This document shows positions 1 to 64,000 of a stretch of DNA of 64,000 bases, piece after piece (positions within the stretch are counted from its first letter, which is position 1; each line of letters opens with the position of its first letter). The DNA comes from Tropicimonas sediminicola. GTDB lineage: Bacteria > Pseudomonadota > Alphaproteobacteria > Rhodobacterales > Rhodobacteraceae. Made by a program: the position numbers and the translations under genes. Under the pieces are notes generated by a model. The model saw only the letters and a program-made list of their open reading frames with translations. It was not told the DNA's origin and did no database searches. Where the stretch lies: positions 1 to 64,000 of the forward strand of contig NZ_FZOY01000001.1 of the NCBI RefSeq assembly GCF_900188335.1. The letters are read 5' to 3'.

Positions 1-33
1 GCTATACGAGGAGCACGTTTGCCAAGGCGACGG

Positions 34-960
34 TCATGCCCAGACTGGCCGACTTTTGCTCCGCCCAGTGGTCGGTTTTTGCGCCGCCGTTGACACATGC
101 AGCGCAAGGCGCTTTGGATCTGGGCGGGGTCCATAGTAATCCTGAACCCACTCCCAGACATTTCCCGTCATCTCGTAGAGGCCATAGCCGTTGGGCGGAA
201 AGCTTCCAACCGGCGCGGTCCCGACCCAGCCATCTTCTGCCGTGTTGGCCGCCGGGAAGTTGCCTTGCCAGGTATTCATTGCATGAACCCCGCCCGGCAT
301 CATTTCATTGCCCCATGGGAACTTCTTTCTGGCCAGCCCCCCTCGCGCGGCAAACTCCCATTCGGCCTCTCTCGGCAAGCGCAACCCTGCCCAGCGACAA
401 TAGGCGAACGCGTCGTACCAGGCGATCTGCACGACCGGATGGTCGGGCCGGTCTTGCCAGTTGCTTCCGGGGCCTTCCGGCGTACGCCAACACGCGCCTT
501 CCACGAGCCGCCACCAGGGAGCGGTGCCGGCGAAATCGGGATATTTCGCGGTGTTGTCGAGGAAAAGGTGGAAGACGTAGCTCCACCCTTCCTGCTCCGC
601 GACCGTGCGGTATCCGGTCGCCTCGACGAAGGTTGCGTACTCGGCGTTGGTGACAGCGTGTGGCGCAATCCGAAACGGCGACACCCGGACGCGTCGGCGG
701 GGGCTGTCGAGGTCATCGGGATACCGCGACTGGCGTGCGCCCATATCGAAGAACCCTCCATCGAGCTTCACCAGCCGGTCACGTAGCTCAGATCTGAGTT
801 CAAGCGGCGCCTGAGGCACCGAGAGGGCAGGGGCCTCGAACCTCGCATCAGAGTCCCTTGCAGAGGCTTCGGTCGCCGGACCGCAGCAGGTCTTGGTGTC
901 GTCATGCATTTCGTGTGTGCTCGCTTCTCTCAACGGCGTACTTGCCATGCATTCTTCCAT
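34..960 (-). pseudogene. Formylglycine-generating enzyme (SUMF1/FGE-like), C-terminus lost
   Basis: The translation matches the FGE-sulfatase family, which oxidises a sulfatase cysteine to formylglycine. Seen: an N-terminal CCGP motif as in many bacterial FGEs, a family-typical LDGGFFDMG stretch, VTNAEYATFVEATGY, RLPREAEWEFAARGG and, near residue 265, GNVWEWVQDYYGPR. After that point the family normally continues for about 60 residues with a GGS..C...YC.RYR core carrying the catalytic and copper-binding cysteines. Here the frame instead runs through about 30 unrelated residues to a stop, and the other two frames do not restore the core before the window edge. It therefore looks truncated, either by deletion or by a rearrangement whose other side is outside the window. 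The start is uncertain: ATG at 960 is used, but ATG at 912, just before the cysteine motif, is also plausible. No sulfatase is nearby. Confidence 0.6.
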
Positions 961-1192
961 CAAGCCAAGGGTCGTTGCTCGCTGGCCTGGAACGCATCTA
1001 TGTCTTTCGGATGCTGGCGACGGGCACTTGCCTGCGATTCAATAGTCGCTTGCCATCATGCCGGAGGAAGTCCAGCTCTCAGATCCGGAACTCGCCTTGC
1101 TCGAATTCCACCGGCCGTCCTCGAACTTCGGCGCAGCCTTGCCTGAAGCGCTTGGCGCCCCTGAGCAGGCCCTTCGACAGGAACGTCGAGGA

Positions 1193-1798
1193 TCATGACC
1201 AGCCTTCCGTTTGATTGGCTATTGCGGGAGGCGCAAAGCGATCGCTGCCAGATCGCAGAGGATTGACCCGCGTTGCAAGTTGGAGCCGCCAGTCAGGCGC
1301 CAAGGTAATACGCTCCCGTGCGGCCCAGGCCTCTGCCTGGTCCACGAGAGGCAAGCCGGGCTTGACCTGGTCGATGAAGAGCCGCTCCGGTCGGCGTTCT
1401 ATCCGGTCGACAAGCGGCGCCACGAGATCGCGTCCGAAAAGATCCTCGATCCGCGCTCGCTCCATGCCAACGATCTCCTCGAGCCCGATCACCCGATCCG
1501 GGCAGGTCGCGTGGCTCGAAGAGCGACGCTGCCTTCCTTCGATCCGTCCCGTATCTGGTCCGTCAAGAAGGACCGGCGGCAGATCGGTGTCTTCGTTGGC
1601 CAGAAGAGCCGCCATTGCCTGCATGACGCGCTGGCCGGTGGCCGGGGCAAAGACGACCTCCCGGCGTGGGCGGAATCGGCCCGCGCCGATGAGCAGCGTC
1701 TTGAGCGTAGAGAGGTCGGTCTGGTCCGTCGTGCTCGCCACCAGCACCGGCTGAGCACCGCCCAGCATCACGGCTTCGAGACCCAGGAATGTTTCCAT
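1193..1798 (-). pseudogene. Fragment of an OLD-family ATP-dependent endonuclease (TOPRIM half)
   Basis: The 201-residue frame resembles the C-terminal half of large AAA/TOPRIM (OLD-like) nucleases. Recognisable pieces are LGGAQPVLV followed by TDQTDLSTLKTLLIGAGRF, then PPVLLDGP, and DRVIGLEEIVGMERARIEDLF with LVAPLVDRIERRPERLFIDQ. The N-terminal ATPase is absent upstream, and the TOPRIM glutamate position (usually V-E-G before the T-D) reads V-A-S, so the nuclease centre appears lost. The last 20 residues look non-homologous. I read this as a degenerate remnant of a defence or mobile-element gene; the assignment comes from remembered family motifs and needs a profile search. Confidence 0.45.
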
Positions 1799-2149
1799 GG
1801 TCCCTGTATGCCCATTATTTCTGGTGCTTTGCTCACCGCACGAGCTGGTGCAGCTGCGCCCTTCGCCAAGTCACATTGCTGAGGCAATCCTTCGCAGGGG
1901 GAAGACCGGTTTGGCGCTGCGGGTGCCCGGGAGCGGCGACTGCACGGCAACTTGAGCAGTCGTCAGCATCAGGCTCGGAACCATGAGGATGGGCGACGTC
2001 CGGTCGTAGCGAGATGGCCGTCACCGGCGGCTCGAATTGCGGTGGTCATCCAACGCAATATGCATCCGGAATGGCATCTGTACGCGCTCCGATTTCGCGA
2101 GTGTCGGCGCAATCCGCTCAACAGCCTTCAGTCTTGACGGTTTTCATCG
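1799..2149. other. Gene-free stretch between two minus-strand genes
   Basis: About 350 bases lie upstream of the OLD-type fragment and downstream of the photolyase stop. Short open frames occur on both strands, but none has a recognisable motif, a good ribosome binding site or consistent codon use. No terminator, repeat or RNA gene was recognised. Given the broken genes on its left, it may be decayed coding sequence. Confidence 0.5.
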
Positions 2150-3394
2150 TCACCGCTGCGTCATCTCCAGCGTTCGTAGAACATCGGGAATCCGCTTCTT
2201 CACCTTGAAGAAGCCCGCGGTCGCATGAGGCCAGATCGCCGTATCCCAGGTGCGGCGCAGTTCGCAAAGTGAAATGCCTTGACGTTCAAGTGCAGGCGCC
2301 TGCGTCAGCAGATAGTCTCGCAGAGGACCCTCGGGGACATAGGGCGTGACGATCTGACCAACGCCTTCGGTTGTCGCCCAATCGGCAAGAGCCGTCGGCT
2401 CCGCCGCTCGGAGACGCCGTGCGACCAGACCGCAGCGCCGCACGGTATCGTCGAGGACCTCGTTCTCGAAGGCCGAAACCGCCGCCGAAATGGGACGCTT
2501 TGACCGCAGTTCACTGCCTGCCAAGGTCGCGCAGGTATGGATATCCAGCCCGGACAGGTCGAAGGTCTCGACGCGGCAGTCTTCCTCGGTGATGAGGAGC
2601 GCGGTCTGAACACGCGTTTGCGGCGGTCGAACCTCCCGCAGCGGCCGCAAAGGTGGCAGGCCGTCCGGCTCGGTATGATCCAGCGGGACAATCTCCGCTG
2701 CGAGGTCGGACTCGCGCACCTGGAACCGACCTTCGGTGAAGCGCTCGATGTTCGAAGCGGTTGCCTGGTACGCCTTGCCACGTGTGTGCAGCCCTGCAAC
2801 CCATCGCCAACCCAGCGTGTTCGAGGCCGGATCGCCGTCGATCAGGTGACGCAGGAAGAAGTCCGCCCCAGTTCGCCATGGAAGGCCAAAGGTGAAGATC
2901 CAGATCGAAGCGAACCACATGCGCGCGTGGTTGTGCAGGTACCCAGTCTCGGCCAACTCCCGCGCCCAGAAGTCAAAGCATTGCAGCCCGGTCTTGCCGC
3001 TCTCGGCGGCCTCGAGCCGGCTCCGCAAATCGTCATTTCTCTGCACCTCCGCAAGATCGTGTTCGAGCCCCGAACGATAGCTTTCCCAAATCGACGGTCG
3101 ATGCTCCAGCCACCCCTTGAAATAACCGCGCCAGATAACCTCCTGGATGAACTTCTCGGCTCCGGCCGGGCCGTGCGCGTCGAGCGCGGCCGCCACGGCC
3201 TCGCTCTCCGTTACGAGGCGACGACGGATATACGGCGAGAGATGGCTGGCCGAGGTCTGTTTGCCTGGCCCGGCATCGACATTGCGGTTTGCTGCGTAGC
3301 TTCGGCCCATGCGCGGACGGAAAGCGTCGAGCAGGTCCAGCCCGGCCTTTCGGGTGCCGGGCCGTCTGTCGGAACTGTACTGAGAACTGGTCAT
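2150..3394 (-). CDS. Photolyase/cryptochrome-like FAD protein with apparently permuted domains
   Basis: A 414-residue protein of the photolyase/cryptochrome superfamily (light-driven DNA repair or blue-light sensing). The helical FAD-binding domain comes first: HLSPYIRRRLVTE near residue 50, FIQEVIWRGYFKGW near 80, HNHARMWFASIWIFTFGLPW near 155 and DGDPASNTLGWRWVAG near 190, the family's flavin-pocket signature. After a proline-rich linker near residue 255, residues 260-414 look like the alpha/beta antenna domain, with VTPYVPEGPLRDYL and a GFFKVKKRIPDVL end that recalls the GxPYxVFTPF end of that domain in ordinary photolyases. In those proteins the alpha/beta domain is N-terminal, so the order here is reversed. 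ATG at 3394 was chosen because conserved sequence begins soon after it. The gene is divergent from the DCC-family gene. Confidence 0.85.
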   Translation of the reverse strand: MTSSQYSSDRRPGTRKAGLDLLDAFRPRMGRSYAANRNVDAGPGKQTSASHLSPYIRRRLVTESEAVAAALDAHGPAGAEKFIQEVIWRGYFKGWLEHRPSIWESYRSGLEHDLAEVQRNDDLRSRLEAAESGKTGLQCFDFWARELAETGYLHNHARMWFASIWIFTFGLPWRTGADFFLRHLIDGDPASNTLGWRWVAGLHTRGKAYQATASNIERFTEGRFQVRESDLAAEIVPLDHTEPDGLPPLRPLREVRPPQTRVQTALLITEEDCRVETFDLSGLDIHTCATLAGSELRSKRPISAAVSAFENEVLDDTVRRCGLVARRLRAAEPTALADWATTEGVGQIVTPYVPEGPLRDYLLTQAPALERQGISLCELRRTWDTAIWPHATAGFFKVKKRIPDVLRTLEMTQR

Positions 3395-3458
3395 GGCGTT
3401 GAAACTGGGCCGCCGGCACCGTTTGTCCATGCAGGCTTCGACTGCCTCGCATGATACT

Positions 3459-3478
3459 CGGACGAGACATCTCGTCCG
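3459..3478. promoter_or_regulatory. Perfect 20-bp palindrome in the photolyase/DCC divergent promoter
   Basis: The sequence CGGACGAGA-CA-TCTCGTCCG is a perfect 9-bp inverted repeat with a 2-bp centre, lying midway between the divergent starts at 3394 and 3527. The symmetry and location suggest an operator for a dimeric regulator controlling both genes. I do not recognise the binding family. A hairpin in the leader RNA is the alternative. Confidence 0.4.
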
Positions 3479-3526
3479 CTCGACTTATGTAGCACTGCGA
3501 AAGGCGGTCGGGAGCGAATTGGCGAT

Positions 3527-3961
3527 ATGCAATCATCGATAGCGGCGGGAAGGCTGGACAGGGACGCGTCAGCGCCGGGCGATTCACTCACGGTCTATTT
3601 CGACGGATCCTGTCCTCTGTGCACGGCAGAGATCCAGCACTATGCCTCCCGAAGAGGAAGCGAGGCGTTGCATTTCATCGACGTATCCGACGAGACTGCG
3701 ACAACCGGCCCGGACCCGGACAGGACTGCAGCGATGCAGAGGTTTCACGTGCGCCGTACGGACGGCACTCTGCTGTCGGGCGCTGCCGCTTTCGCGGAAA
3801 TCTGGAGCATGTTGCCCGGCTGGCGCATTGCCGGACGTCTCGCCCGGACGTGGCCTGTGTCGGTCTTCCTGGAGATCGGATACCGTGCGTTTCTGCCGGT
3901 CCGTCCCGCAATTTCGCGCCTCGCACGGCGCATCATGGGGCGCGGGAGGGGCGCGCAATGA
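3527..3961 (+). CDS. DCC-family thiol-disulfide oxidoreductase-like protein (DUF393)
   Basis: A 144-residue protein with the family signature [12 protein letters not shown] at residues 22-33; the CxxC dithiol and the preceding FDGSCP define the DCC group of thioredoxin-like proteins, whose substrates are unknown. The rest ([35 protein letters not shown]) fits the usual length and the membrane-proximal C-terminal helix of the family. It begins a plus-strand trio, and its stop overlaps the start of the next gene (ATGA), so the two are translationally coupled. Its divergent neighbour is the photolyase-like gene, a pairing that suggests a light- or oxidative-stress role by inference only. Confidence 0.85.
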
Positions 3962-4347
3962 CGAGCCTCGCGCTTCTCGCAACAGCGCTTCTGTTCGGTG
4001 GTATGATCCTGTATTCGTTTGGCTTCGCGGCGTTCCTCTTCTCGGCTCTGCCGGCTGCGCAGGCAGGCAAACTGCTGCGACGCGCCTTCCCGCACTTCTA
4101 CCTGTTCGTGCTCGCCGCATCGGCTCTTTCGGCCTTGCTCCTGGTGGGGGCCGACGCATCGGGCGCATGGCTCATGGGACTGGTCGCTCTTACGGTGATT
4201 CCGGCCCGTCAGGTTCTGATGCCGGCGATCAACGAAGCGACCGTCACGGGCCATACGAAGCGCTTCAAGGTCCTGCATGGGCTGTCGGTCGCCCTGACCC
4301 TGTGCCATATCGCAGCTACCGCGGCCGTCCTCGTCGGCTTTACCTGA
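3958..4347 (+). CDS. Small four-helix membrane protein (DUF4149-like)
   Basis: A 129-residue, very hydrophobic protein with about four predicted membrane spans, separated by short basic loops such as [11 protein letters not shown] and [17 protein letters not shown]. The span order and the conserved P-A-I-N and H-G-L-S positions resemble DUF4149/TMEM205-like membrane proteins; the function is unknown. The start is fixed by the ATGA overlap with the DCC gene, although an open frame extends upstream. It lies 8 bases before the DUF427 gene and is probably in the same transcript. Confidence 0.75.
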
Positions 4348-4355
4348 TCGTCGCA

Positions 4356-4826
4356 ATGCCGCTTCTGCCCGAGAACGTTCAGCACTACCCGAGGCCACCG
4401 CGGTTGGAGCCAGTGAGCAACCGCATCCAGATCATCCTCGGCGGTGCAACGGTGGCCGACACGTCCCGGGCAATCAGGGTTCTCGAAACCCACCATGCGC
4501 CGACCTACTATCTCTGGCCGGACGACATCGTCGCCGATCTGCGCCCTGTACCGGGTAGGAGCTATTGCGAGTGGAAGGGCGTTGCCTCCTATTTCGACGT
4601 GATCTCCGGCGGACAGGTCGCGGCCCGCGCGGCCTGGTGCTACGCCGCTCCCACCCGATTTTTTCGGCCGCTGACAAACCACGTCGCTTTCTACGCCGGC
4701 AAGATGGACGCATGTATGGTCGATGGCATTCGCGTCGTTCCACAGCCGGGTGATTTCTATGGCGGCTGGGTCACGCCAAACCTCATCGGGATCCCAAAGG
4801 GCGCGCCGGGCACCGAGCATTGGTGA
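4356..4826 (+). CDS. DUF427 domain protein
   Basis: A 156-residue protein matching the DUF427 family, whose biochemical role is not established. Supporting stretches are VADTSRAIRVLETHHAPTYY, a family hallmark, then WPDDIVADLRPVPGRSYCEWKGVASYFDV, VAFYAGKMDACMVDG and FYGGWVTPNLIGIPKG at the end. It is the last gene of the DCC/DUF4149/DUF427 trio. ATG at 4356 is preferred because it immediately precedes family sequence; a longer frame continues upstream out of phase with the neighbouring gene. An IS256 remnant follows it. Confidence 0.85.
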   Translation: MPLLPENVQHYPRPPRLEPVSNRIQIILGGATVADTSRAIRVLETHHAPTYYLWPDDIVADLRPVPGRSYCEWKGVASYFDVISGGQVAARAAWCYAAPTRFFRPLTNHVAFYAGKMDACMVDGIRVVPQPGDFYGGWVTPNLIGIPKGAPGTEHW

Positions 4827-4968
4827 CCCCTGCTGGCGCCCCTCCCGACGCCACGCATCTGCCTGTTCCCGAGATCAGCCAAAGCGATGGGCTACAAGCA
4901 AGAGCTCTCTTTCCATTGGCTGTGTCTGCCGTTCCCAGAGGATTGCGCAAAAGCATCTACTTGCCGCA

Positions 4969-5206
4969 ATGACCTTATTGGGATCTTTCCCACGACGGAG
5001 CCCATCATTCGGCTCGTCGGAGCGCTGATGCTGGAGGCCAACGACGAGTGGACCGTCGCGCGAAGGTACGCGAAGGTACATGTCGCTTGAAACTCTCGCC
5101 CGCGCACCGACGATCCAACCTTCAGGCTGCCCGCTGTGGCGACCTGATCAGCCTCGAGCCTCTCCGAAGCTCCGCGCTCTTACACCATCCGGTGGGACAC
5201 TATCGG
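4969..5206 (+). mobile_element. IS256-family insertion sequence remnant: frameshifted transposase 3-prime end and probable right terminus
   Basis: From about 4969 the plus strand encodes GIFPTTEPIIRLVGALMLEANDEWTVARRY, closely resembling the C-terminus of IS256/Mutator transposases. The frame then breaks at an exact 10-bp tandem duplication (CGCGAAGGTA twice, 5059-5078). Removing one copy restores RRYMSLETLAR. A second shift of two bases at 5104-5105 must be corrected to read TDDPTFRLPAVAT and a stop at 5147, the usual end of these transposases. About 35 bases later, CTTACACCATCC followed by GGTGGGACACTATC looks like a terminal inverted repeat ending near 5205. No 5-prime part of the element was found. 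Nothing else was recognised in the rest of the 4827-5364 gap. Confidence 0.75.
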
Positions 5207-5364
5207 ACAGGGCGAATTCGTCAGTTCAGAAAGGCGTTCGCCGAAAGCCGAGTATTTCCAATCGCTTCAAGGCCCTTGGTGCTCTTGATCCCGACATTTG
5301 GCAGCCAATACACCCGGTTTTGGCTTCGTGACGCCCTACGGAACAAATTGCTCCCGGTTAGGCC

Positions 5365-7629
5365 TCAGCCGCACTTCGAATGCCCGCAGCTCATGCAGGT
5401 CATGCAGCCTTCGACCATGCGCATCTCGTATTGTCCGCAGGACGGGCAGGCCTGGCCTTTGGGGCGGTCGCCGACGACCATGCGTTCGGCTTCCGGGTCC
5501 GCCTTGAGGCCGAGCCCCTCGCCCTCGATGAAGCCGATCGAGACCATGTGGCGCTCGATCACGCCGCCGATGGCCGCGAGGATCGACGGTACGTACTTGC
5601 CCTGCATCCAGGCCCCGCCGCGCGGGTCGAACACGGCCTTGAGTTCCTCGACCACGAAGGACACGTCTCCCCCGCGCCGGAACACGGCCGAGATCATCCG
5701 CGTCAGTGCCACGGTCCAGGCGAAATGCTCCATGTTCTTGGAGTTGATGAACACTTCGAACGGGCGGCGCGTGCCGTTCAGGATGATGTCGTTGATCGTG
5801 ATGTAGATCGCGTGCTCGCTGTCGGGCCACTTCACCTTGTAGGTGTGCCCCTCGAGCGATTGCGGCCGGTCGAGCGGTTCGCTCAGGTAGATGACGTCGG
5901 CGCCCTGATCGGCCTCGGGCGTGTCCTCGGTGGTCTCGCTGACCGACAGCACGGAGCCCGTCACATCGTTCGGACGATAGGTGGTGCAGCCCTTGCAGCC
6001 CGAATCCCAGGCCTGCATGTAGACGTCCTGGAAATCGTCGAAGCTGATGTCCTCGGGGACGTTGATCGTCTTGGAGATCGAGCTGTCCACCCATTTCTGG
6101 GCCGCCGCCTGCATCCGCACGTGATCGCCCGGGCTGAGCGTCTGGGCGTTGACGAAATGCTCCGGCAACTCGCGCTCGCCGAACTTGTCACGCCACATCT
6201 GGACCGCGTAGTCGACCACTTCCTCTTCGGTTCGCGACCCGTCCTTCTGCAGCACCTTGCGGGTGTAGCTGTAGGCGAAGACCGGCTCGATGCCGGAGGA
6301 GACATTGCCGGCATAGAGGCTGATCGTGCCCGTGGGAGCGATCGAGGTCAGCAATGCGTTGCGGATGCCGTGTTCGCGGATTGCGTCGCGCACGTCCTCG
6401 TCCATGTGCTGGAGAGAGCCGCTGGCGAGGTACTTTTCAGCGTCGAACAGCGGGAAGGCGCCTTTCTCCTTCGCCAATTGCACCGACGCCAGGTAGGCGG
6501 CGCGGGCGATCCGGTGCAACCAGCGCGAGGTCTGGCGCGCCGCTTCCTCAGAGCCGTAGCGCAGGCCCACCATGAGCAGCGCATCGGCAAGGCCGGTTAC
6601 ACCAAGCCCGATCCGGCGCTTGGTACGGGCCTCCTCGGCCTGTTGCGGCAGCGGGAAGCGCGAGGCGTCGACCACGTTGTCCATCATCCGCACGGCAGTG
6701 GCGACCAGCTCGTCCAGCGCCTCCTCGTCGATCTCGGCTTCGTCCTCGAATGGTGCCGCGACGAGGCGTGCGAGGTTGACCGAGCCCAGAAGGCAGGCGC
6801 CATAGGGCGGCAGGGGCTGCTCGCCGCAGGGATTTGTGGCTGCGATAGTCTCGCAATAGGCGAGGTTGTTCATCGCGTTGATGCGATCGATGAAGATCAC
6901 GCCCGGCTCGGCGTAATCATAGGTCGACTGCATGATCCGGTTCCACAGGTCACGCGCCTCGACCGTGTGATAGACCTTGCCGTCGAACACCAGCTCCCAG
7001 GGACCGTCGGCCTTCACGGCCTCCATGAAGGCGTCGGTCACCAGCACCGACATGTTGAACATGCGCAGCCGGGCCGGGTCGGACTTGGCGGTGATGAAGC
7101 TCTCGATATCGGGGTGATCGCAGCGCATCGTCGCCATCATCGCGCCGCGGCGCGAGCCGGCGGACATGATGGTGCGGCACATCGCGTCCCAGACGTCCAT
7201 GAACGACAGTGGGCCGGAGGCATCGGCGGCCACGCCTTTCACGTCGGCGCCGCGCGGGCGGATCGTCGAGAAATCGTACCCGATCCCGCCGCCCTGCTGC
7301 ATGGTCAGCGCGGCCTCCTTCAGCATGTCGAAGATCCCGCCCATGTTGTCGGGGATCGTGCCCATGACGAAGCAGTTGAACAGCGTGACGGTGCGCCCGG
7401 TGCCGGCGCCGGCGGTGATGCGCCCGGCGGGGAGGTACTTGAAATCCTCCAGCGCGGCATAAAACCGGTCTTCCCAGTGGGCGGAGTCCTTCTCCACCTC
7501 GGCGAGCGAGCGGGCGATCCGGCGCCAGCTATCCTCGACCGTCAGGTCCAGCGGCGTTCCGTCCGCGTTCTTGAAGCGGTATTTCATGTCCCAGATGGAC
7601 TCGGCGATGGGGGCGGCAAAGCGGGTCAT
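5365..7629 (-). CDS. nrdJ: Vitamin B12-dependent (class II) ribonucleotide reductase
   Basis: A 754-residue adenosylcobalamin-dependent ribonucleoside reductase, which makes deoxyribonucleotides with or without oxygen. Visible: LPAGRITAGAG, the FNCFVM cysteine, GGGIGYDFSTIRPRG, the substrate-loop NPCGEQPLPPYGACLLGSVNL, LTSIAPTGTISL and a GCKGCTTYRP block. The C-terminal tail CPSCGQYEMRMVEGCMTCMSCG is the Cys-rich redox/zinc tail of bacterial NrdJ. ATG at 7629 begins MTRFAAPIAESIWDMKYRF, the usual start of the family; the open frame extends 65 codons further upstream without homology. It is monocistronic as far as can be seen. The leader (7630-7867) is relatively AT-rich, but I could not recognise a B12 riboswitch or an NrdR box. 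Confidence 0.95.
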   Translation of the reverse strand: MTRFAAPIAESIWDMKYRFKNADGTPLDLTVEDSWRRIARSLAEVEKDSAHWEDRFYAALEDFKYLPAGRITAGAGTGRTVTLFNCFVMGTIPDNMGGIFDMLKEAALTMQQGGGIGYDFSTIRPRGADVKGVAADASGPLSFMDVWDAMCRTIMSAGSRRGAMMATMRCDHPDIESFITAKSDPARLRMFNMSVLVTDAFMEAVKADGPWELVFDGKVYHTVEARDLWNRIMQSTYDYAEPGVIFIDRINAMNNLAYCETIAATNPCGEQPLPPYGACLLGSVNLARLVAAPFEDEAEIDEEALDELVATAVRMMDNVVDASRFPLPQQAEEARTKRRIGLGVTGLADALLMVGLRYGSEEAARQTSRWLHRIARAAYLASVQLAKEKGAFPLFDAEKYLASGSLQHMDEDVRDAIREHGIRNALLTSIAPTGTISLYAGNVSSGIEPVFAYSYTRKVLQKDGSRTEEEVVDYAVQMWRDKFGERELPEHFVNAQTLSPGDHVRMQAAAQKWVDSSISKTINVPEDISFDDFQDVYMQAWDSGCKGCTTYRPNDVTGSVLSVSETTEDTPEADQGADVIYLSEPLDRPQSLEGHTYKVKWPDSEHAIYITINDIILNGTRRPFEVFINSKNMEHFAWTVALTRMISAVFRRGGDVSFVVEELKAVFDPRGGAWMQGKYVPSILAAIGGVIERHMVSIGFIEGEGLGLKADPEAERMVVGDRPKGQACPSCGQYEMRMVEGCMTCMSCGHSKCG

Positions 7630-7867
7630 GTGGTATCCGATGGAGTGGAGATCTGCTGGTCGGATGCCAAATATAGCGAAACTGACCGGCGGCGACACCA
7701 CATTCTTGATATTCTGCGTCGCAAAATTCCGGTCGTGCCGCGCGGGGCGAAAAAGCCTTTCGAGATAACAGGCTTGGCGTGACCGGCGGCGCACCCGTCG
7801 GTCGCGGAAACGACCTGCCGACACAGCCGACCGCGCCGTGCTGCCGGTGCCGGGAGGGGCCCGTGCC

Positions 7868-8515
7868 TCAGCTCGGCGCCTGGGCGATTCCGCGGGCGCT
7901 CAGCACCCAGGAAGAGAGCTCCGCGAGCAGGCTGCCGGACGCGGCCTCGTAGGCGGCGATGATCGTGGGGGTCGCGGTGTCGGGCACCGCCACGGCTCGC
8001 GTGAAGGTGCGGCTCGACAGGATCCGCGCGTCGTCCTCCCGCACGAGCCGGGCGACGAGGGTCATCCGTACGGTGCCGGTGTCGCCATCAGGCTGCACGT
8101 CGACGTGGAACTCGGTCAGGTTGCTCACCAGCGCCACATCGCCCGAAAGCCCGAGCGGCTGCCGGCCGACATAGCGGAACGCGCCCATGCGCTCGAAGCT
8201 CTCGACCAGGGCCGAGCGGATCATCGCCGGGGCGGTCTCGCTCCAGCGCGCGTCGGGAAGGTATTGCACCTGGGCCGAGGACGGCCGTACCAGGATCCGG
8301 TCGGTGTTGATGACACCGCTGGCGGTGGGCTCCTCGACGATGAAATCGATTCCCTGCGGCCCGCCCCGTGTCGTGGGCAGCGACCGGGGCGCGCGCAGCT
8401 CGTAGACGTCGAGCGGTGCGCTGGCCTGGTTCAGGGCGCCCACGGCCGAGCACCCGGCGAGGGCGAACAGGGCAAGGGCGGCGACCGTCAGGGGGCGGAG
8501 CATGGGCATCCTCAT
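7868..8515 (-). CDS. ABC-type transport auxiliary lipoprotein (PqiC/LbtC-like) of the Mla-type operon
   Basis: A 215-residue lipoprotein with a short signal peptide ending in a LAGC lipobox at about residues 19-22. The rest fits the ABC-transport auxiliary component family: LDVYELRAP after the lipobox, ILVRPSSAQVQYLPDARWSETAPAMI in the middle and ILSSRTFTRAVAV near the end. These outer-membrane lipoproteins work with MCE proteins in phospholipid traffic across the periplasm. It is the last gene of the operon, and its ATG overlaps the stop of the MCE gene (ATGA). Confidence 0.85.
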   Translation of the reverse strand: MRMPMLRPLTVAALALFALAGCSAVGALNQASAPLDVYELRAPRSLPTTRGGPQGIDFIVEEPTASGVINTDRILVRPSSAQVQYLPDARWSETAPAMIRSALVESFERMGAFRYVGRQPLGLSGDVALVSNLTEFHVDVQPDGDTGTVRMTLVARLVREDDARILSSRTFTRAVAVPDTATPTIIAAYEAASGSLLAELSSWVLSARGIAQAPS

Positions 8516-10251
8516 CGTCTGTAGACCGGTTCGTCCCGGCCGAGGAAATAGCGCGCGGGGTCGCGCTCGATCCTCTGGACGAGCTTGTCGAGATTGGTGA
8601 CCAGATCGCGAGCCTGGCGGGCGAGGTGGGAGAACTGCGGCAGCCCCTCGTTGCTGAAGGCGCGCAGCGGCGGGCCGATGCTGGCGGCGGTGCGGTTGAC
8701 CTCGTTGAAGGCGGCGCTCGCCGCCTCGACCGTGCTGCGCAGTTCGGCGCTGATCACCGGCACGTCCTCGGTGACCTCGGCGATCGCCGCGTCCAGCCGG
8801 TCCAGCGTCTCGCGCAGGCGATCGCTCAGGGGGCCGATGTCCTCGGTCAGGAAGGCATCCGCCGAGGTGAACGCCTTGTCGGCGGCGGAAAGCGCCGAGT
8901 CGCCGGTTTTGAGCGCGGTGTTCAGGCGTCCCAGTGTTTCGTTGGCATTGGTGAAGGTCTCGGTCACCGCGTCCACCGCGGTGCCGATTTCGGCCGAGAT
9001 CGCGTCGGTGCGTCCCGCAGCGGCGGAAAGGTCCGCGCCGACCGTCTCGACCACCCGCGCGGCGGTCTCGGTGGCGGTGCGGATGTCCTGCATGATCGCC
9101 GGCAGGTCCGTTTCGGCGATCTGCGCGGCGGAGGTGGCGACGCGGCTCGCCTCGGCCACGAAGGCGCGGGTCTCGCTGACCAGTTCGGTGCCGCTCTCGG
9201 TCACGAGGATGTCGAAATCCGTCGCCGCGACTTCCACCGCCTCGACCGCCGTCGAGATCTCGTCGAGCGTGGTTTCGGCCAGTGCCAGCGTCTGCTCCGC
9301 GGTGTCGATGAATTCCGTCGCGCGGCTCCCGGCGGTGCGGAATTCGGCCATCGTGTCGCTGGCGTCCCCGGCGACCTGGTCGAGCTGCTGGCGGAGGGTT
9401 TCGGTCGTCTGCTGGAGGTCGGCCACGAGGCTTGGCAGCTCCTCGTTCATGAAGCGGTTCGCGGTGTCGAGCGCGGTGCGGCCGCTGTCGAGCGCGGCAT
9501 CGCCCTTGTCCAGCGTGCCCTCGGCGCGATGTGCGAAGTCGGTGATGCTCTCCAGCGTCGTGTCCGCCGTGTTCAGCACGCTCTCGGTTGCGGCGGAGAT
9601 CTCCTCCAGCTTGCCGGTGAAGGCGACGAGTTCCGAGCTCGAGGTGGCAATCGTGTCGGCGACGGAGGAGAAATCGGCAAGCGTCTGCTCGAGGTTGGCG
9701 GAGGCGCTCTCCACGTTCTGCAGGATCGTGGCCACGCGCTCCTGGTTTTCGGTCCCCAGCAACTCGCCGAGCTGGCGGCTGACCGAGAGCACTTCCTCGA
9801 CGATGGTTGGCGCGTCCTCGCTCAGCGTCTGCAGCACCGAGCGTCCGGAGCGGATCAGCGGAATGGTCTGGTCCGAGCTGTCCGACAGCAGCGGATCGCG
9901 CGGATCGCCCGACGAGATCCCGACGAACGAAACCCCGGTGACCCCGAGCGACTCGATGGTTGCGACGCTGCTGGTACGCACCGGCGTGTCGGCCGCGATC
10001 TCGACCCGCACCCGGACCTTGCCGCTCCTGTCCGGCGCGAGGCCGACATCCACGACCTGGCCGACGGGAAACCCGCTGAAGCGCACGTCGGAGGCATTCG
10101 AGAGGCCCGAGACCGTCTCGAACTCGATGTCGAAGTAATCGTACTGCCGGTCGAGCTCCACCCGTGCGAACCAGACGAAGAACAGCAGCAGCCCGACGAA
10201 GCCCGCCAGGGTAAAAGCGCCGATCAGCACGTAGTTTGCACGGGTTTCCAT
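8512..10251 (-). CDS. MCE-domain protein (MlaD family), long form
   Basis: A 579-residue substrate-binding protein of an Mla-type lipid transporter, anchored in the inner membrane by one N-terminal helix (NYVLIGAFTLAGFVGLLLFFVWF). The MCE domain follows at residues 35-130 (DIEFETVSGLSNASDVRFSGFPVGQVVDV, then SLGVTGVSFVGIS). E. coli MlaD is under 200 residues. Here about 400 further residues form an almost uninterrupted run of Ala/Thr/Glu/Ser-rich heptad-like sequence (many repeats of the type ETV..TL..AD..L), predicted helical and probably a coiled tunnel or tether reaching into the periplasm. The C-terminus ends YFLGRDEPVYRR. It sits 9 bases after mlaF. Confidence 0.9.
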   Translation of the reverse strand: METRANYVLIGAFTLAGFVGLLLFFVWFARVELDRQYDYFDIEFETVSGLSNASDVRFSGFPVGQVVDVGLAPDRSGKVRVRVEIAADTPVRTSSVATIESLGVTGVSFVGISSGDPRDPLLSDSSDQTIPLIRSGRSVLQTLSEDAPTIVEEVLSVSRQLGELLGTENQERVATILQNVESASANLEQTLADFSSVADTIATSSSELVAFTGKLEEISAATESVLNTADTTLESITDFAHRAEGTLDKGDAALDSGRTALDTANRFMNEELPSLVADLQQTTETLRQQLDQVAGDASDTMAEFRTAGSRATEFIDTAEQTLALAETTLDEISTAVEAVEVAATDFDILVTESGTELVSETRAFVAEASRVATSAAQIAETDLPAIMQDIRTATETAARVVETVGADLSAAAGRTDAISAEIGTAVDAVTETFTNANETLGRLNTALKTGDSALSAADKAFTSADAFLTEDIGPLSDRLRETLDRLDAAIAEVTEDVPVISAELRSTVEAASAAFNEVNRTAASIGPPLRAFSNEGLPQFSHLARQARDLVTNLDKLVQRIERDPARYFLGRDEPVYRR

Positions 10252-10260
10252 GAGACTCGC

Positions 10261-11046
10261 TTAGCCTTTTGTCGGCGGCGCAGCAATTGCGCCGCGTGCC
10301 GCGCGTGCCCTCGGCCCCAGGAAATACTCCTTGACCCAGGGGTGATCGACCTCGGCCATCTCCTCGACGGTGCCGGTCACGAGCACGCGCTTTTCGGCCA
10401 GCACCGCCACGCGGTCGCAGACCGCGTAGAGCGTGTCGAGATCATGGGTCACGAGAAAGACGGTGATGCCGAGCGAGCGGGACAGGTCGCGGATCACCTC
10501 GTCGAAGGCGGCGGCGCCGATCGGGTCGAGCCCGGCGGTGGGCTCGTCGAGAAACACGATCTCCGGATCGAGCGCCAGCGCCCGCGCCAGGCCCGCGCGC
10601 TTGCGCATGCCGCCCGACAGCTCGGCGGGATACTTGTCGCCGGCGATCCAGGGCAGGCCCGAGAGCGAGATCTTGAGCCGCGCCAGCGCCTCGGTCAGTT
10701 CCGTCCCGAGCCCCGGGATCGCCTTGAGCGGCACCTCGACATTCTCCAGCACGCTAAGCGAGGAAAAAAGCGCCCCGTCCTGGAACATCACCCCGATCCG
10801 CTCGCTCAGGCCGCGCAGTTCGGCCTCGCTCGCCGTTTCCATGTCGGTGCCGAGCATTCGAACCGAGCCGGCCGCCGGCCGCTGCAGCCCGGCGATGGTG
10901 CGCAGCAGCACCGACTTGCCGGTGCCCGAGCCGCCGACGACGCCGAGGATCTCCCCGCGATAGACATCGAGGTCGAGGTTCTCGTGCACCACGTGGCTGC
11001 CGAACTGGTTGCGCAGGCCCCGGACCTCGATCACCGTTTCCGCCAT
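10261..11046 (-). CDS. mlaF: Mla-type lipid ABC transporter ATP-binding protein
   Basis: A 261-residue ABC ATPase that energises inter-membrane phospholipid transport. Walker A is GGSGTGKSVLL near residue 38, the Q-loop lies in GVMFQDGALFSSL, the signature is LSGGMRKRAGLARAL near residue 144 and Walker B is EIVFLDEPTAGLDP. FQDGALFSSLSVLENV and the MRKRAGLARAL form of the signature are typical of MlaF rather than importers. It is separated from the permease by 2 bases and from the MCE gene by 9, so it is part of one minus-strand operon. Confidence 0.93.
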   Translation of the reverse strand: MAETVIEVRGLRNQFGSHVVHENLDLDVYRGEILGVVGGSGTGKSVLLRTIAGLQRPAAGSVRMLGTDMETASEAELRGLSERIGVMFQDGALFSSLSVLENVEVPLKAIPGLGTELTEALARLKISLSGLPWIAGDKYPAELSGGMRKRAGLARALALDPEIVFLDEPTAGLDPIGAAAFDEVIRDLSRSLGITVFLVTHDLDTLYAVCDRVAVLAEKRVLVTGTVEEMAEVDHPWVKEYFLGPRARAARGAIAAPPTKG

Positions 11047-11048
11047 GC

Positions 11049-12188
11049 TTACAACCCGATCTGCTGGAAGAAGATGGAAAAGATCGCGTCAGCGAGGATG
11101 ACCGCAAAGATCGCCGCAACCACCGCCGAAGAGGTCATCCGACCCAGCGACTCTGCCGTGCTGCCCACCTTCAGCCCCGCCTGGCAGCCGATCACGCCGA
11201 TCAGGATGGCAAAGACCGGCGCCTTCACAAGCCCGACGAAGACGTTGGAGACATTGGTACCCTCGACCAGCCGCGTGGCGAACATCGCGGGCGATATGCC
11301 AAGCTCCATCCAGGACATCAGCGCGCCACCGAAGAGGCCCGCGGCATCCGCGATCAGCCCCAGAATTGGCAGCATCAGCAAAAGCGCCAGCACGCGCGGC
11401 ACGATCAGCGCGTGGCCGGGGTCGATGCCCAGGGTTCGCATGGCGTCGATCTCCTGGCGCATCTTCATCGAGCCAATGGCGGCGGTATAGGCCGAGGCGG
11501 TGCGGCCGGCGACGATGATCGCGGTCAGCAGCACGCCGAGTTCGCGCAGGATCGAGATCGCGATGAGGTCGACGACGAAGACCTCGGCGCCGAACTGGCG
11601 GAGCTGGGCCGAGCCCTGGAACGCCAGGACCACGCCGATCAGGAAGGACATCAGCGCCACGATCGGCACCGCCTGCAGGCCCACGGCCTCGCAATGGTGA
11701 ACCAGCGCGGTGAGGCGGAACTCCCGTGGCCGGATGATGCTCTGGGCGACGCGGGCCAGGAACATCCCGAAGACGCCGGCGAATTCCGTGAGCAGGGCGC
11801 CCATGCCAACCACGCCCGCGCCGATCCGGCTCAGCAAGGCGGTCAGCCACGGCGCGCCGGGCTCGGCCGGTTCGGGCGTGGGGCGGGCTTCGGTGACGGT
11901 CTCGATCACCTGCGCCACGTTCGGCGCGGCGCTGGTGACGGAGACCTCCGCCTGCCGGGCGTCGAACCGCTGGCGGGCGGCATCGATGGCCCAGGCGATG
12001 CTCGTGTCGATGCTTTCGGCGGAGGCGAGGTCGAACTCGACCGGCCCCTCGCCATCGATCTCCCGAAGCGCCGCCTCAAGCGACGGCAGATCCCGCACCG
12101 TGAGCCGGCCGGAGAGTTCGACGCGGGTCCGCTCCGCCTCGCTGCGGATCTCGAAACTGCCTTGCCTGCGGTGTGTTCGCCTCTCCAT
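11049..12188 (-). CDS. STAS-MlaE fusion permease of the lipid ABC transporter
   Basis: A 379-residue inner-membrane permease. Residues 1-90 form a STAS-like domain (VELSGRLTVRDLPSLEAAL, FDLASAESIDTSIAWAI). Residues 110-379 are the MlaE domain with about five or six membrane spans and the family signature ISILRELGVLLTAIIVAGRTASAYTAAIGSMKM. In E. coli the STAS subunit MlaB is a separate protein; here it is fused to the N-terminus. ATG at 12188 is chosen because AGGAAGGGG precedes it closely; an ATG 16 codons upstream lacks a ribosome binding site. It is the first gene of the operon MlaE-MlaF-MlaD-lipoprotein. Confidence 0.9.
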   Translation of the reverse strand: MERRTHRRQGSFEIRSEAERTRVELSGRLTVRDLPSLEAALREIDGEGPVEFDLASAESIDTSIAWAIDAARQRFDARQAEVSVTSAAPNVAQVIETVTEARPTPEPAEPGAPWLTALLSRIGAGVVGMGALLTEFAGVFGMFLARVAQSIIRPREFRLTALVHHCEAVGLQAVPIVALMSFLIGVVLAFQGSAQLRQFGAEVFVVDLIAISILRELGVLLTAIIVAGRTASAYTAAIGSMKMRQEIDAMRTLGIDPGHALIVPRVLALLLMLPILGLIADAAGLFGGALMSWMELGISPAMFATRLVEGTNVSNVFVGLVKAPVFAILIGVIGCQAGLKVGSTAESLGRMTSSAVVAAIFAVILADAIFSIFFQQIGL

Positions 12189-12245
12189 GCCCCTTCCTCT
12201 CACAGAGCAGGGCGGCAGGAAACGGGGGAAACGCACTGCACGCGG

Positions 12246-12270
12246 CGCCCCGGCATGGGAACCCGGGGCG
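12246..12270 (-). terminator. Hairpin after the dimethylglycine dehydrogenase-like gene
   Basis: CGCCCCGG and CCGGGGCG form an 8-bp GC stem with a 9-base loop, 15 bases beyond the stop at 12285 and before the mlaE start. No U-tract follows on the minus strand, so it is a weak or Rho-assisted terminator candidate only. Confidence 0.35.
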
Positions 12271-12284
12271 TGCGGCGATCGGGA

Positions 12285-14729
12285 TCAGTCCTTCACGCGC
12301 TCGGAGCGCGGGTCGTACATCGGCTTGAGCGAGGCTTCCGCCGCCACCCGCACCCCGGCGACCTCTATCTCGAAACGCGAGGCAAGAAGCTCCGCCGGCG
12401 TCTCGCCGGGGCAGGGGACGTATCCCAGCCCGACAGCGCCACCCAGCGTGTGCCCGTAATTGCCCGAGGTCAGGTGACCGACGACCTCGCCGTCCCGCAG
12501 GATCGGCTCGGCGTGGTAGAGCAGTGGCTCCGGGTCGGTCAGGCGGAACTGCACCAGGCGCCGCTCCAGCCCGGCGTCCCGCTTGCGCAGCAGCGCGTCG
12601 CGGCCGATGAACTCCGGCTTGTCGCGCTTCACGGCAAACCCCAGCCCCGCTTCCAGAACGTGGTCCTCGCAGGTGATGTCGTGCCCGAAATGGCGGAACG
12701 CCTTCTCGATCCGGCAGGAATCCATCATGTGCATGCCGCAGAGCTTCAGCCCGTGATCGGCGCCCGCCTCCCAGAGCGTCTCGAAGGCGTGGGCGGCCAT
12801 GTCTGCGGAGACATAGACCTCCCAGCCCAGCTCGCCCACGTAGGTCACCCGGTGCACCCGCGCGAGGCCCATGCCCAGCTCGATCATCTGCGCTGTGCCG
12901 AAGGGGTTCGCCTCGTTCGAGAAGTCGTTGGGCGAGACGGACTGGAGCAGGGCGCGCGCGTTCGGCCCCATCACAGCGAGCACCGCCTCGCCGGCGGTGA
13001 CATCGGTGATGACGACGCGGTGGTCGCCCACGTGGCGGCGCAGCCAGGTTTCGTCGGACAGCCGGGTCGCGGCCGGCGTGACGACGAGAAAGGCTGTCTC
13101 CGACAGGCGCGTCACGGTCACGTCGGCCTCGATCCCGGCGCGGCTGTTCAGGAACTGGGTGTAGACGATCTTGCCCACCGGCACCGAGTAATCGCCGCCG
13201 CCGACGTAGTTCAGGAAAGCCTCCGCGTCCGGCCCCTCGACGCGGAGCTTGCCGAAGGAGGACATGTCGTAGAGCCCGACCCTCTCGCGCACGGCGCGGT
13301 GTTCCGCGGCCGAATTCTCGAACCAGTTCTGGCGCTTCCAGCTGTAGCGATATTCGCCCGGCTCGCCCTCGTTCGCGAACCAGTTGGCCCGCTCCCAGCC
13401 GGCCAGTTCGCCAAAGACCGCGCCACGCGCCTTGAGCTGTTCATGCAACGGCGTGCGGCGGACGCCGCGAGCCGTGGCCTTCTGCCGATAGGGGAAGTGG
13501 TCGGCATAGAGCAGGCCGAGCGTCTCCTTCGAGCGTTCGAACAGATAGTGCCTGTTTCCCTGAAAGGGCTGCATCCGCGAGATGTCGACGTCGCCGAGGT
13601 CGAACGGCTTCTCGCCCGTCTCCATCCAGTCGGCCAGCGCCATCCCGGCGCCGCCTGCCGACTGGATGCCCACCGAGTTGAATCCGGCGGCGACCCAGAC
13701 GTTGTCCATCTCGGGCGCGAGGCCGAGGTGATAGGCGTCGTCGGGCGTGAAGCTCTCGGGGCCGTTGAAGAAGGTCTGGATGCCGGCTTCCGCGAGCATC
13801 GGCAGCCGGTTCACCGCCATCTCGAGGATCGGTTCGAAATGGTCGAAATCCTCCGGCAACTGGTCGAACTCGAAGCTTTCGGGGATGCCGTTCATCCCCC
13901 AGGGCTTCGCATTCGGCTCGAAGGCGCCGAGCAGGATCGAGCCCGCGTCCTCCTTGTAATAGGCGCATTCATCCGGCACCCGCAGGACGGGCAGCTGCTC
14001 GAGGCCGGGGATCTTGTCGGTGACGATGTAGAAATGCTCGCAGGCGTGCAGCGGCACGTTGGTGCCGGCCATGCGCCCGACCTCGTGCGCCCACATGCCG
14101 GCGCAGTTGACGACGTGATCGCAGGCGATCTCGCCCTCGCCCTCGGCGCTCTGCCAGTGCACGCCGGTCACGCGCCGGCCGTCCCTGCGCAGGCCGGTGA
14201 CCCTGGTGCGTTCCAGCACCTGCGCGCCGCGTATCCGCGCGCCCTTTGCCAGCGCCAGCGCGATGTTCGAGGGGTCGCCCTGGCCGTCCAGCGGCAGGTA
14301 GACGCCGCCGACCACGCCCTCGCAGTTCAGGTGCCCGTAGCGCGCCTGAACCTCCGTGGGCGAGATCGGCTCGACTTCCACGCCAAAGGCCCGCGCCATC
14401 GATGCCTGGCGCAGCAGTTCCTCCTGCCGCTCCGCCGTCAGCGCCACGGTGATCGAGCCGACCCGCTTGAAGCCGGTCGACATGCTGGTCTCTTCCTCAA
14501 GCGTGCCGTAGAGCTCCTGGCTGTAGCGGGCGAGCCGGGTCATGTTCTGCGTCGCGCGCAGCTGGGCGATCAGCCCGGCGGCGTGCCAGGTGGTGCCGGA
14601 GCAGAGTTGCTTGCGCTCGAGCAGCACGACGTCGGTCCAGCCGAGCTTGGTCAGGTGGTAGGCGACGGAGCAGCCGATGACCCCGCCTCCGATGATGACG
14701 ACGCGGGCCTGCTTTGGGGGAAGAGGCAT
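12285..14729 (-). CDS. FAD-dependent sarcosine/dimethylglycine dehydrogenase-like protein with GcvT domain
   Basis: An 814-residue two-part enzyme. Residues 8-400 are a DAO-type flavin domain: the dinucleotide motif VVIIGGGVIGCSVAYHL, then SGTTWHAAGLIAQ, whose histidine is the likely covalent FAD site of this family. Residues 430-814 are aminomethyltransferase (GcvT)-like folate-binding modules (SSFGKLRVEGPDAEAFL, VTDVTAGEAVLAVMGPNA, ELGWEVYVSADMAAHAFETLW). Such proteins oxidatively demethylate N-methylated glycines and pass the one-carbon unit to tetrahydrofolate. The exact substrate (dimethylglycine, sarcosine or a related N-methyl amine) cannot be read from the sequence. It lies 12 bases after the XRE-cupin regulator and is likely co-transcribed with it. 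Confidence 0.87.
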   Translation of the reverse strand: MPLPPKQARVVIIGGGVIGCSVAYHLTKLGWTDVVLLERKQLCSGTTWHAAGLIAQLRATQNMTRLARYSQELYGTLEEETSMSTGFKRVGSITVALTAERQEELLRQASMARAFGVEVEPISPTEVQARYGHLNCEGVVGGVYLPLDGQGDPSNIALALAKGARIRGAQVLERTRVTGLRRDGRRVTGVHWQSAEGEGEIACDHVVNCAGMWAHEVGRMAGTNVPLHACEHFYIVTDKIPGLEQLPVLRVPDECAYYKEDAGSILLGAFEPNAKPWGMNGIPESFEFDQLPEDFDHFEPILEMAVNRLPMLAEAGIQTFFNGPESFTPDDAYHLGLAPEMDNVWVAAGFNSVGIQSAGGAGMALADWMETGEKPFDLGDVDISRMQPFQGNRHYLFERSKETLGLLYADHFPYRQKATARGVRRTPLHEQLKARGAVFGELAGWERANWFANEGEPGEYRYSWKRQNWFENSAAEHRAVRERVGLYDMSSFGKLRVEGPDAEAFLNYVGGGDYSVPVGKIVYTQFLNSRAGIEADVTVTRLSETAFLVVTPAATRLSDETWLRRHVGDHRVVITDVTAGEAVLAVMGPNARALLQSVSPNDFSNEANPFGTAQMIELGMGLARVHRVTYVGELGWEVYVSADMAAHAFETLWEAGADHGLKLCGMHMMDSCRIEKAFRHFGHDITCEDHVLEAGLGFAVKRDKPEFIGRDALLRKRDAGLERRLVQFRLTDPEPLLYHAEPILRDGEVVGHLTSGNYGHTLGGAVGLGYVPCPGETPAELLASRFEIEVAGVRVAAEASLKPMYDPRSERVKD

Positions 14730-14741
14730 GAAGGTGGTTCC

Positions 14742-15299
14742 TCAGTAGACGGGCGGAGAAATGACCCAGATGGCGATGGAGGGGGAGTCGTAGGGGTTGG
14801 CCCAGCAGTAGCTTTGCTCGCGGATGCGGAAGCTGTCGCCGGCGGCAATGGTGAACTTCTGGTCGTCGAGCCAGATGTCGAGCTTGCCCGACGCCATCCA
14901 GACCACCTCCTGGGTCGGGCGGGCGACCGGGGTCATGCGGCTGGCGCCGGGCAGGAAGGTGGAGTGGATCACCTCGAAACTGTCGGTCAGGTCCGGCGAG
15001 ATCAGCGTCTCGACCAGGCCGCCTTCGTTCTCGCCCATGACCCGCCGGGCCGAGGCGCGCACCACGCGGCCGCGCTCGGCCTCCGGCGCATCGGCATTGC
15101 CGAAGAACAGCGAGACGGGGACGTCGAACACCTTGGCGATGGCCTGCAGGTCGGACATGCGCGGCGTCGAGATGTCCCGCTCCACCTGGCTGACCCAGCC
15201 TACGGAGCGGCCGAGCGCGCCGGCGAGCTCTTCCAGCGTCATCTTGCGCGAGGTCCGCAGGGCGCGGAGGTCCTTTCCAAGGGTATCGTTGCCGCTCAT
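14742..15299 (-). CDS. XRE-family regulator with C-terminal cupin sensor domain
   Basis: A 185-residue transcription factor. Residues 9-65 are a helix-turn-helix (LRALRTSRKMTLEELAGALGRSVGWVSQVERDISTPRM). Residues 110-182 are a cupin barrel (RPTQEVVWMASGKLDIWLDDQKFTIAAGDSFRI), the arrangement seen in PuuR-like regulators of amine and polyamine use. It is the promoter-proximal gene before the dehydrogenase, so it probably senses a substrate of that enzyme. Two perfect inverted repeats directly upstream are likely operators, implying autoregulation. Confidence 0.88.
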   Translation of the reverse strand: MSGNDTLGKDLRALRTSRKMTLEELAGALGRSVGWVSQVERDISTPRMSDLQAIAKVFDVPVSLFFGNADAPEAERGRVVRASARRVMGENEGGLVETLISPDLTDSFEVIHSTFLPGASRMTPVARPTQEVVWMASGKLDIWLDDQKFTIAAGDSFRIREQSYCWANPYDSPSIAIWVISPPVY

Positions 15300-15314
15300 G
15301 GCTGATCCGCTCTC

Positions 15315-15339
15315 GTGAAATTTTCGCCATAAATTTCAC
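15315..15339. promoter_or_regulatory. 9-bp inverted repeat upstream of the XRE-cupin gene (proximal operator)
   Basis: GTGAAATTT and AAATTTCAC form a perfect inverted repeat separated by TCGCCAT, starting 15 bases before the XRE start codon in an AT-rich island within GC-rich DNA. The position overlaps the expected promoter or leader, which suggests autorepression by the cupin regulator. No binding data were available. Confidence 0.5.
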
Positions 15340-15367
15340 AGAGTGGGCGTGCGGCTGTCAATCGGGA

Positions 15368-15387
15368 TTCTGCAGCGCAGTGCAGAA
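15368..15387. promoter_or_regulatory. 7-bp inverted repeat, distal element of the XRE promoter region
   Basis: TTCTGCA and TGCAGAA are a perfect repeat with a 6-base spacer (GCGCAG), lying 28 bases further upstream of the proximal repeat. The sequence differs from the proximal element, so it may belong to another regulator or be chance. Confidence 0.3.
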
Positions 15388-15406
15388 ATCGTCCCCCGGA
15401 AGGGCC

Positions 15407-15430
15407 GCGGCGCGCCCGGAGGCGCGCCGC
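15407..15430 (-). terminator. GC hairpin after the iron alcohol dehydrogenase gene
   Basis: GCGGCGCGCC and GGCGCGCCGC form a perfect 10-bp stem with a 4-base loop, 11 bases past the stop at 15441. There is no U-tract on the minus strand. It marks the probable 3-prime end of the long catabolic operon and separates it from the XRE promoter. Confidence 0.45.
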
Positions 15431-15440
15431 GTTGAGCACT

Positions 15441-16586
15441 CTAGAGAAGCGTCTCGAACAGCTTCCGGGTATTTTCATAGGTCATTTCGACCGGATTGCC
15501 GCCGGTGCTCGGATCGTTCAGCGCCGATTTCGTCAGCGCGTCGAGATCCGGGTCCGTGACGCCGAGCTCGGTCAGCGTCCGGGGGATGCCCAGAGAGGCG
15601 TTGAGTTCATCCACATAGGCGCAGAACCCGTCGAACCCGCCGTCGATGCCCAGATAGGCTGCGGCCTGGCCGAGGATGCCCTCGCAGGGCGCTTGGTTGA
15701 ACTGGAGCACCGCCGGCATGCAGACAGCGTTGGTGGTGCCGTGATGGGTATGGTGCACGGCGCCGATCGGGTGGCTCAGCGCGTGGATGGCCCCGAGCCC
15801 CTTCTGGAACGCGGTGGCGCCCATCGCGGCGGCCGACATCATGTGCGCCCGCGCCTCGAGGTCGGTGCCGTCCGCATAGGCGCGCGGCAGGTACTCCTTG
15901 ACCAGCCGCATCCCTTCGAGCGCGATGCCCTGGCTCATCGGATGGTAATGCGGCGAGCAGAAGGCCTCCACGCAATGCGCGAAGGCGTCGAGCCCGGTGC
16001 CGGCGGTGATGAACTTCGGCATCCCGACCGTCAGTTCCGGATCGCAGATCACCACGGAGGGCAGCATCTTCGGGTGGAAGATGATCTTTTTCTCGTGGGT
16101 CTCGGAATTGGTGATGATACTGGCGCGGCCGACCTCGGAGCCGGTGCCGGCGGTGGTTGGCACGGCCACGATGGGGTGGATGCCCGCGGGGTCGGCGCGG
16201 GTCCACCAGTCGCCGACATCCTCGAAATCCCACAGCGGGCGAGACTGCCCGGCCATGAACGCGAGTGTCTTGGCAAGGTCGAGGCCCGAGCCGCCGCCAA
16301 AGGCGACAACGCCGTCGAAGCCGCCCTCGCGATAGACCTTCAGCCCGGCCTCGACGTTCTTGTCGGAGGGGTTCGGGTCCACATCGGAGAACATCGCCCG
16401 CCCGAGACCGGCCTCGTTCAGCAGGTCCAGCGTGTGGGTTGTGATCGCCATGCTGGCGAGCCCGCGGTCGGTGACCAGCAGCGGCCTGGTGATGCCGGCG
16501 GCGGCGCAGGCATCGGCGATCTCGGTGATCCGTCCGGCGCCAAAGCGGACCGGGGTGGGATAGTTCCAGTTTCCAACCAGTTTCAT
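15441..16586 (-). CDS. Iron-containing alcohol dehydrogenase
   Basis: A 381-residue group III (Fe) NAD(P)-dependent alcohol dehydrogenase. Visible are the nucleotide-binding GGGSGLDLAKTLAFM, TAGTGSEVGRASIITN, and the metal-ligand region with histidines in HALSHPIGAVHHTHHGTTNAVCMPAV. The family interconverts alcohols and aldehydes; the substrate is not readable. It follows the aldehyde dehydrogenase gene by 5 bases and is the last gene of the operon that also encodes a TRAP transporter and a gamma-glutamyl ligase. It could oxidise an amino alcohol, free or gamma-glutamylated, to the aldehyde for its neighbour. Confidence 0.9.
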   Translation of the reverse strand: MKLVGNWNYPTPVRFGAGRITEIADACAAAGITRPLLVTDRGLASMAITTHTLDLLNEAGLGRAMFSDVDPNPSDKNVEAGLKVYREGGFDGVVAFGGGSGLDLAKTLAFMAGQSRPLWDFEDVGDWWTRADPAGIHPIVAVPTTAGTGSEVGRASIITNSETHEKKIIFHPKMLPSVVICDPELTVGMPKFITAGTGLDAFAHCVEAFCSPHYHPMSQGIALEGMRLVKEYLPRAYADGTDLEARAHMMSAAAMGATAFQKGLGAIHALSHPIGAVHHTHHGTTNAVCMPAVLQFNQAPCEGILGQAAAYLGIDGGFDGFCAYVDELNASLGIPRTLTELGVTDPDLDALTKSALNDPSTGGNPVEMTYENTRKLFETLL

Positions 16587-16591
16587 GTCGG

Positions 16592-17968
16592 TCAGGCTTT
16601 CTTCAGGTGGTAGGATTTCGGGCGGGTGAGGGCGTGGAAGCCCAGCACCGACAGGCCGGCGCCGCGGCCGGTGTCCTTGCAGCCGGTCCAGCAGAGCGCC
16701 GGGTCGAGATAGTCGCAGCGGTTCATGAAGACGGTGCCGGTCTGGAGCCGCTTGCCAATGGCGTCCGCGGCGGCGGTGTCGGCCGTCCAGAGCGAGCAGG
16801 TGAGGCCGAAGACGCTGTCGTTCATCAGCGCGATGGCCTCCTCGTCATCCCTGACCGGCATGATGCCGACGACGGGGCCGAAGGTCTCGTCGCGCATCAC
16901 CCGCATGTCGTGGGTGACGTTGGTCAGGATCTGCGGGCTGAGGTAGGTGCCGCCGTCATCCGCCGGGCTGGCCGGAATATGGGCCACGGCGCCGGCTTCC
17001 AGCGCTTCGGTCACCTGGGCGCGCACCTCGTTGGCGAAGCGGACGTTGGCCATCGGGCCGATGGTGGTCTCCGGGTCCAGCGGGTTGCCGAGCTTGTAGC
17101 CCTTCACGATCTCCACGCATTTCTCGAGGAAGGCGTCAAAGACGCTCTCGTGCACGTAGATCCGCTCGATCCCGCAGCAGCACTGGCCCGAGTTGAACAT
17201 CGCTCCGTCGATCAGCGTTTCCGCGGCGGCATTGATATCGGCATCGGCCCGCACGTAGCCCGGGTCCTTGCCGCCAAGCTCGGTCGAGACGGCGGTGAAG
17301 GTGCCTGCGGCGGCCCGTTCCATCGCCTGCCCGCCGCCGACGGAGCCGGTGAAGTTCACGAAGTCGAAGGCGCGGCCGGCGATGAGCGCGGAGGTGGTGT
17401 CGTGGTCGAGGAAGACGTTCTGGAACACGTCGGAGGGGATGCCGGCGGCGTGGAAGGCCTCCGCCATCCTCTCGCCCACCAGCAGGGTCTGGGCCGCGTG
17501 CTTCAACACCACGGTGTTGCCGGCGATCAGCGCCGGCGCGACCGTGTTGATCGCGGTCATGTAGGGGTAGTTCCACGGCGCGACCACGAGGACGACCCCA
17601 TGCGGCTCGCGCTCGATCTTGCGGAGGAACGTGTCGCTGTCCTCGATCACGATCGGAGCAAGCGCCTGATCTGCGATGTCGGCCATGTAGGTGGCGCGTT
17701 CGTTGAAACCTCCGAACTCGCCGCCATAGCGGACCGGGCGGCCCATCTGGTGCGCCAGTTCCACGGCCATGCGGTCGGTGGTCTTGCCCACTTCGGCCAC
17801 GGCAGCGCGGACGAGCGCGATGCGCTCGGCCATCGGGCGGGCGGCCCAGGCGGGTTGTGCGGCGCGGGCGCGGGCGGCGGCGTCAAAGGCGTCGTCCCGG
17901 CTCAGCACGGGACGTTCGGCATAGACCGATCCGTCGATCGGCGAGATGCATTTCACGGTTTTTGTCAT
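16592..17968 (-). CDS. Aldehyde dehydrogenase family protein
   Basis: A 458-residue NAD(P)-dependent aldehyde dehydrogenase. Seen: VVAPWNYPYMTAINTVAPALIAGNTVVLKHA (cofactor binding), FTGSVGGGQAMERAAA, the general-base ELGGKDPGYV near residue 230 and the catalytic cysteine region FNSGQCCCGIERIYV near 265. The DETFGPVVGIMPV stretch near residue 365 is typical. At 458 residues it is slightly shorter than many family members (about 480), but no motif is missing. It sits between the gamma-glutamyl ligase gene and the Fe-alcohol dehydrogenase gene and probably completes oxidation of their product to an acid. Confidence 0.92.
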   Translation of the reverse strand: MTKTVKCISPIDGSVYAERPVLSRDDAFDAAARARAAQPAWAARPMAERIALVRAAVAEVGKTTDRMAVELAHQMGRPVRYGGEFGGFNERATYMADIADQALAPIVIEDSDTFLRKIEREPHGVVLVVAPWNYPYMTAINTVAPALIAGNTVVLKHAAQTLLVGERMAEAFHAAGIPSDVFQNVFLDHDTTSALIAGRAFDFVNFTGSVGGGQAMERAAAGTFTAVSTELGGKDPGYVRADADINAAAETLIDGAMFNSGQCCCGIERIYVHESVFDAFLEKCVEIVKGYKLGNPLDPETTIGPMANVRFANEVRAQVTEALEAGAVAHIPASPADDGGTYLSPQILTNVTHDMRVMRDETFGPVVGIMPVRDDEEAIALMNDSVFGLTCSLWTADTAAADAIGKRLQTGTVFMNRCDYLDPALCWTGCKDTGRGAGLSVLGFHALTRPKSYHLKKA

Positions 17969-18029
17969 GGCTCTTCCAGTTCAGCCGTTGTGAGTGGCCC
18001 GGCCCCGCGGCAGGGGCTGGGCAGATGGG

Positions 18030-19394
18030 TCAAGCGCCCTCGAAGCCGCGCGAGAGCTCCCAGTCGGTCACCACGCGGTCGAAGGCTTCCTGCTCGACTT
18101 CGGCGCAGCGGGTGTAATGGTCGACGACGAAATCGCCCATCGCCTCCCGCAACATCGCGGAGTTGCGAAGGGTTTCGGTCGCGTCGCGCAGCGTGTGGGG
18201 GATCTCGCCGGCGTCGCTGTCCTCGTAGATGTCGCCGACGGTGGCGGGGGGTAGCTCCAGCTTCTCCTCGATCCCCTTGATCCCGGCGGCCAGAAAGGCG
18301 GCCTGGGCGAGATAGGGGTTCATGTCGGAGCCGGCGATACGGCATTCCATGCGCACGCCCTTCGTGCCCTCGCCGCAGAGCCGGAAGCCGGCGGTGCGGT
18401 TGTCCACCGACCATGCGGTCTTGGTGGGGGCGAAGGTGCCCTTCACGAAGCGCTTGTAGCTGTTGACGTAGGGCGCCATGAAGAAGGTGTAGTCCGGCGC
18501 ATAGCGCAGCAGGCCGGCGCAGAAGTTGCGCATCAGGCCGGACATGCCATGCGGCGCTTCGGCATCATAGAACGCAGGCTCGCTGCCGTTCCAGAGCGAC
18601 ATGTGCACGTGGCTGGCGCTGCCGACCTTGTCATGGTGCCACTTGGGCAGGAAACTCGCGGCGTGGCCGTGCAGCCAGGCAATCTCCTTGGTCGCATGCT
18701 TGGCGATGGTGTGGTGATCGGCGCAGGCGAGCGCATCGGCGTAGCGGATGTTCAGCTCTTCCTGGCCGGTCTCGGCCTCGCCCTTGGTATTCTCCACCGG
18801 GATGCCGGCGGCGACCAGGTGGTTGCGCAGCGGGCGCATCAGGAGCTCGTCGCGTCCACTCAGGAGGATGTTGTAATCGGCGTTGTGACCGGAGAGCGTC
18901 TCCAGGTCGCGGTAGCCGGACTTGCGGATCTCCTCGAAGCTCTTCTCGAAGAGGAAGAACTCCAGCTCGGTCGCCATCATCGGGCTGAGGCCCATCGCTT
19001 CGAGCCGGGCGATCTGCGCTTTCAGAACCTGCCGCGGACCATGGGGCACCGGCTCGTGGCTGTGATGGTCGAGGATGTCGCAGAGCACCATAGCCGTGCC
19101 GTCGAGCCAGGGCACCGGGCGAAGGGTGGCGAGGTCGGGCTTCATCACGTAGTCGCCGTAGCCTGCGGCCCAGGAGGTTGAGGCGTAGCCGTCGGGCGTG
19201 GCCATCTCGAGGTCGGTCGCCAGCAGGTAGTTGCAGCAGTGGGTCTCTTCCCAGGCATGGTCCACGAAGTTCCGTGCATGGAAGCGCTTGCCCATGAGCC
19301 GGCCCTGCATGTCGACCTGGCAGACCAGGACGGTGTCGATGGAGCCGTCGTCGACGGCGGCTTTCAGGGCGTCGAAAGTGAGCGGGGCGGGCAT
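18030..19394 (-). CDS. Glutamine synthetase-family gamma-glutamyl ligase (PuuA/IpuC-like)
   Basis: A 454-residue member of the glutamine synthetase fold. Typical blocks are TELEFFLF near residue 145, the NTKGEAETGQEELNIRYADAL segment near 200, HVHMSLW near 265 and the C-terminal MECRIAGSDMNPYL. It lacks the NRSxSxRIP-like wording and adenylylation region of nitrogen-assimilating GlnA, and it sits with oxidoreductases, so it more likely ligates glutamate to an amine (as gamma-glutamylputrescine synthetase or IpuC) than to ammonia. The gene follows dctP by about 100 bases, with a hairpin between. Confidence 0.87.
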   Translation of the reverse strand: MPAPLTFDALKAAVDDGSIDTVLVCQVDMQGRLMGKRFHARNFVDHAWEETHCCNYLLATDLEMATPDGYASTSWAAGYGDYVMKPDLATLRPVPWLDGTAMVLCDILDHHSHEPVPHGPRQVLKAQIARLEAMGLSPMMATELEFFLFEKSFEEIRKSGYRDLETLSGHNADYNILLSGRDELLMRPLRNHLVAAGIPVENTKGEAETGQEELNIRYADALACADHHTIAKHATKEIAWLHGHAASFLPKWHHDKVGSASHVHMSLWNGSEPAFYDAEAPHGMSGLMRNFCAGLLRYAPDYTFFMAPYVNSYKRFVKGTFAPTKTAWSVDNRTAGFRLCGEGTKGVRMECRIAGSDMNPYLAQAAFLAAGIKGIEEKLELPPATVGDIYEDSDAGEIPHTLRDATETLRNSAMLREAMGDFVVDHYTRCAEVEQEAFDRVVTDWELSRGFEGA

Positions 19395-19416
19395 GTTCGT
19401 CCTCTTGTCAATCGGC

Positions 19417-19438
19417 GACCGGCCCCGAGGGGCCGGTC
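19417..19438. other. Strong hairpin between dctP and the gamma-glutamyl ligase gene
   Basis: GACCGGCCCC and GGGGCCGGTC form a perfect 10-bp stem with a 2-base loop. Both neighbours are on the minus strand. The T-rich side lies on the plus strand, so it is not a classical terminator of the operon. It may be an mRNA-stabilising or partial attenuation structure setting high dctP expression relative to the downstream enzymes. Confidence 0.45.
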
Positions 19439-19493
19439 ATTTTCCTTTTGTCGGGCCGGCCCTTGCGGGCCGATCCCTTCTGTGGTCGCGGGG

Positions 19494-20528
19494 TCAACCG
19501 TAGCGGTAGGGCCGGCCGGCCTTCTGCATGTCGGCGTTGTACTTCTTGATGATCTCCACGACCTTGGCCTTGGTCTCGGATTCCGCGGCGATCTCGTCCC
19601 AGAAGGCAACGGCGGCTTCCTCGACGGTCGCCCATTCGGCATCGGGGATCGTGGTGAGCTGCATCTTGTCGCCGTTGACGCGCAGGCTGGCCTCGCCGCC
19701 CCAGTACCACCACTGGCGGTAGTAATGCGACTGGTCGCAGCAGACGCGGAACAGGGTCTGCAGATCGTCGGGCAGCTCGTTCCAGCGGTCCATGTTGGCG
19801 AAGAAGCTGCCGGCCCAGGCGCCGGAGATGTTGTTGGTGAGGAAGTAGTTGGTCACGTCGGCCCAGCCGACCGTGTAATCCTCGGTGATGCCCGACCAGG
19901 CGATGCCGTCCAGCTCGCCGGTCTGCACGGCGACCTCGATGTCCTCCCAGGGCAGGGTCACCGGGACCACGCCGAACTGGGTCAGGAAGCGGCCGGCGGT
20001 GGGGAAGGTGAAGACCCGCTTGCCCTGCAGGTCTGCCAGCGAGTTGATCGGATCCTTGGTGGCGAAGTGGCAGGGATCCCAGGCGCCGGCGGAGATGTGC
20101 TTGACCCCGACCTTGGAATATTCGGCATCCCAGATCTCGTTCAGTCCGTATTGGTTGAACAGCACCGGCACGTCGAGCGAGTAGCGCGAGGCGAAGGGGA
20201 AGTAGCCGCCGAACACGGTCACCTCGGTCGGCGAGGCCATCGAGTCGTCATCTGACTGCACGGCGTCGATGGTGCCGCGCTGGAGCGCCTGGAACAGCTC
20301 GCCCGTCGGCACGAGCTGGTCGGCGTAGAACAGCTCGATCTGCATCCGGTCGCCGGCGATGGTGTTGAACATCTTGATCGCAGGGTCGATCACATGCTCG
20401 GCGAGGGCCGGGCCGGCATAGGTCTGCATCCGCCACTTGATCGTGGATTGGGCGAGCGCCGGCGTCGCCAGCACCGCTCCGGGCGCCAGCGCGGCGGAGC
20501 CTTTGAGGAAATTCCGTCTCGTCGTCAT
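19494..20528 (-). CDS. dctP: TRAP transporter substrate-binding protein (DctP type)
   Basis: A 344-residue periplasmic binding protein. It begins TTRRNFLKGSAALAPGAVLATPALAQ, a twin-arginine type signal peptide, so it is probably exported folded. The mature part (IKWRMQTYAGPALAEHVIDPAIKMFNTIA, the central AGAWDPCHFATKDPINSLADLQGKRVF and a conserved arginine in FTFPTAGRFLTQF) is typical of TRAP receptors for carboxylates or amino-acid-like ligands. ATG at 20528 has AGGAGG six bases upstream; the open frame begins two codons earlier with TTG. It lies downstream of dctM in the same operon. Confidence 0.92.
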   Translation of the reverse strand: MTTRRNFLKGSAALAPGAVLATPALAQSTIKWRMQTYAGPALAEHVIDPAIKMFNTIAGDRMQIELFYADQLVPTGELFQALQRGTIDAVQSDDDSMASPTEVTVFGGYFPFASRYSLDVPVLFNQYGLNEIWDAEYSKVGVKHISAGAWDPCHFATKDPINSLADLQGKRVFTFPTAGRFLTQFGVVPVTLPWEDIEVAVQTGELDGIAWSGITEDYTVGWADVTNYFLTNNISGAWAGSFFANMDRWNELPDDLQTLFRVCCDQSHYYRQWWYWGGEASLRVNGDKMQLTTIPDAEWATVEEAAVAFWDEIAAESETKAKVVEIIKKYNADMQKAGRPYRYG

Positions 20529-20583
20529 GTCCAACCTCCTGTTGGTTTCCTAGGGTTGTCGCCCCGTTCTCGGGGTCTGGTGG

Positions 20584-21909
20584 TTACTTCGAATAGACGT
20601 ACTCGGGCAGCCAGAGCGCGATCTGGGGAAAGACCATCACCAGCGTCAGCGCGCCGACCATCACGAAGACGAAGGGGATGATCGAGACATAGATGTCCTT
20701 GAGCCGGATCTCTGGCGGCGCCATCGCGCGCATCAGGAACAGGTTGTAGCCGAAGGGCGGGGTCATGTAGGCGATCTGCGTGGTGATGGTGTAGAGCACA
20801 CCATACCATATCAGGTCGAAGCCGAGCGCCTTGACCAGCGGCACGTAGAGCGGCGCGACGATCACCAGCATGGCGGTATCGTCGAGGAAGGTGCCCATCA
20901 GGATGAAGCTGAGCTGCATCAGGATCAGGATCATCCACGGGGAAAGCCCGAGCTTCTCGGTGAAGACGCTCTCGATCGCCTTGACCGCGCCAAGCCCGTC
21001 GAACACCGCGCCGAAGGCGAGGGCGGCGAGGATGATCCACATGAACATGCAGGTGATGCCGAGGGTGGCGCGCACCGAATGCTCGAAGACCTCCCAGGTC
21101 ATCCGGCGCTTCACCACGGCGGCGAGGAAGGCCGCGAGCGCTCCGATGGCGGAGCTTTCGACGAGCGAGGTCCAGCCATTGACGAAGGGTACCATCATCG
21201 CCGCGAAGATGAAGATCGGCAGCAGGCCGGCGCGCAGCAGGGCCAGCTTCTCCGACATCGGGATGTCGCGGTCCTCCTCCGGCAGAACCGGGCCGAGCGA
21301 TGGCTGGAGCCGGCAGCGCAGGGCAATGTAGATGACGAACATCGCGGCCATCATCAGCCCCGGGACGACGCCGGCGAGCCAGAGCTGGCCGACCGGCTGG
21401 CGCGCGATCATCGCATAGAGCACGAGCACGACGGAGGGCGGCACGAGGATGCCAAGCGAGGAGCCGGCCTGGATCACGCCCGTCACCATCTGCTTGTCGT
21501 AGCCGCGCTTCAGCAGCTCCGGCAACGCGATGGTGGCGCCGATCGCCATGCCGGCGACCGACAGACCGTTCATCGCCGAGATCAGCACCATCAATCCGAT
21601 GGTCCCGATGGCGAGACCGCCGCGCAGGCCGCCCATCCAGACATGGAACATCTTGTAGAGGTCGTCGGCGATGCGGCTGTTGCTGAGGATGTACCCCATG
21701 AAGATGAACATCGGCAGCGTCAGAAGCGGATACCATTTCATCAGCTTCATCGCGGCCGAGAAGCCGAGGTCGTATCCCCCGCGGTCGCCCCACAGGAAGT
21801 AGGCGGAGATGACGGCAACGAAGCCGATGGCGCCGAAGACGCGCTGCCCGGTGAGCAGCATCAGCATCATCGAGGAGAACATCAGGATGGCGATCATGTC
21901 GTAGGACAT
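20584..21909 (-). CDS. dctM: TRAP transporter large permease (DctM)
   Basis: A 441-residue inner-membrane transporter with about 12 predicted spans. Family features include MLLTGQRVFGAIGFVAVISAYF, LTLPMFIFMGYILSNSRIADDLY, GLSVAGMAIGATIALPELLKRGYDK, AGSSLGILVPPSVVLVLYAMI and GTFLDDTAMLVIVAPLYVPLV. It uses an ion gradient to move the ligand delivered by DctP. Its ATG overlaps the dctQ stop (ATGA), showing translational coupling. Gene order is dctQ-dctM-dctP. Confidence 0.95.
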   Translation of the reverse strand: MSYDMIAILMFSSMMLMLLTGQRVFGAIGFVAVISAYFLWGDRGGYDLGFSAAMKLMKWYPLLTLPMFIFMGYILSNSRIADDLYKMFHVWMGGLRGGLAIGTIGLMVLISAMNGLSVAGMAIGATIALPELLKRGYDKQMVTGVIQAGSSLGILVPPSVVLVLYAMIARQPVGQLWLAGVVPGLMMAAMFVIYIALRCRLQPSLGPVLPEEDRDIPMSEKLALLRAGLLPIFIFAAMMVPFVNGWTSLVESSAIGALAAFLAAVVKRRMTWEVFEHSVRATLGITCMFMWIILAALAFGAVFDGLGAVKAIESVFTEKLGLSPWMILILMQLSFILMGTFLDDTAMLVIVAPLYVPLVKALGFDLIWYGVLYTITTQIAYMTPPFGYNLFLMRAMAPPEIRLKDIYVSIIPFVFVMVGALTLVMVFPQIALWLPEYVYSK

Positions 21910-22433
21910 CAGATCTGCTCCTCGCGCGGATAGGGCACGCCTTTGAGGCGCAGGATGTCCTTGAGCAGTTCCGAGATCGCCTGCAGCAGCATCAGGAAGA
22001 TGCCGGTCACCATGATCACCTTGATCGGCCAGAGATAGGGACGCCAGGCAGTGGGGCTACGCTCGCCGCCGTACTGGAACGAGTAGATCGTGCTGTCGAT
22101 CCCGCCCCAGAGCAGGAAGCCGAGGTAGGTGATCAGGAACAGCACGGTGATCGCGTCGATCTGGCTTTTGCGGCGGTTGCTCCATTCGCCGTAGAGCAGG
22201 TCCATCCGCACGTTGGAGCCCATCTGGATCGAGTAGGGGCCGCCGAGCATGTAATAGGCCACCATGGCGAATTGCGCCATTTCCAGCGTCCAGAGCGATG
22301 GCAGGAAGAAGGTCTTGGAGATCGAGGACCACAGCAGGATGCCCATCATCACGAAGATGCCGTACATCACGATGCGGCCTATGATGCGGTTCATCCCGTC
22401 TATGAGGCGTATGTAGCGTCTGGCGAATTCCAT
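21909..22433 (-). CDS. dctQ: TRAP transporter small permease (DctQ)
   Basis: A 174-residue membrane protein with four predicted spans, the size and topology of DctQ: IGRIVMYGIFVMMGILLWSSISKTFF, LEMAQFAMVAYYMLGGPYSIQMGSNVRMDLLY and a C-terminal IKVIMVTGIFLMLLQAISELLKDI. The G-S-N-V-R-M-D-L motif after the second span is a family hallmark. It comes 26 bases after the amidohydrolase-like gene and overlaps dctM. Confidence 0.93.
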   Translation of the reverse strand: MEFARRYIRLIDGMNRIIGRIVMYGIFVMMGILLWSSISKTFFLPSLWTLEMAQFAMVAYYMLGGPYSIQMGSNVRMDLLYGEWSNRRKSQIDAITVLFLITYLGFLLWGGIDSTIYSFQYGGERSPTAWRPYLWPIKVIMVTGIFLMLLQAISELLKDILRLKGVPYPREEQI

Positions 22434-22459
22434 GTCCGGCCCGTTCGTCTTCCTGCCTG

Positions 22460-23272
22460 TCAGTCCGTCGTTGTCTCTGCGGTGGCCGGCGCGGCCGTAT
22501 CGGCGAGCATGGGAGGGGCGATCTCCCGCAGCAAGCCGGCCAGTTCCGCCGCCACCCGGTGCACGCCCGACGGCGTGTCGATCAGGTCGTTGCGCACCTC
22601 TATCATCACGTTGGCGAGGCCTCGCGCGACCCCGTGGTCCCGCAAGGTATGGGTAACCCCGTCGCTCGCGGCGTAGGGCGCGTTGAGCGCCGTGGCCATC
22701 CCGGTGTGACGGCTCGCGATGGCCATCATCGCGTCGGCCATCCGCGCGTCGGCGTCATGCAGCAGGCCCAGCTCGACCTCGCGCGCGCGGCCCATGTACA
22801 CGGGCGTGAAGCTGTGGATCGTCACCAGCAGGGCGGGCCCGTTGCGCCGGTCGAGCGTGCCAGTCAGTTCCTTGCGGAAGGGGGCGTAGATCTCGCGGGC
22901 GCGTTGTTCGCGGGCGGCTGCGGCCAAGTCCCGGTTGCCGGGAATCTCGAAACGCTCGCTCCGGGCGGGGACGGCGTCGTGGGCCTCGGGCGGGCGGTTG
23001 CAATCGTAGACCAGCCGGGAGACCCGCGCGGCGACAAGTGGCGCGTCGAGCTCCGCCATCAGTTCGACAGCCAGGTCGCGGGCGCCGATGTCCCAGGCCG
23101 CGTGGGAATGCTTGGCTTCCTCGTCCAGCCCGAGCTCGCCCAGGGCTGCCGGAATGAAGCGCGATGCATGTTCGCAGACCAGCACGAAGCCACCGCGGCC
23201 GCCCGCATTCAGGGTGCGGACAGGCGGGCCTTCCTTCGGCCCGAGCAGGGATGACTCGGTCGCTTGGATCAT
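22460..23272 (-). CDS. N-formylglutamate amidohydrolase family protein
   Basis: A protein of about 270 residues of the HutG/N-formylglutamate deformylase family of zinc-dependent amidohydrolases. Seen: VLVCEHASRFIP with the metal-ligand EH pair, AWDIGARDLAVELM, VYDCNRPPEA, LLVTIHSFTP and ANVMIEVRNDLI. Known members cleave N-formylglutamate; related proteins act on other N-acyl or glutamyl compounds. No histidine degradation gene is nearby. It is the first gene of the operon containing a gamma-glutamyl ligase, so release of glutamate from a glutamylated intermediate is an attractive inference. Start: ATG at 23272 is preferred; one at 23281 is possible. Confidence 0.85.
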   Translation of the reverse strand: MIQATESSLLGPKEGPPVRTLNAGGRGGFVLVCEHASRFIPAALGELGLDEEAKHSHAAWDIGARDLAVELMAELDAPLVAARVSRLVYDCNRPPEAHDAVPARSERFEIPGNRDLAAAAREQRAREIYAPFRKELTGTLDRRNGPALLVTIHSFTPVYMGRAREVELGLLHDADARMADAMMAIASRHTGMATALNAPYAASDGVTHTLRDHGVARGLANVMIEVRNDLIDTPSGVHRVAAELAGLLREIAPPMLADTAAPATAETTTD

Positions 23273-23316
23273 GCCTCCCATTGGTCAGACCCGTTCCTGA
23301 CCTGTCAACAAGATTT

Positions 23317-23353
23317 CTGTAGACATCGTTACAAAGCGATTTTAGCCTGTAGA
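23317..23353. promoter_or_regulatory. Direct repeat CTGTAGA spaced 30 bp in the divergent RpiR/operon promoter
   Basis: CTGTAGA occurs at 23317-23323 and again at 23347-23353, a spacing of 30 bp, close to three helical turns. Both copies are in the AT-rich gap between the divergent starts at 23272 and 23378. This is a candidate operator pair for the RpiR regulator. Confidence 0.4.
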
Positions 23354-23377
23354 ATATGTTATGAAAGCAGGCAGGTC

Positions 23378-24256
23378 GTGTCCGGAACCGTCCCCAGGAA
23401 AACGGTGAAGCAGCTTCTGCAGGACAACATGTCGGAGCTGACCCGTTCGGAACTGCAGCTCGCGAATGTCCTGCTGCGCGACTATCCCATGGTCGGGTTG
23501 CAATCGATCACGCGTTTCGCCACCGCGGCGGAGGTTTCTACCCCGACGGTCATCCGCATGGCGCGCAAGCTGGGGTTCGACGGCTTCCCGACGCTTCAGG
23601 AGGCGCTGCGCGACGAGGTGGCGGCGCAGATCAAGAAGCCGATCTCCAAGCACGAGGACTGGGCTTCCGGGGGCAGCGACGAGCATGCCGTCAACCGCTT
23701 TGCCGAGGCCGTCGCCGACAACCTGCGCCACACGCTGGAACGGCTGGACCGGGCGCAGTTCGATGCGGTCGCGGGGCTGCTCGCCGACACCGGCCGGCAG
23801 GTTTATGTTGCCGGCGGGCGGATCACCCGGTCGAACGCCGACTACCTCTTCAACCACTTGCAGATCATTCGCCCGAACGTCACCCAGATCGGCAATTCGG
23901 TGAATGTCTGGCCGCAGTACATCCTCGACATGGACGAGACGGCGACGCTCGTGCTGTTCGACATTCGCCGCTACGAGAGCGACATGTTCCGGCTGGCGAC
24001 GCTTGCCCGCGAGCGGGGCTGCAAGCTCGTGCTGTTCACCGACCAGTGGGGCTCGCCCATCGGCAAGGTCGCCCAGCATGTCTTCCATGCGCAGGTGGAG
24101 GTGCCGTCGAGCTGGGACTCCACCATCGCGATCATGCTCATCGTCGAGGCGCTGATTGCCGAGGTGCAGCGCGCTCGTTGGGAGCAGAGCCGCCACCGGA
24201 TCGAGGAGCTCGAAGCCATGTTCTCGACGACCCGGCTGTTCCGGTCCCCGGACTGA
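23378..24256 (+). CDS. MurR/RpiR-family transcriptional regulator
   Basis: A 292-residue regulator. Residues 10-85 are the RpiR helix-turn-helix domain (LTRSELQLANVLLRDYPMVGLQSITRFATAAEVSTPTVIRMARKLGFDGFPTLQEALR, split here only for description). Residues 125-255 are the SIS sugar-isomerase fold used for ligand sensing (VYVAGGRITRSNADYLFNHL, ETATLVLFDIRRYESDMF, CKLVLFTD). Family members usually sense phosphosugars, but several in this order control amine or taurine use. The start is the GTG at 23378, preceded by GGCAGG; the open frame extends 38 codons upstream into the promoter. It is divergent from the TRAP/gamma-glutamyl operon, which it probably controls. Confidence 0.88.
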   Translation: MSGTVPRKTVKQLLQDNMSELTRSELQLANVLLRDYPMVGLQSITRFATAAEVSTPTVIRMARKLGFDGFPTLQEALRDEVAAQIKKPISKHEDWASGGSDEHAVNRFAEAVADNLRHTLERLDRAQFDAVAGLLADTGRQVYVAGGRITRSNADYLFNHLQIIRPNVTQIGNSVNVWPQYILDMDETATLVLFDIRRYESDMFRLATLARERGCKLVLFTDQWGSPIGKVAQHVFHAQVEVPSSWDSTIAIMLIVEALIAEVQRARWEQSRHRIEELEAMFSTTRLFRSPD

Positions 24257-24640
24257 GCTGGCGGGCAGCTGACGTGCTCCGTTCAAGATGCATATGCGTT
24301 GTTGATTTAACCGCTTGTGTGGCGGGCCGCGTCGGGCGCGGCCCGGCCTGACGATGATGCGGCAGTCGACGTCGCTCGCAGGAGCGCAAGCGGCACGAAT
24401 GCAAGCGAATCGGCGACGGCTGCGTCGAGAATCATTGAGCAAGGGGCGCGTGCGATGGGCTCCCGAGATGGTGATTTGGGCACGATTTTTCGGTGTCGGC
24501 AGCTCTTAATGTGTATAATAAATGCACAAAAAAATCTGATGGCGTTACCCTTCGCCTCATTGTGGGCATTTGGGGTCGATTATAGAAGTATCTGTGAAAT
24601 ACATTTTTGTTTTCGTCGGATAAATTCAAATATTCATAAT
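24257..24640. other. Intergenic region with GC hairpin and AT-rich promoter-like tract
   Basis: After the RpiR gene a perfect 8-bp hairpin (GGGCCGCG with CGCGGCCC, 24324-24344) may end its transcript. From about 24480 to 24640 the DNA becomes clearly AT-rich (tracts such as TAATAAATG and AATATTCATAATT), unlike the rest of the window. It leads to the FNR-like box at 24641. No gene was recognised here. Confidence 0.5.
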
Positions 24641-24654
24641 TTGTGTTGGATCAA
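24641..24654 (+). promoter_or_regulatory. FNR-type box upstream of the octaheme cytochrome gene
   Basis: TTGTGTTGGATCAA matches the TTGAT-N4-ATCAA consensus with a perfect right half and three of five in the left. A -10-like TATCTC at 24677-24682 is centred exactly 32 bp from the box centre, the geometry of class II FNR activation (-41.5), giving a predicted start near 24689, 44 bases before the start codon. Activation when oxygen is low would suit the gene. Confidence 0.45.
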
Positions 24655-24732
24655 GGCAGGGCGTTTCGCGCCCCTGTATCTCTGGAGGCGGTCAGGTGCG
24701 CCCGCGCCGCCTGGAGATGGAGGGACCCGTTC

Positions 24733-26376
24733 ATGCTACCCGGAAAGACGTTGGCAATCGTCAGCCTCGCTCTCGCTCTTGGAGGAGCCGGAGCCGTGGC
24801 GGCTCAAGAGGCGGCCGTGCCGCCGGACAAGGGCTCCGGCACGACGGTCGACCATTCGAAGCTGGAGGTGCTCCAGAAGGAGTTCGCCAGCGGCCCGGAG
24901 GTCACGGCGGCCTGTCTGACCTGCCACACCGAGGCCTCGGACCAGGTGAAGCAGTCGATCCACTGGACCTGGGACTACGAGCACCCGGTGACCGGTCAGG
25001 ACCTCGGCAAGAACAATGTCATCAACTCCTATTGCGTGGGTGTTGCGGCCAACGAACCGCGCTGCACCTCCTGCCACGTGGGCTTCGGCTGGAAGGACAT
25101 GAACGAAGCGCCTCCGCAGGAGGCCAATGCGGTCGATTGCCTTGTCTGCCACGACAAGTCCGACACCTATGCCAAGATCCCCGCCGGCGCCGGCCAGCCC
25201 TTCGGCAAGGAGGTCAAGGAAGGCGCCATGACCAACATGGGCAAGCCGGCCCAGCCGGTGGACCTCAAGCTGGTCGCCCAGAGCGTCGGCCTTCCTGACC
25301 GCGACAATTGCGGCAACTGCCACTTCTACGGCGGCGGCGGCGACAACGTGAAACACGGCGACCTCAGCTCGGTGATGCACAATCCGACCGAGGATATCGA
25401 CGTGCACATGGCCTCCGACGGGCTGAACTTCACCTGCAGCGAATGCCATGTCTCCGACCAGCACCAGTGGCACGGCTCGCGCTACAACGTGACGGCCAAG
25501 GACACCGAGGGCGTTCCGCTCCCGGGCCAGCGGCACGATGTTGCGACCTGCGAGAGCTGCCACGACACCGAGCCGCATGACAGCCTGACGCTGATCGGCT
25601 TCAAGCTGAACTCGCACCGCGACAAAATCGCCTGCCAGACCTGCCATATTCCCGAATATGCCAAGGGCGGCGTGCCGACCAAGACCGTCTGGGACTGGTC
25701 GACGGCCGGCAAGAAGAACGATGAAGGCAAGCCGTTCAAGGTCGCCGAATACGAATCGAAGAGCGGCAAGAAGAAGCCGACCTACGACTCGATGAAGGGC
25801 GATTTCGAGTGGGGCGAGGACCTGAAGCCGGAATACTTCTGGTTCGACGGACAGGTCGAATATGCCAATGCCGACAAGGACGTCGTTCCGGGCGAGATCA
25901 TGCTGGTCAACACGATCTCCGGCAGCCAGGAGGACGACAAGAGCCGGATCTGGCCGTTCAAGGTCATGCGGGGCAAGCAGCCCTATGACACCGAGCGCAA
26001 CCGGCTGCTCTATCCGCATCTCTTCGGCCCGGGCTCCGATACCGCCTATTGGGGCAAGTGGGATTGGGACACGGCCTTCGAGGCGGGCGCGGCGGCGTCG
26101 GGCACCGAGTATTCGGGCAGCTTCGACTTCGTCTCCACCGAGATGTTCTGGCCCATCACCCACATGGTCGCCCCGGCCAAGGACGCGGTGCAATGCGAGG
26201 AGTGCCACAAGGAGAACGGCCGTCTCGCCAATATCGCCGGCATCCACATTCCGGGCGCCAACCCGATGGGACCGGGCGGCAAGCTGGGCGCCGTGATCCT
26301 CGCGTTGACGCTTCTCGGCATCATCGGCCACGCGATCATGCGCTTTTTCGGCCGCAAGAACATGAAGGAGCACTGA
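24733..26376 (+). CDS. Tetrathionate reductase-family octaheme c-type cytochrome
   Basis: A 547-residue protein with a signal peptide (cleavage after AVAAQ, near residue 25) and eight CxxCH haem sites: residues 61, 111, 136, 193, 235, 273, 301 and 488. A C-terminal membrane helix (LGAVILALTLLGIIGHAIM) anchors it on the periplasmic side. Number and spacing of haems match the octaheme tetrathionate reductase (OTR) group, whose Shewanella member reduces tetrathionate, nitrite and hydroxylamine in vitro; the physiological substrate is uncertain. ATG at 24733 follows a GGAGGGA site and begins the signal peptide; the open frame extends 30 codons upstream. The next gene, 1 base later, is a membrane cytochrome b, the probable quinol-side partner. 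Confidence 0.88.
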   Translation: MLPGKTLAIVSLALALGGAGAVAAQEAAVPPDKGSGTTVDHSKLEVLQKEFASGPEVTAACLTCHTEASDQVKQSIHWTWDYEHPVTGQDLGKNNVINSYCVGVAANEPRCTSCHVGFGWKDMNEAPPQEANAVDCLVCHDKSDTYAKIPAGAGQPFGKEVKEGAMTNMGKPAQPVDLKLVAQSVGLPDRDNCGNCHFYGGGGDNVKHGDLSSVMHNPTEDIDVHMASDGLNFTCSECHVSDQHQWHGSRYNVTAKDTEGVPLPGQRHDVATCESCHDTEPHDSLTLIGFKLNSHRDKIACQTCHIPEYAKGGVPTKTVWDWSTAGKKNDEGKPFKVAEYESKSGKKKPTYDSMKGDFEWGEDLKPEYFWFDGQVEYANADKDVVPGEIMLVNTISGSQEDDKSRIWPFKVMRGKQPYDTERNRLLYPHLFGPGSDTAYWGKWDWDTAFEAGAAASGTEYSGSFDFVSTEMFWPITHMVAPAKDAVQCEECHKENGRLANIAGIHIPGANPMGPGGKLGAVILALTLLGIIGHAIMRFFGRKNMKEH

Positions 26377-26377
26377 G

Positions 26378-27040
26378 ATGTCCGAACGTTTGGTCAAGAT
26401 CTACCCGCCGTTCGAACGGTTCTGGCACTGGGGCCAGGTGGTGCTCGTGCTGGTGATGACCTTCACCGGGTTCCGGCTCTACGGCATCCACGAGATGATC
26501 CCCTACGATCAGGCCGTGGTGGTGCACACCTACTCGGCGCTGTTGCTGATGGTGCTTTGGGTCTTCGCGATCTTCTGGCACTTCACCACCGGCACCTGGA
26601 AGCACTACGTGCCGACGTCGGACGGGCTGTGGCAGGTGATCCGCTTCTACTCCTTCGGCATCTTCAAGGGCGAGAAGCACCCCTATCGCAAGGCCTACTG
26701 GCGCAAGCACAACCCGCTGCAGGCGATGGCCTACCTGGCGCTCAAGCTGCTGATCTTCCCGACGATCTGGATCACCGGCATCGCCTACCTGACCTATCGC
26801 CTGTGGGAGCCGGCGGCCGGGTCCGGGTTCTGGATCGAGATCGTGGGCAACCTGCACGTGCTGGCTGCTTTCGGGATCCTGTCGTTCATCGTCATGCATC
26901 TCTACCTGATGACCACCGGCCATTCGGTCTGGCAGCACATCCGGCCGATGTTCACGGGCTATGACGACATCGAACTGACACCGGCGGAAGAGGCCTACCT
27001 GGAGGCCGACGAACCCGGCCGGATCAAGCCTGTCGCCTGA
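26378..27040 (+). CDS. Membrane cytochrome b (b561/NapC-partner type) subunit
   Basis: A 220-residue membrane protein with four predicted helices and histidines placed for two haems b: FERFWHWGQVVLVLVMTFTGF, VVVHTYSALLLMVLWVFAIFWHF, LKLLIFPTIWITGIAYLTYRL and NLHVLAAFGILSFIVMHLYLM. It belongs to the diverse cytochrome b561-like/formate dehydrogenase gamma-like group. Such subunits carry electrons between the quinone pool and a periplasmic cytochrome. Its ATG lies 1 base after the octaheme gene stop, so the two form a bicistronic unit and probably one complex. Confidence 0.87.
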   Translation: MSERLVKIYPPFERFWHWGQVVLVLVMTFTGFRLYGIHEMIPYDQAVVVHTYSALLLMVLWVFAIFWHFTTGTWKHYVPTSDGLWQVIRFYSFGIFKGEKHPYRKAYWRKHNPLQAMAYLALKLLIFPTIWITGIAYLTYRLWEPAAGSGFWIEIVGNLHVLAAFGILSFIVMHLYLMTTGHSVWQHIRPMFTGYDDIELTPAEEAYLEADEPGRIKPVA

Positions 27041-27065
27041 GGCAGAAGCGCGGGTAAGACTGGAG

Positions 27066-27087
27066 GGCGGCGCGATGCGCCGCCTTT
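27066..27087 (+). terminator. Rho-independent terminator after the octaheme/cytochrome b pair
   Basis: GGCGGCGC-GAT-GCGCCGCC is a perfect 8-bp stem with a 3-base loop, followed by TTT, 26 bases after the cytochrome b stop. Confidence 0.6.
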
Positions 27088-27216
27088 CGCCTGCGCCGAA
27101 CCCCGCACTGCGACGGGATGTGGCAGGCCAAACCCCATGTTTTCCGGGCGTTTGAGGCGTAGGCTTGCGATGTTCCCAGTGCTTCGCTCCGCGACTCGCC
27201 CGGTGGGGCTTGATAA

Positions 27217-27236
27217 ATATTCACAAAATAGCATAT
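27217..27236. promoter_or_regulatory. Imperfect inverted repeat in the RND efflux promoter
   Basis: ATATTC-N8-GCATAT is a near-perfect dyad (one position off from ATATTC-N8-GAATAT) in an AT-rich stretch 34 bases before the adaptor start codon. The shape resembles operators of ArsR-type persulfide sensors (SqrR/BigR) as I remember them; that link is tentative and no such regulator is in the window. Confidence 0.3.
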
Positions 27237-27269
27237 GTTGGCGATCGCCGGTTGGACAGGAGGTCCCGA

Positions 27270-28250
27270 ATGCCACGTCACATCATCCCGTTCTTGCTCG
27301 CCCTGACCCTGCCGCTCGCCGCCGAGGCGCAAGACACCATGCAGGCACGTCAGGTGGAAATCCCCGAGTGGAAGGCCGTTTTCGGGCGCATCGAGACCCG
27401 CGACAGCATACCTGCGCGCTCGCGCCTTGGGGGAACGTTGGTGGAGCTAGGCGTTGCCGAGGGAACGCGGGTGGAGGAGGGCGACCTGATCGCCACCGTC
27501 AGCGACGAGAAGTTGGCGCTGCAGCTTGGCGCCGTGGACGCGCAGCTGCGATCGCTCCAGGCGCAGCTCGAAAACGCCCGGACTGAGCTGGGGCGGGGCG
27601 AAAGCCTGCTGCAACGCGGTGTCACGACGGCACAGAACCTCGATTCCCTGCGCACGCAGGTGAACGTGATCACCGGCCAGATCGATGCCGCCGAGGCAAA
27701 CCGCGAGGTGCTGCTTCAGCAGGAATCCGAGGGCGCGGTGCTGGCGCCGCTGTCCGGGACGGTGCTCAACGTGCCGGTGACGGCGGGCACGGTCGTCATG
27801 CCGGGCGAAACCATCGCGACCATTGGCGGCGGCGGGTTCTTCCTGCGGCTTGCGGTGCCGGAGCGCCACGCGGGGTTCCTCGAGGAGGGGGCCGGGATCC
27901 GGATCGGCGGCGGAGCGGAGACGCAGACCGGCACCCTGGCGAAGGTCTATCCGCAGATCGAGAACGGCCGGGTGATCGCGGATGTCGAGGTCGAGGGCCT
28001 GAGCCAGGATTTCGTCGACGCCCGCGTTCCGGTGCGCTTGCCTGTCGGCGTGACCGAGGCCGTGATCGTGCCGCCGGAGGCCGTGAGCTCGCGCATGGGG
28101 CTCGATTTCGTCACCGTGGAGGGGCCGGACGGCGCGCCCGTACAGCGCACGATCGTCCTTGGGGAGGCCGTCGAGATCGACGGTGCGCCCGCCATCGAGG
28201 TCCTGTCCGGGCTGAAGGGCGGCGAGACACTGGTGGCGCACCATGAGTGA
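27270..28250 (+). CDS. RND efflux periplasmic adaptor (membrane fusion protein)
   Basis: A 326-residue periplasmic adaptor with a signal peptide (PRHIIPFLLALTLPLAAEAQ). It has the expected order: lipoyl half (LGGTLVELGVAEGTRVEEGDLIATV) at residues 45-75, an alpha-helical hairpin (residues 80-140, DAQLRSLQAQLENARTELGRGESLL), the second lipoyl half (APLSGTVLNVPVTAGTVVMPGETIATI) and beta-barrel domains. It links the inner-membrane RND pump to an outer-membrane channel, which is not encoded here. ATG at 27270 has AGGAGG seven bases upstream. The stop overlaps the start of the pump gene by 8 bases. Confidence 0.9.
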   Translation: MPRHIIPFLLALTLPLAAEAQDTMQARQVEIPEWKAVFGRIETRDSIPARSRLGGTLVELGVAEGTRVEEGDLIATVSDEKLALQLGAVDAQLRSLQAQLENARTELGRGESLLQRGVTTAQNLDSLRTQVNVITGQIDAAEANREVLLQQESEGAVLAPLSGTVLNVPVTAGTVVMPGETIATIGGGGFFLRLAVPERHAGFLEEGAGIRIGGGAETQTGTLAKVYPQIENGRVIADVEVEGLSQDFVDARVPVRLPVGVTEAVIVPPEAVSSRMGLDFVTVEGPDGAPVQRTIVLGEAVEIDGAPAIEVLSGLKGGETLVAHHE

Positions 28251-31200
28251 CCAGTCCGATCCCATGCGCCGCGGCATTGCCGGCGGCCTGACCAGCGCCT
28301 TCATCCGTTCCGCGCTGACCCCGCTCATCATCCTCGCCAGCTTGGCGGTTGGCCTGATCGCCCTTGTCAGCCTGCCGCGAGAGGAGGAACCGCAGATCTC
28401 GGTTCCGCTCGTCGACATCCACATCCAGGCGCCCGGGCTCAAGGCTGAGGACGCGATGAAGCTGGTGACCGAGCCGATGGAGACCATCGTCAAGGGCATC
28501 AACGACGTGGAGCACGTCTATTCCCAGACCGCAGACGACTACGCGATGGTCACCGCCCGGTTCCTGGTGGGCACCTCCTCGGACTCGGCCATCCTGCGGG
28601 TGCACGAGAAGGTGCGGGCCAACATGGACCGGATCCCTGTGGGCATCGACGACCCGCTGATCGTCGGCCGCGGGATCGACGATGTCGCCATCGTCTCGCT
28701 GACCCTCACGCCGGCTGACCCACAGAGCGAGGTGACGGCGAATGACCTGACGCGCATCGTGCGCGAACTGCAGGTCGAGGTCGCCAAGATCCCGGACGTG
28801 GGCCTCACCTATATCGTCGGCGAGGCCCCGGAAGCCATCCGCATCGCGCCGGACCCGGAGCGGCTCGCGCTCTACGGCGTCACGCTTCAGCAACTCGCCG
28901 GCAAGGTGCAGGGGGCCAACCGCGCCTTCTCGACCGGGCTGGTGCGCGACGGCGGCGAGCAGATCGCGCTCGTGGCCGGTCAGACACTCAAGGTCCCGTC
29001 CGAGGTCGCGAACCTCCTGCTGACCACCCGCGACGAGCGCCCGGTCTATGTGCGCGACGTGGCCGACGTGAGCTTCGTGCCCGACACGTCGGACCGCATC
29101 GTCGCCAATGTGACCCGGGCGGAGGACGGCACCATCACCCGTACTCCGGCGGTGACGCTCGCCATCGCCAAGCGCGCCGGCGCCAACGCGGTGGTCGTGG
29201 CCGAAGGGATTCTGCACCGTGTCCACGAACTCGAACACGAGCTGATCCCCGACAGCGTGTATGTCGAGGTCACGCGCGACTACGGCGAGACCGCGAACGA
29301 GAAAGCCAACGAACTGCTGTTCCATCTCGGCCTCGCCACCGTCTCGATCGTCGCTCTGGTGCTCTTTGCCATCGGCTGGCGCGAGGCCATCGTGGTCGCC
29401 ATCGTGATCCCTGTTACCATCCTGCTCACGCTCTTCGCGGCATGGATTATGGGCTACACGCTCAACCGGGTGTCGCTCTTCGCGCTGATCTTCTCGATCG
29501 GCATCCTGGTCGACGACGCCATCGTGGTGATCGAGAACATCGCCCGCCACTGGGCGATGCCGGACAAGGCCGACCGCGTCACCAAGGCCATCCGCGCCGT
29601 GGCGGAGGTGGGCAACCCGACCATTGTGGCGACGCTGACCGTGGTGGCGGCGCTGCTGCCGATGCTGTTCGTGTCGGGACTGATGGGCCCCTACATGAGC
29701 CCGATCCCGGCGAACGCCTCCGCCGCGATGATCTTTTCCTTCTTCGTGGCGGTGATCATCACGCCATGGCTGATGGTCAAGATCGCGGGGCGCGCGCCCG
29801 CGCACGACCCCGAAGGCAGTGCGCATCATGGTGGCGCACTGGGGCGGATCTATGCCGCTGTCGCCCGGCCGCTTCTGCGGACGAAGGGCGGGAGCCTGGT
29901 TTTCCTGCTGCTCGCGGCGGCGCTGTCGTTCGGCTCGCTGGCCGCGCTTTACACCCGCGACGTGACGGTCAAACTGCTGCCCTTCGACAACAAATCGGAG
30001 CTTTCGGTGGTGATCGACCTGCCGGAAGGCGCCTCGGTGGAGGAGACCGACGCGGTCGCACAGGCGGTGGCGCGTGAAGTTCTGGAACTGCCCGAGGTGG
30101 TCTCGGCGCAGACCCATGCCGGCGACGCGGCGCCCTTCAACTTCAACGGGCTGGTGCGGCACTATTACCTGCGTGCGCGGCCGGAGATGGGTGATGTGCA
30201 GGTCAACCTGACCCCTAAAACCGACCGCGACCGGACCAGCCACGACATCGCGCTGGAGATCCGCGAGCGGATTGCCGGGATTGAGGTGCCGGAGGGCACC
30301 AGCCTCAAGACGGTGGAGCCGCCTCCGGGGCCACCGGTGATCGCGACCCTCCTGGCCGAGGTCTACGGCCCCGACGGAGAGACACGTCGCGCGGCTGCGG
30401 AGAAAATCCGCGCGGCCTTCGAGGAGGTTCCGTTCGTGGTCGACGTGGACGACAGCTTCGGCGTCCAGCCGCGGCGGCTCAGGGCCACGATCTCCAGCGA
30501 CCAGCTCGAGTTCTTCGGCGTCCAGGAGAGCGACGTCTTCGACACGCTCGGGATCCTGAATGCCGGCACGACGGTGGGCTACTCGCATCGCGGCGACGGC
30601 CGCTACCCGATCCCTATCACCATCGAGCGGGACAAATCCGACCGCGTGGTCGACGAGAGGTTCCTCTCCACCCCGATCCCGGCCAACGTCCTTCCCGGTG
30701 CGCGCGGCGTGGTGGAACTGGGCGACGTCGTCGAGATCGCGGAGGAAAGCGCCTCCTTCCCCATCTTCCGTCACAACGGACGCGCGGCCGAAATGGTGAT
30801 GGGCGAGTTGGCGGGCGAATTCGAGGCGCCGCTCTATGGCATGCTCGCCGTGGCCGAGGTGCTGGACGCCATGGAGTGGGAAGAGGGCACGAAGCCCGAG
30901 ATCCGCCTCAACGGCCAGCCCGAGGACGAAAGCGTCGTGACCCTGCTCTGGGATGGCGAATGGGAGGTGACCTGGATCACCTTCCGCGACATGGGCGCGG
31001 CCTTTGCCGTGGCTTTGCTGGGCATCTACATCCTCGTGGTGGCGCAGTTCGGCTCGTTCCTGCTGCCGCTTGTGGTGCTGACACCGGTGCCGCTGACCTT
31101 CCTGGGGATCATGGCCGGGCACTGGCTGTTCAACGCACCGTTCTCGGCCCCGTCGATGATCGGCTTCATCGCGCTCGCGGGCATCATCGTCCGGAACTCG

Positions 31201-31449
31201 ATCCTGTTGGTCGACTTCATCCGTCACGCGGACCCGTCGAAGGACAAGCTCGAGACACTGATCGAGGCGGGCTCGATCCGCTTCAAGCCGATCCTGCTGA
31301 CGGCCGTGGCCGCGATGATCGGCGCCGCGGTGATCCTGGCCGATCCGATCTTCCAGGGGCTGGCGCTGTCGCTGCTGTTCGGTCTGCTCAGTTCGACCCT
31401 GCTGACAGTGCTGGTGATCCCGGCAATCTACCGTGTGTTCCGCACGTGA
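28243..31449 (+). CDS. RND-family efflux transporter permease
   Basis: A 1068-residue inner-membrane pump of the AcrB/heavy-metal RND superfamily. It has the N-terminal helix and periplasmic porter repeats (PQISVPLVDIHIQAPGLKAEDAMKL), the helix-4 proton-relay stretch SIGILVDDAIVVIENIARHW near residue 420, and the second set of helices (IGFIALAGIIVRNSILLVDFI near residue 975). Substrate specificity cannot be deduced; it is not clearly of the multidrug (HAE1) or metal (HME) wording. It is translationally coupled to the adaptor, and a terminator follows. Confidence 0.92.
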   Translation: MSDQSDPMRRGIAGGLTSAFIRSALTPLIILASLAVGLIALVSLPREEEPQISVPLVDIHIQAPGLKAEDAMKLVTEPMETIVKGINDVEHVYSQTADDYAMVTARFLVGTSSDSAILRVHEKVRANMDRIPVGIDDPLIVGRGIDDVAIVSLTLTPADPQSEVTANDLTRIVRELQVEVAKIPDVGLTYIVGEAPEAIRIAPDPERLALYGVTLQQLAGKVQGANRAFSTGLVRDGGEQIALVAGQTLKVPSEVANLLLTTRDERPVYVRDVADVSFVPDTSDRIVANVTRAEDGTITRTPAVTLAIAKRAGANAVVVAEGILHRVHELEHELIPDSVYVEVTRDYGETANEKANELLFHLGLATVSIVALVLFAIGWREAIVVAIVIPVTILLTLFAAWIMGYTLNRVSLFALIFSIGILVDDAIVVIENIARHWAMPDKADRVTKAIRAVAEVGNPTIVATLTVVAALLPMLFVSGLMGPYMSPIPANASAAMIFSFFVAVIITPWLMVKIAGRAPAHDPEGSAHHGGALGRIYAAVARPLLRTKGGSLVFLLLAAALSFGSLAALYTRDVTVKLLPFDNKSELSVVIDLPEGASVEETDAVAQAVAREVLELPEVVSAQTHAGDAAPFNFNGLVRHYYLRARPEMGDVQVNLTPKTDRDRTSHDIALEIRERIAGIEVPEGTSLKTVEPPPGPPVIATLLAEVYGPDGETRRAAAEKIRAAFEEVPFVVDVDDSFGVQPRRLRATISSDQLEFFGVQESDVFDTLGILNAGTTVGYSHRGDGRYPIPITIERDKSDRVVDERFLSTPIPANVLPGARGVVELGDVVEIAEESASFPIFRHNGRAAEMVMGELAGEFEAPLYGMLAVAEVLDAMEWEEGTKPEIRLNGQPEDESVVTLLWDGEWEVTWITFRDMGAAFAVALLGIYILVVAQFGSFLLPLVVLTPVPLTFLGIMAGHWLFNAPFSAPSMIGFIALAGIIVRNSILLVDFIRHADPSKDKLETLIEAGSIRFKPILLTAVAAMIGAAVILADPIFQGLALSLLFGLLSSTLLTVLVIPAIYRVFRT

Positions 31450-31454
31450 TCGGA

Positions 31455-31494
31455 GTGTCGGTGCGGAACACGAGCCGCGCCGACACCGAATTTT
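31455..31494 (+). terminator. Terminator between the RND pump and the glycosyltransferase (convergent genes)
   Basis: GTGTCGGTGCGG pairs with CCGCGCCGACAC (12 positions, one G-T wobble, 8-base loop), followed by CGAATTTTCG with a short T-run on the plus strand. It begins 5 bases after the pump stop and could act on both strands. Confidence 0.6.
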
Positions 31495-31514
31495 CGTTCG
31501 AAAAATCGTATGCC

Positions 31515-32735
31515 TCAGGTGTATTCCGCTGCGTCCTGATCCACCGCCCAGAGCATGTCCTTCAACAGGTCGGGATCGGCCGAGTGGACCCTGTTCCAGG
31601 TCGGGATGAAGGGCGTATCGGCAGGGTTCTCGAGGAAGACGTGACCGGCGACCACGATGTTGCGCGCGAACAGCTCTATCGACTGCTCCTCCTTGTGCCT
31701 GTCGATCGCGAGCCCGTTCATCTTCGCGTCGTTGTAGTAGCAGTCGAGCAGGTCGAGCGCGGAGCGGTAGTAGGTGGCCTTCAGCGAGCGGAAGACCTCC
31801 TCGGAAAACACCGTCCCGTCGGCGGCGAGCTTGCGGAAGATCGCCTTGCAGATGTCGATCGACATCCGCGACAGCCCGGCGGACGCGTCTTCCTCGCTCA
31901 GCGGCTGGTGCTTGTGGTCGTAGGCGTCGGAAATCTCCACCTGGCAGACCGATTTGGGCGCCAGGTTGCGCCAGGCCTCCGAGAGCACGCCGATCTCCAG
32001 CCCCCAGTCGGACGGGATGCGCAGGTCGGCGAGGATCGGAGCGCGCATGGCGAACTCGCCTGAAAGCGGGTAGCGGAAGCTGCGCAGGTAATCGAGATAG
32101 TCGCGATCGCCGACGACCCGCTTGAGTGCGATCAGCAGCGGGGAAACGAGGAGGCGGGTCACCCGGCCGTTCAGTTTCCTGCCGTCGGTCCGCGGATAGT
32201 ATCCCTTGGCGATCTGATAGGGGAAGGTCGGGTTGGCGACCGGGTAGACCAGCCGGGCCAGCATGTCCTTCGAATAGGTGACGATGTCGCAATCGTGGAT
32301 CGCCACCACCGAACTGTCGGCGCAGGCGAGCAGGTAACCCAGGCAGGTCCAGACGTTCTTGCCCTTGCCCGGCTCGGCGGGGGCGAGGCCGAGATCTTCG
32401 AGCCGCTGCTGGATCGCCAGCATCCGGGGACTGTCGTTCCAGATCACGACGTGGTTCTGCGGCAGCACGGAGAAGAACTTGCTGGCGTGCTTGAACTGGG
32501 CCTCGTCCGCCCGGTCGAGCCCGATCACGATCCGGTGCAGGTAAGGCACCTGCGCCAGTTCGTCGAGGATCGCCGGAAGCGCCTCGCCCTCCAGTTCTGA
32601 GAACAGCGAGGGCAGGATAAGCGAGATCCTGCGGCTGGCCGCGAAGGTCGACAACTCGGCCGTCAGCGCCTCGGTGCTGGTGGAGCGCAGGTTGTGCAGC
32701 GTGGCGATGTTGCCGTTCTGGTGGAAGTCCGCCAT
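31515..32735 (-). CDS. Glycosyltransferase, glucosyl/mannosyl-3-phosphoglycerate synthase-like
   Basis: A 406-residue GT-A type glycosyltransferase. The nucleotide-sugar region is SLILPSLFSELEGEALPAILDEL, and the metal-binding motif is HDCDIV near residue 147. FPYQIAKGYYPRTDGRKLNGRVTRLL and SGEFAMRAPILADLRIPSDWGLEIGVL match glucosyl-3-phosphoglycerate synthases (GpgS, GT81) and their relatives. These transfer a sugar to 3-phosphoglycerate, the first step in making the compatible solutes glucosylglycerate or mannosylglycerate. The upstream gene, 18 bases away, encodes the matching phosphatase. The choice of sugar donor is not decided by sequence alone. Confidence 0.82.
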   Translation of the reverse strand: MADFHQNGNIATLHNLRSTSTEALTAELSTFAASRRISLILPSLFSELEGEALPAILDELAQVPYLHRIVIGLDRADEAQFKHASKFFSVLPQNHVVIWNDSPRMLAIQQRLEDLGLAPAEPGKGKNVWTCLGYLLACADSSVVAIHDCDIVTYSKDMLARLVYPVANPTFPYQIAKGYYPRTDGRKLNGRVTRLLVSPLLIALKRVVGDRDYLDYLRSFRYPLSGEFAMRAPILADLRIPSDWGLEIGVLSEAWRNLAPKSVCQVEISDAYDHKHQPLSEEDASAGLSRMSIDICKAIFRKLAADGTVFSEEVFRSLKATYYRSALDLLDCYYNDAKMNGLAIDRHKEEQSIELFARNIVVAGHVFLENPADTPFIPTWNRVHSADPDLLKDMLWAVDQDAAEYT

Positions 32736-32753
32736 GGGGCGCCTCTCCTGTTC

Positions 32754-33533
32754 CTAGATGCCAAGTGTGTCGAGCAGATCGAGCACCGCGGTGTTCCAGC
32801 CTTCCGGGCCAGGGGCGGCGGTCCGGCGGACCCGTCCGTCGGCCTCGCCGTCAAGCGCGGGCAGCGCCGTGCCATGCGGGTTGGCGACGATCACGCCGTA
32901 CTCCGCGGCCTCGATCATTTCGCGGTCGTTGGGTGCATCGCCGAGCGCCAGGCGCGGCGGATTGCCGTACCGGGCTGCGATCTCGTCCATCCGGTCGGCC
33001 TTGGTGCCGCCGAAGGACAGGGTCAGGAAACGTCCGCCCCGCCTTGCGGTCACGCCCTGCGCGCCGAGCGCCTCAAGGAAGCGTTCCAGCTCCTCTGGGG
33101 TGCCGTGCCAAAGCCCGGGCTCCGAGAACTGCCTGCTCGCGGCAAGATGCGCTTCGGTCGGCGGCAGGCCGGTCACACGCGCGACCCCGTCGGGGCCGAG
33201 GTCGGAGAAGCCTTCGAACAAGCCGCGGATATCGGACGGAGTCGCGCCGAGCGCCGCGATCAACCGGGCGTGGTCGGGGGAGCCGGCCTCGGCTTCGGAA
33301 CCTGAATCCAGGAGGCCCGCACCATTCTCGACGATCGCGGGGCAATCGGAGCAGCCGATCCGATCGCGAAGCAGGGCCAGTTCCGCGGCGGTCTTGGAGG
33401 ATGCGAGGATCAGGGGAATGCCCGCTTCTGACAGACGGTCCAGCGCCGGGCGGGCCGGCTCGGGCGAGTAGGTTTCGTGATCCAGCAGGGTGCCGTCGAG
33501 GTCGGTGAAGACGATCAACGGGGGATTCCGCAT
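32754..33533 (-). CDS. HAD-IIB phosphatase, mannosyl/glucosyl-3-phosphoglycerate phosphatase-like
   Basis: A 259-residue haloacid-dehalogenase hydrolase of the Cof/IIB type. Catalytic aspartates lie in FTDLDGTLLDH (motif I, residues 9-19), the SSK of LASSKTAAEL is motif II, and GDAPNDREMIEAA is the magnesium-binding motif IV. DLDGTLLDHETYSPEPA is particularly like mannosyl-3-phosphoglycerate phosphatases. It would dephosphorylate the product of the neighbouring synthase. ATG at 33533 is chosen because homology starts there; the upstream frame is arginine-rich and non-homologous. First gene of a two-gene operon. Confidence 0.83.
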   Translation of the reverse strand: MRNPPLIVFTDLDGTLLDHETYSPEPARPALDRLSEAGIPLILASSKTAAELALLRDRIGCSDCPAIVENGAGLLDSGSEAEAGSPDHARLIAALGATPSDIRGLFEGFSDLGPDGVARVTGLPPTEAHLAASRQFSEPGLWHGTPEELERFLEALGAQGVTARRGGRFLTLSFGGTKADRMDEIAARYGNPPRLALGDAPNDREMIEAAEYGVIVANPHGTALPALDGEADGRVRRTAAPGPEGWNTAVLDLLDTLGI

Positions 33534-33711
33534 ACGGCACTCCAAGGTTGCGCGCGGCCGTCGCGGCCCGCTCCATCGGTGGCATCCTAGGGCAGCTTTT
33601 CCGAAGCTGCGAGAGCAATGCTGCCGTTCTCTCAGGACCTTACGCCGCAAACTGCCTCGCTGTCGCGGCAAAAGGAGGGACAGGCCGCCGGAGCGGCCCG
33701 CCCGGGGTTTG

Positions 33712-35691
33712 TCAGAGCGTGATACGATAGCTCGCGAAGCCGTCGGCGCCTTCGCCGGCGGGCTCGATGGTGACGGCCTTCACGTCGGAGATGTGGTCGG
33801 CCGCCTTGGGGCCGGTCTCGAACAGGACGGTGGTGCCCTCCATCGGCGCAAAGCTCCAGTTGCCGTCCGCCGTCGGGTTGATCGTGCCCTGTTCGACGAT
33901 GTAGCGCACGATGACGTCGCGGTTGGTATCGGGCGCCTCGAGGATGATCGTGTCGCCCATCGCACCGGGGAAGGAGCCGCCACCGCTCGCACGGTAGTTG
34001 TTGGTGGCGATGACGAACTCCATGTCGTCGGTCACCGGTGCGCCTTCGAACTCCAGGTTGACGATCCGGCTCGCCTCCGGGTTCAGCTCCTCGCCCTTCG
34101 GCCCGAAACGGGACGGTTGGGACAGGTCGATCTGGTAGGTTACCCCGTCGATCACGTCGAAATTGTAGGACGGGAACTCGGGGTTCAGCAGCGGTGCGTC
34201 GGTGCTGCCGGGCGCGACCTGGTTGAACATGCCAGCCGACCGCTCCAGCCAGCCCTTGAGCTCGGCGCCGGTCACCTTCACCGCGCGCACGGTGTTGGGA
34301 TAGAGGTAGAGGTCGGCGACGTTCTTGATCGCCACGTCGCCCACCGGCACGTCGGTGTAATACTCGGGGCCGCCACGGCCGCCGGCCTTGAACGGCGCGG
34401 CGGCGGAAAGCAGGGGCAGGCCCTCGTATTCCGCGCCCTTCAGCATCTGGCCGACATACCATTTCTGGGCGATCGAGACGATCTGCACCGACGGATCGTC
34501 CGCCACCAGCGCGAAGTAGCTGTGAAGCGGCGCATCGGTCTTGCCGACCGCGCGGCGGACATAGGCCAGCGTTTCCTCGTGCACGTCCCGGACCGAGTCG
34601 AGAACCGACTCGTCGTCCTCCACCAGCGCGGTGATCGAGCGGTCCTCGTTGCGCTTCGAGATCGGGCGTGCCTCGGTCTCGAAATTGACCACCCGCCAGG
34701 CGTCGCCGTCACGCTCCAGCATCAGGTCGATCAGGCCCATGTGCGAGCCCCAGAAGCCGCCCATCACGGCGGGCTTGCCGTGGATCGTGCCGCGTTCGGC
34801 GTCGACGGCGGCGTAGTCGGCAAAGGTGGGCGACGGGAACACGAGGTGGTTGTGCCCGGTCATCAGCGCGTCGATGCCCTCGACCTCCGCAAGCGGCACC
34901 GAGGCGTTCTCCATCAGGTCTGTCCGGTCGGCCGAGCCGATCCCGGAATGGCTGAGCGCGATGATCAGGTCGCAGCCTTCCTCGCGCATCTGCGGCACCC
35001 AGGCCTGCGCCGTCTCGACGATGTCGCGGGTCTGGACGTTGCCCTCGAGGTGTCGGCGGTCCCAGTTCATGATCTGAGGTGGCACGAAGCCGATCAGGCC
35101 GACGCGGATCGGATGGGTGGTGCCGTCGCCCATGGTGATCTCGCGGTCGAGGATCACGTAGGGTTTGATGAAGGTCGTGTCCTTCGTCGGGTCTGCGCCC
35201 ATTTCCTTCGCGATGTTCGCGCAGACCACGGGGAATTCCGCCCCGGCGAGAGACTTCTCGAGGAAATCGAGCCCGTAGTTGAACTCGTGGTTGCCCAGCG
35301 TCGAGGCGTCGTAGCCGACCGCGTTCATCGCGGTGATGATCGGGTGCATGTCGCCTTCCTTCATGCCCCGCTCGTAGGCGATGTAGTCGCCCATCGGGTT
35401 GCCCTGCAGGAAGTCGCCGTTGTCCACCAGCATGGAGTTGGTCGCCTCGGCGCGGATGCCCTCGATGATCGTGGCCGTGCGCGACAGGCCGACCGTGTCG
35501 ATCGCGCGGTCGGAATAGTAGTCGTAGGGGAAGACGTGCACGTGCAGGTCGGTCGTTTCCATGATCCGCAGGTGGGCCTGGTTGTTGGCGGCGCGGGCGG
35601 AGAAGGGGTGGAGAGTGATCAACGAGGCGCCTGCAAGACTGCCCGCGAGGAATCCACGGCGGGAAAGTTGGAAAGTGGTGTTATGCGGCAT
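33712..35691 (-). CDS. cpdB: Periplasmic 2',3'-cyclic-nucleotide 2'-phosphodiesterase/3'-nucleotidase
   Basis: A 659-residue secreted metallophosphoesterase. A twin-arginine signal ([19 protein letters not shown]) is followed by the dinuclear-metal domain: [53 protein letters not shown] and [11 protein letters not shown]. The C-terminal 5'-nucleotidase domain follows from about residue 400 ([15 protein letters not shown] near the end). The enzyme salvages phosphate and nucleosides from cyclic nucleotides produced by RNA breakdown. ATG at 35691 has GGGAG seven bases upstream; in-frame sequence further upstream is antisense to nudC and non-homologous. Alone on its strand, divergent from nudC. 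Confidence 0.92.
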
Positions 35692-35913
35692 GGCCAGCTC
35701 CCGGGTCATGAGTGTCTGTCGGGAGTATGGCACCGCGATAACATCTGTATGAACCTGATTCCGTAGTCGGTGGAAAAACTTCTCGTCGCAAGGCCGCCGC
35801 GCCGAATTTGTCTGTTTCCATGCAAGCGAGCCGAAACCGAATGCCTTCAGAGGTTTGCGCCTGCGCCCGGCACGTGGCAAGGGTCGCGGGATCGATGGCA
35901 GGAGGCAGGTGCA

Positions 35914-36882
35914 ATGCGACTCGCGGAGACGGTGACCTTTGGCGGCGGCGGTCTCGCGCGCGTGGCCGAACTGCGCGGCGACCGGGACGCCATCGAGCGA
36001 CTCATGGCCGATCCGGCCGCGAAGATCCTGCCGATGTGGCAGGCCAAGCCCCTGGTGCATGGCGAGGCGACGCTGGGATTGCGCGGCGTGCCGGCAGATG
36101 CCGAGATCCTGCGCCATGCCGAGGAGCCGCCGATCTTTCTCGGCCTCGACGGCAAGGTGCCATGGTTCGCTGCCGATGTCTCCGCCTGGGTGCCGGAGGG
36201 GCAGGTCGTGGAAACCGTCGGCGCCTTCGTCGACCTCTCCGAACAGCTCTATCCCGATCTCGGCGAGGACAGCCGCTTCGTCGAGCTGCGGGCCAGCATG
36301 ACCCGGCTCTCGCCACTGGATGCCGAGATCGCGGCCACGGCGCGGGCGCTGCATGCCTGGCACGGAACCCACGGGTTCTGCGCCCGCTGCGGGGTAAAGA
36401 CCCACCCGGCCAAGGCCGGCTGGCAGCGTGACTGCCCGGCCTGCGGCGCGTCGCATTTCCCGCGCACCGACCCGGTGGTGATCATGCTCATCACCCACGG
36501 CAACTCGGTGCTGCTCGGGCGGAGCCCCGGCTGGCCGGAGGGGATGTTCTCGCTGCTCGCGGGCTTCGTGGAGCCGGGCGAGACCGTCGAGGCGGCGGTG
36601 CGGAGGGAGGTCGTCGAAGAGGCGGGGGTCGAGGTCGGCGCGGTCTCCTATCTCGCCTCGCAGCCCTGGCCATTTCCGGCCTCCCTGATGATCGGTTGCC
36701 GCGGGCAGGCGAAGAGCCGCGCGATCCGGATCGACCCGGAAGAGATCGAGGAGGCCATCTGGGTCAGCCGCGAGGAGATGCTCGAGGTCTTCACGGGCGG
36801 GCATCCGCGCATCAGGGCGCCGCGCAATGGCGCGATTGCGCGCTTCATCCTGTCACACTGGCTTGCGGATCGGCTGGATTGA
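35914..36882 (+). CDS. nudC: NAD(+)/NADH pyrophosphatase (Nudix hydrolase)
   Basis: A 322-residue Nudix enzyme that cleaves NADH to NMNH and AMP and can remove NAD caps from RNA. A zinc ribbon (CARCG...CPACG near residues 165-190) precedes the Nudix box [26 protein letters not shown] (residues 222-247), and the NudC-specific [11 protein letters not shown] follows. ATG at 35914 has AGGAGG eight bases upstream; the open frame extends 48 codons further without homology. It is followed 43 bases later by an SRPBCC gene. Confidence 0.94.
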
Positions 36883-36925
36883 CGCGAAACATCGCCGTGA
36901 AAAGCACGAACACCGGGGACACCAA

Positions 36926-37378
36926 ATGAAGCTTTCGACCCAAGAGGAGATCGACGCGCCGATCGAGCGGATCTGGGCCGCGGTCACCAATGCCGGCGAT
37001 TACGAGCGCCAGGTGCGGCGCAAGGGCGTGGAAGTGACGCGTCATTCGGAAGGTGCCGATCTCGGCGTCGGCACGACCTGGACCGCGAAGTTCGACTTCC
37101 GGGGGCTGCAGCGCGAGCTTCACACCGAGATCTCGACCTTCGACGCGCCGAACCTGCTGGTGCTCGATTCGGTCGTGGGCGGGGTGGACGCCGTGGCGCA
37201 GGTCGAGCTGACCGAGCTTCCCGGCAATCGCACGCGCCTCGCTGCCTCGGTGGACATGAAGCCGACCTCGATCCCGGGCCGCGTGCTGATCCAGACGCTC
37301 CGGCTGGCCAAGACGACGCTGACCAACCGGTTCCAGCGCCGGGTGCGCCGCTTCGCCCGCGAGATGGAACAGCTCTGA
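36926..37378 (+). CDS. SRPBCC (START/Bet v1-like) family protein
   Basis: A 150-residue protein with the SRPBCC pattern: MKLSTQEEIDAPIERIWAAVTNAGDYE at the start and GVGTTWTAKFDFRGLQRELHTEIS in the middle. The final helix is basic (NRFQRRVRRFAREMEQL). The fold binds hydrophobic ligands; no specific role is known. It could be mistaken for CoxG of the CO dehydrogenase system, but it lacks the longer C-terminus and is far from the coxDE-like genes here. ATG at 36926 follows GGGGACACC and starts homology. Confidence 0.8.
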   Translation: MKLSTQEEIDAPIERIWAAVTNAGDYERQVRRKGVEVTRHSEGADLGVGTTWTAKFDFRGLQRELHTEISTFDAPNLLVLDSVVGGVDAVAQVELTELPGNRTRLAASVDMKPTSIPGRVLIQTLRLAKTTLTNRFQRRVRRFAREMEQL

Positions 37379-37384
37379 TCGCCG

Positions 37385-37405
37385 CGCGGCGTCAGTGACG
37401 CCGCG
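37385..37405. terminator. Hairpin between convergent SRPBCC and prephenate dehydratase genes
   Basis: CGCGGCGT and ACGCCGCG form an 8-bp stem with a 5-base loop beginning 7 bases after the SRPBCC stop and overlapping the last codons of the convergent gene. No T-run follows on either strand. Confidence 0.3.
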
Positions 37406-38231
37406 GATCGGCGGGGTAGACGCCCAGGATGTCGAGCCGGTCGGTGAAATAGGCCAGCTCCTCGAGCGCGAGCTTCACGCTGCGGTCGTCGGGGTGGCCT
37501 TCGATGTCGGCATAGAACTGCGTCGCCGAGAACGAGCCGTCGACCATGTAGCTTTCCAGCTTGGTCATGTTGACTCCGTTGGTGGCAAAGCCGCCCATCG
37601 CCTTGTAGAGCGCGGCGGGGATGTTGCGGACGCGGAAGACGAAGGTGGTCATCATGCCGTCGTCGCCGCGCCGGCTGTGGTCGGGCTGGCGCGACATGAT
37701 CAGGAAGCGCGTGGTGTTATGCGCCTGGTCCTCGATGTGTCGGGCCAGGATGTTGAGGCCATAGGCTTCCGCCGCGAGGTCCGAGGCCAGCGCGCCGACG
37801 TTGCGCAGCCCGCGCCGCGCGATGTCGGCCGCAGCACCGGCGCTGTCTGCCGCCGCTTCGCCACGGATGCCGAACTGGTCGAGGAAGCCCCGGCACTGCG
37901 GCAGCAGGACGAGATGGGCACGCACGGTCTCGATCTCTTCCATCTGCACGCCGGGCAGGGCCATCAGGCTGATGTGCACGCGCACGAAGGCTTCATCCAC
38001 GATATGCAGCCCGCTTTCGGGCAGCAGGCGGTGGATATCGGCCACGCGACCGTAGGTGGTGTTTTCCACCGGAAGCATCGCCAGATCGGCCTTTCCGCTC
38101 TGCACGGCCTCGATGGTTTCCTCGAAGGAATGGCAGGGCTGGGCTTCGTATTCGGGCCGCGCGTCGTGGCAGGCCTGGTGCGAATAGGCACCGGGCTCGC
38201 CCTGGAACGCGATGCGGGGACGATCTGTCAT
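37392..38231 (-). CDS. pheA: Prephenate dehydratase
   Basis: A 279-residue enzyme of phenylalanine biosynthesis converting prephenate to phenylpyruvate. Motifs: IAFQGEPGAYSHQAC at the start, MLPVENTTYGRV (substrate loop) and the catalytic TRF in HNTTRFLIMSR near residue 180. The C-terminal ACT regulatory domain carries GVNMTKLESYMVDG, the phenylalanine-binding ESR-like segment. It is a stand-alone dehydratase without chorismate mutase. ATG at 38231 starts MTDRPRIAFQG; an upstream in-frame ATG lies in the promoter. It is divergent from the cytochrome c gene. Confidence 0.95.
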   Translation of the reverse strand: MTDRPRIAFQGEPGAYSHQACHDARPEYEAQPCHSFEETIEAVQSGKADLAMLPVENTTYGRVADIHRLLPESGLHIVDEAFVRVHISLMALPGVQMEEIETVRAHLVLLPQCRGFLDQFGIRGEAAADSAGAAADIARRGLRNVGALASDLAAEAYGLNILARHIEDQAHNTTRFLIMSRQPDHSRRGDDGMMTTFVFRVRNIPAALYKAMGGFATNGVNMTKLESYMVDGSFSATQFYADIEGHPDDRSVKLALEELAYFTDRLDILGVYPADPRRH

Positions 38232-38355
38232 TGGTTTTAGCCCCTGATTATCAAGTTGATGCGACGATATGGCGGGTGACCGGGCAAACTTCAACTTGCA
38301 CCATGGGCCGTGAACCACGATAGATGCGCGAAACGTTCATTCAGCGGGATGCGAC

Positions 38356-38877
38356 ATGTTCGACACGATGACACTCACCAAGACCGTTGGCGCCCTCTGC
38401 GGGTCCCTGCTGGTCTTTCTGCTTGGCGTCTGGGCCGCCGAATCCCTCTACCACGTGGGTGGCGGCCACGGAGATGAAGACCATCAGGCCTATGTGATCC
38501 CAACCGACGAAGGCGAGGAAGCCGGCGGCGAAGAAGCCGAGGAAGTGGATTTCGGAGCCCTGCTCGCCAACGCGGACGTGGGCTCGGGCGAGACGCTGTT
38601 CAAGAAATGCCAGGCCTGCCACGCGCTGGAGCCGGGCGTGAACAAGGTTGGCCCGTCGCTGCACAACGTGGTCGGCAAGCAGGTTGCCGCAGAGGCAGGC
38701 TTTGCCTATTCCGGCGCGCTGGTTGCCGTGGCCGACGTCTGGACCCCCGAGCACCTCAACGGTTTCCTTGAGAACCCGAAGTCCTACGCGCCGGGCACCA
38801 AGATGTCCTTCGCCGGCTTCAAGAAGGCCGAGGACCGCGCCGACATCATCGCCTACCTGGAAAGCGCCGGCAGCTGA
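38356..38877 (+). CDS. Membrane-anchored cytochrome c (c-552/cytochrome cy type)
   Basis: A 173-residue class I cytochrome c. An uncleaved-looking N-terminal helix (GALCGSLLVFLLGVWAAESLY) anchors it. An acidic linker rich in Glu and Gly (residues 35-70) acts as a flexible tether. The haem domain carries CQACH near residue 87 and the methionine ligand in TKMSFAG near residue 150. This build matches the membrane-tethered cytochrome cy/c552 of Rhodobacterales and Paracoccus, which shuttles electrons from the bc1 complex to terminal oxidases such as the cbb3 oxidase encoded further right. A strong terminator follows. Confidence 0.88.
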   Translation: MFDTMTLTKTVGALCGSLLVFLLGVWAAESLYHVGGGHGDEDHQAYVIPTDEGEEAGGEEAEEVDFGALLANADVGSGETLFKKCQACHALEPGVNKVGPSLHNVVGKQVAAEAGFAYSGALVAVADVWTPEHLNGFLENPKSYAPGTKMSFAGFKKAEDRADIIAYLESAGS

Positions 38878-38904
38878 CCGCGCGCCATTTCGGCGAAAGA
38901 CATG

Positions 38905-38933
38905 CCGCCTCTCCGCAAGGAGGGGCGGTTTTT
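38905..38933 (+). terminator. Rho-independent terminator after the cytochrome c gene
   Basis: CCGCCTCTCC-GCAA-GGAGGGGCGG forms a 10-position stem (one G-T wobble) capped by a GCAA tetraloop and followed by TTTTT, 27 bases after the stop. Confidence 0.85.
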
Positions 38934-39065
38934 CGTTCCGGTCGGTCGCGCCCGCCCGGATGACCGGTGCTCACACGGGCTCACGGAATCTCGCCTTGTC
39001 GATGCTGCGCATGCTCACTAGCCTGCCTTGCAACGCTCGAGACACAACCGCCGCGAGGATGCCCG

Positions 39066-40934
39066 ATGACTCTGACCCGCTTCCTGCCTTCCCTGCGCTC
39101 CGCCCTGACCGCCGGGGCCCTGCTCGCGCTGTCGACGGCAGCCCTGGCCGCGCCCGAGGGGTGGATCACGTCGCACGGCATATCGACCTTTCCGGGCGAG
39201 CTGAAATACCCGGCCGACTTTCCGCATCTCGAATATGTGAACCCTGACGCTCCCAAGGGCGGCGAAATGTCGATCTGGGCCTTTGGCGGCTACGATTCGA
39301 TGAATCCCTACACGATCAAGGGCCGCGCCGACCGGCTCGCGAGCGCCCCCTACGAGAGCCTGCTGGAAGGTGTGGCCGACGAGATCGGCAGCGACTACGG
39401 CCTGCTCGCCGAAAGCATCGAATACCCGGAGGACCGCAGCGAGGTGATCTTCACCCTGCGTCCGGAGACGAAGTTCTCCGACGGCTCGCCGCTGACCGCC
39501 GAGGATGTGCTGTTCACCTACGAGCTGTTCCGCGACAAGGGCCTCCCCAGCTTTCGCGCGGTGCTGCGCCAGCAGGTCGAGAGCGCCGCGGTGCTCGACG
39601 AGCGACGCATCCGCTACGTCTTTGTCGAGGACCAGCCCAAGCGCGACCTGATCCAGACCGTGGGTGGGCTGCCGGTGTTCTCCAAGGCGCATTACGAGGC
39701 CAACGGGCTCGACCTCGAGGAAAACTCGATGACGCCGTTCCTCGGCTCCGGCCCCTATGTGCCGGCGGTGATGAACGTGGGCGAACGCACGATCTACCGC
39801 CGCAACCCCGACTACTGGGGCAAGGATCTGCCGCAGAACATCGGCCGGCACAATTTCGACAGTATCCGCCTGGAATACTTTGCCGACTACAACGTGGCGC
39901 TCGAGGGCTTCAAGGGCGGGGCCTACCACTTCCGCAACGAGGCCAGTTCCAAGAACTGGGCCACCAGCTATGACTTCCCGGCCGTCAACAACGGCCATGT
40001 CGTCAAGGCCGAGCTGGACGACGGGACGATCGCGACCGGCCAGAGCTTCGTGATGAACCTGCGGCGGGAGCAGTTCAAGGATCCGAAGGTGCGCGAGGCA
40101 ATCGGGCTTCTGTTCAACTTCGAATGGTCGAACGAGCAACTCTTCTACGGCATCTACGAGCGGATCAATTCCTTCTGGGAGAACTCCGACCTCGCCGCGA
40201 CGGGCCTGCCCTCCGAGGCAGAGCTGGCGCTTCTGGAACCGCTGGCCGACAAGCTGCCCGAAGGCGTGCTCGACAGCGAGCCGGTCATGGCGCCGGTCTC
40301 CGGCCCGCGGCAGCTCGACCGCGGCAACCTGCGCAAGGCGTTGGCGCTGCTGGACGAGGCGGGCTGGGAAGTGGGCTCCGACGGGATGCGGCGCAAGGAC
40401 GGCAAGACGCTGAAGGTGGAATTCCTGAACGACAGTCAGACCTTCGACCGCGTGATCAACCCCTATGTCGAGAACCTGCGCCGCGCAGGCATCGACGCCG
40501 TGCACAACCGCGTGGACCAGGCCGAAGCGACCAACCGCGAACGCTCCTACGATTTCGACATCATGACCGACCAGTTCCCGATGGGGTATATCCCCGGTGC
40601 GGGGCTCCAGCAGTATTTCGGCTCGGAGACGGCCGACAGCTCGGTCTTCAACTCCATGGGCCTGAAATCCGAGGCGGTGGATTCTCTGATCGACACCATC
40701 ACCGCCGCCGAAACCCAGGAAGAGCTACAGGCCGGTGTGCGCGCGCTCGACCGGGTGCTCCGGGCCGAGCGGTTCTGGGTGCCGCAATGGTACAAGAACA
40801 AGCACACCGTAGCCTATTTCGATATGTACGAGCACCCCGAACCCTTGCCGCCCTATGCGCTCGGCAATCTGGATTTCTGGTGGTATAACGCCGAAAAGGC
40901 CGAGAAGCTGAAAGCAGCCGGCGTGCTGCGATAA
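39066..40934 (+). CDS. yejA: Peptide ABC transporter substrate-binding protein (YejA-like)
   Basis: A 622-residue periplasmic binding protein of the SBP_bac_5 family. A signal peptide (residues 1-28, ending ALAA) precedes WITSHGISTFPGELKYPADFPHLEYVNPDAPKGG, a YejA hallmark read in two parts here. Further blocks are LRPETKFSDGSPLTAEDVLFTYELF and RRNPDYWGKDLPQNIGRHNFD. E. coli YejABEF imports peptides and microcin C. ATG at 39066 has GAGG seven bases upstream; the open frame extends 33 codons upstream. It is the first gene of yejABEF, 27 bases before yejB. Confidence 0.9.
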   Translation: MTLTRFLPSLRSALTAGALLALSTAALAAPEGWITSHGISTFPGELKYPADFPHLEYVNPDAPKGGEMSIWAFGGYDSMNPYTIKGRADRLASAPYESLLEGVADEIGSDYGLLAESIEYPEDRSEVIFTLRPETKFSDGSPLTAEDVLFTYELFRDKGLPSFRAVLRQQVESAAVLDERRIRYVFVEDQPKRDLIQTVGGLPVFSKAHYEANGLDLEENSMTPFLGSGPYVPAVMNVGERTIYRRNPDYWGKDLPQNIGRHNFDSIRLEYFADYNVALEGFKGGAYHFRNEASSKNWATSYDFPAVNNGHVVKAELDDGTIATGQSFVMNLRREQFKDPKVREAIGLLFNFEWSNEQLFYGIYERINSFWENSDLAATGLPSEAELALLEPLADKLPEGVLDSEPVMAPVSGPRQLDRGNLRKALALLDEAGWEVGSDGMRRKDGKTLKVEFLNDSQTFDRVINPYVENLRRAGIDAVHNRVDQAEATNRERSYDFDIMTDQFPMGYIPGAGLQQYFGSETADSSVFNSMGLKSEAVDSLIDTITAAETQEELQAGVRALDRVLRAERFWVPQWYKNKHTVAYFDMYEHPEPLPPYALGNLDFWWYNAEKAEKLKAAGVLR

Positions 40935-40961
40935 CAACAACAGGCAGGGCAGAGCACCTTC

Positions 40962-42122
40962 ATGGGCGCCTATATCCTACGGCGATTGCTGCTGATCATT
41001 CCGACGCTGTTCGGGATCATGCTGATCAATTTCGTGCTGACGCAATTCGTCCCCGGCGGGCCGATCGAACAGATCATCGCCCAGGTCGAGGGCGAGGGCG
41101 ACGTGTTCCAGGGCATTGCGGGCGGCGGTGACGCCGGCGGCGGGGCCGGCATGGAGAGCGCGGCGGACGACCGCTACCTCGGCGCGCGCGGCCTGCCGCA
41201 GGATTTCCTCGACGAACTCGAAGTGGACATGGGATTTGCCCGGATCACCTGCGCGGAAGGGTTCGAGGGCACACCCACGCTCGACGACCCGGCCTGCGAG
41301 AAGGAGGCCATCGGGATCATGGAGCGCTTTGCCATCCTGATGGGCAACTACCTGCGCTTCGACTTCGGCGAGAGCTACTTCCGCTCGATCTCCGTGGTGG
41401 ACCTGGTGATCGAGAAGATGCCGGTTTCCATCACCCTCGGGCTCTGGTCGACGCTGATCGCCTACATCGTCTCGATCCCGCTCGGTATCCGCAAGGCGGT
41501 GAAGGACGGATCGAGCTTCGACACCTGGACCTCGGGCTTCATCATCGTCGCCTACGCGATCCCGGGGTTCCTGTTCGCGATCCTGTTGCTGGTGCTCTTT
41601 GCCGGCGGCTCCTACTGGCAGATCTTCCCGTTGCGCGGGCTGGTCTCGGAGGGCTGGGAGGACATGAGCCTGCTGGGCAAGATCGGCGACTACTTCTGGC
41701 ACATCACCCTGCCGGTGATCGCCTCCACCATCTCCAGCTTCGCCACGCTGACGCTGCTGACCAAGAACTCCTTCCTGGACGAGATCAAGAAGCAGTACGT
41801 GATCACCGCCAAGGCCAAGGGCCTCAGCGAGAGCCGCGTGCTCTATGGCCACGTCTTCCGCAACGCGATGCTGATCGTGATCGCGGGCTTCCCTGCGGCA
41901 TTCCTCAGCGTCTTCTTCGGGGCCTCGATCATCATCGAGACGATCTTCTCGCTGGACGGGCTCGGGCGGCTCGGCTTCGAGGCCGCCGTCGCAAGGGATT
42001 ATCCGGTGGTGTTCGGCACGCTCTATGTCTTCGGGCTGATCGGCCTGCTGGTCGGGATCCTCTCCGACATGATGTATGTCTTCGTCGATCCGCGGATCGA
42101 CTTCGAAAGCCGGCAGGTGTGA
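40962..42122 (+). CDS. yejB: Peptide ABC transporter permease (YejB-like)
   Basis: A 386-residue permease starting [37 protein letters not shown], typical of YejB/DppB. A long periplasmic insert (residues 45-115, glycine-rich GDAGGGAG and a Cys pair) follows the first helix, as in YejB. The EAA-like loop [23 protein letters not shown] near residue 285 contacts the ATPase. It is followed 1 base later by yejE. Confidence 0.92.
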
Positions 42123-42123
42123 C

Positions 42124-43284
42124 ATGACGGACCAGCCGCTCGACACCCCCGTGCGCCCGAAGAAGGGCCTATTCTCCCTCTCGCCGCTGAACCAGCGGCG
42201 CTGGCGCAACTTCAAGCGCAACCGGCGGGCCTACTGGTCGCTGATCATCTTCGCGGTGCTCTTCGTGACCTCGCTGTTCGCCGAATTCATCGCCAATGAC
42301 CGGCCGATCCTGATCCAGCATCGGGGCGAATACTATTTCCCGATCCGGAACTTCTATCCCGAGACGGCCTTTGGCGGCGATTTCCCGACGGAGGCCGTCT
42401 ATCGCGACGTCGAGGTGCAATGCCTGATCGTCTCGGGCGGGCTCGAATGGTGCTTCGACGATCCCGAGGGGGTCATCGAGCAGGTCGAGGCCGGCGCCAC
42501 GGAAATCGAGGGCGATGAGGTCGTCCGTGGCTGGATGATCTGGCCGATCGTGCCCTACAGCTACAACACGCCCAACACGCTCGGGCAGCCCGCGCCCTCG
42601 CCGCCGGACGCCGATCACTGGCTTGGCACCGACGACGCGACCCGGGACGTGCTGGCGCGGGTGATCTACGGCTTCCGGCTGTCGATCCTGTTCACCCTGA
42701 TCGTCACCGTCAGTGCCTCGATCATCGGTATCGTCGCGGGCGCGGTTCAGGGCTATTTCGGCGGCTGGATCGACCTCGTGTTCCAGCGCTTCATCGAGAT
42801 CTGGGTCTCCACGCCGTCGCTCTACATCATCATCATCATGTTCGCGATCCTGGGGCGAAGTTTCTGGCTGCTGGTCTTCCTGACAGTGCTCTTCGGCTGG
42901 CCGGCCCTCGTCGGCGTGGTGCGGGCGGAGTTCCTGCGGGCGCGAAACCTCGAATACGTGCGCGCGGCCAAGGCGCTCGGCGTATCGAACTGGAAGATCA
43001 TGTTCCGCCACATGCTGCCCAACGCCATGGTGGCGACGCTCACCATGCTGCCCTTCATCGTGACGGCGACCATCGGCTCGCTGGCCTCGCTCGATTTCCT
43101 CGGCTTCGGGCTTCCGTCCTCGGCGCCCTCCCTGGGGGAGCTGACCTTACAGGCCAAGCAGAACCTGCAGGCGCCCTGGCTCGGCTTCACGGCATTCTTC
43201 GTCTTCGCGATCATGTTGTCGCTGCTGGTGTTCATCTTCGAAGGCGTCCGCGATGCCTTTGATCCGCGAAAGACCTTCCAATGA
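42124..43284 (+). CDS. yejE: Peptide ABC transporter permease (YejE-like)
   Basis: A 386-residue permease. It starts with a cytoplasmic basic segment and SPLNQRRWRNFKRNRRAYWSL before the first helix, then a periplasmic loop with the YejE-typical NDRPILIQHRGEYYFPI. WLGTDDATRDVLARVIYGFRLSI and RAAKALGVSNWKIMFRHMLPNAM (EAA loop) are conserved DppC/YejE features. The chosen ATG at 42124 is 1 base after the yejB stop. Confidence 0.92.
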   Translation: MTDQPLDTPVRPKKGLFSLSPLNQRRWRNFKRNRRAYWSLIIFAVLFVTSLFAEFIANDRPILIQHRGEYYFPIRNFYPETAFGGDFPTEAVYRDVEVQCLIVSGGLEWCFDDPEGVIEQVEAGATEIEGDEVVRGWMIWPIVPYSYNTPNTLGQPAPSPPDADHWLGTDDATRDVLARVIYGFRLSILFTLIVTVSASIIGIVAGAVQGYFGGWIDLVFQRFIEIWVSTPSLYIIIIMFAILGRSFWLLVFLTVLFGWPALVGVVRAEFLRARNLEYVRAAKALGVSNWKIMFRHMLPNAMVATLTMLPFIVTATIGSLASLDFLGFGLPSSAPSLGELTLQAKQNLQAPWLGFTAFFVFAIMLSLLVFIFEGVRDAFDPRKTFQ

Positions 43285-43371
43285 CCGGGCCGGCGGACAG
43301 GACGGAGCGGGGCTTCCTGCCCCTCGCACTCCGGGGCTACTTGAGACCAGATGATGAGGCAGGGCCGCGCG

Positions 43372-44988
43372 ATGTCTGAGCGAAACCTTCTGACTGTGCG
43401 CGACCTGCGGGTGTCGTTCCGGCAGGACGGGCGCGACATCCCGGCGGTCAAGGGCGTGTCCTTCGACGTGGCGGAGGGCGAAACCGTCGCGCTGGTGGGC
43501 GAATCCGGCTCGGGCAAGTCGGTCACGGCGCTCTCGACGGTGAGCCTGCTGGGCGAGAATGCCACCATCACGGGCTCGATCGACTACCTCGGCACCCAGA
43601 TGGTGGGCGCGCCCGAGGCGGACCTGATGAAGGTGCGCGGCAACGATATCAGCTTCATCTTCCAGGAACCGATGACTTCGCTGAACCCGCTTCACACGCT
43701 GGAGCGGCAGTTGGTGGAATCGATCACGCTGCACCAGGGGCTTGTGGGAGATGCCGCCCGGGCGCGGGTTATCGAATTGCTCAACAAGGTCGGGATCCGC
43801 GACCCGGAGAGCCGGCTCGGCGCCTATCCGCACCAGCTCTCGGGCGGCCAGCGGCAGCGGGTGATGATCGCGATGGCACTGGCCAACGGTCCCGACCTGC
43901 TGATCGCGGACGAGCCGACCACGGCGCTCGACGTGACGATCCAGGCGCAGATCCTCGACCTGCTGGCGGAGCTGAAGCAAACCGAGCGGATGAGCCTGCT
44001 GTTCATCACCCACGACCTCGGCATCGTGCGCAAGATCGCCGACCGGGTCTGCGTGATGAAGGACGGCGAGATCGTCGAGACAGGGCCGACCCACGAGATA
44101 TTCGCCAACCCCCGGCATCCCTACACGCAGAAGCTCCTCGCGGCCGAGCCCAAGGGGGTGATGGCTCCGATCCAGGGCAACCCGCAGGAGATCGTGTCGA
44201 CCGACGGGCTGAGGATCTGGTTCCCGATCCAGCGCGGCTTCCTGCGCCGGACCGTGGGCCACGTTAAGGCTGTGAACGACGCGACACTGTCGGTCCGGGC
44301 GGGCGAAACGCTCGGGATCGTCGGCGAGAGCGGTTCCGGCAAGACCACGCTGGCGCTGGCGATCATGCGGCTGATCGCCTCCGAAGGGCCGGTGGTCTTC
44401 ATGGGCGAGAACGTTCAGGGGCGGCCGCAGCGGCAGTTGCGAGACCTGCGCCGGCACATGCAGATCGTGTTTCAGGATCCCTACGGCAGCCTGAGCCCGC
44501 GGATGACGGTGGAGCAGATAATCGCCGAGGGTCTCGGCGTCCACAAGGCCGTTCGCAGTCGGTCGCGGCAGGAGATGGTGCGCGACATCATGGTCGAGGT
44601 CGGACTCGATCCGGCGACCATGCACCGATATCCGCACGAGTTCTCCGGCGGGCAGAGGCAGCGCATCGCAATCGCGCGGGCGATGATCCTCGAGCCGCGT
44701 CTGGTGGTGCTGGACGAGCCGACCTCGGCGCTCGACATGACCGTTCAGGTTCAGATCGTCGAGTTGCTGCGGCGGCTGCAGGAGCGCCACGGCCTCGCCT
44801 ACCTGTTCATCAGCCACGACCTGCGGGTCGTGCGGGCGCTGTCGCACAAGGTGATCGTGATGAAGCAGGGCGACATCGTGGAAAGCGGCACGGCGCAGGA
44901 GATATTCCGTTCGCCGAAAACCGACTACACTCGCGAGTTGATCGCGGCGGCCTTCAACCTGGGCGAGGAGATGCCGCAGACCGGATGA
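43372..44988 (+). CDS. yejF: Peptide ABC transporter ATPase with two nucleotide-binding domains (YejF-like)
   Basis: A 538-residue protein with two fused ABC ATPase domains. The first has Walker [10 protein letters not shown], signature [15 protein letters not shown] and Walker [14 protein letters not shown]. The second, from about residue 275, has [29 protein letters not shown] and [12 protein letters not shown]. The tandem layout is that of YejF. ATG at 43372 is preferred because GGCAGGG lies upstream; an in-frame ATG seven codons earlier is possible. An 87-base gap separates it from yejE. Confidence 0.92.
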
Positions 44989-45012
44989 GGTCTGCGGCGG
45001 GGCGCGCGCGTG

Positions 45013-46368
45013 TCAGATCGCGTGGCTGTGGCCGGCCTTGTCCATCTCGTAGGCGTCGAATGCCTTGGCGATCATCCGCGTGAGCGGCCGTCCAGCAGGC
45101 GGGATCTGAAGCCCCGAGCGGTCGACGGTCACGAAATCCCCGAAGGTCCGTTTCACCTCCGCGAACAGGCTGTCGACCTGATCGGCGCTGCCGCCCCAGC
45201 CGGAGAGGATCTCCTCGCGGTCGATGCGGAAATTGCACATGAGTGTCTCGATCATGCGGGCCCGCATCAGGTCCTGCCCGGCAAACGCATGGCCGCGGCC
45301 TGTGGCGAAGCGGCCTTCGCGGATTGCTTTGGTGTAGTCACCGGTGCCGGAGATGTTCTGCGCATAGCCTTGCGGGAAGCGTGAGATCGCCGAGGCGCCA
45401 AGTCCGATCAGCGCCGGGGCCGGGTCCACCGTGTAGCCCTGGAAGTTGCGCCTCAGGGTGCCGTCACGGGCGGCTTGCGCCATGGAATCGCCGGTCCGGG
45501 CGAAATGGTCGATGCCGACCTCGTCGTAGCCGTCCCAGACGAACAGCTTCCGGGCGGTTTCGAACAATTGCAGCCGGGCTTCCGGGGTCGGGAGCGCATC
45601 GGAGGGGATCAGCGTCTGTCGCCGCGCCATCCAGGGAACGTGCGCATAGCCGTAGAGCGCCACGCGGTCCGGCGAGAGCGAGAGCAGCTTCTGGACGCTG
45701 TCGGTGATCCTGGCGCGGCTCTGGTGCGGCAGGCCGTAGAGGATATCCGCGTTGAGGCTCGTCACCCCGCGGGCGCGGATGCCGTTCACCGCGGCTTCGG
45801 TGATCTCGAAGCTCTGCTCGCGGCCGATGATCTTCTGGATCTCCGGATCGAAATCCTGCACCCCGATCGACGCGCGGGTCATGCCGGCGGCGGCCAGTGC
45901 ATCGAGCCGGGCGTCGTCGATCTCGTTCGGGTCGATCTCGACCGAGAATTCGCCGCCCTCCGCCATCGGCACGGCGCGAAAGATCGAATCGGCCAGGTCC
46001 AGCATCATTTCCGCCGACAGAAGTGTCGGTGTTCCGCCGCCCCAGTGCAGCGCGGACAATTTGACGCCCTCGGGCAGGGCGGCGCCAAGCATGGCGATCT
46101 CGGACTTCAGCGTCTCGAGATATCCGGCCACCGGAGACAGGCTCGAGGTGCCCTGCGTGCGGCAGGCGCAGAACCAGCAAAGCCTTCTACAAAACGGAAT
46201 ATGAACATATAGTGACACCCTCGAGTCGGGCGGCAGGGCGCCGACCCAATCCGAGAAATGCCTCGATCCGATGCCGGACCCGAAGTGCGGGGCCGTGGGA
46301 TAGCTGGTGTAGCGAGGGACGCGGGCGTCAAAGAGCCCGAGCTTCGCAAGTTGCGATACCGTTTCCAT
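45013..46368 (-). CDS. hemN: Oxygen-independent coproporphyrinogen III oxidase
   Basis: A 451-residue radical-SAM enzyme that forms protoporphyrinogen IX without oxygen. YVHIPFCRRLCWFCAC carries the CxxxCxxC cluster motif plus a fourth cysteine (residues 50-65); HWGGGTPTLL is the SAM-binding glycine stretch, and GVQDFDPEIQKIIGREQ and YGLPHQ are HemN-specific. ATG at 46368 has AAAGG seven bases upstream; an upstream in-frame ATG is within the promoter. The gene is divergent from fnrL across a 64-bp gap containing a perfect FNR box, consistent with anaerobic control of haem synthesis. Confidence 0.95.
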   Translation of the reverse strand: METVSQLAKLGLFDARVPRYTSYPTAPHFGSGIGSRHFSDWVGALPPDSRVSLYVHIPFCRRLCWFCACRTQGTSSLSPVAGYLETLKSEIAMLGAALPEGVKLSALHWGGGTPTLLSAEMMLDLADSIFRAVPMAEGGEFSVEIDPNEIDDARLDALAAAGMTRASIGVQDFDPEIQKIIGREQSFEITEAAVNGIRARGVTSLNADILYGLPHQSRARITDSVQKLLSLSPDRVALYGYAHVPWMARRQTLIPSDALPTPEARLQLFETARKLFVWDGYDEVGIDHFARTGDSMAQAARDGTLRRNFQGYTVDPAPALIGLGASAISRFPQGYAQNISGTGDYTKAIREGRFATGRGHAFAGQDLMRARMIETLMCNFRIDREEILSGWGGSADQVDSLFAEVKRTFGDFVTVDRSGLQIPPAGRPLTRMIAKAFDAYEMDKAGHSHAI

Positions 46369-46403
46369 GCGCTTACCTTTAGAGAGGCTCTGAACAGGGA
46401 ACC

Positions 46404-46417
46404 TTGATCTCAATCAA
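46404..46417. promoter_or_regulatory. Perfect FNR box between hemN and fnrL
   Basis: TTGATCTCAATCAA fits TTGAT-N4-ATCAA exactly. It is centred 42 bp from the hemN start codon and 22 bp from the fnrL start codon. For fnrL this is close enough to block transcription (autorepression). For hemN class II geometry would put the RNA start at or next to the ATG, so either a very short leader or a different promoter arrangement is implied. Confidence 0.8.
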
Positions 46418-46432
46418 GGATGGCGCGCGCGG

Positions 46433-47179
46433 ATGGAAATGCAGGAAATCGAACTGACGCATCTGGAATGCTCGGATTGTCCGATCCGTCACCGCGCGGT
46501 TTGTGCGCGCTGTGATACCCAGGAACTCGATCAGCTCGAGGAAATGAAGTATTACCGGACCTTCGAGGCTGGCCAGACCATCGCCTGGACGGGAGACAAG
46601 CTCGATTTCGTCGCCACGATGGTCAGCGGAATCGCCACCCTGAGCCAGACGCTCGAGGACGGGCGCACGCAGATGGTCGGTCTGCTTCTGCCGTCCGATT
46701 TCATGGGGCGGCCCGGGCGCGAGATGGCGAGCTACGATGTGACGGCCACCACCGACGTCGTGATGTGCTGTTTCCGTAGGCGGCCCTTCGAGGACCTGAT
46801 GCGGAACACCCCACATATCGCGCAACGCCTGCTGGAGATGACCCTCGACGAGCTGGACGCGGCGCGGGAATGGATGCTGCTGCTCGGGCGCAAGACCGCG
46901 CGCGAAAAGATCGCCAGCCTTTTGGCCATCATCGCCCGCCGCAATGCCTCGATCAACCTCGGCCGGGCAGGGGGGCGCATGGAGTTCGACCTGCCGCTGA
47001 CCCGCGAGGCGATGGCCGATTACCTCGGCCTGACGCTGGAGACGGTGAGCCGCCAGGTTTCGGCGCTCAAGCGCGAAGGGGTGATCGAGCTGGCCGGCAA
47101 GCGGCACGTGTCGGTGCCGGATTTCGACCGCCTGATGCTTGAGACGGGTGACGATACCGACGGCGGCATCCCTGTCTGA
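46433..47179 (+). CDS. fnrL: Crp/Fnr-family anaerobic regulator FnrL
   Basis: A 248-residue oxygen-sensing regulator. N-terminal cysteines C13, C16, C24 and C27 (LECSDCPIRHRAVCARC), with a further C-C pair in VVMCCFRRRPF near residue 110, are positioned to hold an oxygen-labile 4Fe-4S cluster. The cyclic-nucleotide-like sensor fold is followed by the helix-turn-helix LTREAMADYLGLTLETVSRQVSALKREGVIE near residue 190, whose E-TVSR recognition helix is that of FNR proteins binding TTGAT-N4-ATCAA. Its own promoter carries such a site, and at least four more occur within 8 kb and at the octaheme gene. Confidence 0.95.
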   Translation: MEMQEIELTHLECSDCPIRHRAVCARCDTQELDQLEEMKYYRTFEAGQTIAWTGDKLDFVATMVSGIATLSQTLEDGRTQMVGLLLPSDFMGRPGREMASYDVTATTDVVMCCFRRRPFEDLMRNTPHIAQRLLEMTLDELDAAREWMLLLGRKTAREKIASLLAIIARRNASINLGRAGGRMEFDLPLTREAMADYLGLTLETVSRQVSALKREGVIELAGKRHVSVPDFDRLMLETGDDTDGGIPV

Positions 47180-47234
47180 GACGGGGGTATCCGGCCTACT
47201 TCAGATCAAGGGTTGTCCGTAAACGCCTCGGAAC

Positions 47235-47262
47235 GGGAGCGGGCCGGTTCGGCCCTGCTCCC
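47235..47262. terminator. Hairpin between convergent fnrL and universal stress genes
   Basis: GGGAGCGGGCCG pairs with CGGCCC-T-GCTCCC (12 base pairs, one bulged T, 3-base loop). There is no T-run, but the position between convergent genes suits a bidirectional stop. Confidence 0.45.
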
Positions 47263-47279
47263 AATTGTCGGCCCTTCCG

Positions 47280-48116
47280 TCAGTGGCTCATGAACACCGG
47301 GACCTTCGCGGCTTCCAGCATGTCTCGGGTCGCTCCGCCCATGATCGCCTCGCGGAAGCGCGAGTGACCATAGGCGCCCATCACGAGCATGTCGGCCTGC
47401 TGGTCCTCGCAGTGACGGGCCAGCACATCCGCAGTGCGCGGCATCGTGGCGGCGATCACCGAGATCTCGGCCTTCACGCCGTGGCGCGAGATCATCTGCG
47501 ACAGCATCCCGCCGGGGTCGGAGCGGTCCGGCCCGTGCCGCGGCGGGTCGATGATCACGATATTGGTCATCGACGCCTGCTTGAGCAGCGGCAGCGCGGC
47601 GCGCACGGCGTCGAGCGCCTCGGCACTCTGGTTCCAGGCGACGACGATCCGCTCGGGCTTCCTGGCGAGGGTCCCATCGGGCATGACGAGCACCGGCACG
47701 TTGCCGGCAAAGAGCGCCGCCTCGATCACCGCCTCCTCGGCCACGCCTTTGTCGTCGCCATAGGGCTTGGGAAGCACCACGAGATCGGAAAAGCGTGCGC
47801 GGTTGCCGACGAGGTTCTGGATCGTGCCGATCTGCGCCAGCGCCGCATCGCTGGACCAGCGGCAATCTTCCGTGGCCATGGCGGCGCGCACGGCCTCGTC
47901 GATTTCCTGGGCCTCCTGGCGCGCGCGCTCCAGGGTTGCCTGCTCGATCATCGCGTTGGTGCCGGCATAATAGTAGCCGGGCGTCGAGTGATCGATGCCA
48001 AGGGCCAGGATATCGAGATGCGCATCCTGGTTGCGGGTCATCGCGATGGCGCCGCGCAACGCGGAGCCGTCGAGGTTCGTATTGGTCAGAATCGTGAGGA
48101 TCGATTTGTAAGCCAT
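47280..48116 (-). CDS. Universal stress protein, tandem Usp domains
   Basis: A 278-residue cytoplasmic stress protein with two Usp-like halves: YKSILTILTNTNLDGSALRGAIAM at the start and PERIVVAWNQSAEALDAVRAALPLL at about residue 160. The C-terminal half ends with GAYGHSRFREAIMGGATRDML, the ATP-binding G-x-x-G-x-x-x-x-G-S/T type motif. In Rhodobacterales a protein like this often accompanies fnrL and ccoNOQP. ATG at 48116 is chosen (MAYKSILT); the frame continues upstream without homology. An FNR-like site with a -10 element at ideal distance suggests activation at low oxygen. Confidence 0.88.
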   Translation of the reverse strand: MAYKSILTILTNTNLDGSALRGAIAMTRNQDAHLDILALGIDHSTPGYYYAGTNAMIEQATLERARQEAQEIDEAVRAAMATEDCRWSSDAALAQIGTIQNLVGNRARFSDLVVLPKPYGDDKGVAEEAVIEAALFAGNVPVLVMPDGTLARKPERIVVAWNQSAEALDAVRAALPLLKQASMTNIVIIDPPRHGPDRSDPGGMLSQMISRHGVKAEISVIAATMPRTADVLARHCEDQQADMLVMGAYGHSRFREAIMGGATRDMLEAAKVPVFMSH

Positions 48117-48179
48117 CTGGCCCACCTCCGGGCAGTCGGTGTCTGATCTGGAATGTAGGGCCGCAGCCATCGTGGCACC

Positions 48180-48193
48180 TTGACCTGTCTCAA
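48180..48193 (-). promoter_or_regulatory. FNR-like box for the universal stress gene
   Basis: TTGACCTGTCTCAA departs from TTGAT-N4-ATCAA at two positions. On the minus strand a -10 element TACATT (48152-48157) is centred 32 bp from the box centre, matching class II FNR activation and predicting a start near 48145. Confidence 0.5.
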
Positions 48194-48211
48194 GCAGTCC
48201 CTGCGACGACA

Positions 48212-48225
48212 TTGACCTAGATCAA
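48212..48225 (+). promoter_or_regulatory. FNR box upstream of ccoNOQP
   Basis: TTGACCTAGATCAA departs from the consensus at one position. It is centred about 97 bp before the ccoN start codon. No convincing -10 lies at the canonical 32-bp distance (a TATCCT at 48242-48247 is 26 bp away), so the exact start of the cco transcript is unclear. Confidence 0.6.
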
Positions 48226-48315
48226 TGCGGATGCGAACCCGTATCCTCAGAAGCGAGTGAGAAACGCAAAGGGGAGGGATATTGTTCCCTCCTCCAACTA
48301 ACCAAGGGACAAACC

Positions 48316-49923
48316 ATGTGGGATTACGCCAAGGTCACGGCGTTGGGGCTATTGGCGCTGGCAGCCGCCATCGCAGCCAACTACGCACGTGACGCAGCCT
48401 ATCTCGTCCATGCGATCATCATCATGGTCGCTGCCGGGGTCGCATTCATCTGGAGCGTGCGTCAGATCGACGAGGAAAAACCGGCGGCGGAGGTGTCCGT
48501 GGGATATCTCGACGGCGTCGTTCGCTATGGCGTGGTCGCGACCGCCTTCTGGGGCGTGGTCGGCTTTCTCGCCGGCACGTTCATCGCCTTTCAGCTGGCC
48601 TTCCCGGTGCTCAACTTCGAATGGGCGCAACCCTACATGAACTTCGGACGGCTGCGGCCGCTGCACACCTCGGCGGTGATCTTCGCCTTTGGTGGCAACG
48701 CGTTGCTCGCGACCTCGTTCTACGTCGTGCAGCGGACCTCCGCGGCGCGTCTCTGGGGCGGCAACCTCGCCTGGTTCGTCTTCTGGGGCTACAACCTCTT
48801 CATCGTGCTGGCCGCCACCGGTTACCTGCTGGGCGCCACCCAGTCGAAGGAATATGCCGAGCCGGAATGGTACGTCGACCTCTGGCTGACGATCGTCTGG
48901 GTCGCCTATCTCGCCGTGTTCCTCGGCACGATCCTGAAGCGCCAGGAAAAGCACATCTACGTGGCAAACTGGTTCTTCCTGAGCTTCATCGTCACGGTCG
49001 CGATGCTGCACATCGTCAACAACCTCAGCCTGCCGGTGTCGATCTTCGGGTCCAAGTCGGTGCAGTTGTTCTCCGGCGTGCAGGACGCGATGACCCAGTG
49101 GTGGTACGGCCACAACGCAGTGGGCTTCTTCCTGACGGCGGGCTTCCTGGGCATGATGTACTACTTCGTGCCGAAGCAGGCCGAGCGCCCGGTGTTCTCC
49201 TACAAGCTCTCGATCATCCACTTCTGGGCGCTGATCTTCCTGTACATCTGGGCCGGTCCGCACCACCTGCACTACACCGCGCTGCCGGACTGGGCCTCGA
49301 CCCTCGGCATGGTGTTCTCGATCATGCTGTGGATGCCCTCCTGGGGTGGCATGATCAACGGCCTGATGACGCTCTCGGGCGCCTGGGACAAGCTGCGGAC
49401 CGACCCGATCATCCGCATGATGGTCGTCTCCGTCGGCTTCTACGGCATGTCCACCTTCGAAGGCCCGATGATGTCGATCAAGGCGGTGAACTCGCTCAGC
49501 CACTACACCGACTGGACCATCGGCCACGTGCACTCCGGTGCGCTCGGCTGGAACGGCATGATCACCTTCGGCGCGCTCTACTTCCTGACGCCGCGCCTGT
49601 GGAAGCGCGAAGGGCTCTATTCCAACGCCGCGGTGAACTGGCACTTCTGGCTCGCCACCATCGGCATCGTGCTCTACGCGGCCTCGATGTGGGTGACCGG
49701 CATCATGGAAGGCCTGATGTGGCGTGAAGTCGACGCCAACGGCTTCCTCGTGAACTCCTTCGCCGACACCGTCGAAGCCAAGTTCCCGATGTATGTCGTG
49801 CGCGGCCTCGGCGGCGTGCTCTACCTCACCGGCGCGATCATCATGTGCGCCAACCTCTGGCTCACCGTCACCCGCGGTCAGCCGAAAGCCGCCCCGGCCG
49901 CCGTTGCGGCGCCGGCCGAGTAA
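48316..49923 (+). CDS. ccoN: cbb3-type cytochrome c oxidase subunit I
   Basis: The 535-residue catalytic subunit of the high-affinity cbb3 oxidase, which reduces oxygen to water and pumps protons. Haem and copper ligands are visible in [61 protein letters not shown] and [19 protein letters not shown]. About 12-14 membrane spans are expected, including two N-terminal helices typical of the longer CcoN form. AGGGA lies 7 bases before the ATG. First gene of ccoNOQP. Confidence 0.97.
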
Positions 49924-49938
49924 GGGAGGGCAGGACAG

Positions 49939-50664
49939 ATGGCTCTTATCGACAAGCACAAGATCATCGAGACCAACGCGACGATCCTCTTCGCGCTCAG
50001 CTTCTTCGTCGTCACCATCGGTGGCATCGTGGAGATTGCGCCGCTCTTCTATCTCGAGAACACGATCGAGGACGTGGAGGGCGTTCGCCCCTACTCCCCG
50101 CTCGAGCTCGAGGGGCGCAACATCTACATCCGCGAAGGCTGCTACGTCTGCCACAGCCAGATGATCCGGCCGATGCGGGACGAGGTGGAGCGCTACGGCC
50201 ACTACAGCCTCGCGGCGGAATCGCAATATGACCACCCGTTCCAGTGGGGCTCAAAGCGGACGGGGCCGGACCTCGCCCGCGTCGGCGGGCGCTACTCCGA
50301 CGACTGGCACGTCGACCACCTGGTCAACCCGCAGTCGGTGGTTCCCGAATCCGTGATGCCGAAATACGGCTTCCTGCTCGACCGGATGCTGGACGGGAAA
50401 TACATTCAGGAGGTCATGGAGACGAACGTCGCGGTCGGTGTGCCCTACACCGACGAGATGATCGAGAACGCGATGGCGGACTTCGTCGCCCAGGCCGATC
50501 CGGACAGCGATTACGACGCGCTGCTGGAGCGGTACCCGGGTGCGCAGGTGCGCAACTTCGACGGCGAGCCCGGTATCTCCGAGATGGATGCGCTGATCGC
50601 CTATCTCCAGATGCTCGGCACCCTTGTCGACTTCTCGACCTTCGAACCTGACGCCAGCCGTTAA
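49939..50664 (+). CDS. ccoO: cbb3-type cytochrome c oxidase subunit II (monohaem)
   Basis: A 241-residue membrane-anchored monohaem cytochrome. An N-terminal helix ([24 protein letters not shown]) precedes [32 protein letters not shown], where CYVCH is the haem site near residue 69. [25 protein letters not shown] and the C-terminal [16 protein letters not shown] are highly conserved. It receives electrons from CcoP for CcoN. It lies 15 bases after ccoN. Confidence 0.97.
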
Positions 50665-50677
50665 GGAGGAGGGGAGC

Positions 50678-50878
50678 GTGGACACATACTCCCTCATGCG
50701 CGAGTTCGCGGACAGCTGGATGCTGCTGTTCCTCGTGCTCGTGTTCCTCGGCGTGATTCTCTGGGTCTTCCGGCCCGGCAGCGCCAAGGCTCAACGCGAC
50801 AGTGCAAATATCATCTTCCGGCACGAGGACGCGCCAGCGGACCCGACGGAACTGGACCCCAAGGAGGTTCGGGAATGA
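50678..50878 (+). CDS. ccoQ: cbb3-type oxidase subunit IV (CcoQ)
   Basis: A 66-residue protein starting at GTG (50678) with GGAGGAGGGGAG immediately upstream. It has one membrane helix ([18 protein letters not shown]) and a charged cytoplasmic tail ending LDPKEVRE. CcoQ stabilises the cbb3 complex. Its stop overlaps the ccoP start (ATGA). Confidence 0.92.
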
Positions 50879-51771
50879 GCAAACAACCCGTGAAGAAAAA
50901 GACCGACGACGTCGGCACGACCGGACACAGCTGGGACGGGATCGAAGAGTACAACAACCCGCTTCCGCGCTGGTGGCTGTGGACCTTCTACGCGACGGTG
51001 GTCTGGGCGCTGATCTACACGATCTTCTTCCCCGCCTGGCCGCTGGTGAACGGGGCGACGGCCGGTCTGCTCGGCCATTCGACCCGGGCCAACGTGGCCG
51101 AGGAGATCGCCATGTTCGAGGACGCCAACGCCGGCATCAAGCAGCGGCTGGTCGAGGCGGAGCTGACCGAGATCGCGGCGGACCCGGAGCTGAACAGCTA
51201 CGCCCAGAACGCCGGCGCTGCCGTGTTCCGGACCTGGTGCGCCCAGTGTCACGGTGCCGGTGCACAAGGCGCGCAGGCGGCGGGCTACCCGAGCCTGCTC
51301 GACGACAGCTGGCTCTGGGGCGGCACGATCGAGGAGATCCACACCACGATCACCTACGGTATCCGCTACAACGACGATTCGCGCTTCGGTGACATGCTGG
51401 CCTTCGGGCGCGACCAGCTGCTGACCGAAGAGCAGATCAACCAGGTCGTCGCCTATGTGCAGCAGATCTCCGGCCAGGAGCATGACGCGGCGCTGGCCGC
51501 GGAGGGCGAGACGCTCTTCGCCGAGAACTGCGCCTCCTGCCATGCGGACGACGGCACCGGCGACATCACGCTGGGCGCACCCAACCTGACCGACGCGATC
51601 TGGCTCTACGGCGGCGATCAGGAAACGCTGTTCGAGACCCTGTGGAACGGTCGCGCCGGCGTCATGCCGCCGCGTGGCGGGGCCCCGGAATCGGCGGTCG
51701 ACGAGGCGCTGGTCCGTGCGGTGGCCACCTATGTCCACAGCCTGGGCGGTGGGGTTGCCTCCGCCGAGTGA
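50875..51771 (+). CDS. ccoP: cbb3-type cytochrome c oxidase subunit III (dihaem)
   Basis: The 298-residue dihaem electron-entry subunit. [27 protein letters not shown] is the conserved N-terminal signature and membrane anchor. Two cytochrome c domains follow, with CAQCH near residue 122 and CASCH near residue 220, each with downstream methionine ligands ([15 protein letters not shown]). It takes electrons from soluble or tethered cytochromes, for example the one at 38356. A strong terminator follows the stop. Confidence 0.96.
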
Positions 51772-51795
51772 TCGCCCAAAAGCGGTATCCACCCG

Positions 51796-51828
51796 ATGCC
51801 CCGCCTCCGTGTGCCGGAGGCGGGGCAT
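51796..51828 (+). terminator. Rho-independent terminator of ccoNOQP
   Basis: ATGCCCCGCCTCC pairs perfectly with GGAGGCGGGGCAT (13 bp, 7-base loop), followed by TCTCTTTT. It begins 25 bases after the ccoP stop and separates ccoNOQP from the next region. Confidence 0.85.
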
Positions 51829-51945
51829 TCTCTTTTGGAAGGGACACCGTGGAAACAAGTGGCCCCTGAGACGGGCCACGACACTCCGGCATGATCTAAG
51901 TGCATGGCCGATATGACAAATCAAAGGCACATCGGGCATCCGCGT

Positions 51946-51987
51946 TTGATCTGGATCAAGGTTCGGAACGGCCGCGGAACCTAAAAC
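51946..51987 (+). promoter_or_regulatory. Perfect FNR box with class II promoter, no gene directly downstream
   Basis: TTGATCTGGATCAA (51946-51959) fits the FNR consensus exactly. A -10-like TAAAAC at 51982-51987 is centred exactly 32 bp from the box centre, predicting RNA from about 51994. The next gene starts at 52341, and a strong terminator (52090-52148) intervenes, so this promoter does not simply serve ccoG. It appears to drive a short transcript. Confidence 0.6.
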
Positions 51988-51993
51988 AGGTTC

Positions 51994-52148
51994 AACGGCA
52001 ACGACGGAGCCAGCCGGCCAAACGGCCCGATGATCCGCCAAGTCGAACAAAACATAGCGTTTCCAGAGGGTGTCCTCCCCTGGAAGATACGCCCCGGCCC
52101 TCCGTCCTGTTCGCGCGTTTCCTAGGAGGTCCGGGGCGCCTTTCTTTT
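51994..52148 (+). ncRNA. Candidate FnrL-activated small RNA between ccoP and ccoG
   Basis: The predicted transcript of about 155 nt starts from the FNR-controlled promoter and ends at a large hairpin. CGCCCCGG.CCTCC (52090-52103) pairs with GGAGG.CCGGGGCG (52125-52138) at 13 of 14 positions, then CCTTTCTTTT. A second small stem-loop at 52063-52083 (CCAG-A-GGG with CCC-CTGG) exposes a pyrimidine-rich TGTCCT loop next to CCCC, an anti-Shine-Dalgarno-like feature. No open frame with a start and ribosome binding site was seen inside. An untranslated 5-prime leader of ccoG is less likely because ccoG has its own promoter downstream. No RNA data were available. Confidence 0.4.
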
Positions 52149-52260
52149 CGGCCCCCACTCACGGTTTCACATTCAATTTACCGCGCGCGACACGCGGGCG
52201 CAGTTTCTGCGGTTCCGGCATTTGGTATCACTTCCGGAACCGCGGGCGGCACGACCGCAA

Positions 52261-52303
52261 TTGATGCATGTCAATGACACCTTTTCCGTGCGCTCCGTAT
52301 AGG
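52261..52303 (+). promoter_or_regulatory. FNR box and -10 element of ccoG
   Basis: TTGATGCATGTCAA (52261-52274) departs from consensus at one position. A -10-like TATAGG lies at 52298-52303, centred 33 bp away, giving a class II promoter with RNA starting near 52310, about 30 bases before the ccoG start codon. The region 51829-52340 otherwise holds only the candidate small RNA. Confidence 0.6.
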
Positions 52304-52340
52304 GGCAGGACCGCGAACCCTCATCCACCGGAGATTTTCC

Positions 52341-53786
52341 GTGAGCGATACAGGCACACAGCCCGAACAGCTTTACGCCGCCCGTGAACCTGTCTTTCCC
52401 CGCAAGGTCAGCGGTCGCTTCCGCAACCTGAAGTGGGTGATCATGGTAGTCACCCTGGGCATCTATTACCTGACGCCCTGGATCCGTTGGGACCGTGGCC
52501 CGAACCTGCCCGACCAGGCGGTTCTGGTCGATCTCGCCAACCGGCGGTTCTTTTTCTTCTGGATCGAGATCTGGCCGCACGAGTTCTATTTCGTCGCCGG
52601 CCTGCTGATCATGGCGGGGCTCGGGCTGTTCCTGTTCACCTCCGCGCTCGGGCGGGTCTGGTGCGGTTATACCTGCCCGCAGACTGTCTGGACGGACCTG
52701 TTCATCCTCGTGGAGCGCTGGATCGAGGGCGACCGCAACGCCCGCCTGCGTCTGCACCGCCAGAAGAAGATGGATGCCCGCAAGCTGCGGTTGCGGGTCA
52801 CCAAGTATGTCGTCTGGACCTTGATCGCGATCGCCACCGGCGGCGCCTGGGTGTTCTATTTCACCGACGCGCCGACCCTGCTGGGCGATCTCTTCACGCT
52901 GAACGCCCACGCCGCCGCCTATACGTCGATCGCCATCCTGACCTTCACAACGCTGGTCTTCGGTGGCTTCATGCGGGAGCAGGTCTGCATCTACATGTGC
53001 CCCTGGCCCCGGATCCAGGCGGCGATGATGGACCCCGACACGATCACTGTGGGCTACCGCGACTGGCGCGGCGAGCCGCGCGGCAAGCATCGCAAGTCGG
53101 CTGAAGCCGAGGCGGGAGAGCTGGGCGATTGCATCGACTGCATGGCCTGCGTGAACGTCTGCCCGATGGGGATCGACATCCGCGACGGGCAGCAGCTCGA
53201 GTGCATCACCTGCGCGCTCTGCATCGATGCCTGCGACGACATCATGGACAAGATCGGCAAGCCGCGCGGCCTGATCGGCTACCTGGCGCTGAGCGACGAG
53301 ACCCGCGAGCGGGAAGGGGAGACGCCGCGGTCGGCCTGGTCGCACGTGTTCCGCGTTCGCACCATGCTCTACACCTTCCTATGGTCCGCTGTCGGCGTCG
53401 GGCTCGTCGTGGCGCTGTTCGTCCGGCCGGATATCTCGGCCACCGTCCATCCGGTGCGCCAGCCGGTCTATGTCACCATGTCGGACGGCACGATTCGCAA
53501 CACCTACGATTTCGGTCTGCGCAACAAGCACGGCGACGACCGGCGCTTCCGCGTGACGCTGGTCTCCGATCACCTCGAGTTGCGCCTCGCCGTCGAGGGC
53601 ACGCCCTACGAGAGCTTCATGGTGCCCGCCGACACCACCGGCAAGCAGCGGGTCTATGTGCTCGCGCCGGCCGGCTCGGAGGCGGCGATGGCTGACCGGA
53701 GCGAGATCCGCTTCTGGATCGAGGACCTTTCCAATGGCGAAAGGGTGTACAAGGACTCCACGTTCGTCGGCACAGGAGACAACTGA
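52341..53786 (+). CDS. ccoG: cbb3 oxidase assembly protein CcoG (RdxB/FixG)
   Basis: A 481-residue membrane iron-sulfur protein needed for cbb3 maturation, probably in copper reduction or handling. Several helices include VWCGYTCPQTVWTDLFILVERWIEGDRNARL (a FixG hallmark with a Cys pair, read in parts) and MREQVCIYMCPWPRIQAAM. Two ferredoxin-like clusters follow at residues 255-300: CIDCMACVNVCPMGIDI and CITCALCIDAC. A C-terminal Ig-like domain lies in the periplasm. It is the first gene of ccoGHIS and has its own FNR-type promoter. Confidence 0.95.
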   Translation: MSDTGTQPEQLYAAREPVFPRKVSGRFRNLKWVIMVVTLGIYYLTPWIRWDRGPNLPDQAVLVDLANRRFFFFWIEIWPHEFYFVAGLLIMAGLGLFLFTSALGRVWCGYTCPQTVWTDLFILVERWIEGDRNARLRLHRQKKMDARKLRLRVTKYVVWTLIAIATGGAWVFYFTDAPTLLGDLFTLNAHAAAYTSIAILTFTTLVFGGFMREQVCIYMCPWPRIQAAMMDPDTITVGYRDWRGEPRGKHRKSAEAEAGELGDCIDCMACVNVCPMGIDIRDGQQLECITCALCIDACDDIMDKIGKPRGLIGYLALSDETREREGETPRSAWSHVFRVRTMLYTFLWSAVGVGLVVALFVRPDISATVHPVRQPVYVTMSDGTIRNTYDFGLRNKHGDDRRFRVTLVSDHLELRLAVEGTPYESFMVPADTTGKQRVYVLAPAGSEAAMADRSEIRFWIEDLSNGERVYKDSTFVGTGDN

Positions 53787-53788
53787 AC

Positions 53789-54238
53789 ATGCCCCTTACC
53801 GGTCGCAAGGTGTTCATCATCACCGCCAGCGCCTTCGGCGTGATCATCGCGGTCAACATCACCATGGCGGTGCTGGCCGTCGGGAGCTTTCCCGGCCTCG
53901 AGGTCAAGAACAGCTACGTCGCCAGCCAGACCTTCAACGACGACAAGGCCGCGCAGGAGGCGCTGGGCTGGACGGTGGATGCCGATGTGGAAGACGGCCT
54001 GCTGACCATCGCCTTCACCGGCCGCAGCGGCTATCCGGTGGAGGTCGAGAGCCTCGAGGCGATCCTCGGCCGGGCCACCCATGTGAAGGACGATTTCGAA
54101 CCCGACTTCAGCTATCGGGACGGCACCTTCACCGCGCCAGTGGACCTTGCACCCGGAAACTGGAATATTCGCATGGTCGCAACGGCGCCGGACGGCACGC
54201 CGTTCCGCCAGCGAATCGCTCTCCATGTCGTCGACTGA
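53789..54238 (+). CDS. ccoH: FixH/CcoH family protein
   Basis: A 149-residue protein with one N-terminal membrane helix (VFIITASAFGVIIAVNITMAVLAV) and a periplasmic beta-rich domain (LTIAFTGRSGYPVEVESLEAILGR, then LAPGNWNIRMVATAPDG). This is the FixH build; the protein is required for cbb3 oxidase assembly, and its biochemical role is unclear. It begins 2 bases after the ccoG stop and ends 6 bases before ccoI. Confidence 0.9.
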   Translation: MPLTGRKVFIITASAFGVIIAVNITMAVLAVGSFPGLEVKNSYVASQTFNDDKAAQEALGWTVDADVEDGLLTIAFTGRSGYPVEVESLEAILGRATHVKDDFEPDFSYRDGTFTAPVDLAPGNWNIRMVATAPDGTPFRQRIALHVVD

Positions 54239-54244
54239 GCGGGA

Positions 54245-56452
54245 ATGACCGACAGCACCTACAGCGCTCCGCCCACCGCCTCCGCCTGCCCGGCCTGCGA
54301 TGCCGCGCCGATGGCCCGGCGCATTGCAGCGAGCGGCGCACGGACCGAGGAGGCCGGACCCGGCCGGCTGCTTCTGTCGCTTCCCGGCATCCATTGCGCT
54401 GCCTGCATCACCACGGTGGAGCGGGCGCTCGACGCCCACCCGGGCGTGCGCTCGGCCCGGGTCAACCTGACGCTGAAGCGCGCCACGGTGGAGGCCGATC
54501 CCGGCGTGACCGCCGGGGACCTGGTGAAAGCGGTCAACGGTGTCGGCTACGAGGCGCACGAGCTGGAGAGCGCGGCGCTCAGCGCCACGGCGACGGACCG
54601 TCAGGGGCGCGAACTGCTGATGCGGCTGGCGGTGGCGGGTTTCGCTGCGATGAACGTCATGCTGCTGTCCGTGGCGGTCTGGTCCGGGGCGGCCGATGCC
54701 ACGCGCGACCTGTTCCACTGGATCTCTGCGCTGATCGCCTTTCCGGCCATCGCATTCTGCGGCCAGCCGTTCTTCCGCAATGCCTGGGCGGCGCTCAGGC
54801 ACGGGCGGCTCAACATGGACGTGCCGATCACGCTGGCGATCCTGCTGGCGCTCGGCACCTCGCTCTACGAGACCGCGCATTCGGGTGAGCACGCCTATTT
54901 CGACGCCGCGATCTCGCTCACCTTCTTCCTGCTCGCGGGTCGCTACCTGGACCACCGGACCCGCGCCATCGCCCGCTCCGCCGCCGAGGAACTGGCGGCG
55001 CTGGAGGTGCCACGCGCCGAGCGGCTGGTCGACGGTGCGCCGCAGGTGGTGAACGTGGCGGAGCTCGCTCCGGGCGACCTGATCCGCGTGCGTCCCGGCG
55101 GGCGGATGCCGGTGGACGGGGTGATCGGCGAAGGAACCAGCGAGATCGACCGGTCGTTGCTGACCGGGGAGACGCTGCCCGTCTTTGCCGAGCCGGGGCG
55201 CGAGGTGAGCGCGGGCGAGGTCAACCTGACCGGCCCGCTCACGATCCGCGTCACCGCCGCCGGGCGGGACAGCTCCCTGCACCGGATGGCCGACCTCGTG
55301 GCGATGGCCGAGAGCACCAAGAACCGCTACACCTCGCTCGCCGACCGCGCGGCGGGGCTCTACGCGCCGGGCGTGCACATCCTGTCCGCCGTTGCGGCAA
55401 TCGGCTGGTATCTCTACACGCAGGACGCGCGGCTGGCGCTCAACATCGCTGCGGCGGTGCTGATCATCACCTGCCCCTGCGCACTCGGGCTCGCCGTCCC
55501 GGCGGTGACCACCGCCGCCTCGGGCAAGCTCTTCCGCAAGGGCATGCTGATCAAGGACGGCACCGCGCTGGAGCGCTTGGCCGAGGTCGACACGGTGATC
55601 TTCGACAAGACCGGCACGCTCACGCTGGGTGCGCCAGAGCTGGAGGAGCCGGAGGCGATCCCCGAAGAAGTCATGGCGCTCGCGGCAGGGCTGGCGGAGG
55701 GATCGTCGCACCCGCTCTCCCGCGCGCTCGCGGAGGCCGCGCAGGCGCGTGGCATTGCGCCCGCGTCGGTCGATTCGCTCGCGGAAGTGCCGGGCTATGG
55801 CACCGAGGCCAGGTGGCAGGGGCGGCGCGTCCGGCTCGGCCGGGCGGCCTGGGTCGGCGCGGCGCCCGGCGCGCGCACATCGGCCTGGCTCGCGGTCGAG
55901 GGCGAGGCGCCTGTCTGCTTCGGCTTCACCGACCGTTTGCGGCCGGGCGCCGAGGAGGCCGTGCGCGGGCTCAAGGACGCCGGGCTGCACGTCGCGCTGA
56001 TCTCGGGCGACGCCGCGCCGGCGGTCCGCGCCTTTGCCGAGCGGCTGGGCATCGAGGACGTGACGGCCGAGGCGCTGCCCGCGGACAAGGCCGCGCGGGT
56101 CGAGGAACTCGCCGCGGCCGGACGGCGGGTGCTGATGGTCGGCGACGGCCTGAACGACACCGCCGCGCTGGCCGCCGCCCATGCTTCGATCTCGCCGGCT
56201 TCGGCGCTCGATGCGGCGCGGGTGGCCTCCGACATCGTGCTGCTCGGCGAGGACATCGCCCCGATTTCTGCCGCGGTCACCACGGCACACTCCGCCGTGA
56301 CCCGGATCCGGGAGAACTTCACCATCGCCACGGTCTACAATGTGATCGCCGTGCCGATCGCCATCGCCGGCTTCGCCACCCCGCTGGCGGCGGCGCTCGC
56401 GATGTCGGCCTCCTCGATCACCGTCTCCCTGAACTCGCTCCGCCTGAGGTGA
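54245..56452 (+). CDS. ccoI: Copper-type P1B ATPase CcoI (FixI)
   Basis: A 735-residue heavy-metal P-type ATPase supplying copper for cbb3 assembly. An N-terminal CPAC pair at residues 14-17 and an HMA domain with GIHCAAC (near residue 50) precede eight helices. The metal site is TCPCALGLAVPAV near residue 415, phosphorylation DKTGTLT near 455, the HP motif in SSHPLSRAL and the hinge GDGLNDTAAL near 635. Wording and context (between ccoH and ccoS) assign it as FixI/CcoI rather than a copper-resistance pump. The ATG is 6 bases after ccoH. Confidence 0.95.
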   Translation: MTDSTYSAPPTASACPACDAAPMARRIAASGARTEEAGPGRLLLSLPGIHCAACITTVERALDAHPGVRSARVNLTLKRATVEADPGVTAGDLVKAVNGVGYEAHELESAALSATATDRQGRELLMRLAVAGFAAMNVMLLSVAVWSGAADATRDLFHWISALIAFPAIAFCGQPFFRNAWAALRHGRLNMDVPITLAILLALGTSLYETAHSGEHAYFDAAISLTFFLLAGRYLDHRTRAIARSAAEELAALEVPRAERLVDGAPQVVNVAELAPGDLIRVRPGGRMPVDGVIGEGTSEIDRSLLTGETLPVFAEPGREVSAGEVNLTGPLTIRVTAAGRDSSLHRMADLVAMAESTKNRYTSLADRAAGLYAPGVHILSAVAAIGWYLYTQDARLALNIAAAVLIITCPCALGLAVPAVTTAASGKLFRKGMLIKDGTALERLAEVDTVIFDKTGTLTLGAPELEEPEAIPEEVMALAAGLAEGSSHPLSRALAEAAQARGIAPASVDSLAEVPGYGTEARWQGRRVRLGRAAWVGAAPGARTSAWLAVEGEAPVCFGFTDRLRPGAEEAVRGLKDAGLHVALISGDAAPAVRAFAERLGIEDVTAEALPADKAARVEELAAAGRRVLMVGDGLNDTAALAAAHASISPASALDAARVASDIVLLGEDIAPISAAVTTAHSAVTRIRENFTIATVYNVIAVPIAIAGFATPLAAALAMSASSITVSLNSLRLR

Positions 56453-56456
56453 CGCA

Positions 56457-56615
56457 ATGGAAGTCCTCGCCTTCCTGATCCCGATCTCGCTGTTTCTCGG
56501 CGGGTTGGGACTTGTCGCGTTCTTCTGGACGGTCCGCAGCGATCAATACGACGATCCGGAAGGCGACAGTCACCGGATCCTGTCGGACGAGTTCGACGAC
56601 AAGCCCAAGTCCTGA
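56457..56615 (+). CDS. ccoS: cbb3-type oxidase assembly protein CcoS
   Basis: A very short gene, 52 residues, 4 bases after the ccoI stop. The translation begins MEVLAFLIPISLFLGGLGL and continues VAFFWTVRSDQYDDPEGDS before a charged tail ending DEFDDKPKS. One membrane helix followed by the conserved W-x-x-x-S-x-Q-Y/F-D-D-P-E-G-D motif is diagnostic of CcoS, which is needed for insertion of haem and copper into cbb3. It completes ccoGHIS, and a hairpin terminator follows. Confidence 0.93.
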   Translation: MEVLAFLIPISLFLGGLGLVAFFWTVRSDQYDDPEGDSHRILSDEFDDKPKS

Positions 56616-56638
56616 TCGGTCGCGCGCCGGCGATACGA

Positions 56639-56666
56639 AAATGGCGGCCCCGACAGGCCGCCATTT
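56639..56666. terminator. Bidirectional terminator between ccoS and the D,D-carboxypeptidase gene
   Basis: AAATGGCGGCC pairs perfectly with GGCCGCCATTT (11 bp, 6-base loop). Read on the minus strand it is followed by a short T-run as well, so it can end both converging transcripts. Confidence 0.75.
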
Positions 56667-56699
56667 GCGCGTGAGTGGTCTGGATTGAGCCGCGTTCCG

Positions 56700-58199
56700 T
56701 CAGGAACCGTTCGGACTGATCGTCCTGCATTCGGTGCCGCGGGCTTCGAGCTTGCGGCAGGCGAGGCCGGCCTGCTCTTCGCTGAGGCCGATGAAATTGG
56801 CCTCGAACCCCTTGGCGCCTTGGGCGACCTTGCGCAGCGCGCCGTCCAGCGTCGCCATCTCGGTCAGGGCGGTCTTCAGCAGCACGCGCTCGGCCTTGTA
56901 CCGCGAGGGATAGGCGCCGACGTTGATGCCCCAGCGGCGGCCGCCCGACGTGGAGACGCGGCTCACCACGACCTGCTCGGCCGCGGCCTGCGCCTGCGGT
57001 TTGGCGGCGGCGAAGTCGAGCCGCTTCGGGCGGGGTTCCGGGTTGGGGCTGGTGGTGAAGGCGGCCATCTGGACCGTCTCCGTCTCGGTGTCTGCCTGAG
57101 GCCGCGCCTCGGGAGCCTCGGTCGAGGTGACGGCCGCGGTCTCCACGGCGTCCTCGATGGCTTCCTTCGCCCCGGCGGCCAGGGCCACGGCGGCTTCGAT
57201 CCCGGTCTGCATCGCCGCGAGTTTCACGTCGGCAGGCGCGCCACGGACCGGACGGCCGACCGGCCGGATCGACTGATTGACCGCGCGGGCGACCTGGATG
57301 GTTTTGGCGCCCGGAGCGCCGCCATTGCCGACATATTGCGGCGGGGAAGGCTTGCGGACGTTGGCCAGCCGCGGCGCGCGGCTGAAACCCATGTCCATCA
57401 GCTCTGCCACCTTCGCGTTGCGCGCGGTGCTGGAGGTGGCGCCCATGACAGTGGTGATGATACGGGTGTCGCCGCGATGCGCCGAGGCCACGAGGTTGGA
57501 ACCGGCGGCGTTGGTGAACCCGGTCTTGATCCCGTCGGCGCCCTTGTAGGAGCTCAGGAACTTTCGGTTGGTGTTCGCGACCGTGCGAAGCTTGGCATCC
57601 GTCTCGAGGCGGGAGAACAGGTTGTAGTAAGCCGGGTAGTCATAGAACAGGTGACGGCCGAGGATCGTCATGTCGCGGGCGGTCGACAGATGCCCCTCTT
57701 CGGTCAGGCCGTGCATGTTCTTGAAGGTCGTCCGGGTCATGCCGAGCGCCTTGGCGGTGCGGTTCATGCGCCGGGCGTAGGCGGCCTCGCTCCCTTCGAT
57801 CGCCTCGCCGATTGCGGTGGCGGCATCGTTGGCCGACTTCACCGCCGCGGCGCGGATCAGGTAGCGGAGCTCGATGGTCTGCCCGGCCTGCAGGCCCAGC
57901 TTCGAGGGCACCTCGTTCGCCGCCTTCTTGGAGATGCGGACCTTGGTGTCGAGCCCGATCTCGCCATGCTCGATCGCCTCGAACGCCACGTAGAGCGTCA
58001 TCATCTTGGTCAGCGACGCCGGGTGCACCCTGGTGTCGGCGTTCTGGGAATACAGCACCTCGCCGCTGCGTGCGTCCATAACCATGGCGGCGAACGGCGC
58101 CGCGCCGGCACGGATGCTGGTGCCGATCATGACACTGAAGGTGAGGATAAATATCACGGAAATCGCGAGCGCACGGCGCCCGCCAATGCTCGTCGTCAT
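56700..58199 (-). CDS. D-alanyl-D-alanine carboxypeptidase (PBP5/6 type) with SPOR domain
   Basis: A 499-residue penicillin-binding protein. A signal/anchor helix (ALAISVIFILTFSVMIGTSI) is followed by the serine peptidase domain: SLTK at residues 62-65, SAN at 122-124 and the KTG triad in GIKTGFTNAAGSN near residue 225. A long Ala/Pro/Thr-rich linker (about residues 290-410) leads to a C-terminal SPOR domain (RWGINVGAYPSRYKAERVLLKTAL) that binds denuded septal peptidoglycan. It trims pentapeptides, probably at the division site. ATG at 58199 is chosen because the anchor follows it. Confidence 0.92.
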   Translation of the reverse strand: MTTSIGGRRALAISVIFILTFSVMIGTSIRAGAAPFAAMVMDARSGEVLYSQNADTRVHPASLTKMMTLYVAFEAIEHGEIGLDTKVRISKKAANEVPSKLGLQAGQTIELRYLIRAAAVKSANDAATAIGEAIEGSEAAYARRMNRTAKALGMTRTTFKNMHGLTEEGHLSTARDMTILGRHLFYDYPAYYNLFSRLETDAKLRTVANTNRKFLSSYKGADGIKTGFTNAAGSNLVASAHRGDTRIITTVMGATSSTARNAKVAELMDMGFSRAPRLANVRKPSPPQYVGNGGAPGAKTIQVARAVNQSIRPVGRPVRGAPADVKLAAMQTGIEAAVALAAGAKEAIEDAVETAAVTSTEAPEARPQADTETETVQMAAFTTSPNPEPRPKRLDFAAAKPQAQAAAEQVVVSRVSTSGGRRWGINVGAYPSRYKAERVLLKTALTEMATLDGALRKVAQGAKGFEANFIGLSEEQAGLACRKLEARGTECRTISPNGS

Positions 58200-58378
58200 C
58201 TCGAAGCCTGCCTCTGTCTGCCTCGTCCCGCCCGGTTTTCCGGGTCGGATTCTTTTGCTCGTGACAAAGGTAGCACGACAAAGGGGAGTCGAAAAGCGTT
58301 CGCTTTCAAGCGCTTTCGAGGTGACATTCAAGCCACATCGCAACATCTCGGGGCCAGTTTGGCCCAAGGCACCAGATC

Positions 58379-59077
58379 TCAGCCGATCTCGTCCACCAGG
58401 CCGGCCAACTGCCCGAGGTTCTCCAGAACACGAAAACGTGCGTGGCCCTCGGGCGCCTCGGCCTGCTCCAGCGCCCAAGCCAGTTGGAACGGCACATGGA
58501 CGCCCCAGGCCCCGGCCTCGATGGCCGGGAGGACGTCGGATTTCATCGAATTCCCGACCATCACGGCGCGCTCCGGCCCGTCACCATGGGCGGAGAAGAC
58601 GCGGGCATAGACCTCGGGCGTCTTTTCCGAGACAATTTCCACCCCGTCGAAATACTCCCAAAGCCCCGATTCCGTGAGTTTGCGCTCCTGGTCCAGAAGG
58701 TCACCCTTGGTGATCAGCAGCACGCGGTGATCGGAATTCGCCATCGCCTCCACCGCGGCGCGGGCCTCGGGCAGGAGTTCGATCGGGTGGCGGAGCATGT
58801 CCTGGCCGATCTCGAGAATCCGGTGGATCACCGAGGCGGGAACCCGGGAATCGGTGACCTCGATCGCGGTCTCGATCATCGACAGCATGAAGCCCTTGAT
58901 GCCGTATCCGTAGTGGCCGATGTTGCGCCGCTCCGCCTCGAGCAGGCGCTCGTCGAGGCTGTCGCGGTCGCTGTAATCGCTCAGAAGGTCGGCGAATCGG
59001 TCCTGCGTCAGCACGTAGAAGCGCTCGTTGTGCCAAAGCGTGTCGTCCGCGTCGAAACCGATTGTGGTGATTTTCAT
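58379..59077 (-). CDS. HAD-family hydrolase
   Basis: A 232-residue haloacid-dehalogenase type hydrolase. Motif I is TIGFDADDTLWHNE at residues 4-17 (the D-x-D-D-T-L form), motif II is VLLITKGD near residue 115, the lysine of motif III lies in EIVSEKTPEVY, and motif IV is MVGNSMKSDVLPAIEAG near 170. The DADDTLWHNE wording is that of YjjG/phosphoglycolate-phosphatase-like proteins with unknown small substrates. Monocistronic; the 178-base gap to the carboxypeptidase gene shows nothing recognisable. Confidence 0.85.
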   Translation of the reverse strand: MKITTIGFDADDTLWHNERFYVLTQDRFADLLSDYSDRDSLDERLLEAERRNIGHYGYGIKGFMLSMIETAIEVTDSRVPASVIHRILEIGQDMLRHPIELLPEARAAVEAMANSDHRVLLITKGDLLDQERKLTESGLWEYFDGVEIVSEKTPEVYARVFSAHGDGPERAVMVGNSMKSDVLPAIEAGAWGVHVPFQLAWALEQAEAPEGHARFRVLENLGQLAGLVDEIG

Positions 59078-59187
59078 CGCCCATTCCCCCCGCCACGCGC
59101 GTCTGAACCCTTTTCAGACCCTGTGTGACGACTATATAACCGCAACGAACGCCCCAATTCCCAGTAGCCAATGGAGCGCACCGCGCC

Positions 59188-59535
59188 TTGAAACGCCTGA
59201 GCGATCCCATCCTGTCCGCAGACGATGACGACCGGACCGACGGCGAGACGGGTGTGGCCACCAAGACGCGGCCGCGCACCCAGCGTCCGCCGCTCTACAA
59301 GGTGTTGCTGCTGAACGACGACTATACGCCGATGGAGTTCGTGGTCCATATCCTGGAGAGGTTCTTCGGGATGACCCATGCGCAGGCCTTCGAACTGATG
59401 CTGGTGGTCCACAAGCGCGGCGTTGCCGTTGTGGGCGTGTTCAGCCACGAGGTGGCCGAGACGAAAGTGGCGCAAGTGATGGATTTCGCCCGCCGGCACC
59501 AGCACCCGCTGCAATGCACCATGGAAAAGGAATGA
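59188..59535 (+). CDS. clpS: ATP-dependent Clp protease adaptor ClpS
   Basis: A 115-residue adaptor that hands N-degron proteins to ClpAP. The conserved core is [27 protein letters not shown] (residues 32-58, with the NDDYTPME substrate-pocket motif), then [26 protein letters not shown]. The only in-frame start before the conserved region other than GTG at 59254 is the TTG at 59188, so a TTG start is likely. clpA is not in the window. It is convergent with the VWA gene. Confidence 0.93.
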
Positions 59536-59554
59536 CCGCGCCATAGGGCGCGGC

Positions 59555-59605
59555 CGATCTTTCGGAGAAAGATCGTGCCTCCGGCGGGGATATTTACGGA
59601 CAGAA
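59555..59605 (+). repeat. Intergenic hairpin plus CCTCCGGCGGGGATATTT element
   Basis: CGATCTTTC-GGA-GAAAGATCG (59555-59575) is a perfect 9-bp hairpin, and TGCCTCCGGCGGGGATATTT follows at once, then an A/G-rich tract. From memory, GCCTCCGGCGGGGATATTT-like sequences recur after genes in many Rhodobacterales genomes; that was not verified here, and only this copy was noticed in the window. It may serve as the terminator of clpS. Confidence 0.5.
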
Positions 59606-59627
59606 GAAGCGAAGTGTGCCCGGCGGA

Positions 59628-60860
59628 TCAGCTGTCGAGCCCGGCCAGAAGGCGGGTCTTGTGGCCCGCGCCGGTCAGCGCAGACGAAAGGTCCGCGAGC
59701 GTGTCGAGCGAGTGGCAGGCGGCGAAGCTGTCGACATGCGGCAGCAGCGCCCGGATGCCGCCGGCCTGGGGCGCAAAGCCGTCGAAGCGCAGCAGCGGGT
59801 TGAGCCAGATCAGGTGCCGGCAGGACAGGGCGAGCCGCTCGGCCTGCTGGTTGAGCAGGTCCGGGTCGCCGCGTTCCAGCCCGTCCGAGATCAGCAGCAC
59901 CACGGCACCGCGCCCGAGCACCCGGCGTGACCAGTCCTTGTTGAACCGCTCCAGCGCCTCGCCGATCCGCGTGCCGCCGCGCCAGTCCTGCGCCTCGCGG
60001 CCGACCGCCTCCAGCGCGAGGTCGGGGTCCTTGTGGTGCAGCGCGCGGGTGACGTTGCTCAGCCGCGTGCCGAAGGTGAAGCTGTGGATGCGGCCCCAGG
60101 CGCCGTCCTGCGACTGCCCCAGGGCGTGCAGGAAATGCATCAGCATCCGCGAGTAGACCGACATCGACCCCGAGATGTCGCAGAGCGCCACCAGGTCCGG
60201 CGGGCGCTGGCGGGGACGGGTGGTCGACAGCCGATCGATCTCGCCGCCCCGACGCAGCGAGCGGCGTAACGTGGCGTGGATGTCGGGGTGCCGGCCATGG
60301 GGGGCAGGGGCCTGGCGCCGGGTGCGGATCGGCGGCACCGGCAGGCGCAGGCTGCGGATCGCGCGGGTGGCCTCGGCCAGTTCGGCGGCGCTCATCTGTT
60401 CGAAATCCATCGCCCTGAGCCGCTCGGTGTCGGACCAGTTCAGATGCGCCTCGATCTCGATCTCCTGCCGATCCTTTTTCGGAGGCGGGCGCTCCGGCCG
60501 GTCGCCGAGTGCGTCGGAGGCACGGCGTTCGGCGGCCTTGGGGCGGGTGTCCTCCGGCTGACCGCGCAGGGCCGGCGAGAGCATGTGGATCATGTGTTCG
60601 AGGAAGTCGGGGTCGCGCCAGAACATGGCGAAGATCTGGTGGTAGATCTCGAGGTCGCTGGCGCGGTTGATCAGGGTCGCCCGCAGGGTGTGGTAGAAAT
60701 CGACCCGGTGGGTGAAGCCCGCAGCCTCGACCGCGCGCACCGCGTTCTCGACCTGCGCAGTGCCGACCTTCACGCCCGCCTTGCGAAGGGCGCGGGTGAA
60801 ATGGACGATGTTCTCGACCAGCCGGCCGTCGACCTCGCCGGGCCGGCGCGCGGCGGTCAT
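59628..60860 (-). CDS. VWA-domain protein (CoxE-like)
   Basis: A 410-residue protein with a C-terminal von Willebrand A domain: the MIDAS metal motif in ALCDISGSMSVYSRML (D-x-S-x-S) near residue 230, and GGTRIGEALERFN supplying the distal threonine. The N-terminal part (ENIVHFTRALRKAGVKVGTAQVENAV) is typical of the CoxE/MadC group that partners MoxR ATPases in assembling metalloenzymes such as CO dehydrogenase. Its ATG overlaps the stop of the MoxR gene (ATGA). Confidence 0.87.
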   Translation of the reverse strand: MTAARRPGEVDGRLVENIVHFTRALRKAGVKVGTAQVENAVRAVEAAGFTHRVDFYHTLRATLINRASDLEIYHQIFAMFWRDPDFLEHMIHMLSPALRGQPEDTRPKAAERRASDALGDRPERPPPKKDRQEIEIEAHLNWSDTERLRAMDFEQMSAAELAEATRAIRSLRLPVPPIRTRRQAPAPHGRHPDIHATLRRSLRRGGEIDRLSTTRPRQRPPDLVALCDISGSMSVYSRMLMHFLHALGQSQDGAWGRIHSFTFGTRLSNVTRALHHKDPDLALEAVGREAQDWRGGTRIGEALERFNKDWSRRVLGRGAVVLLISDGLERGDPDLLNQQAERLALSCRHLIWLNPLLRFDGFAPQAGGIRALLPHVDSFAACHSLDTLADLSSALTGAGHKTRLLAGLDS

Positions 60861-61771
60861 CCCGCGGTGGCGAGGCGGGCCTTGGCCTCGTCGAGCAGGC
60901 GCGTCGCCTCGGCGCCGGCGATGCGGGTGATGTCGTCCTGGTATTTCAGCAGCCCGCCGAGCGTGTCGGAGATGACCTCGGGCGAGAGCGCCACCGTGTC
61001 GAGCGCGATCAGGCAGCGCGCCCAGTCGATGCTCTCGGCCACGCCGGGCGTCTTGAACAGGTCAGCGCCGCGCAGGCTCTGGACGAAGGCGACGATCTCG
61101 GCGGAGAGCGCATCGGTCGCTTCCGGCACCCGGGCGCGCAGGATCTCCATCTCGCGGGTGAAACTGGGGTAATCGACCCAGTGATACAAGCAGCGCCGCT
61201 TCAGCGCGTCGTGCACCTCGCGGGTGCGGTTCGAGGTCAGCACCACGATCGGCGGTTCGGGGGCGCGGATCGGTCCAAGCTCGGGGATGGTGACTTGGAA
61301 ATCGGACAGCGCCTCGAGCAGGAAGGCCTCAAAAGGTTCGTCGGTGCGGTCGATCTCGTCGATCAGCAGCACGGGCGGCCCTTCGGCATGGGGTTCCATC
61401 GCCTCCAGCAGCGGGCGGCGGATCAGGAAATCCTCGGAGAAAAGCTCGCTCTGGAGGGCGGCCCGGTCGGCCCCGCCAGTGGCCTCGGCGGTGCGGATCG
61501 CGATCATCTGGGCGGAGAAGTTCCACTCGTAGATCGCGGAGGCGGCGTCGAGCCCCTCGTAGCATTGCAGGCGGATCAGGCGGCGGCCGAGGGCCGCGGC
61601 AAGCGCCTTGGCGATCTCCGTCTTGCCGACGCCGGCCTCGCCTTCGAGGAAGAGCGGTTTTCCGAGGCGCAGCGCCAGGAAGGCGACGGTGCCCAGGTCG
61701 CGGCCGCAGACGTAGTTCTGCCCGTTGAGCAGCGCGATGGTGTCGTCGATGGATGAAGGGATCTCGCCCAA
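60857..61771 (-). CDS. MoxR-family AAA+ ATPase (CoxD-like)
   Basis: A 304-residue AAA+ chaperone. Walker A is EGEAGVGKTEIAKAL near residue 42, Walker B is PPVLLIDEIDRTDEPFEAFLLEAL near 130, and sensor 1 lies in VVLTSNRTREVHDALKRRCLYHWVDYPS. The last motif is that of the CoxD/MoxR subgroup that works with a CoxE-type VWA partner to insert or remodel metal cofactors. First gene of a two-gene minus-strand unit, divergent from the xdhC-like gene. Confidence 0.88.
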   Translation of the reverse strand: MGEIPSSIDDTIALLNGQNYVCGRDLGTVAFLALRLGKPLFLEGEAGVGKTEIAKALAAALGRRLIRLQCYEGLDAASAIYEWNFSAQMIAIRTAEATGGADRAALQSELFSEDFLIRRPLLEAMEPHAEGPPVLLIDEIDRTDEPFEAFLLEALSDFQVTIPELGPIRAPEPPIVVLTSNRTREVHDALKRRCLYHWVDYPSFTREMEILRARVPEATDALSAEIVAFVQSLRGADLFKTPGVAESIDWARCLIALDTVALSPEVISDTLGGLLKYQDDITRIAGAEATRLLDEAKARLATAG

Positions 61772-61895
61772 GGTCGCGCGCTCCTCCTGCTTGCGGTTCG
61801 GGGAAGACTAGGCGGCAGTTTCGCCGCTGTCCACGTTTGGGAGCGCTTGCCCCGCGGCGGCGGCGGTCTAAGAATGGTCGAAACGCGGGGGGAAA

Positions 61896-62831
61896 ATGAC
61901 CGAAATCGTTTCGGGTCCGGCAAGGGATCCAATTTCAGAGCTGCTCTCTCGGCCGGAGGAGTCCGTGCTGGCGGTGATCGTCGGGGTCGAGGGGCCATCC
62001 TACCGGCCGGTCGGAGCCACGATGGCGATCTTTGCCGATGGCGCGCGGGCGGGGACGCTGTCGTCGGGCTGCGTGGAATCCGACATCGCGCTGCACGGGC
62101 TGGATACGCTGGAGCGGGGGCGGCCCACGGTGCTGCGCTACGGGCGCGGCTCGCCCTTCATCGACATCCAGCTTCCCTGCGGCGGCGGGCTCGACATCCT
62201 GCTCCTGCCGCGGCCGGACCGCGAGGCGTTGGGTGATCTCGCGCAGCGGCGGGCGGCGCGGCAGCCCTGCACGCTGGAAGTGGCGGAGGAGACCGGCGCG
62301 ATGGCGATCCGGGAGACCGGCGAGACCGGCCGCGACGCCGGCCTGTTCCGCCTGCGCTGCCTTCCGGAGCTGCGGTTCCTGGTGTTCGGCAAGGGACCCG
62401 AGGCGAGCACGTTCGCCGCGCTGGTGAAGTCGGCAGGCTATCCCAACATGCTGCTCTCGCCCGACGCCGAGACGCTGGAGGAAGCCGCGCGCGCCGGGAG
62501 CGAGACGCGGCACCTGGTGCGGCCATTCCTGCCGGAGGATGTGGCCGTCGATGCCTGGACGGCGATCGTTCTGTTCTTCCACGATCACGACTGGGAGCCG
62601 CCGATCCTGGAGGGCGCGCTCGCGACGAAGGCGTTTTATATCGGCGCGCAGGGCAGCCAGCGGGCGCGGGATGCACGACTGCTGATGCTGGAAGGCATGG
62701 GCGTGCCGGAGGACGCGCGGGCGCGGCTGCACGGGCCGGTGGGGCTGATTCCCTCCGCACGGGACGCGCGCACGCTTGCCGTCTCTGTCCTCGCCGAGAT
62801 CCTCGCGGAGGCGCCCTGGGTGCGGGCATGA
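61896..62831 (+). CDS. XdhC/CoxF-family molybdenum enzyme maturation protein
   Basis: A 311-residue protein of the XdhC family that binds molybdenum cofactor and passes its sulfurated form to hydroxylases. The N-terminal part has VLAVIVGVEGPSYRPVGATMAIFADG and TLSSGCVESDIALHG, the conserved cysteine-containing motif. The C-terminal Rossmann part ends with ATKAFYIGAQGSQRARDARLLML. ATG at 61896 follows a GGGGGG tract. It overlaps the nucleotidyltransferase gene (ATGA). Confidence 0.88.
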   Translation: MTEIVSGPARDPISELLSRPEESVLAVIVGVEGPSYRPVGATMAIFADGARAGTLSSGCVESDIALHGLDTLERGRPTVLRYGRGSPFIDIQLPCGGGLDILLLPRPDREALGDLAQRRAARQPCTLEVAEETGAMAIRETGETGRDAGLFRLRCLPELRFLVFGKGPEASTFAALVKSAGYPNMLLSPDAETLEEAARAGSETRHLVRPFLPEDVAVDAWTAIVLFFHDHDWEPPILEGALATKAFYIGAQGSQRARDARLLMLEGMGVPEDARARLHGPVGLIPSARDARTLAVSVLAEILAEAPWVRA

Positions 62832-63421
62832 CACGGGTCGGGCTGGTCCTGGCGGCGGGCCGATCCGCGCGGTTCGGGCTGGAGAACAAGCTGCTGGCGC
62901 CGTTCCGGGGCCGTCCCCTCGCGGCCTGGGCGGCCGAGGCCATGCGGGGTGTCGCGCTCGATCACCGGCTGGTCGTCACCTCCTCGGCGGAGGTCGCGGC
63001 CCTGTTCGAAGGGTTCGAGGTAGTGCCCGGCGCGGGCGAGATGGCCGGGCAGGCCGACAGCCTCCGGGCGGGCGTGGCGCGGGCCTGGGCGCTTGGTGCG
63101 GAGCGCCTGCTGATCGCGCTGGCCGATATGCCGCAGGTCGGGGCCGAGGTGATGGAGGCGGTGCTGGCCCGGTGCAGTGACACCTGCGCCAGCGCGGTGA
63201 CGGACGGCCGCCGCAGGATGCCCCCCGCCTGTTTCCCGAAATCCGATCTCGCCGCTCTGTCCGGGCTGCAGGGCGACCGCGGGGCCGGCGCGCTCCTGCG
63301 CGGCCTGCCCGCAACTGCGCTGGTGAGGGTGTCCGCGGATATGCTGGCCGATGTCGATACAGTGGCCGATCTCGCGGCGCTCGCTGCGTCCAACGGTCAC
63401 GAACCCGGCAACCGCCCATAG
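62828..63421 (+). CDS. MobA/MocA-like nucleotidyltransferase
   Basis: A 197-residue NTP-transferase. The nucleotide-binding signature LVLAAGRSARFGLENKLLAPFRGRPL at residues 5-30 and the metal-binding LIALADMPQV near residue 98 are those of the MobA-like group. Together with the preceding XdhC gene, it most likely cytidylylates molybdopterin (MocA function) for xanthine- or CO-dehydrogenase-type enzymes, although guanylylation cannot be excluded from motifs alone. Start overlaps the xdhC stop. Confidence 0.83.
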   Translation: MTRVGLVLAAGRSARFGLENKLLAPFRGRPLAAWAAEAMRGVALDHRLVVTSSAEVAALFEGFEVVPGAGEMAGQADSLRAGVARAWALGAERLLIALADMPQVGAEVMEAVLARCSDTCASAVTDGRRRMPPACFPKSDLAALSGLQGDRGAGALLRGLPATALVRVSADMLADVDTVADLAALAASNGHEPGNRP

Positions 63422-63557
63422 AACATCCAGCTCCGTGCATGGAGCGGTCCTGCTGTCGTTACGGGAAGTGGAGGCCCGGCTTGCATCCATTTTGGTTTGG
63501 ATGTCTAACTTTGGGCATGTGCCCCGGAAGTGGGCAGATCTCGCAGGGAGACTACTT

Positions 63558-64000
63558 ATGAAACAGACGCGGACATTTACCGCAGCGCTCATGTGTGCCG
63601 GCGTGCTCGCCGGTGCGGCTTCGGCGCAGACACTCGTATATTGCTCCGAGGGTTCGCCCGAGGGCTTCGACCCGGCGCTCTACACCTCGGGCACGACCTT
63701 CGATGCCTCCGAGCACCCGATCTACGACAAGCTCGTGCTTTTCGAGACCGGCAGCACCAACGTGGTTCCGGGCCTCGCCGAGAGCTGGGAAGTGTCGGAG
63801 GACGGGCTGGAGTACACCTTCAACCTCCGTCAGGGCGTCAAGTTCCACAGCAACGACGCCTTCACGCCGACCCGCGACTTCAACGCCGACGACGTGATCT
63901 TCTCGTTCGAGCGTCAGTGGAAGGACGACAACCCCTACAAGGAAGTCTCCGGCGGCACCTGGGAATATTTCGACGGCATGTCGATGCCCGACCTGCTGAA
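63558..64000 (+). CDS. Peptide/dipeptide ABC transporter substrate-binding protein (5-prime part)
   Basis: The first 147 residues of a periplasmic binding protein, cut by the window edge. A signal peptide (residues 1-23, ending AASAQ) precedes LVYCSEGSPEGFDPALYTSG, and TFNLRQGVKFHSNDAFTPTRDFNADDVIFSFERQ is the SBP_bac_5 signature. The C-S-E-G-S-P-E-G-F-D wording is that of DppA-like dipeptide/haem receptors. GGGAG lies about 8 bases before the ATG. Transport partners would be downstream, outside the window. Confidence 0.93.
   Translation, partial: MKQTRTFTAALMCAGVLAGAASAQTLVYCSEGSPEGFDPALYTSGTTFDASEHPIYDKLVLFETGSTNVVPGLAESWEVSEDGLEYTFNLRQGVKFHSNDAFTPTRDFNADDVIFSFERQWKDDNPYKEVSGGTWEYFDGMSMPDLL

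Follow-up and report, generated by a model that had tools for sequence, protein, structure and literature searches.

An FNR-linked hairpin of Rhodobacteraceae as a candidate small RNA for the 5′ ends of cbb3 oxidase mRNAs

Introduction

The closest described element is HRC-8-4, an RNA motif of Rhodobacterales that lies between ccoNOQP and ccoGHIS and consists of a terminator-like stem with a conserved tip (PMC8632094). Its function is given by its authors as a guess, in the portion of the paper available: either a riboswitch or a binding site of HvrB. According to the same portion, hvrB, if present, is always immediately downstream of the motif. Neither FNR nor oxygen occurs as a word in the main text of PMC8632094. 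In the literature search, the name HRC-8-4 was found only in that paper and the letters of the loop were matched in no paper; the locus goes without mention in the available portions of PMC5107571, PMC4809877, PMC5398030 and PMC8625941.

For an RNA that would act on the 5′ end of a messenger, the FasX-ska pair provides a precedent of 5′-end protection (PMC12675982, as far as available). The locus described here is compared with these and other systems at the end of this report.

Locus organization

The window is the whole stretch of DNA that was analysed (64,000 nucleotides of Tropicimonas sediminicola). The features that bear on the predicted RNA are collected in Table 1; ccoN was also named by NCBIfam in the gene search of the window.

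Table 1. Features of the window related to the predicted small RNA, its promoter and its candidate partners (sorted by position)
Feature	Position	Strand	Remarks
hemN	45013-46368	minus	Gene search
ORF with FNR-like cysteine cluster	46433-47179		FnrL by inspection only
Predicted ccoN mRNA 5′ end	48260-48272	+	GAAACGC at 48261-48267 complementary to the loop's other half (weakly supported)
ccoP	50875-51771	+	NCBIfam TIGR00782
ccoNOQP terminator	51795-51829	+	Precedes the small-RNA promoter
FNR box of the small-RNA promoter	51946-51959	+	TTGATCTGGATCAA; perfect, 0 mismatches; also in same-genus locus L002
-10-like hexamer	51982-51987	+	TAAAAC; centre 32 bp from the FNR box centre
Predicted small RNA	51994-52148	+	About 155 nt; predicted +1 at 51994; class II FNR promoter geometry
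Predicted stem-loop with the pyrimidine loop of the first-pass annotation	52060-52086	+	Outside the family-wide conserved element
HRC-8-4-like hairpin	52090-52138	+	Arms 52090-52103 and 52125-52138, 13/14 complementary
Conserved hairpin loop	52104-52124	+	GTCCTGTTCGCGCGTTTCCTA, 21 nt; core TGTTCGCGCGTT; seed CTGTTCGC
T-rich tail	52139-52149	+	CCTTTCTTTTC; sequence
ccoG FNR box	52261-52274	+	Separate from the small-RNA box
Predicted ccoG mRNA 5′ end	52309-52322	+	CGCGAAC at 52312-52318 complementary to the loop (7 nt)
ccoG	52341-53786	+	NCBIfam TIGR02745

A small RNA driven by FNR had been proposed between ccoP and ccoG by a first-pass annotation of the same DNA. The elements on which the proposal was built (perfect FNR box, -10-like hexamer at its spacing, hairpin with T-rich tail, placement after the ccoNOQP terminator and before the FNR box of ccoG) were all recovered, and comparison across genomes speaks well for the predicted RNA itself. 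No open frame was said to fit the interval; mechanical ORFs do occur in it (e.g. 52030-52125, 31 aa). An exposed pyrimidine-rich loop upstream of the hairpin had also been proposed. Its positions 52071-52076 (UGUCCU) are indeed unpaired in the predicted fold, but the C run that follows sits in the stem, and the loop that is conserved is that of the terminator hairpin. In BLASTN, the stem-loop at 52060-52086 is spanned only by the alignments of the same-genus genome (95%) and of G003 (76%), and in part by that of G182.

The predicted RNA of 155 nt folds only moderately better than its shuffles (z -1.66; 8 of 200 equally good); the case for its reality is therefore one of conservation. Rfam gave no family at gathering scores anywhere in the window and, in 51700-52400, two chance-level matches only, neither on the hairpin. 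The own genome (5.17 Mb) contains 27 FNR palindromes, 4 of them inside the window (reversed control: 2). One palindrome, at 46404-46417, is found between hemN and the FnrL-like ORF; the predicted hemN mRNA would be nearly leaderless.

Conservation and distribution of the hairpin

BLASTN with 51930-52160 gave matches in 43 of 198 genomes of the family (own genome included), mainly from 52091 to about 52150; the promoter was unaligned in all matching family genomes besides the own one. The alignment with same-genus G007 runs over the 93 nt of 52051-52143 at 95% identity; it takes in both the stem-loop upstream and the hairpin, and leaves the 5′ part of the RNA unaligned.

Duplicate loci of one genome were omitted from the two comparison sets (86 and 85 loci). 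In the first 30 loci, which were picked by BLASTN, the core of the loop is identical and the stem differs. Ninety copies were aligned by fitting to the structure of the covariance model itself; in this alignment both sides have changed in 11 of the 12 stem pairs and 95.7% of the cells are paired. Shuffles were as high in 0/500 cases for the paired cells and for the covariation score, and in 7/500 for the number of pairs. The loop core of 16 nt is near-invariant, each column being kept in at least 88 of the 90 copies. The window's copy combines the terminator-like stem, the conserved tip and a U run; a good T tail is wanting in many copies of relatives.

A covariance model carried the annotated hairpin well beyond the window: of 292 genomes sampled from the order of the window, all of them members of its own family (Rhodobacteraceae), 156 gave a match. 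This number is a lower bound; the model missed some carriers. Named carriers include records of Roseovarius, Ruegeria, Sagittula and Paracoccus. In a sample of the class (240 genomes), beyond the own genome and one other genome of the family, only 10 weak matches were obtained (23.8-26.8 bits). A scan of genome contigs with 15 bases was too short (motif in 21 of 80 listed loci, 22 matches).

The carriers are thus Rhodobacterales, and the hairpin is located in the ccoP-ccoG interval or near it. Judged by its location, its taxa and its architecture against the text description of PMC8632094 as far as available, the hairpin is the published orphan motif HRC-8-4.

Tandem copies are found, 2 to 5 per genome and some about 91 bp apart (L077, L081, L082, L040; G379, G376). 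The hairpin is away from ccoP in L011 (G009) and L018 (G190); the neighbours are a Usp gene and a metal P-type ATPase gene in the former, zinc-transporter and MFS genes in the latter. In L013, a LysR-type gene (511-1431) is upstream of the hairpin, unlike the placement of hvrB given in the available text of PMC8632094.

Promoters of the hairpin copies

Promoters were compared in 85 loci with 91 copies: 60 attached (within 100 nt after ccoP; this includes L028, which is weak at 26 bits), 26 detached, and 5 second tandem copies that were set aside, none of which has a perfect FNR box of its own. None of the 60 attached copies, located in the ccoNOQP 3′ UTR, is preceded by a perfect FNR box at 20-230 nt. 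Detached copies have their own perfect box in 25/26, and the 26th has a box with one mismatch (detached vs attached: Fisher 8e-21; background 0.06 per 210 nt). Joint conservation of box and hairpin, on which the annotated RNA depended, is thus observed, the box being absent where transcription of ccoNOQP can supply the RNA.

When 25 promoters were aligned on their box (the window's included), 22 had A at -11, 22 had T or C at -12 and 14 had T at -7, with CA frequent at the start; the pattern is that of class II, and the spacing of the upstream box is the one expected of an FNR-dependent small RNA. In 9 of the 25, the box is 62-72 nt ahead of the motif; the RNA would therefore be hardly more than the hairpin there. 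A perfect FNR box was also found in 50/50 ccoN leaders. Because detached copies have their own box and all these ccoN leaders have one, transcription of the hairpin is probably driven by FNR in almost all cases examined.

Complementarity to the 5′ ends of cbb3 mRNAs

The seed of the loop, CUGUUCGC, is complementary to GCGAACAG; the complement of the full loop is AGGAAACGCGCGAACAGGAC, part of which recurs in ccoG leaders. Each leader of 68 ccoG loci with a classic loop and an FNR promoter was compared with the loop of its own genome. Complementarity is highest at the predicted +1, where 16/68 loci have 6 nt or more and 9-10 have 7 nt or more; at offsets that do not overlap this peak, 0-7 loci have at least 6 nt and 0-1 at least 7 nt. 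Duplex energies agree (z below -2 at +1 in 17/68), and the other 51 of the 68 ccoG 5′ ends, i.e. most, give no such value and no clear match. A second energy peak is found at -32, in promoter DNA of ccoG (15/68), with smaller ones at -28 (10/68) and +24 (8/50). The ccoN leaders of classic-loop genomes (50, one genome twice) have no clear peak at +1, and ccoN is not supported by them as a general target. Since most classic-loop genomes are without a clear ccoG match and ccoN is not general, a loop that is near-invariant should have further partners. Matches within the reading frame of ccoG (LYAAREP) were discarded by eye as coding artefacts.

A pattern made of an FNR box, 30-60 nt and GCGAACAG was searched in the 292 genomes. 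It gave 114 sites in 91 genomes (reversed control: 6), for a word that was picked after inspection of ccoG leaders partly from the same genomes, and in related genomes that are not independent. The gap from box to word is 33-37 nt in 78 of the 114 and exactly 34 nt, which corresponds to +1, in 51; by eye, 5 of the 78 are the hairpin read backwards. GAAACGC, a control word from the second half of the loop, has a gap of 33-37 nt in 23/94, an even spread giving about 15 (reversed control: 8). Eighty-two of the loci with these sites were examined and contain 92 instances (G228 twice): 51 at ccoG, 12 at ccoN, 1 at hemA and 28 others. Among the 28, about 12 were recognised, by cluster and by eye, as the hairpin read backwards, and 7 precede an ORF of 79 aa, the word overlapping the ribosome site. 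In these 7 loci (L385, L393, L434, L435, L436, L439, L440), ribosome site and start of the ORF overlap GGAGCGAACAG, downstream of a perfect FNR box; the product presumably is a DUF465-type protein. The distance from site to start codon varies, from about 10-26 nt in ccoG to 39-49 nt in ccoN (starts chosen mechanically). Conserved complementarity is found at the 5′ ends of ccoG and ccoN in part of the lineages and is not general in classic-loop genomes.

Twenty genomes that were negative with the covariance model were sampled; ccoP was found in 19. Eight of the 19 have the GCGAACAG site, and in all 8 CTGTTCGC follows the ccoP match at a distance of 22-50 nt. The seed is in the loop of a clear hairpin in 6 of them; in L374 and L375 the minimum-energy fold is not clean and a hairpin-like stem was read from the letters. 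Outside the seed, the loops of the 8 are not alike. In the 11 genomes without the site, TGTTCGC, TGTTCGT and TGTTTGC are all absent within 900 nt. Seed and site thus go together in 8/8 vs 0/11 genomes and, by genus, in 4/4 vs 0/9 (Fisher 0.0014). In three of the 8, the ccoG site is about 78 kb (G216), 20 kb (G220) and 1.4 Mb (G226) from the ccoP hairpin; since seed and site co-occur without linkage there, pairing would have to be in trans.

Candidate partners in the own genome

A start near 52309 is predicted for the ccoG mRNA, which would begin with GACCGCGAACCC; its CGCGAAC would pair with GUUCGCG of the loop. Over the 54 box-strands of the own genome, complementarity to the loop is highest at +1 (at least 6 nt in 10, at least 7 nt in 4), other offsets that do not overlap +1 giving 1-7 and 0-3, respectively, with the upper values near -32. 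Besides ccoG, the starts with at least 7 nt at +1 are those of ccoN, hemN and an ORF of 95 aa; hemA has a match of 9 nt to the loop. The ccoN, hemN and hemA matches are weak hints, because the second half of the loop (GAAACGC) barely exceeds an even spread near +1. Haem, copper or cytochrome genes had been suggested as targets by the first-pass annotation: complementarity points to the cytochrome (cbb3) system, through ccoG and, in some lineages, ccoN, and only weakly to haem genes.

The gene hemA was found in 40/40 genomes with the hairpin, 30 of which were examined, and 30 more genomes were added. Exact complements of at least 9 nt in the hemA leader were found in 7/30 and 3/30 of these, vs 0/20 genomes taken as lacking the hairpin, 8 of which in fact have the seed word after ccoP. 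Of 1000 shuffled loops, 0 and 4 reached the two counts. The hemA leader is kept as a hint and not as the main target: the energy test is weak, and hemA was chosen from the match in the own genome.

The extended complement of the loop has 21 matches in the own genome (up to 3 mismatches, hairpin included) vs 14 for the reversed control, i.e. no clear enrichment. The word CGAACAGGA, searched 2-12 nt before ATG in 20 genomes, greatly exceeds the reversed control (29 occurrences vs 4 in the own genome); from their number and spread alone, these were judged to be mostly coding words.

Discussion

Comparison across genomes adds to the published motif a linkage to FNR boxes, covariation of the stem with a near-invariant loop core, convergent neighbours, complementarity at the predicted +1 and a co-occurrence of seed and site that includes genomes with a distant ccoG. 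On these grounds, an FNR-dependent small RNA that pairs with the 5′ ends of cbb3 mRNAs, whatever the sign of its effect, is the probable reading of the locus. In the window's lineage the RNA would be driven by its own class II FNR promoter; most of the copies compared (60 of 91) are placed in the ccoNOQP 3′ UTR. The fixed seed of the loop would pair, in the cell, with the extreme 5′ ends of mRNAs made from FNR promoters, foremost that of ccoG and, in several genera, that of ccoN; the match of 7 nt to ccoG in the own genome may be sufficient. Since the site keeps an almost constant spacing to the box and a variable one to the start codon, we infer that pairing acts on the 5′ end of the mRNA and not on the ribosome site. 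Pairing might then most likely shield this end from 5′-end-dependent decay, which would tie the supply of CcoG and CcoN to the low-oxygen programme. Within the probable reading, such a stabilising effect is advanced tentatively.

Repression is nearly as likely as stabilisation. The same RNA and the same pairing could have a negative effect, as feedback or as an incoherent feed-forward brake, by blocking translation or by inviting an RNase; this is possible, if somewhat doubtful. The leaders of ccoG are short, and pairing at +1 would be near the ribosome footprint; OppZ and CarZ, which are cut from 3′ UTRs, repress their own mRNAs in the account available (PMC7398697). However, the site is tied to +1 and not to the start codon, at the distances given above for ccoG and ccoN. 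In R. capsulatus, FnrL is reported as a repressor of ccoGHIS in the available part of PMC4634722, a report that leaves the sign of the RNA effect undecided.

That the hairpin would merely be a structured terminator, or a 3′ end that stabilises the ccoNOQP mRNA, with a loop bound by protein, is unlikely. It would suit the 60 of 91 copies that are within 100 nt of ccoP, but detached copies have their own FNR promoter, a separate ccoNOQP terminator precedes the hairpin in the window, and the complement of the loop recurs at +1 of ccoG.

The published guesses, a riboswitch embedded in a terminator and acting on the downstream gene or a binding site of HvrB (speculation in the available text of PMC8632094), are very improbable here. 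A terminator-like stem with a conserved tip would agree with them, and LysR-type genes adjoin the hairpin in 2 of 10 neighbours scanned (L013, L015). Against them, a downstream gene was called for 85 copies and is convergent with the hairpin in 13 of these (11 loci); of the 72 neighbours on the same strand, 53 are separated from the hairpin by a perfect FNR box, these genes having been called by a simple codon score that may be wrong in single cases. Sixty of the 91 copies directly follow ccoP; tandem copies and the co-occurrence of seed and site likewise argue against a cis function. The same-strand regulated gene that a cis riboswitch calls for is wanting in the 13 convergent copies; in the window, ccoG does share the strand of the hairpin, yet an FNR box of its own precedes it.

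Equally improbable, CTGTTCGC/GCGAACAG could be bound as DNA by a transcription factor, both at the start points of ccoG and ccoN and in the hairpin: a DNA site and a complementary RNA pair look alike, but in the 90 aligned copies the word is in the loop of a covarying stem and in one orientation, and a DNA site needs no stem.

The reading preferred here is thus that of an RNA which pairs with mRNA 5′ ends. Its general form is plausible, though short of probable: the FNR promoters of the cbb3 system would place GCGAACAG at +1 as a tag, and a single hairpin, found widely in the family and itself driven by FNR, would pair with this tag in trans and set the life of the messages at low oxygen. An orphan conserved RNA motif would thereby gain a concrete and testable role, that of an FNR-linked RNA coupling the oxidase operon to the assembly operon. 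If pairing at +1 is true, the same few nucleotides would set the promoter geometry and the RNA recognition, which to our knowledge is uncommon among bacterial small RNAs.

The published HRC-8-4 motif shares with the hairpin described here its Rhodobacterales hosts, its ccoNOQP/ccoGHIS location, its terminator-like stem and its conserved tip; the account of PMC8632094, as far as available, mentions neither FNR promoters nor a complementarity to the 5′ ends of mRNAs. The comparisons that follow likewise rest on the available portions of the papers cited. The small RNAs RSs0019 and RSs2461 of R. sphaeroides, a member of the same order, are FnrL-bound (PMC4263372); RSs0019 is listed on chromosome 2, whereas cco is on chromosome 1. 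FnrS of Escherichia coli is also a small RNA under direct control of FNR (PMC4263372), with other partners; the RNA described here is often part of a 3′ UTR, and the window has no Rfam match at gathering scores. As with OppZ and CarZ, which are processed from 3′ UTRs (PMC7398697), the 3′ UTR of an operon would feed back on the system that the operon encodes; the partner here would be mainly the ccoG mRNA. In the FasX-ska pair of Streptococcus, a small RNA is likewise bound at the 5′ end of an mRNA; host and regulator are unrelated, and the stabilisation shown there is the effect proposed here (PMC12675982).
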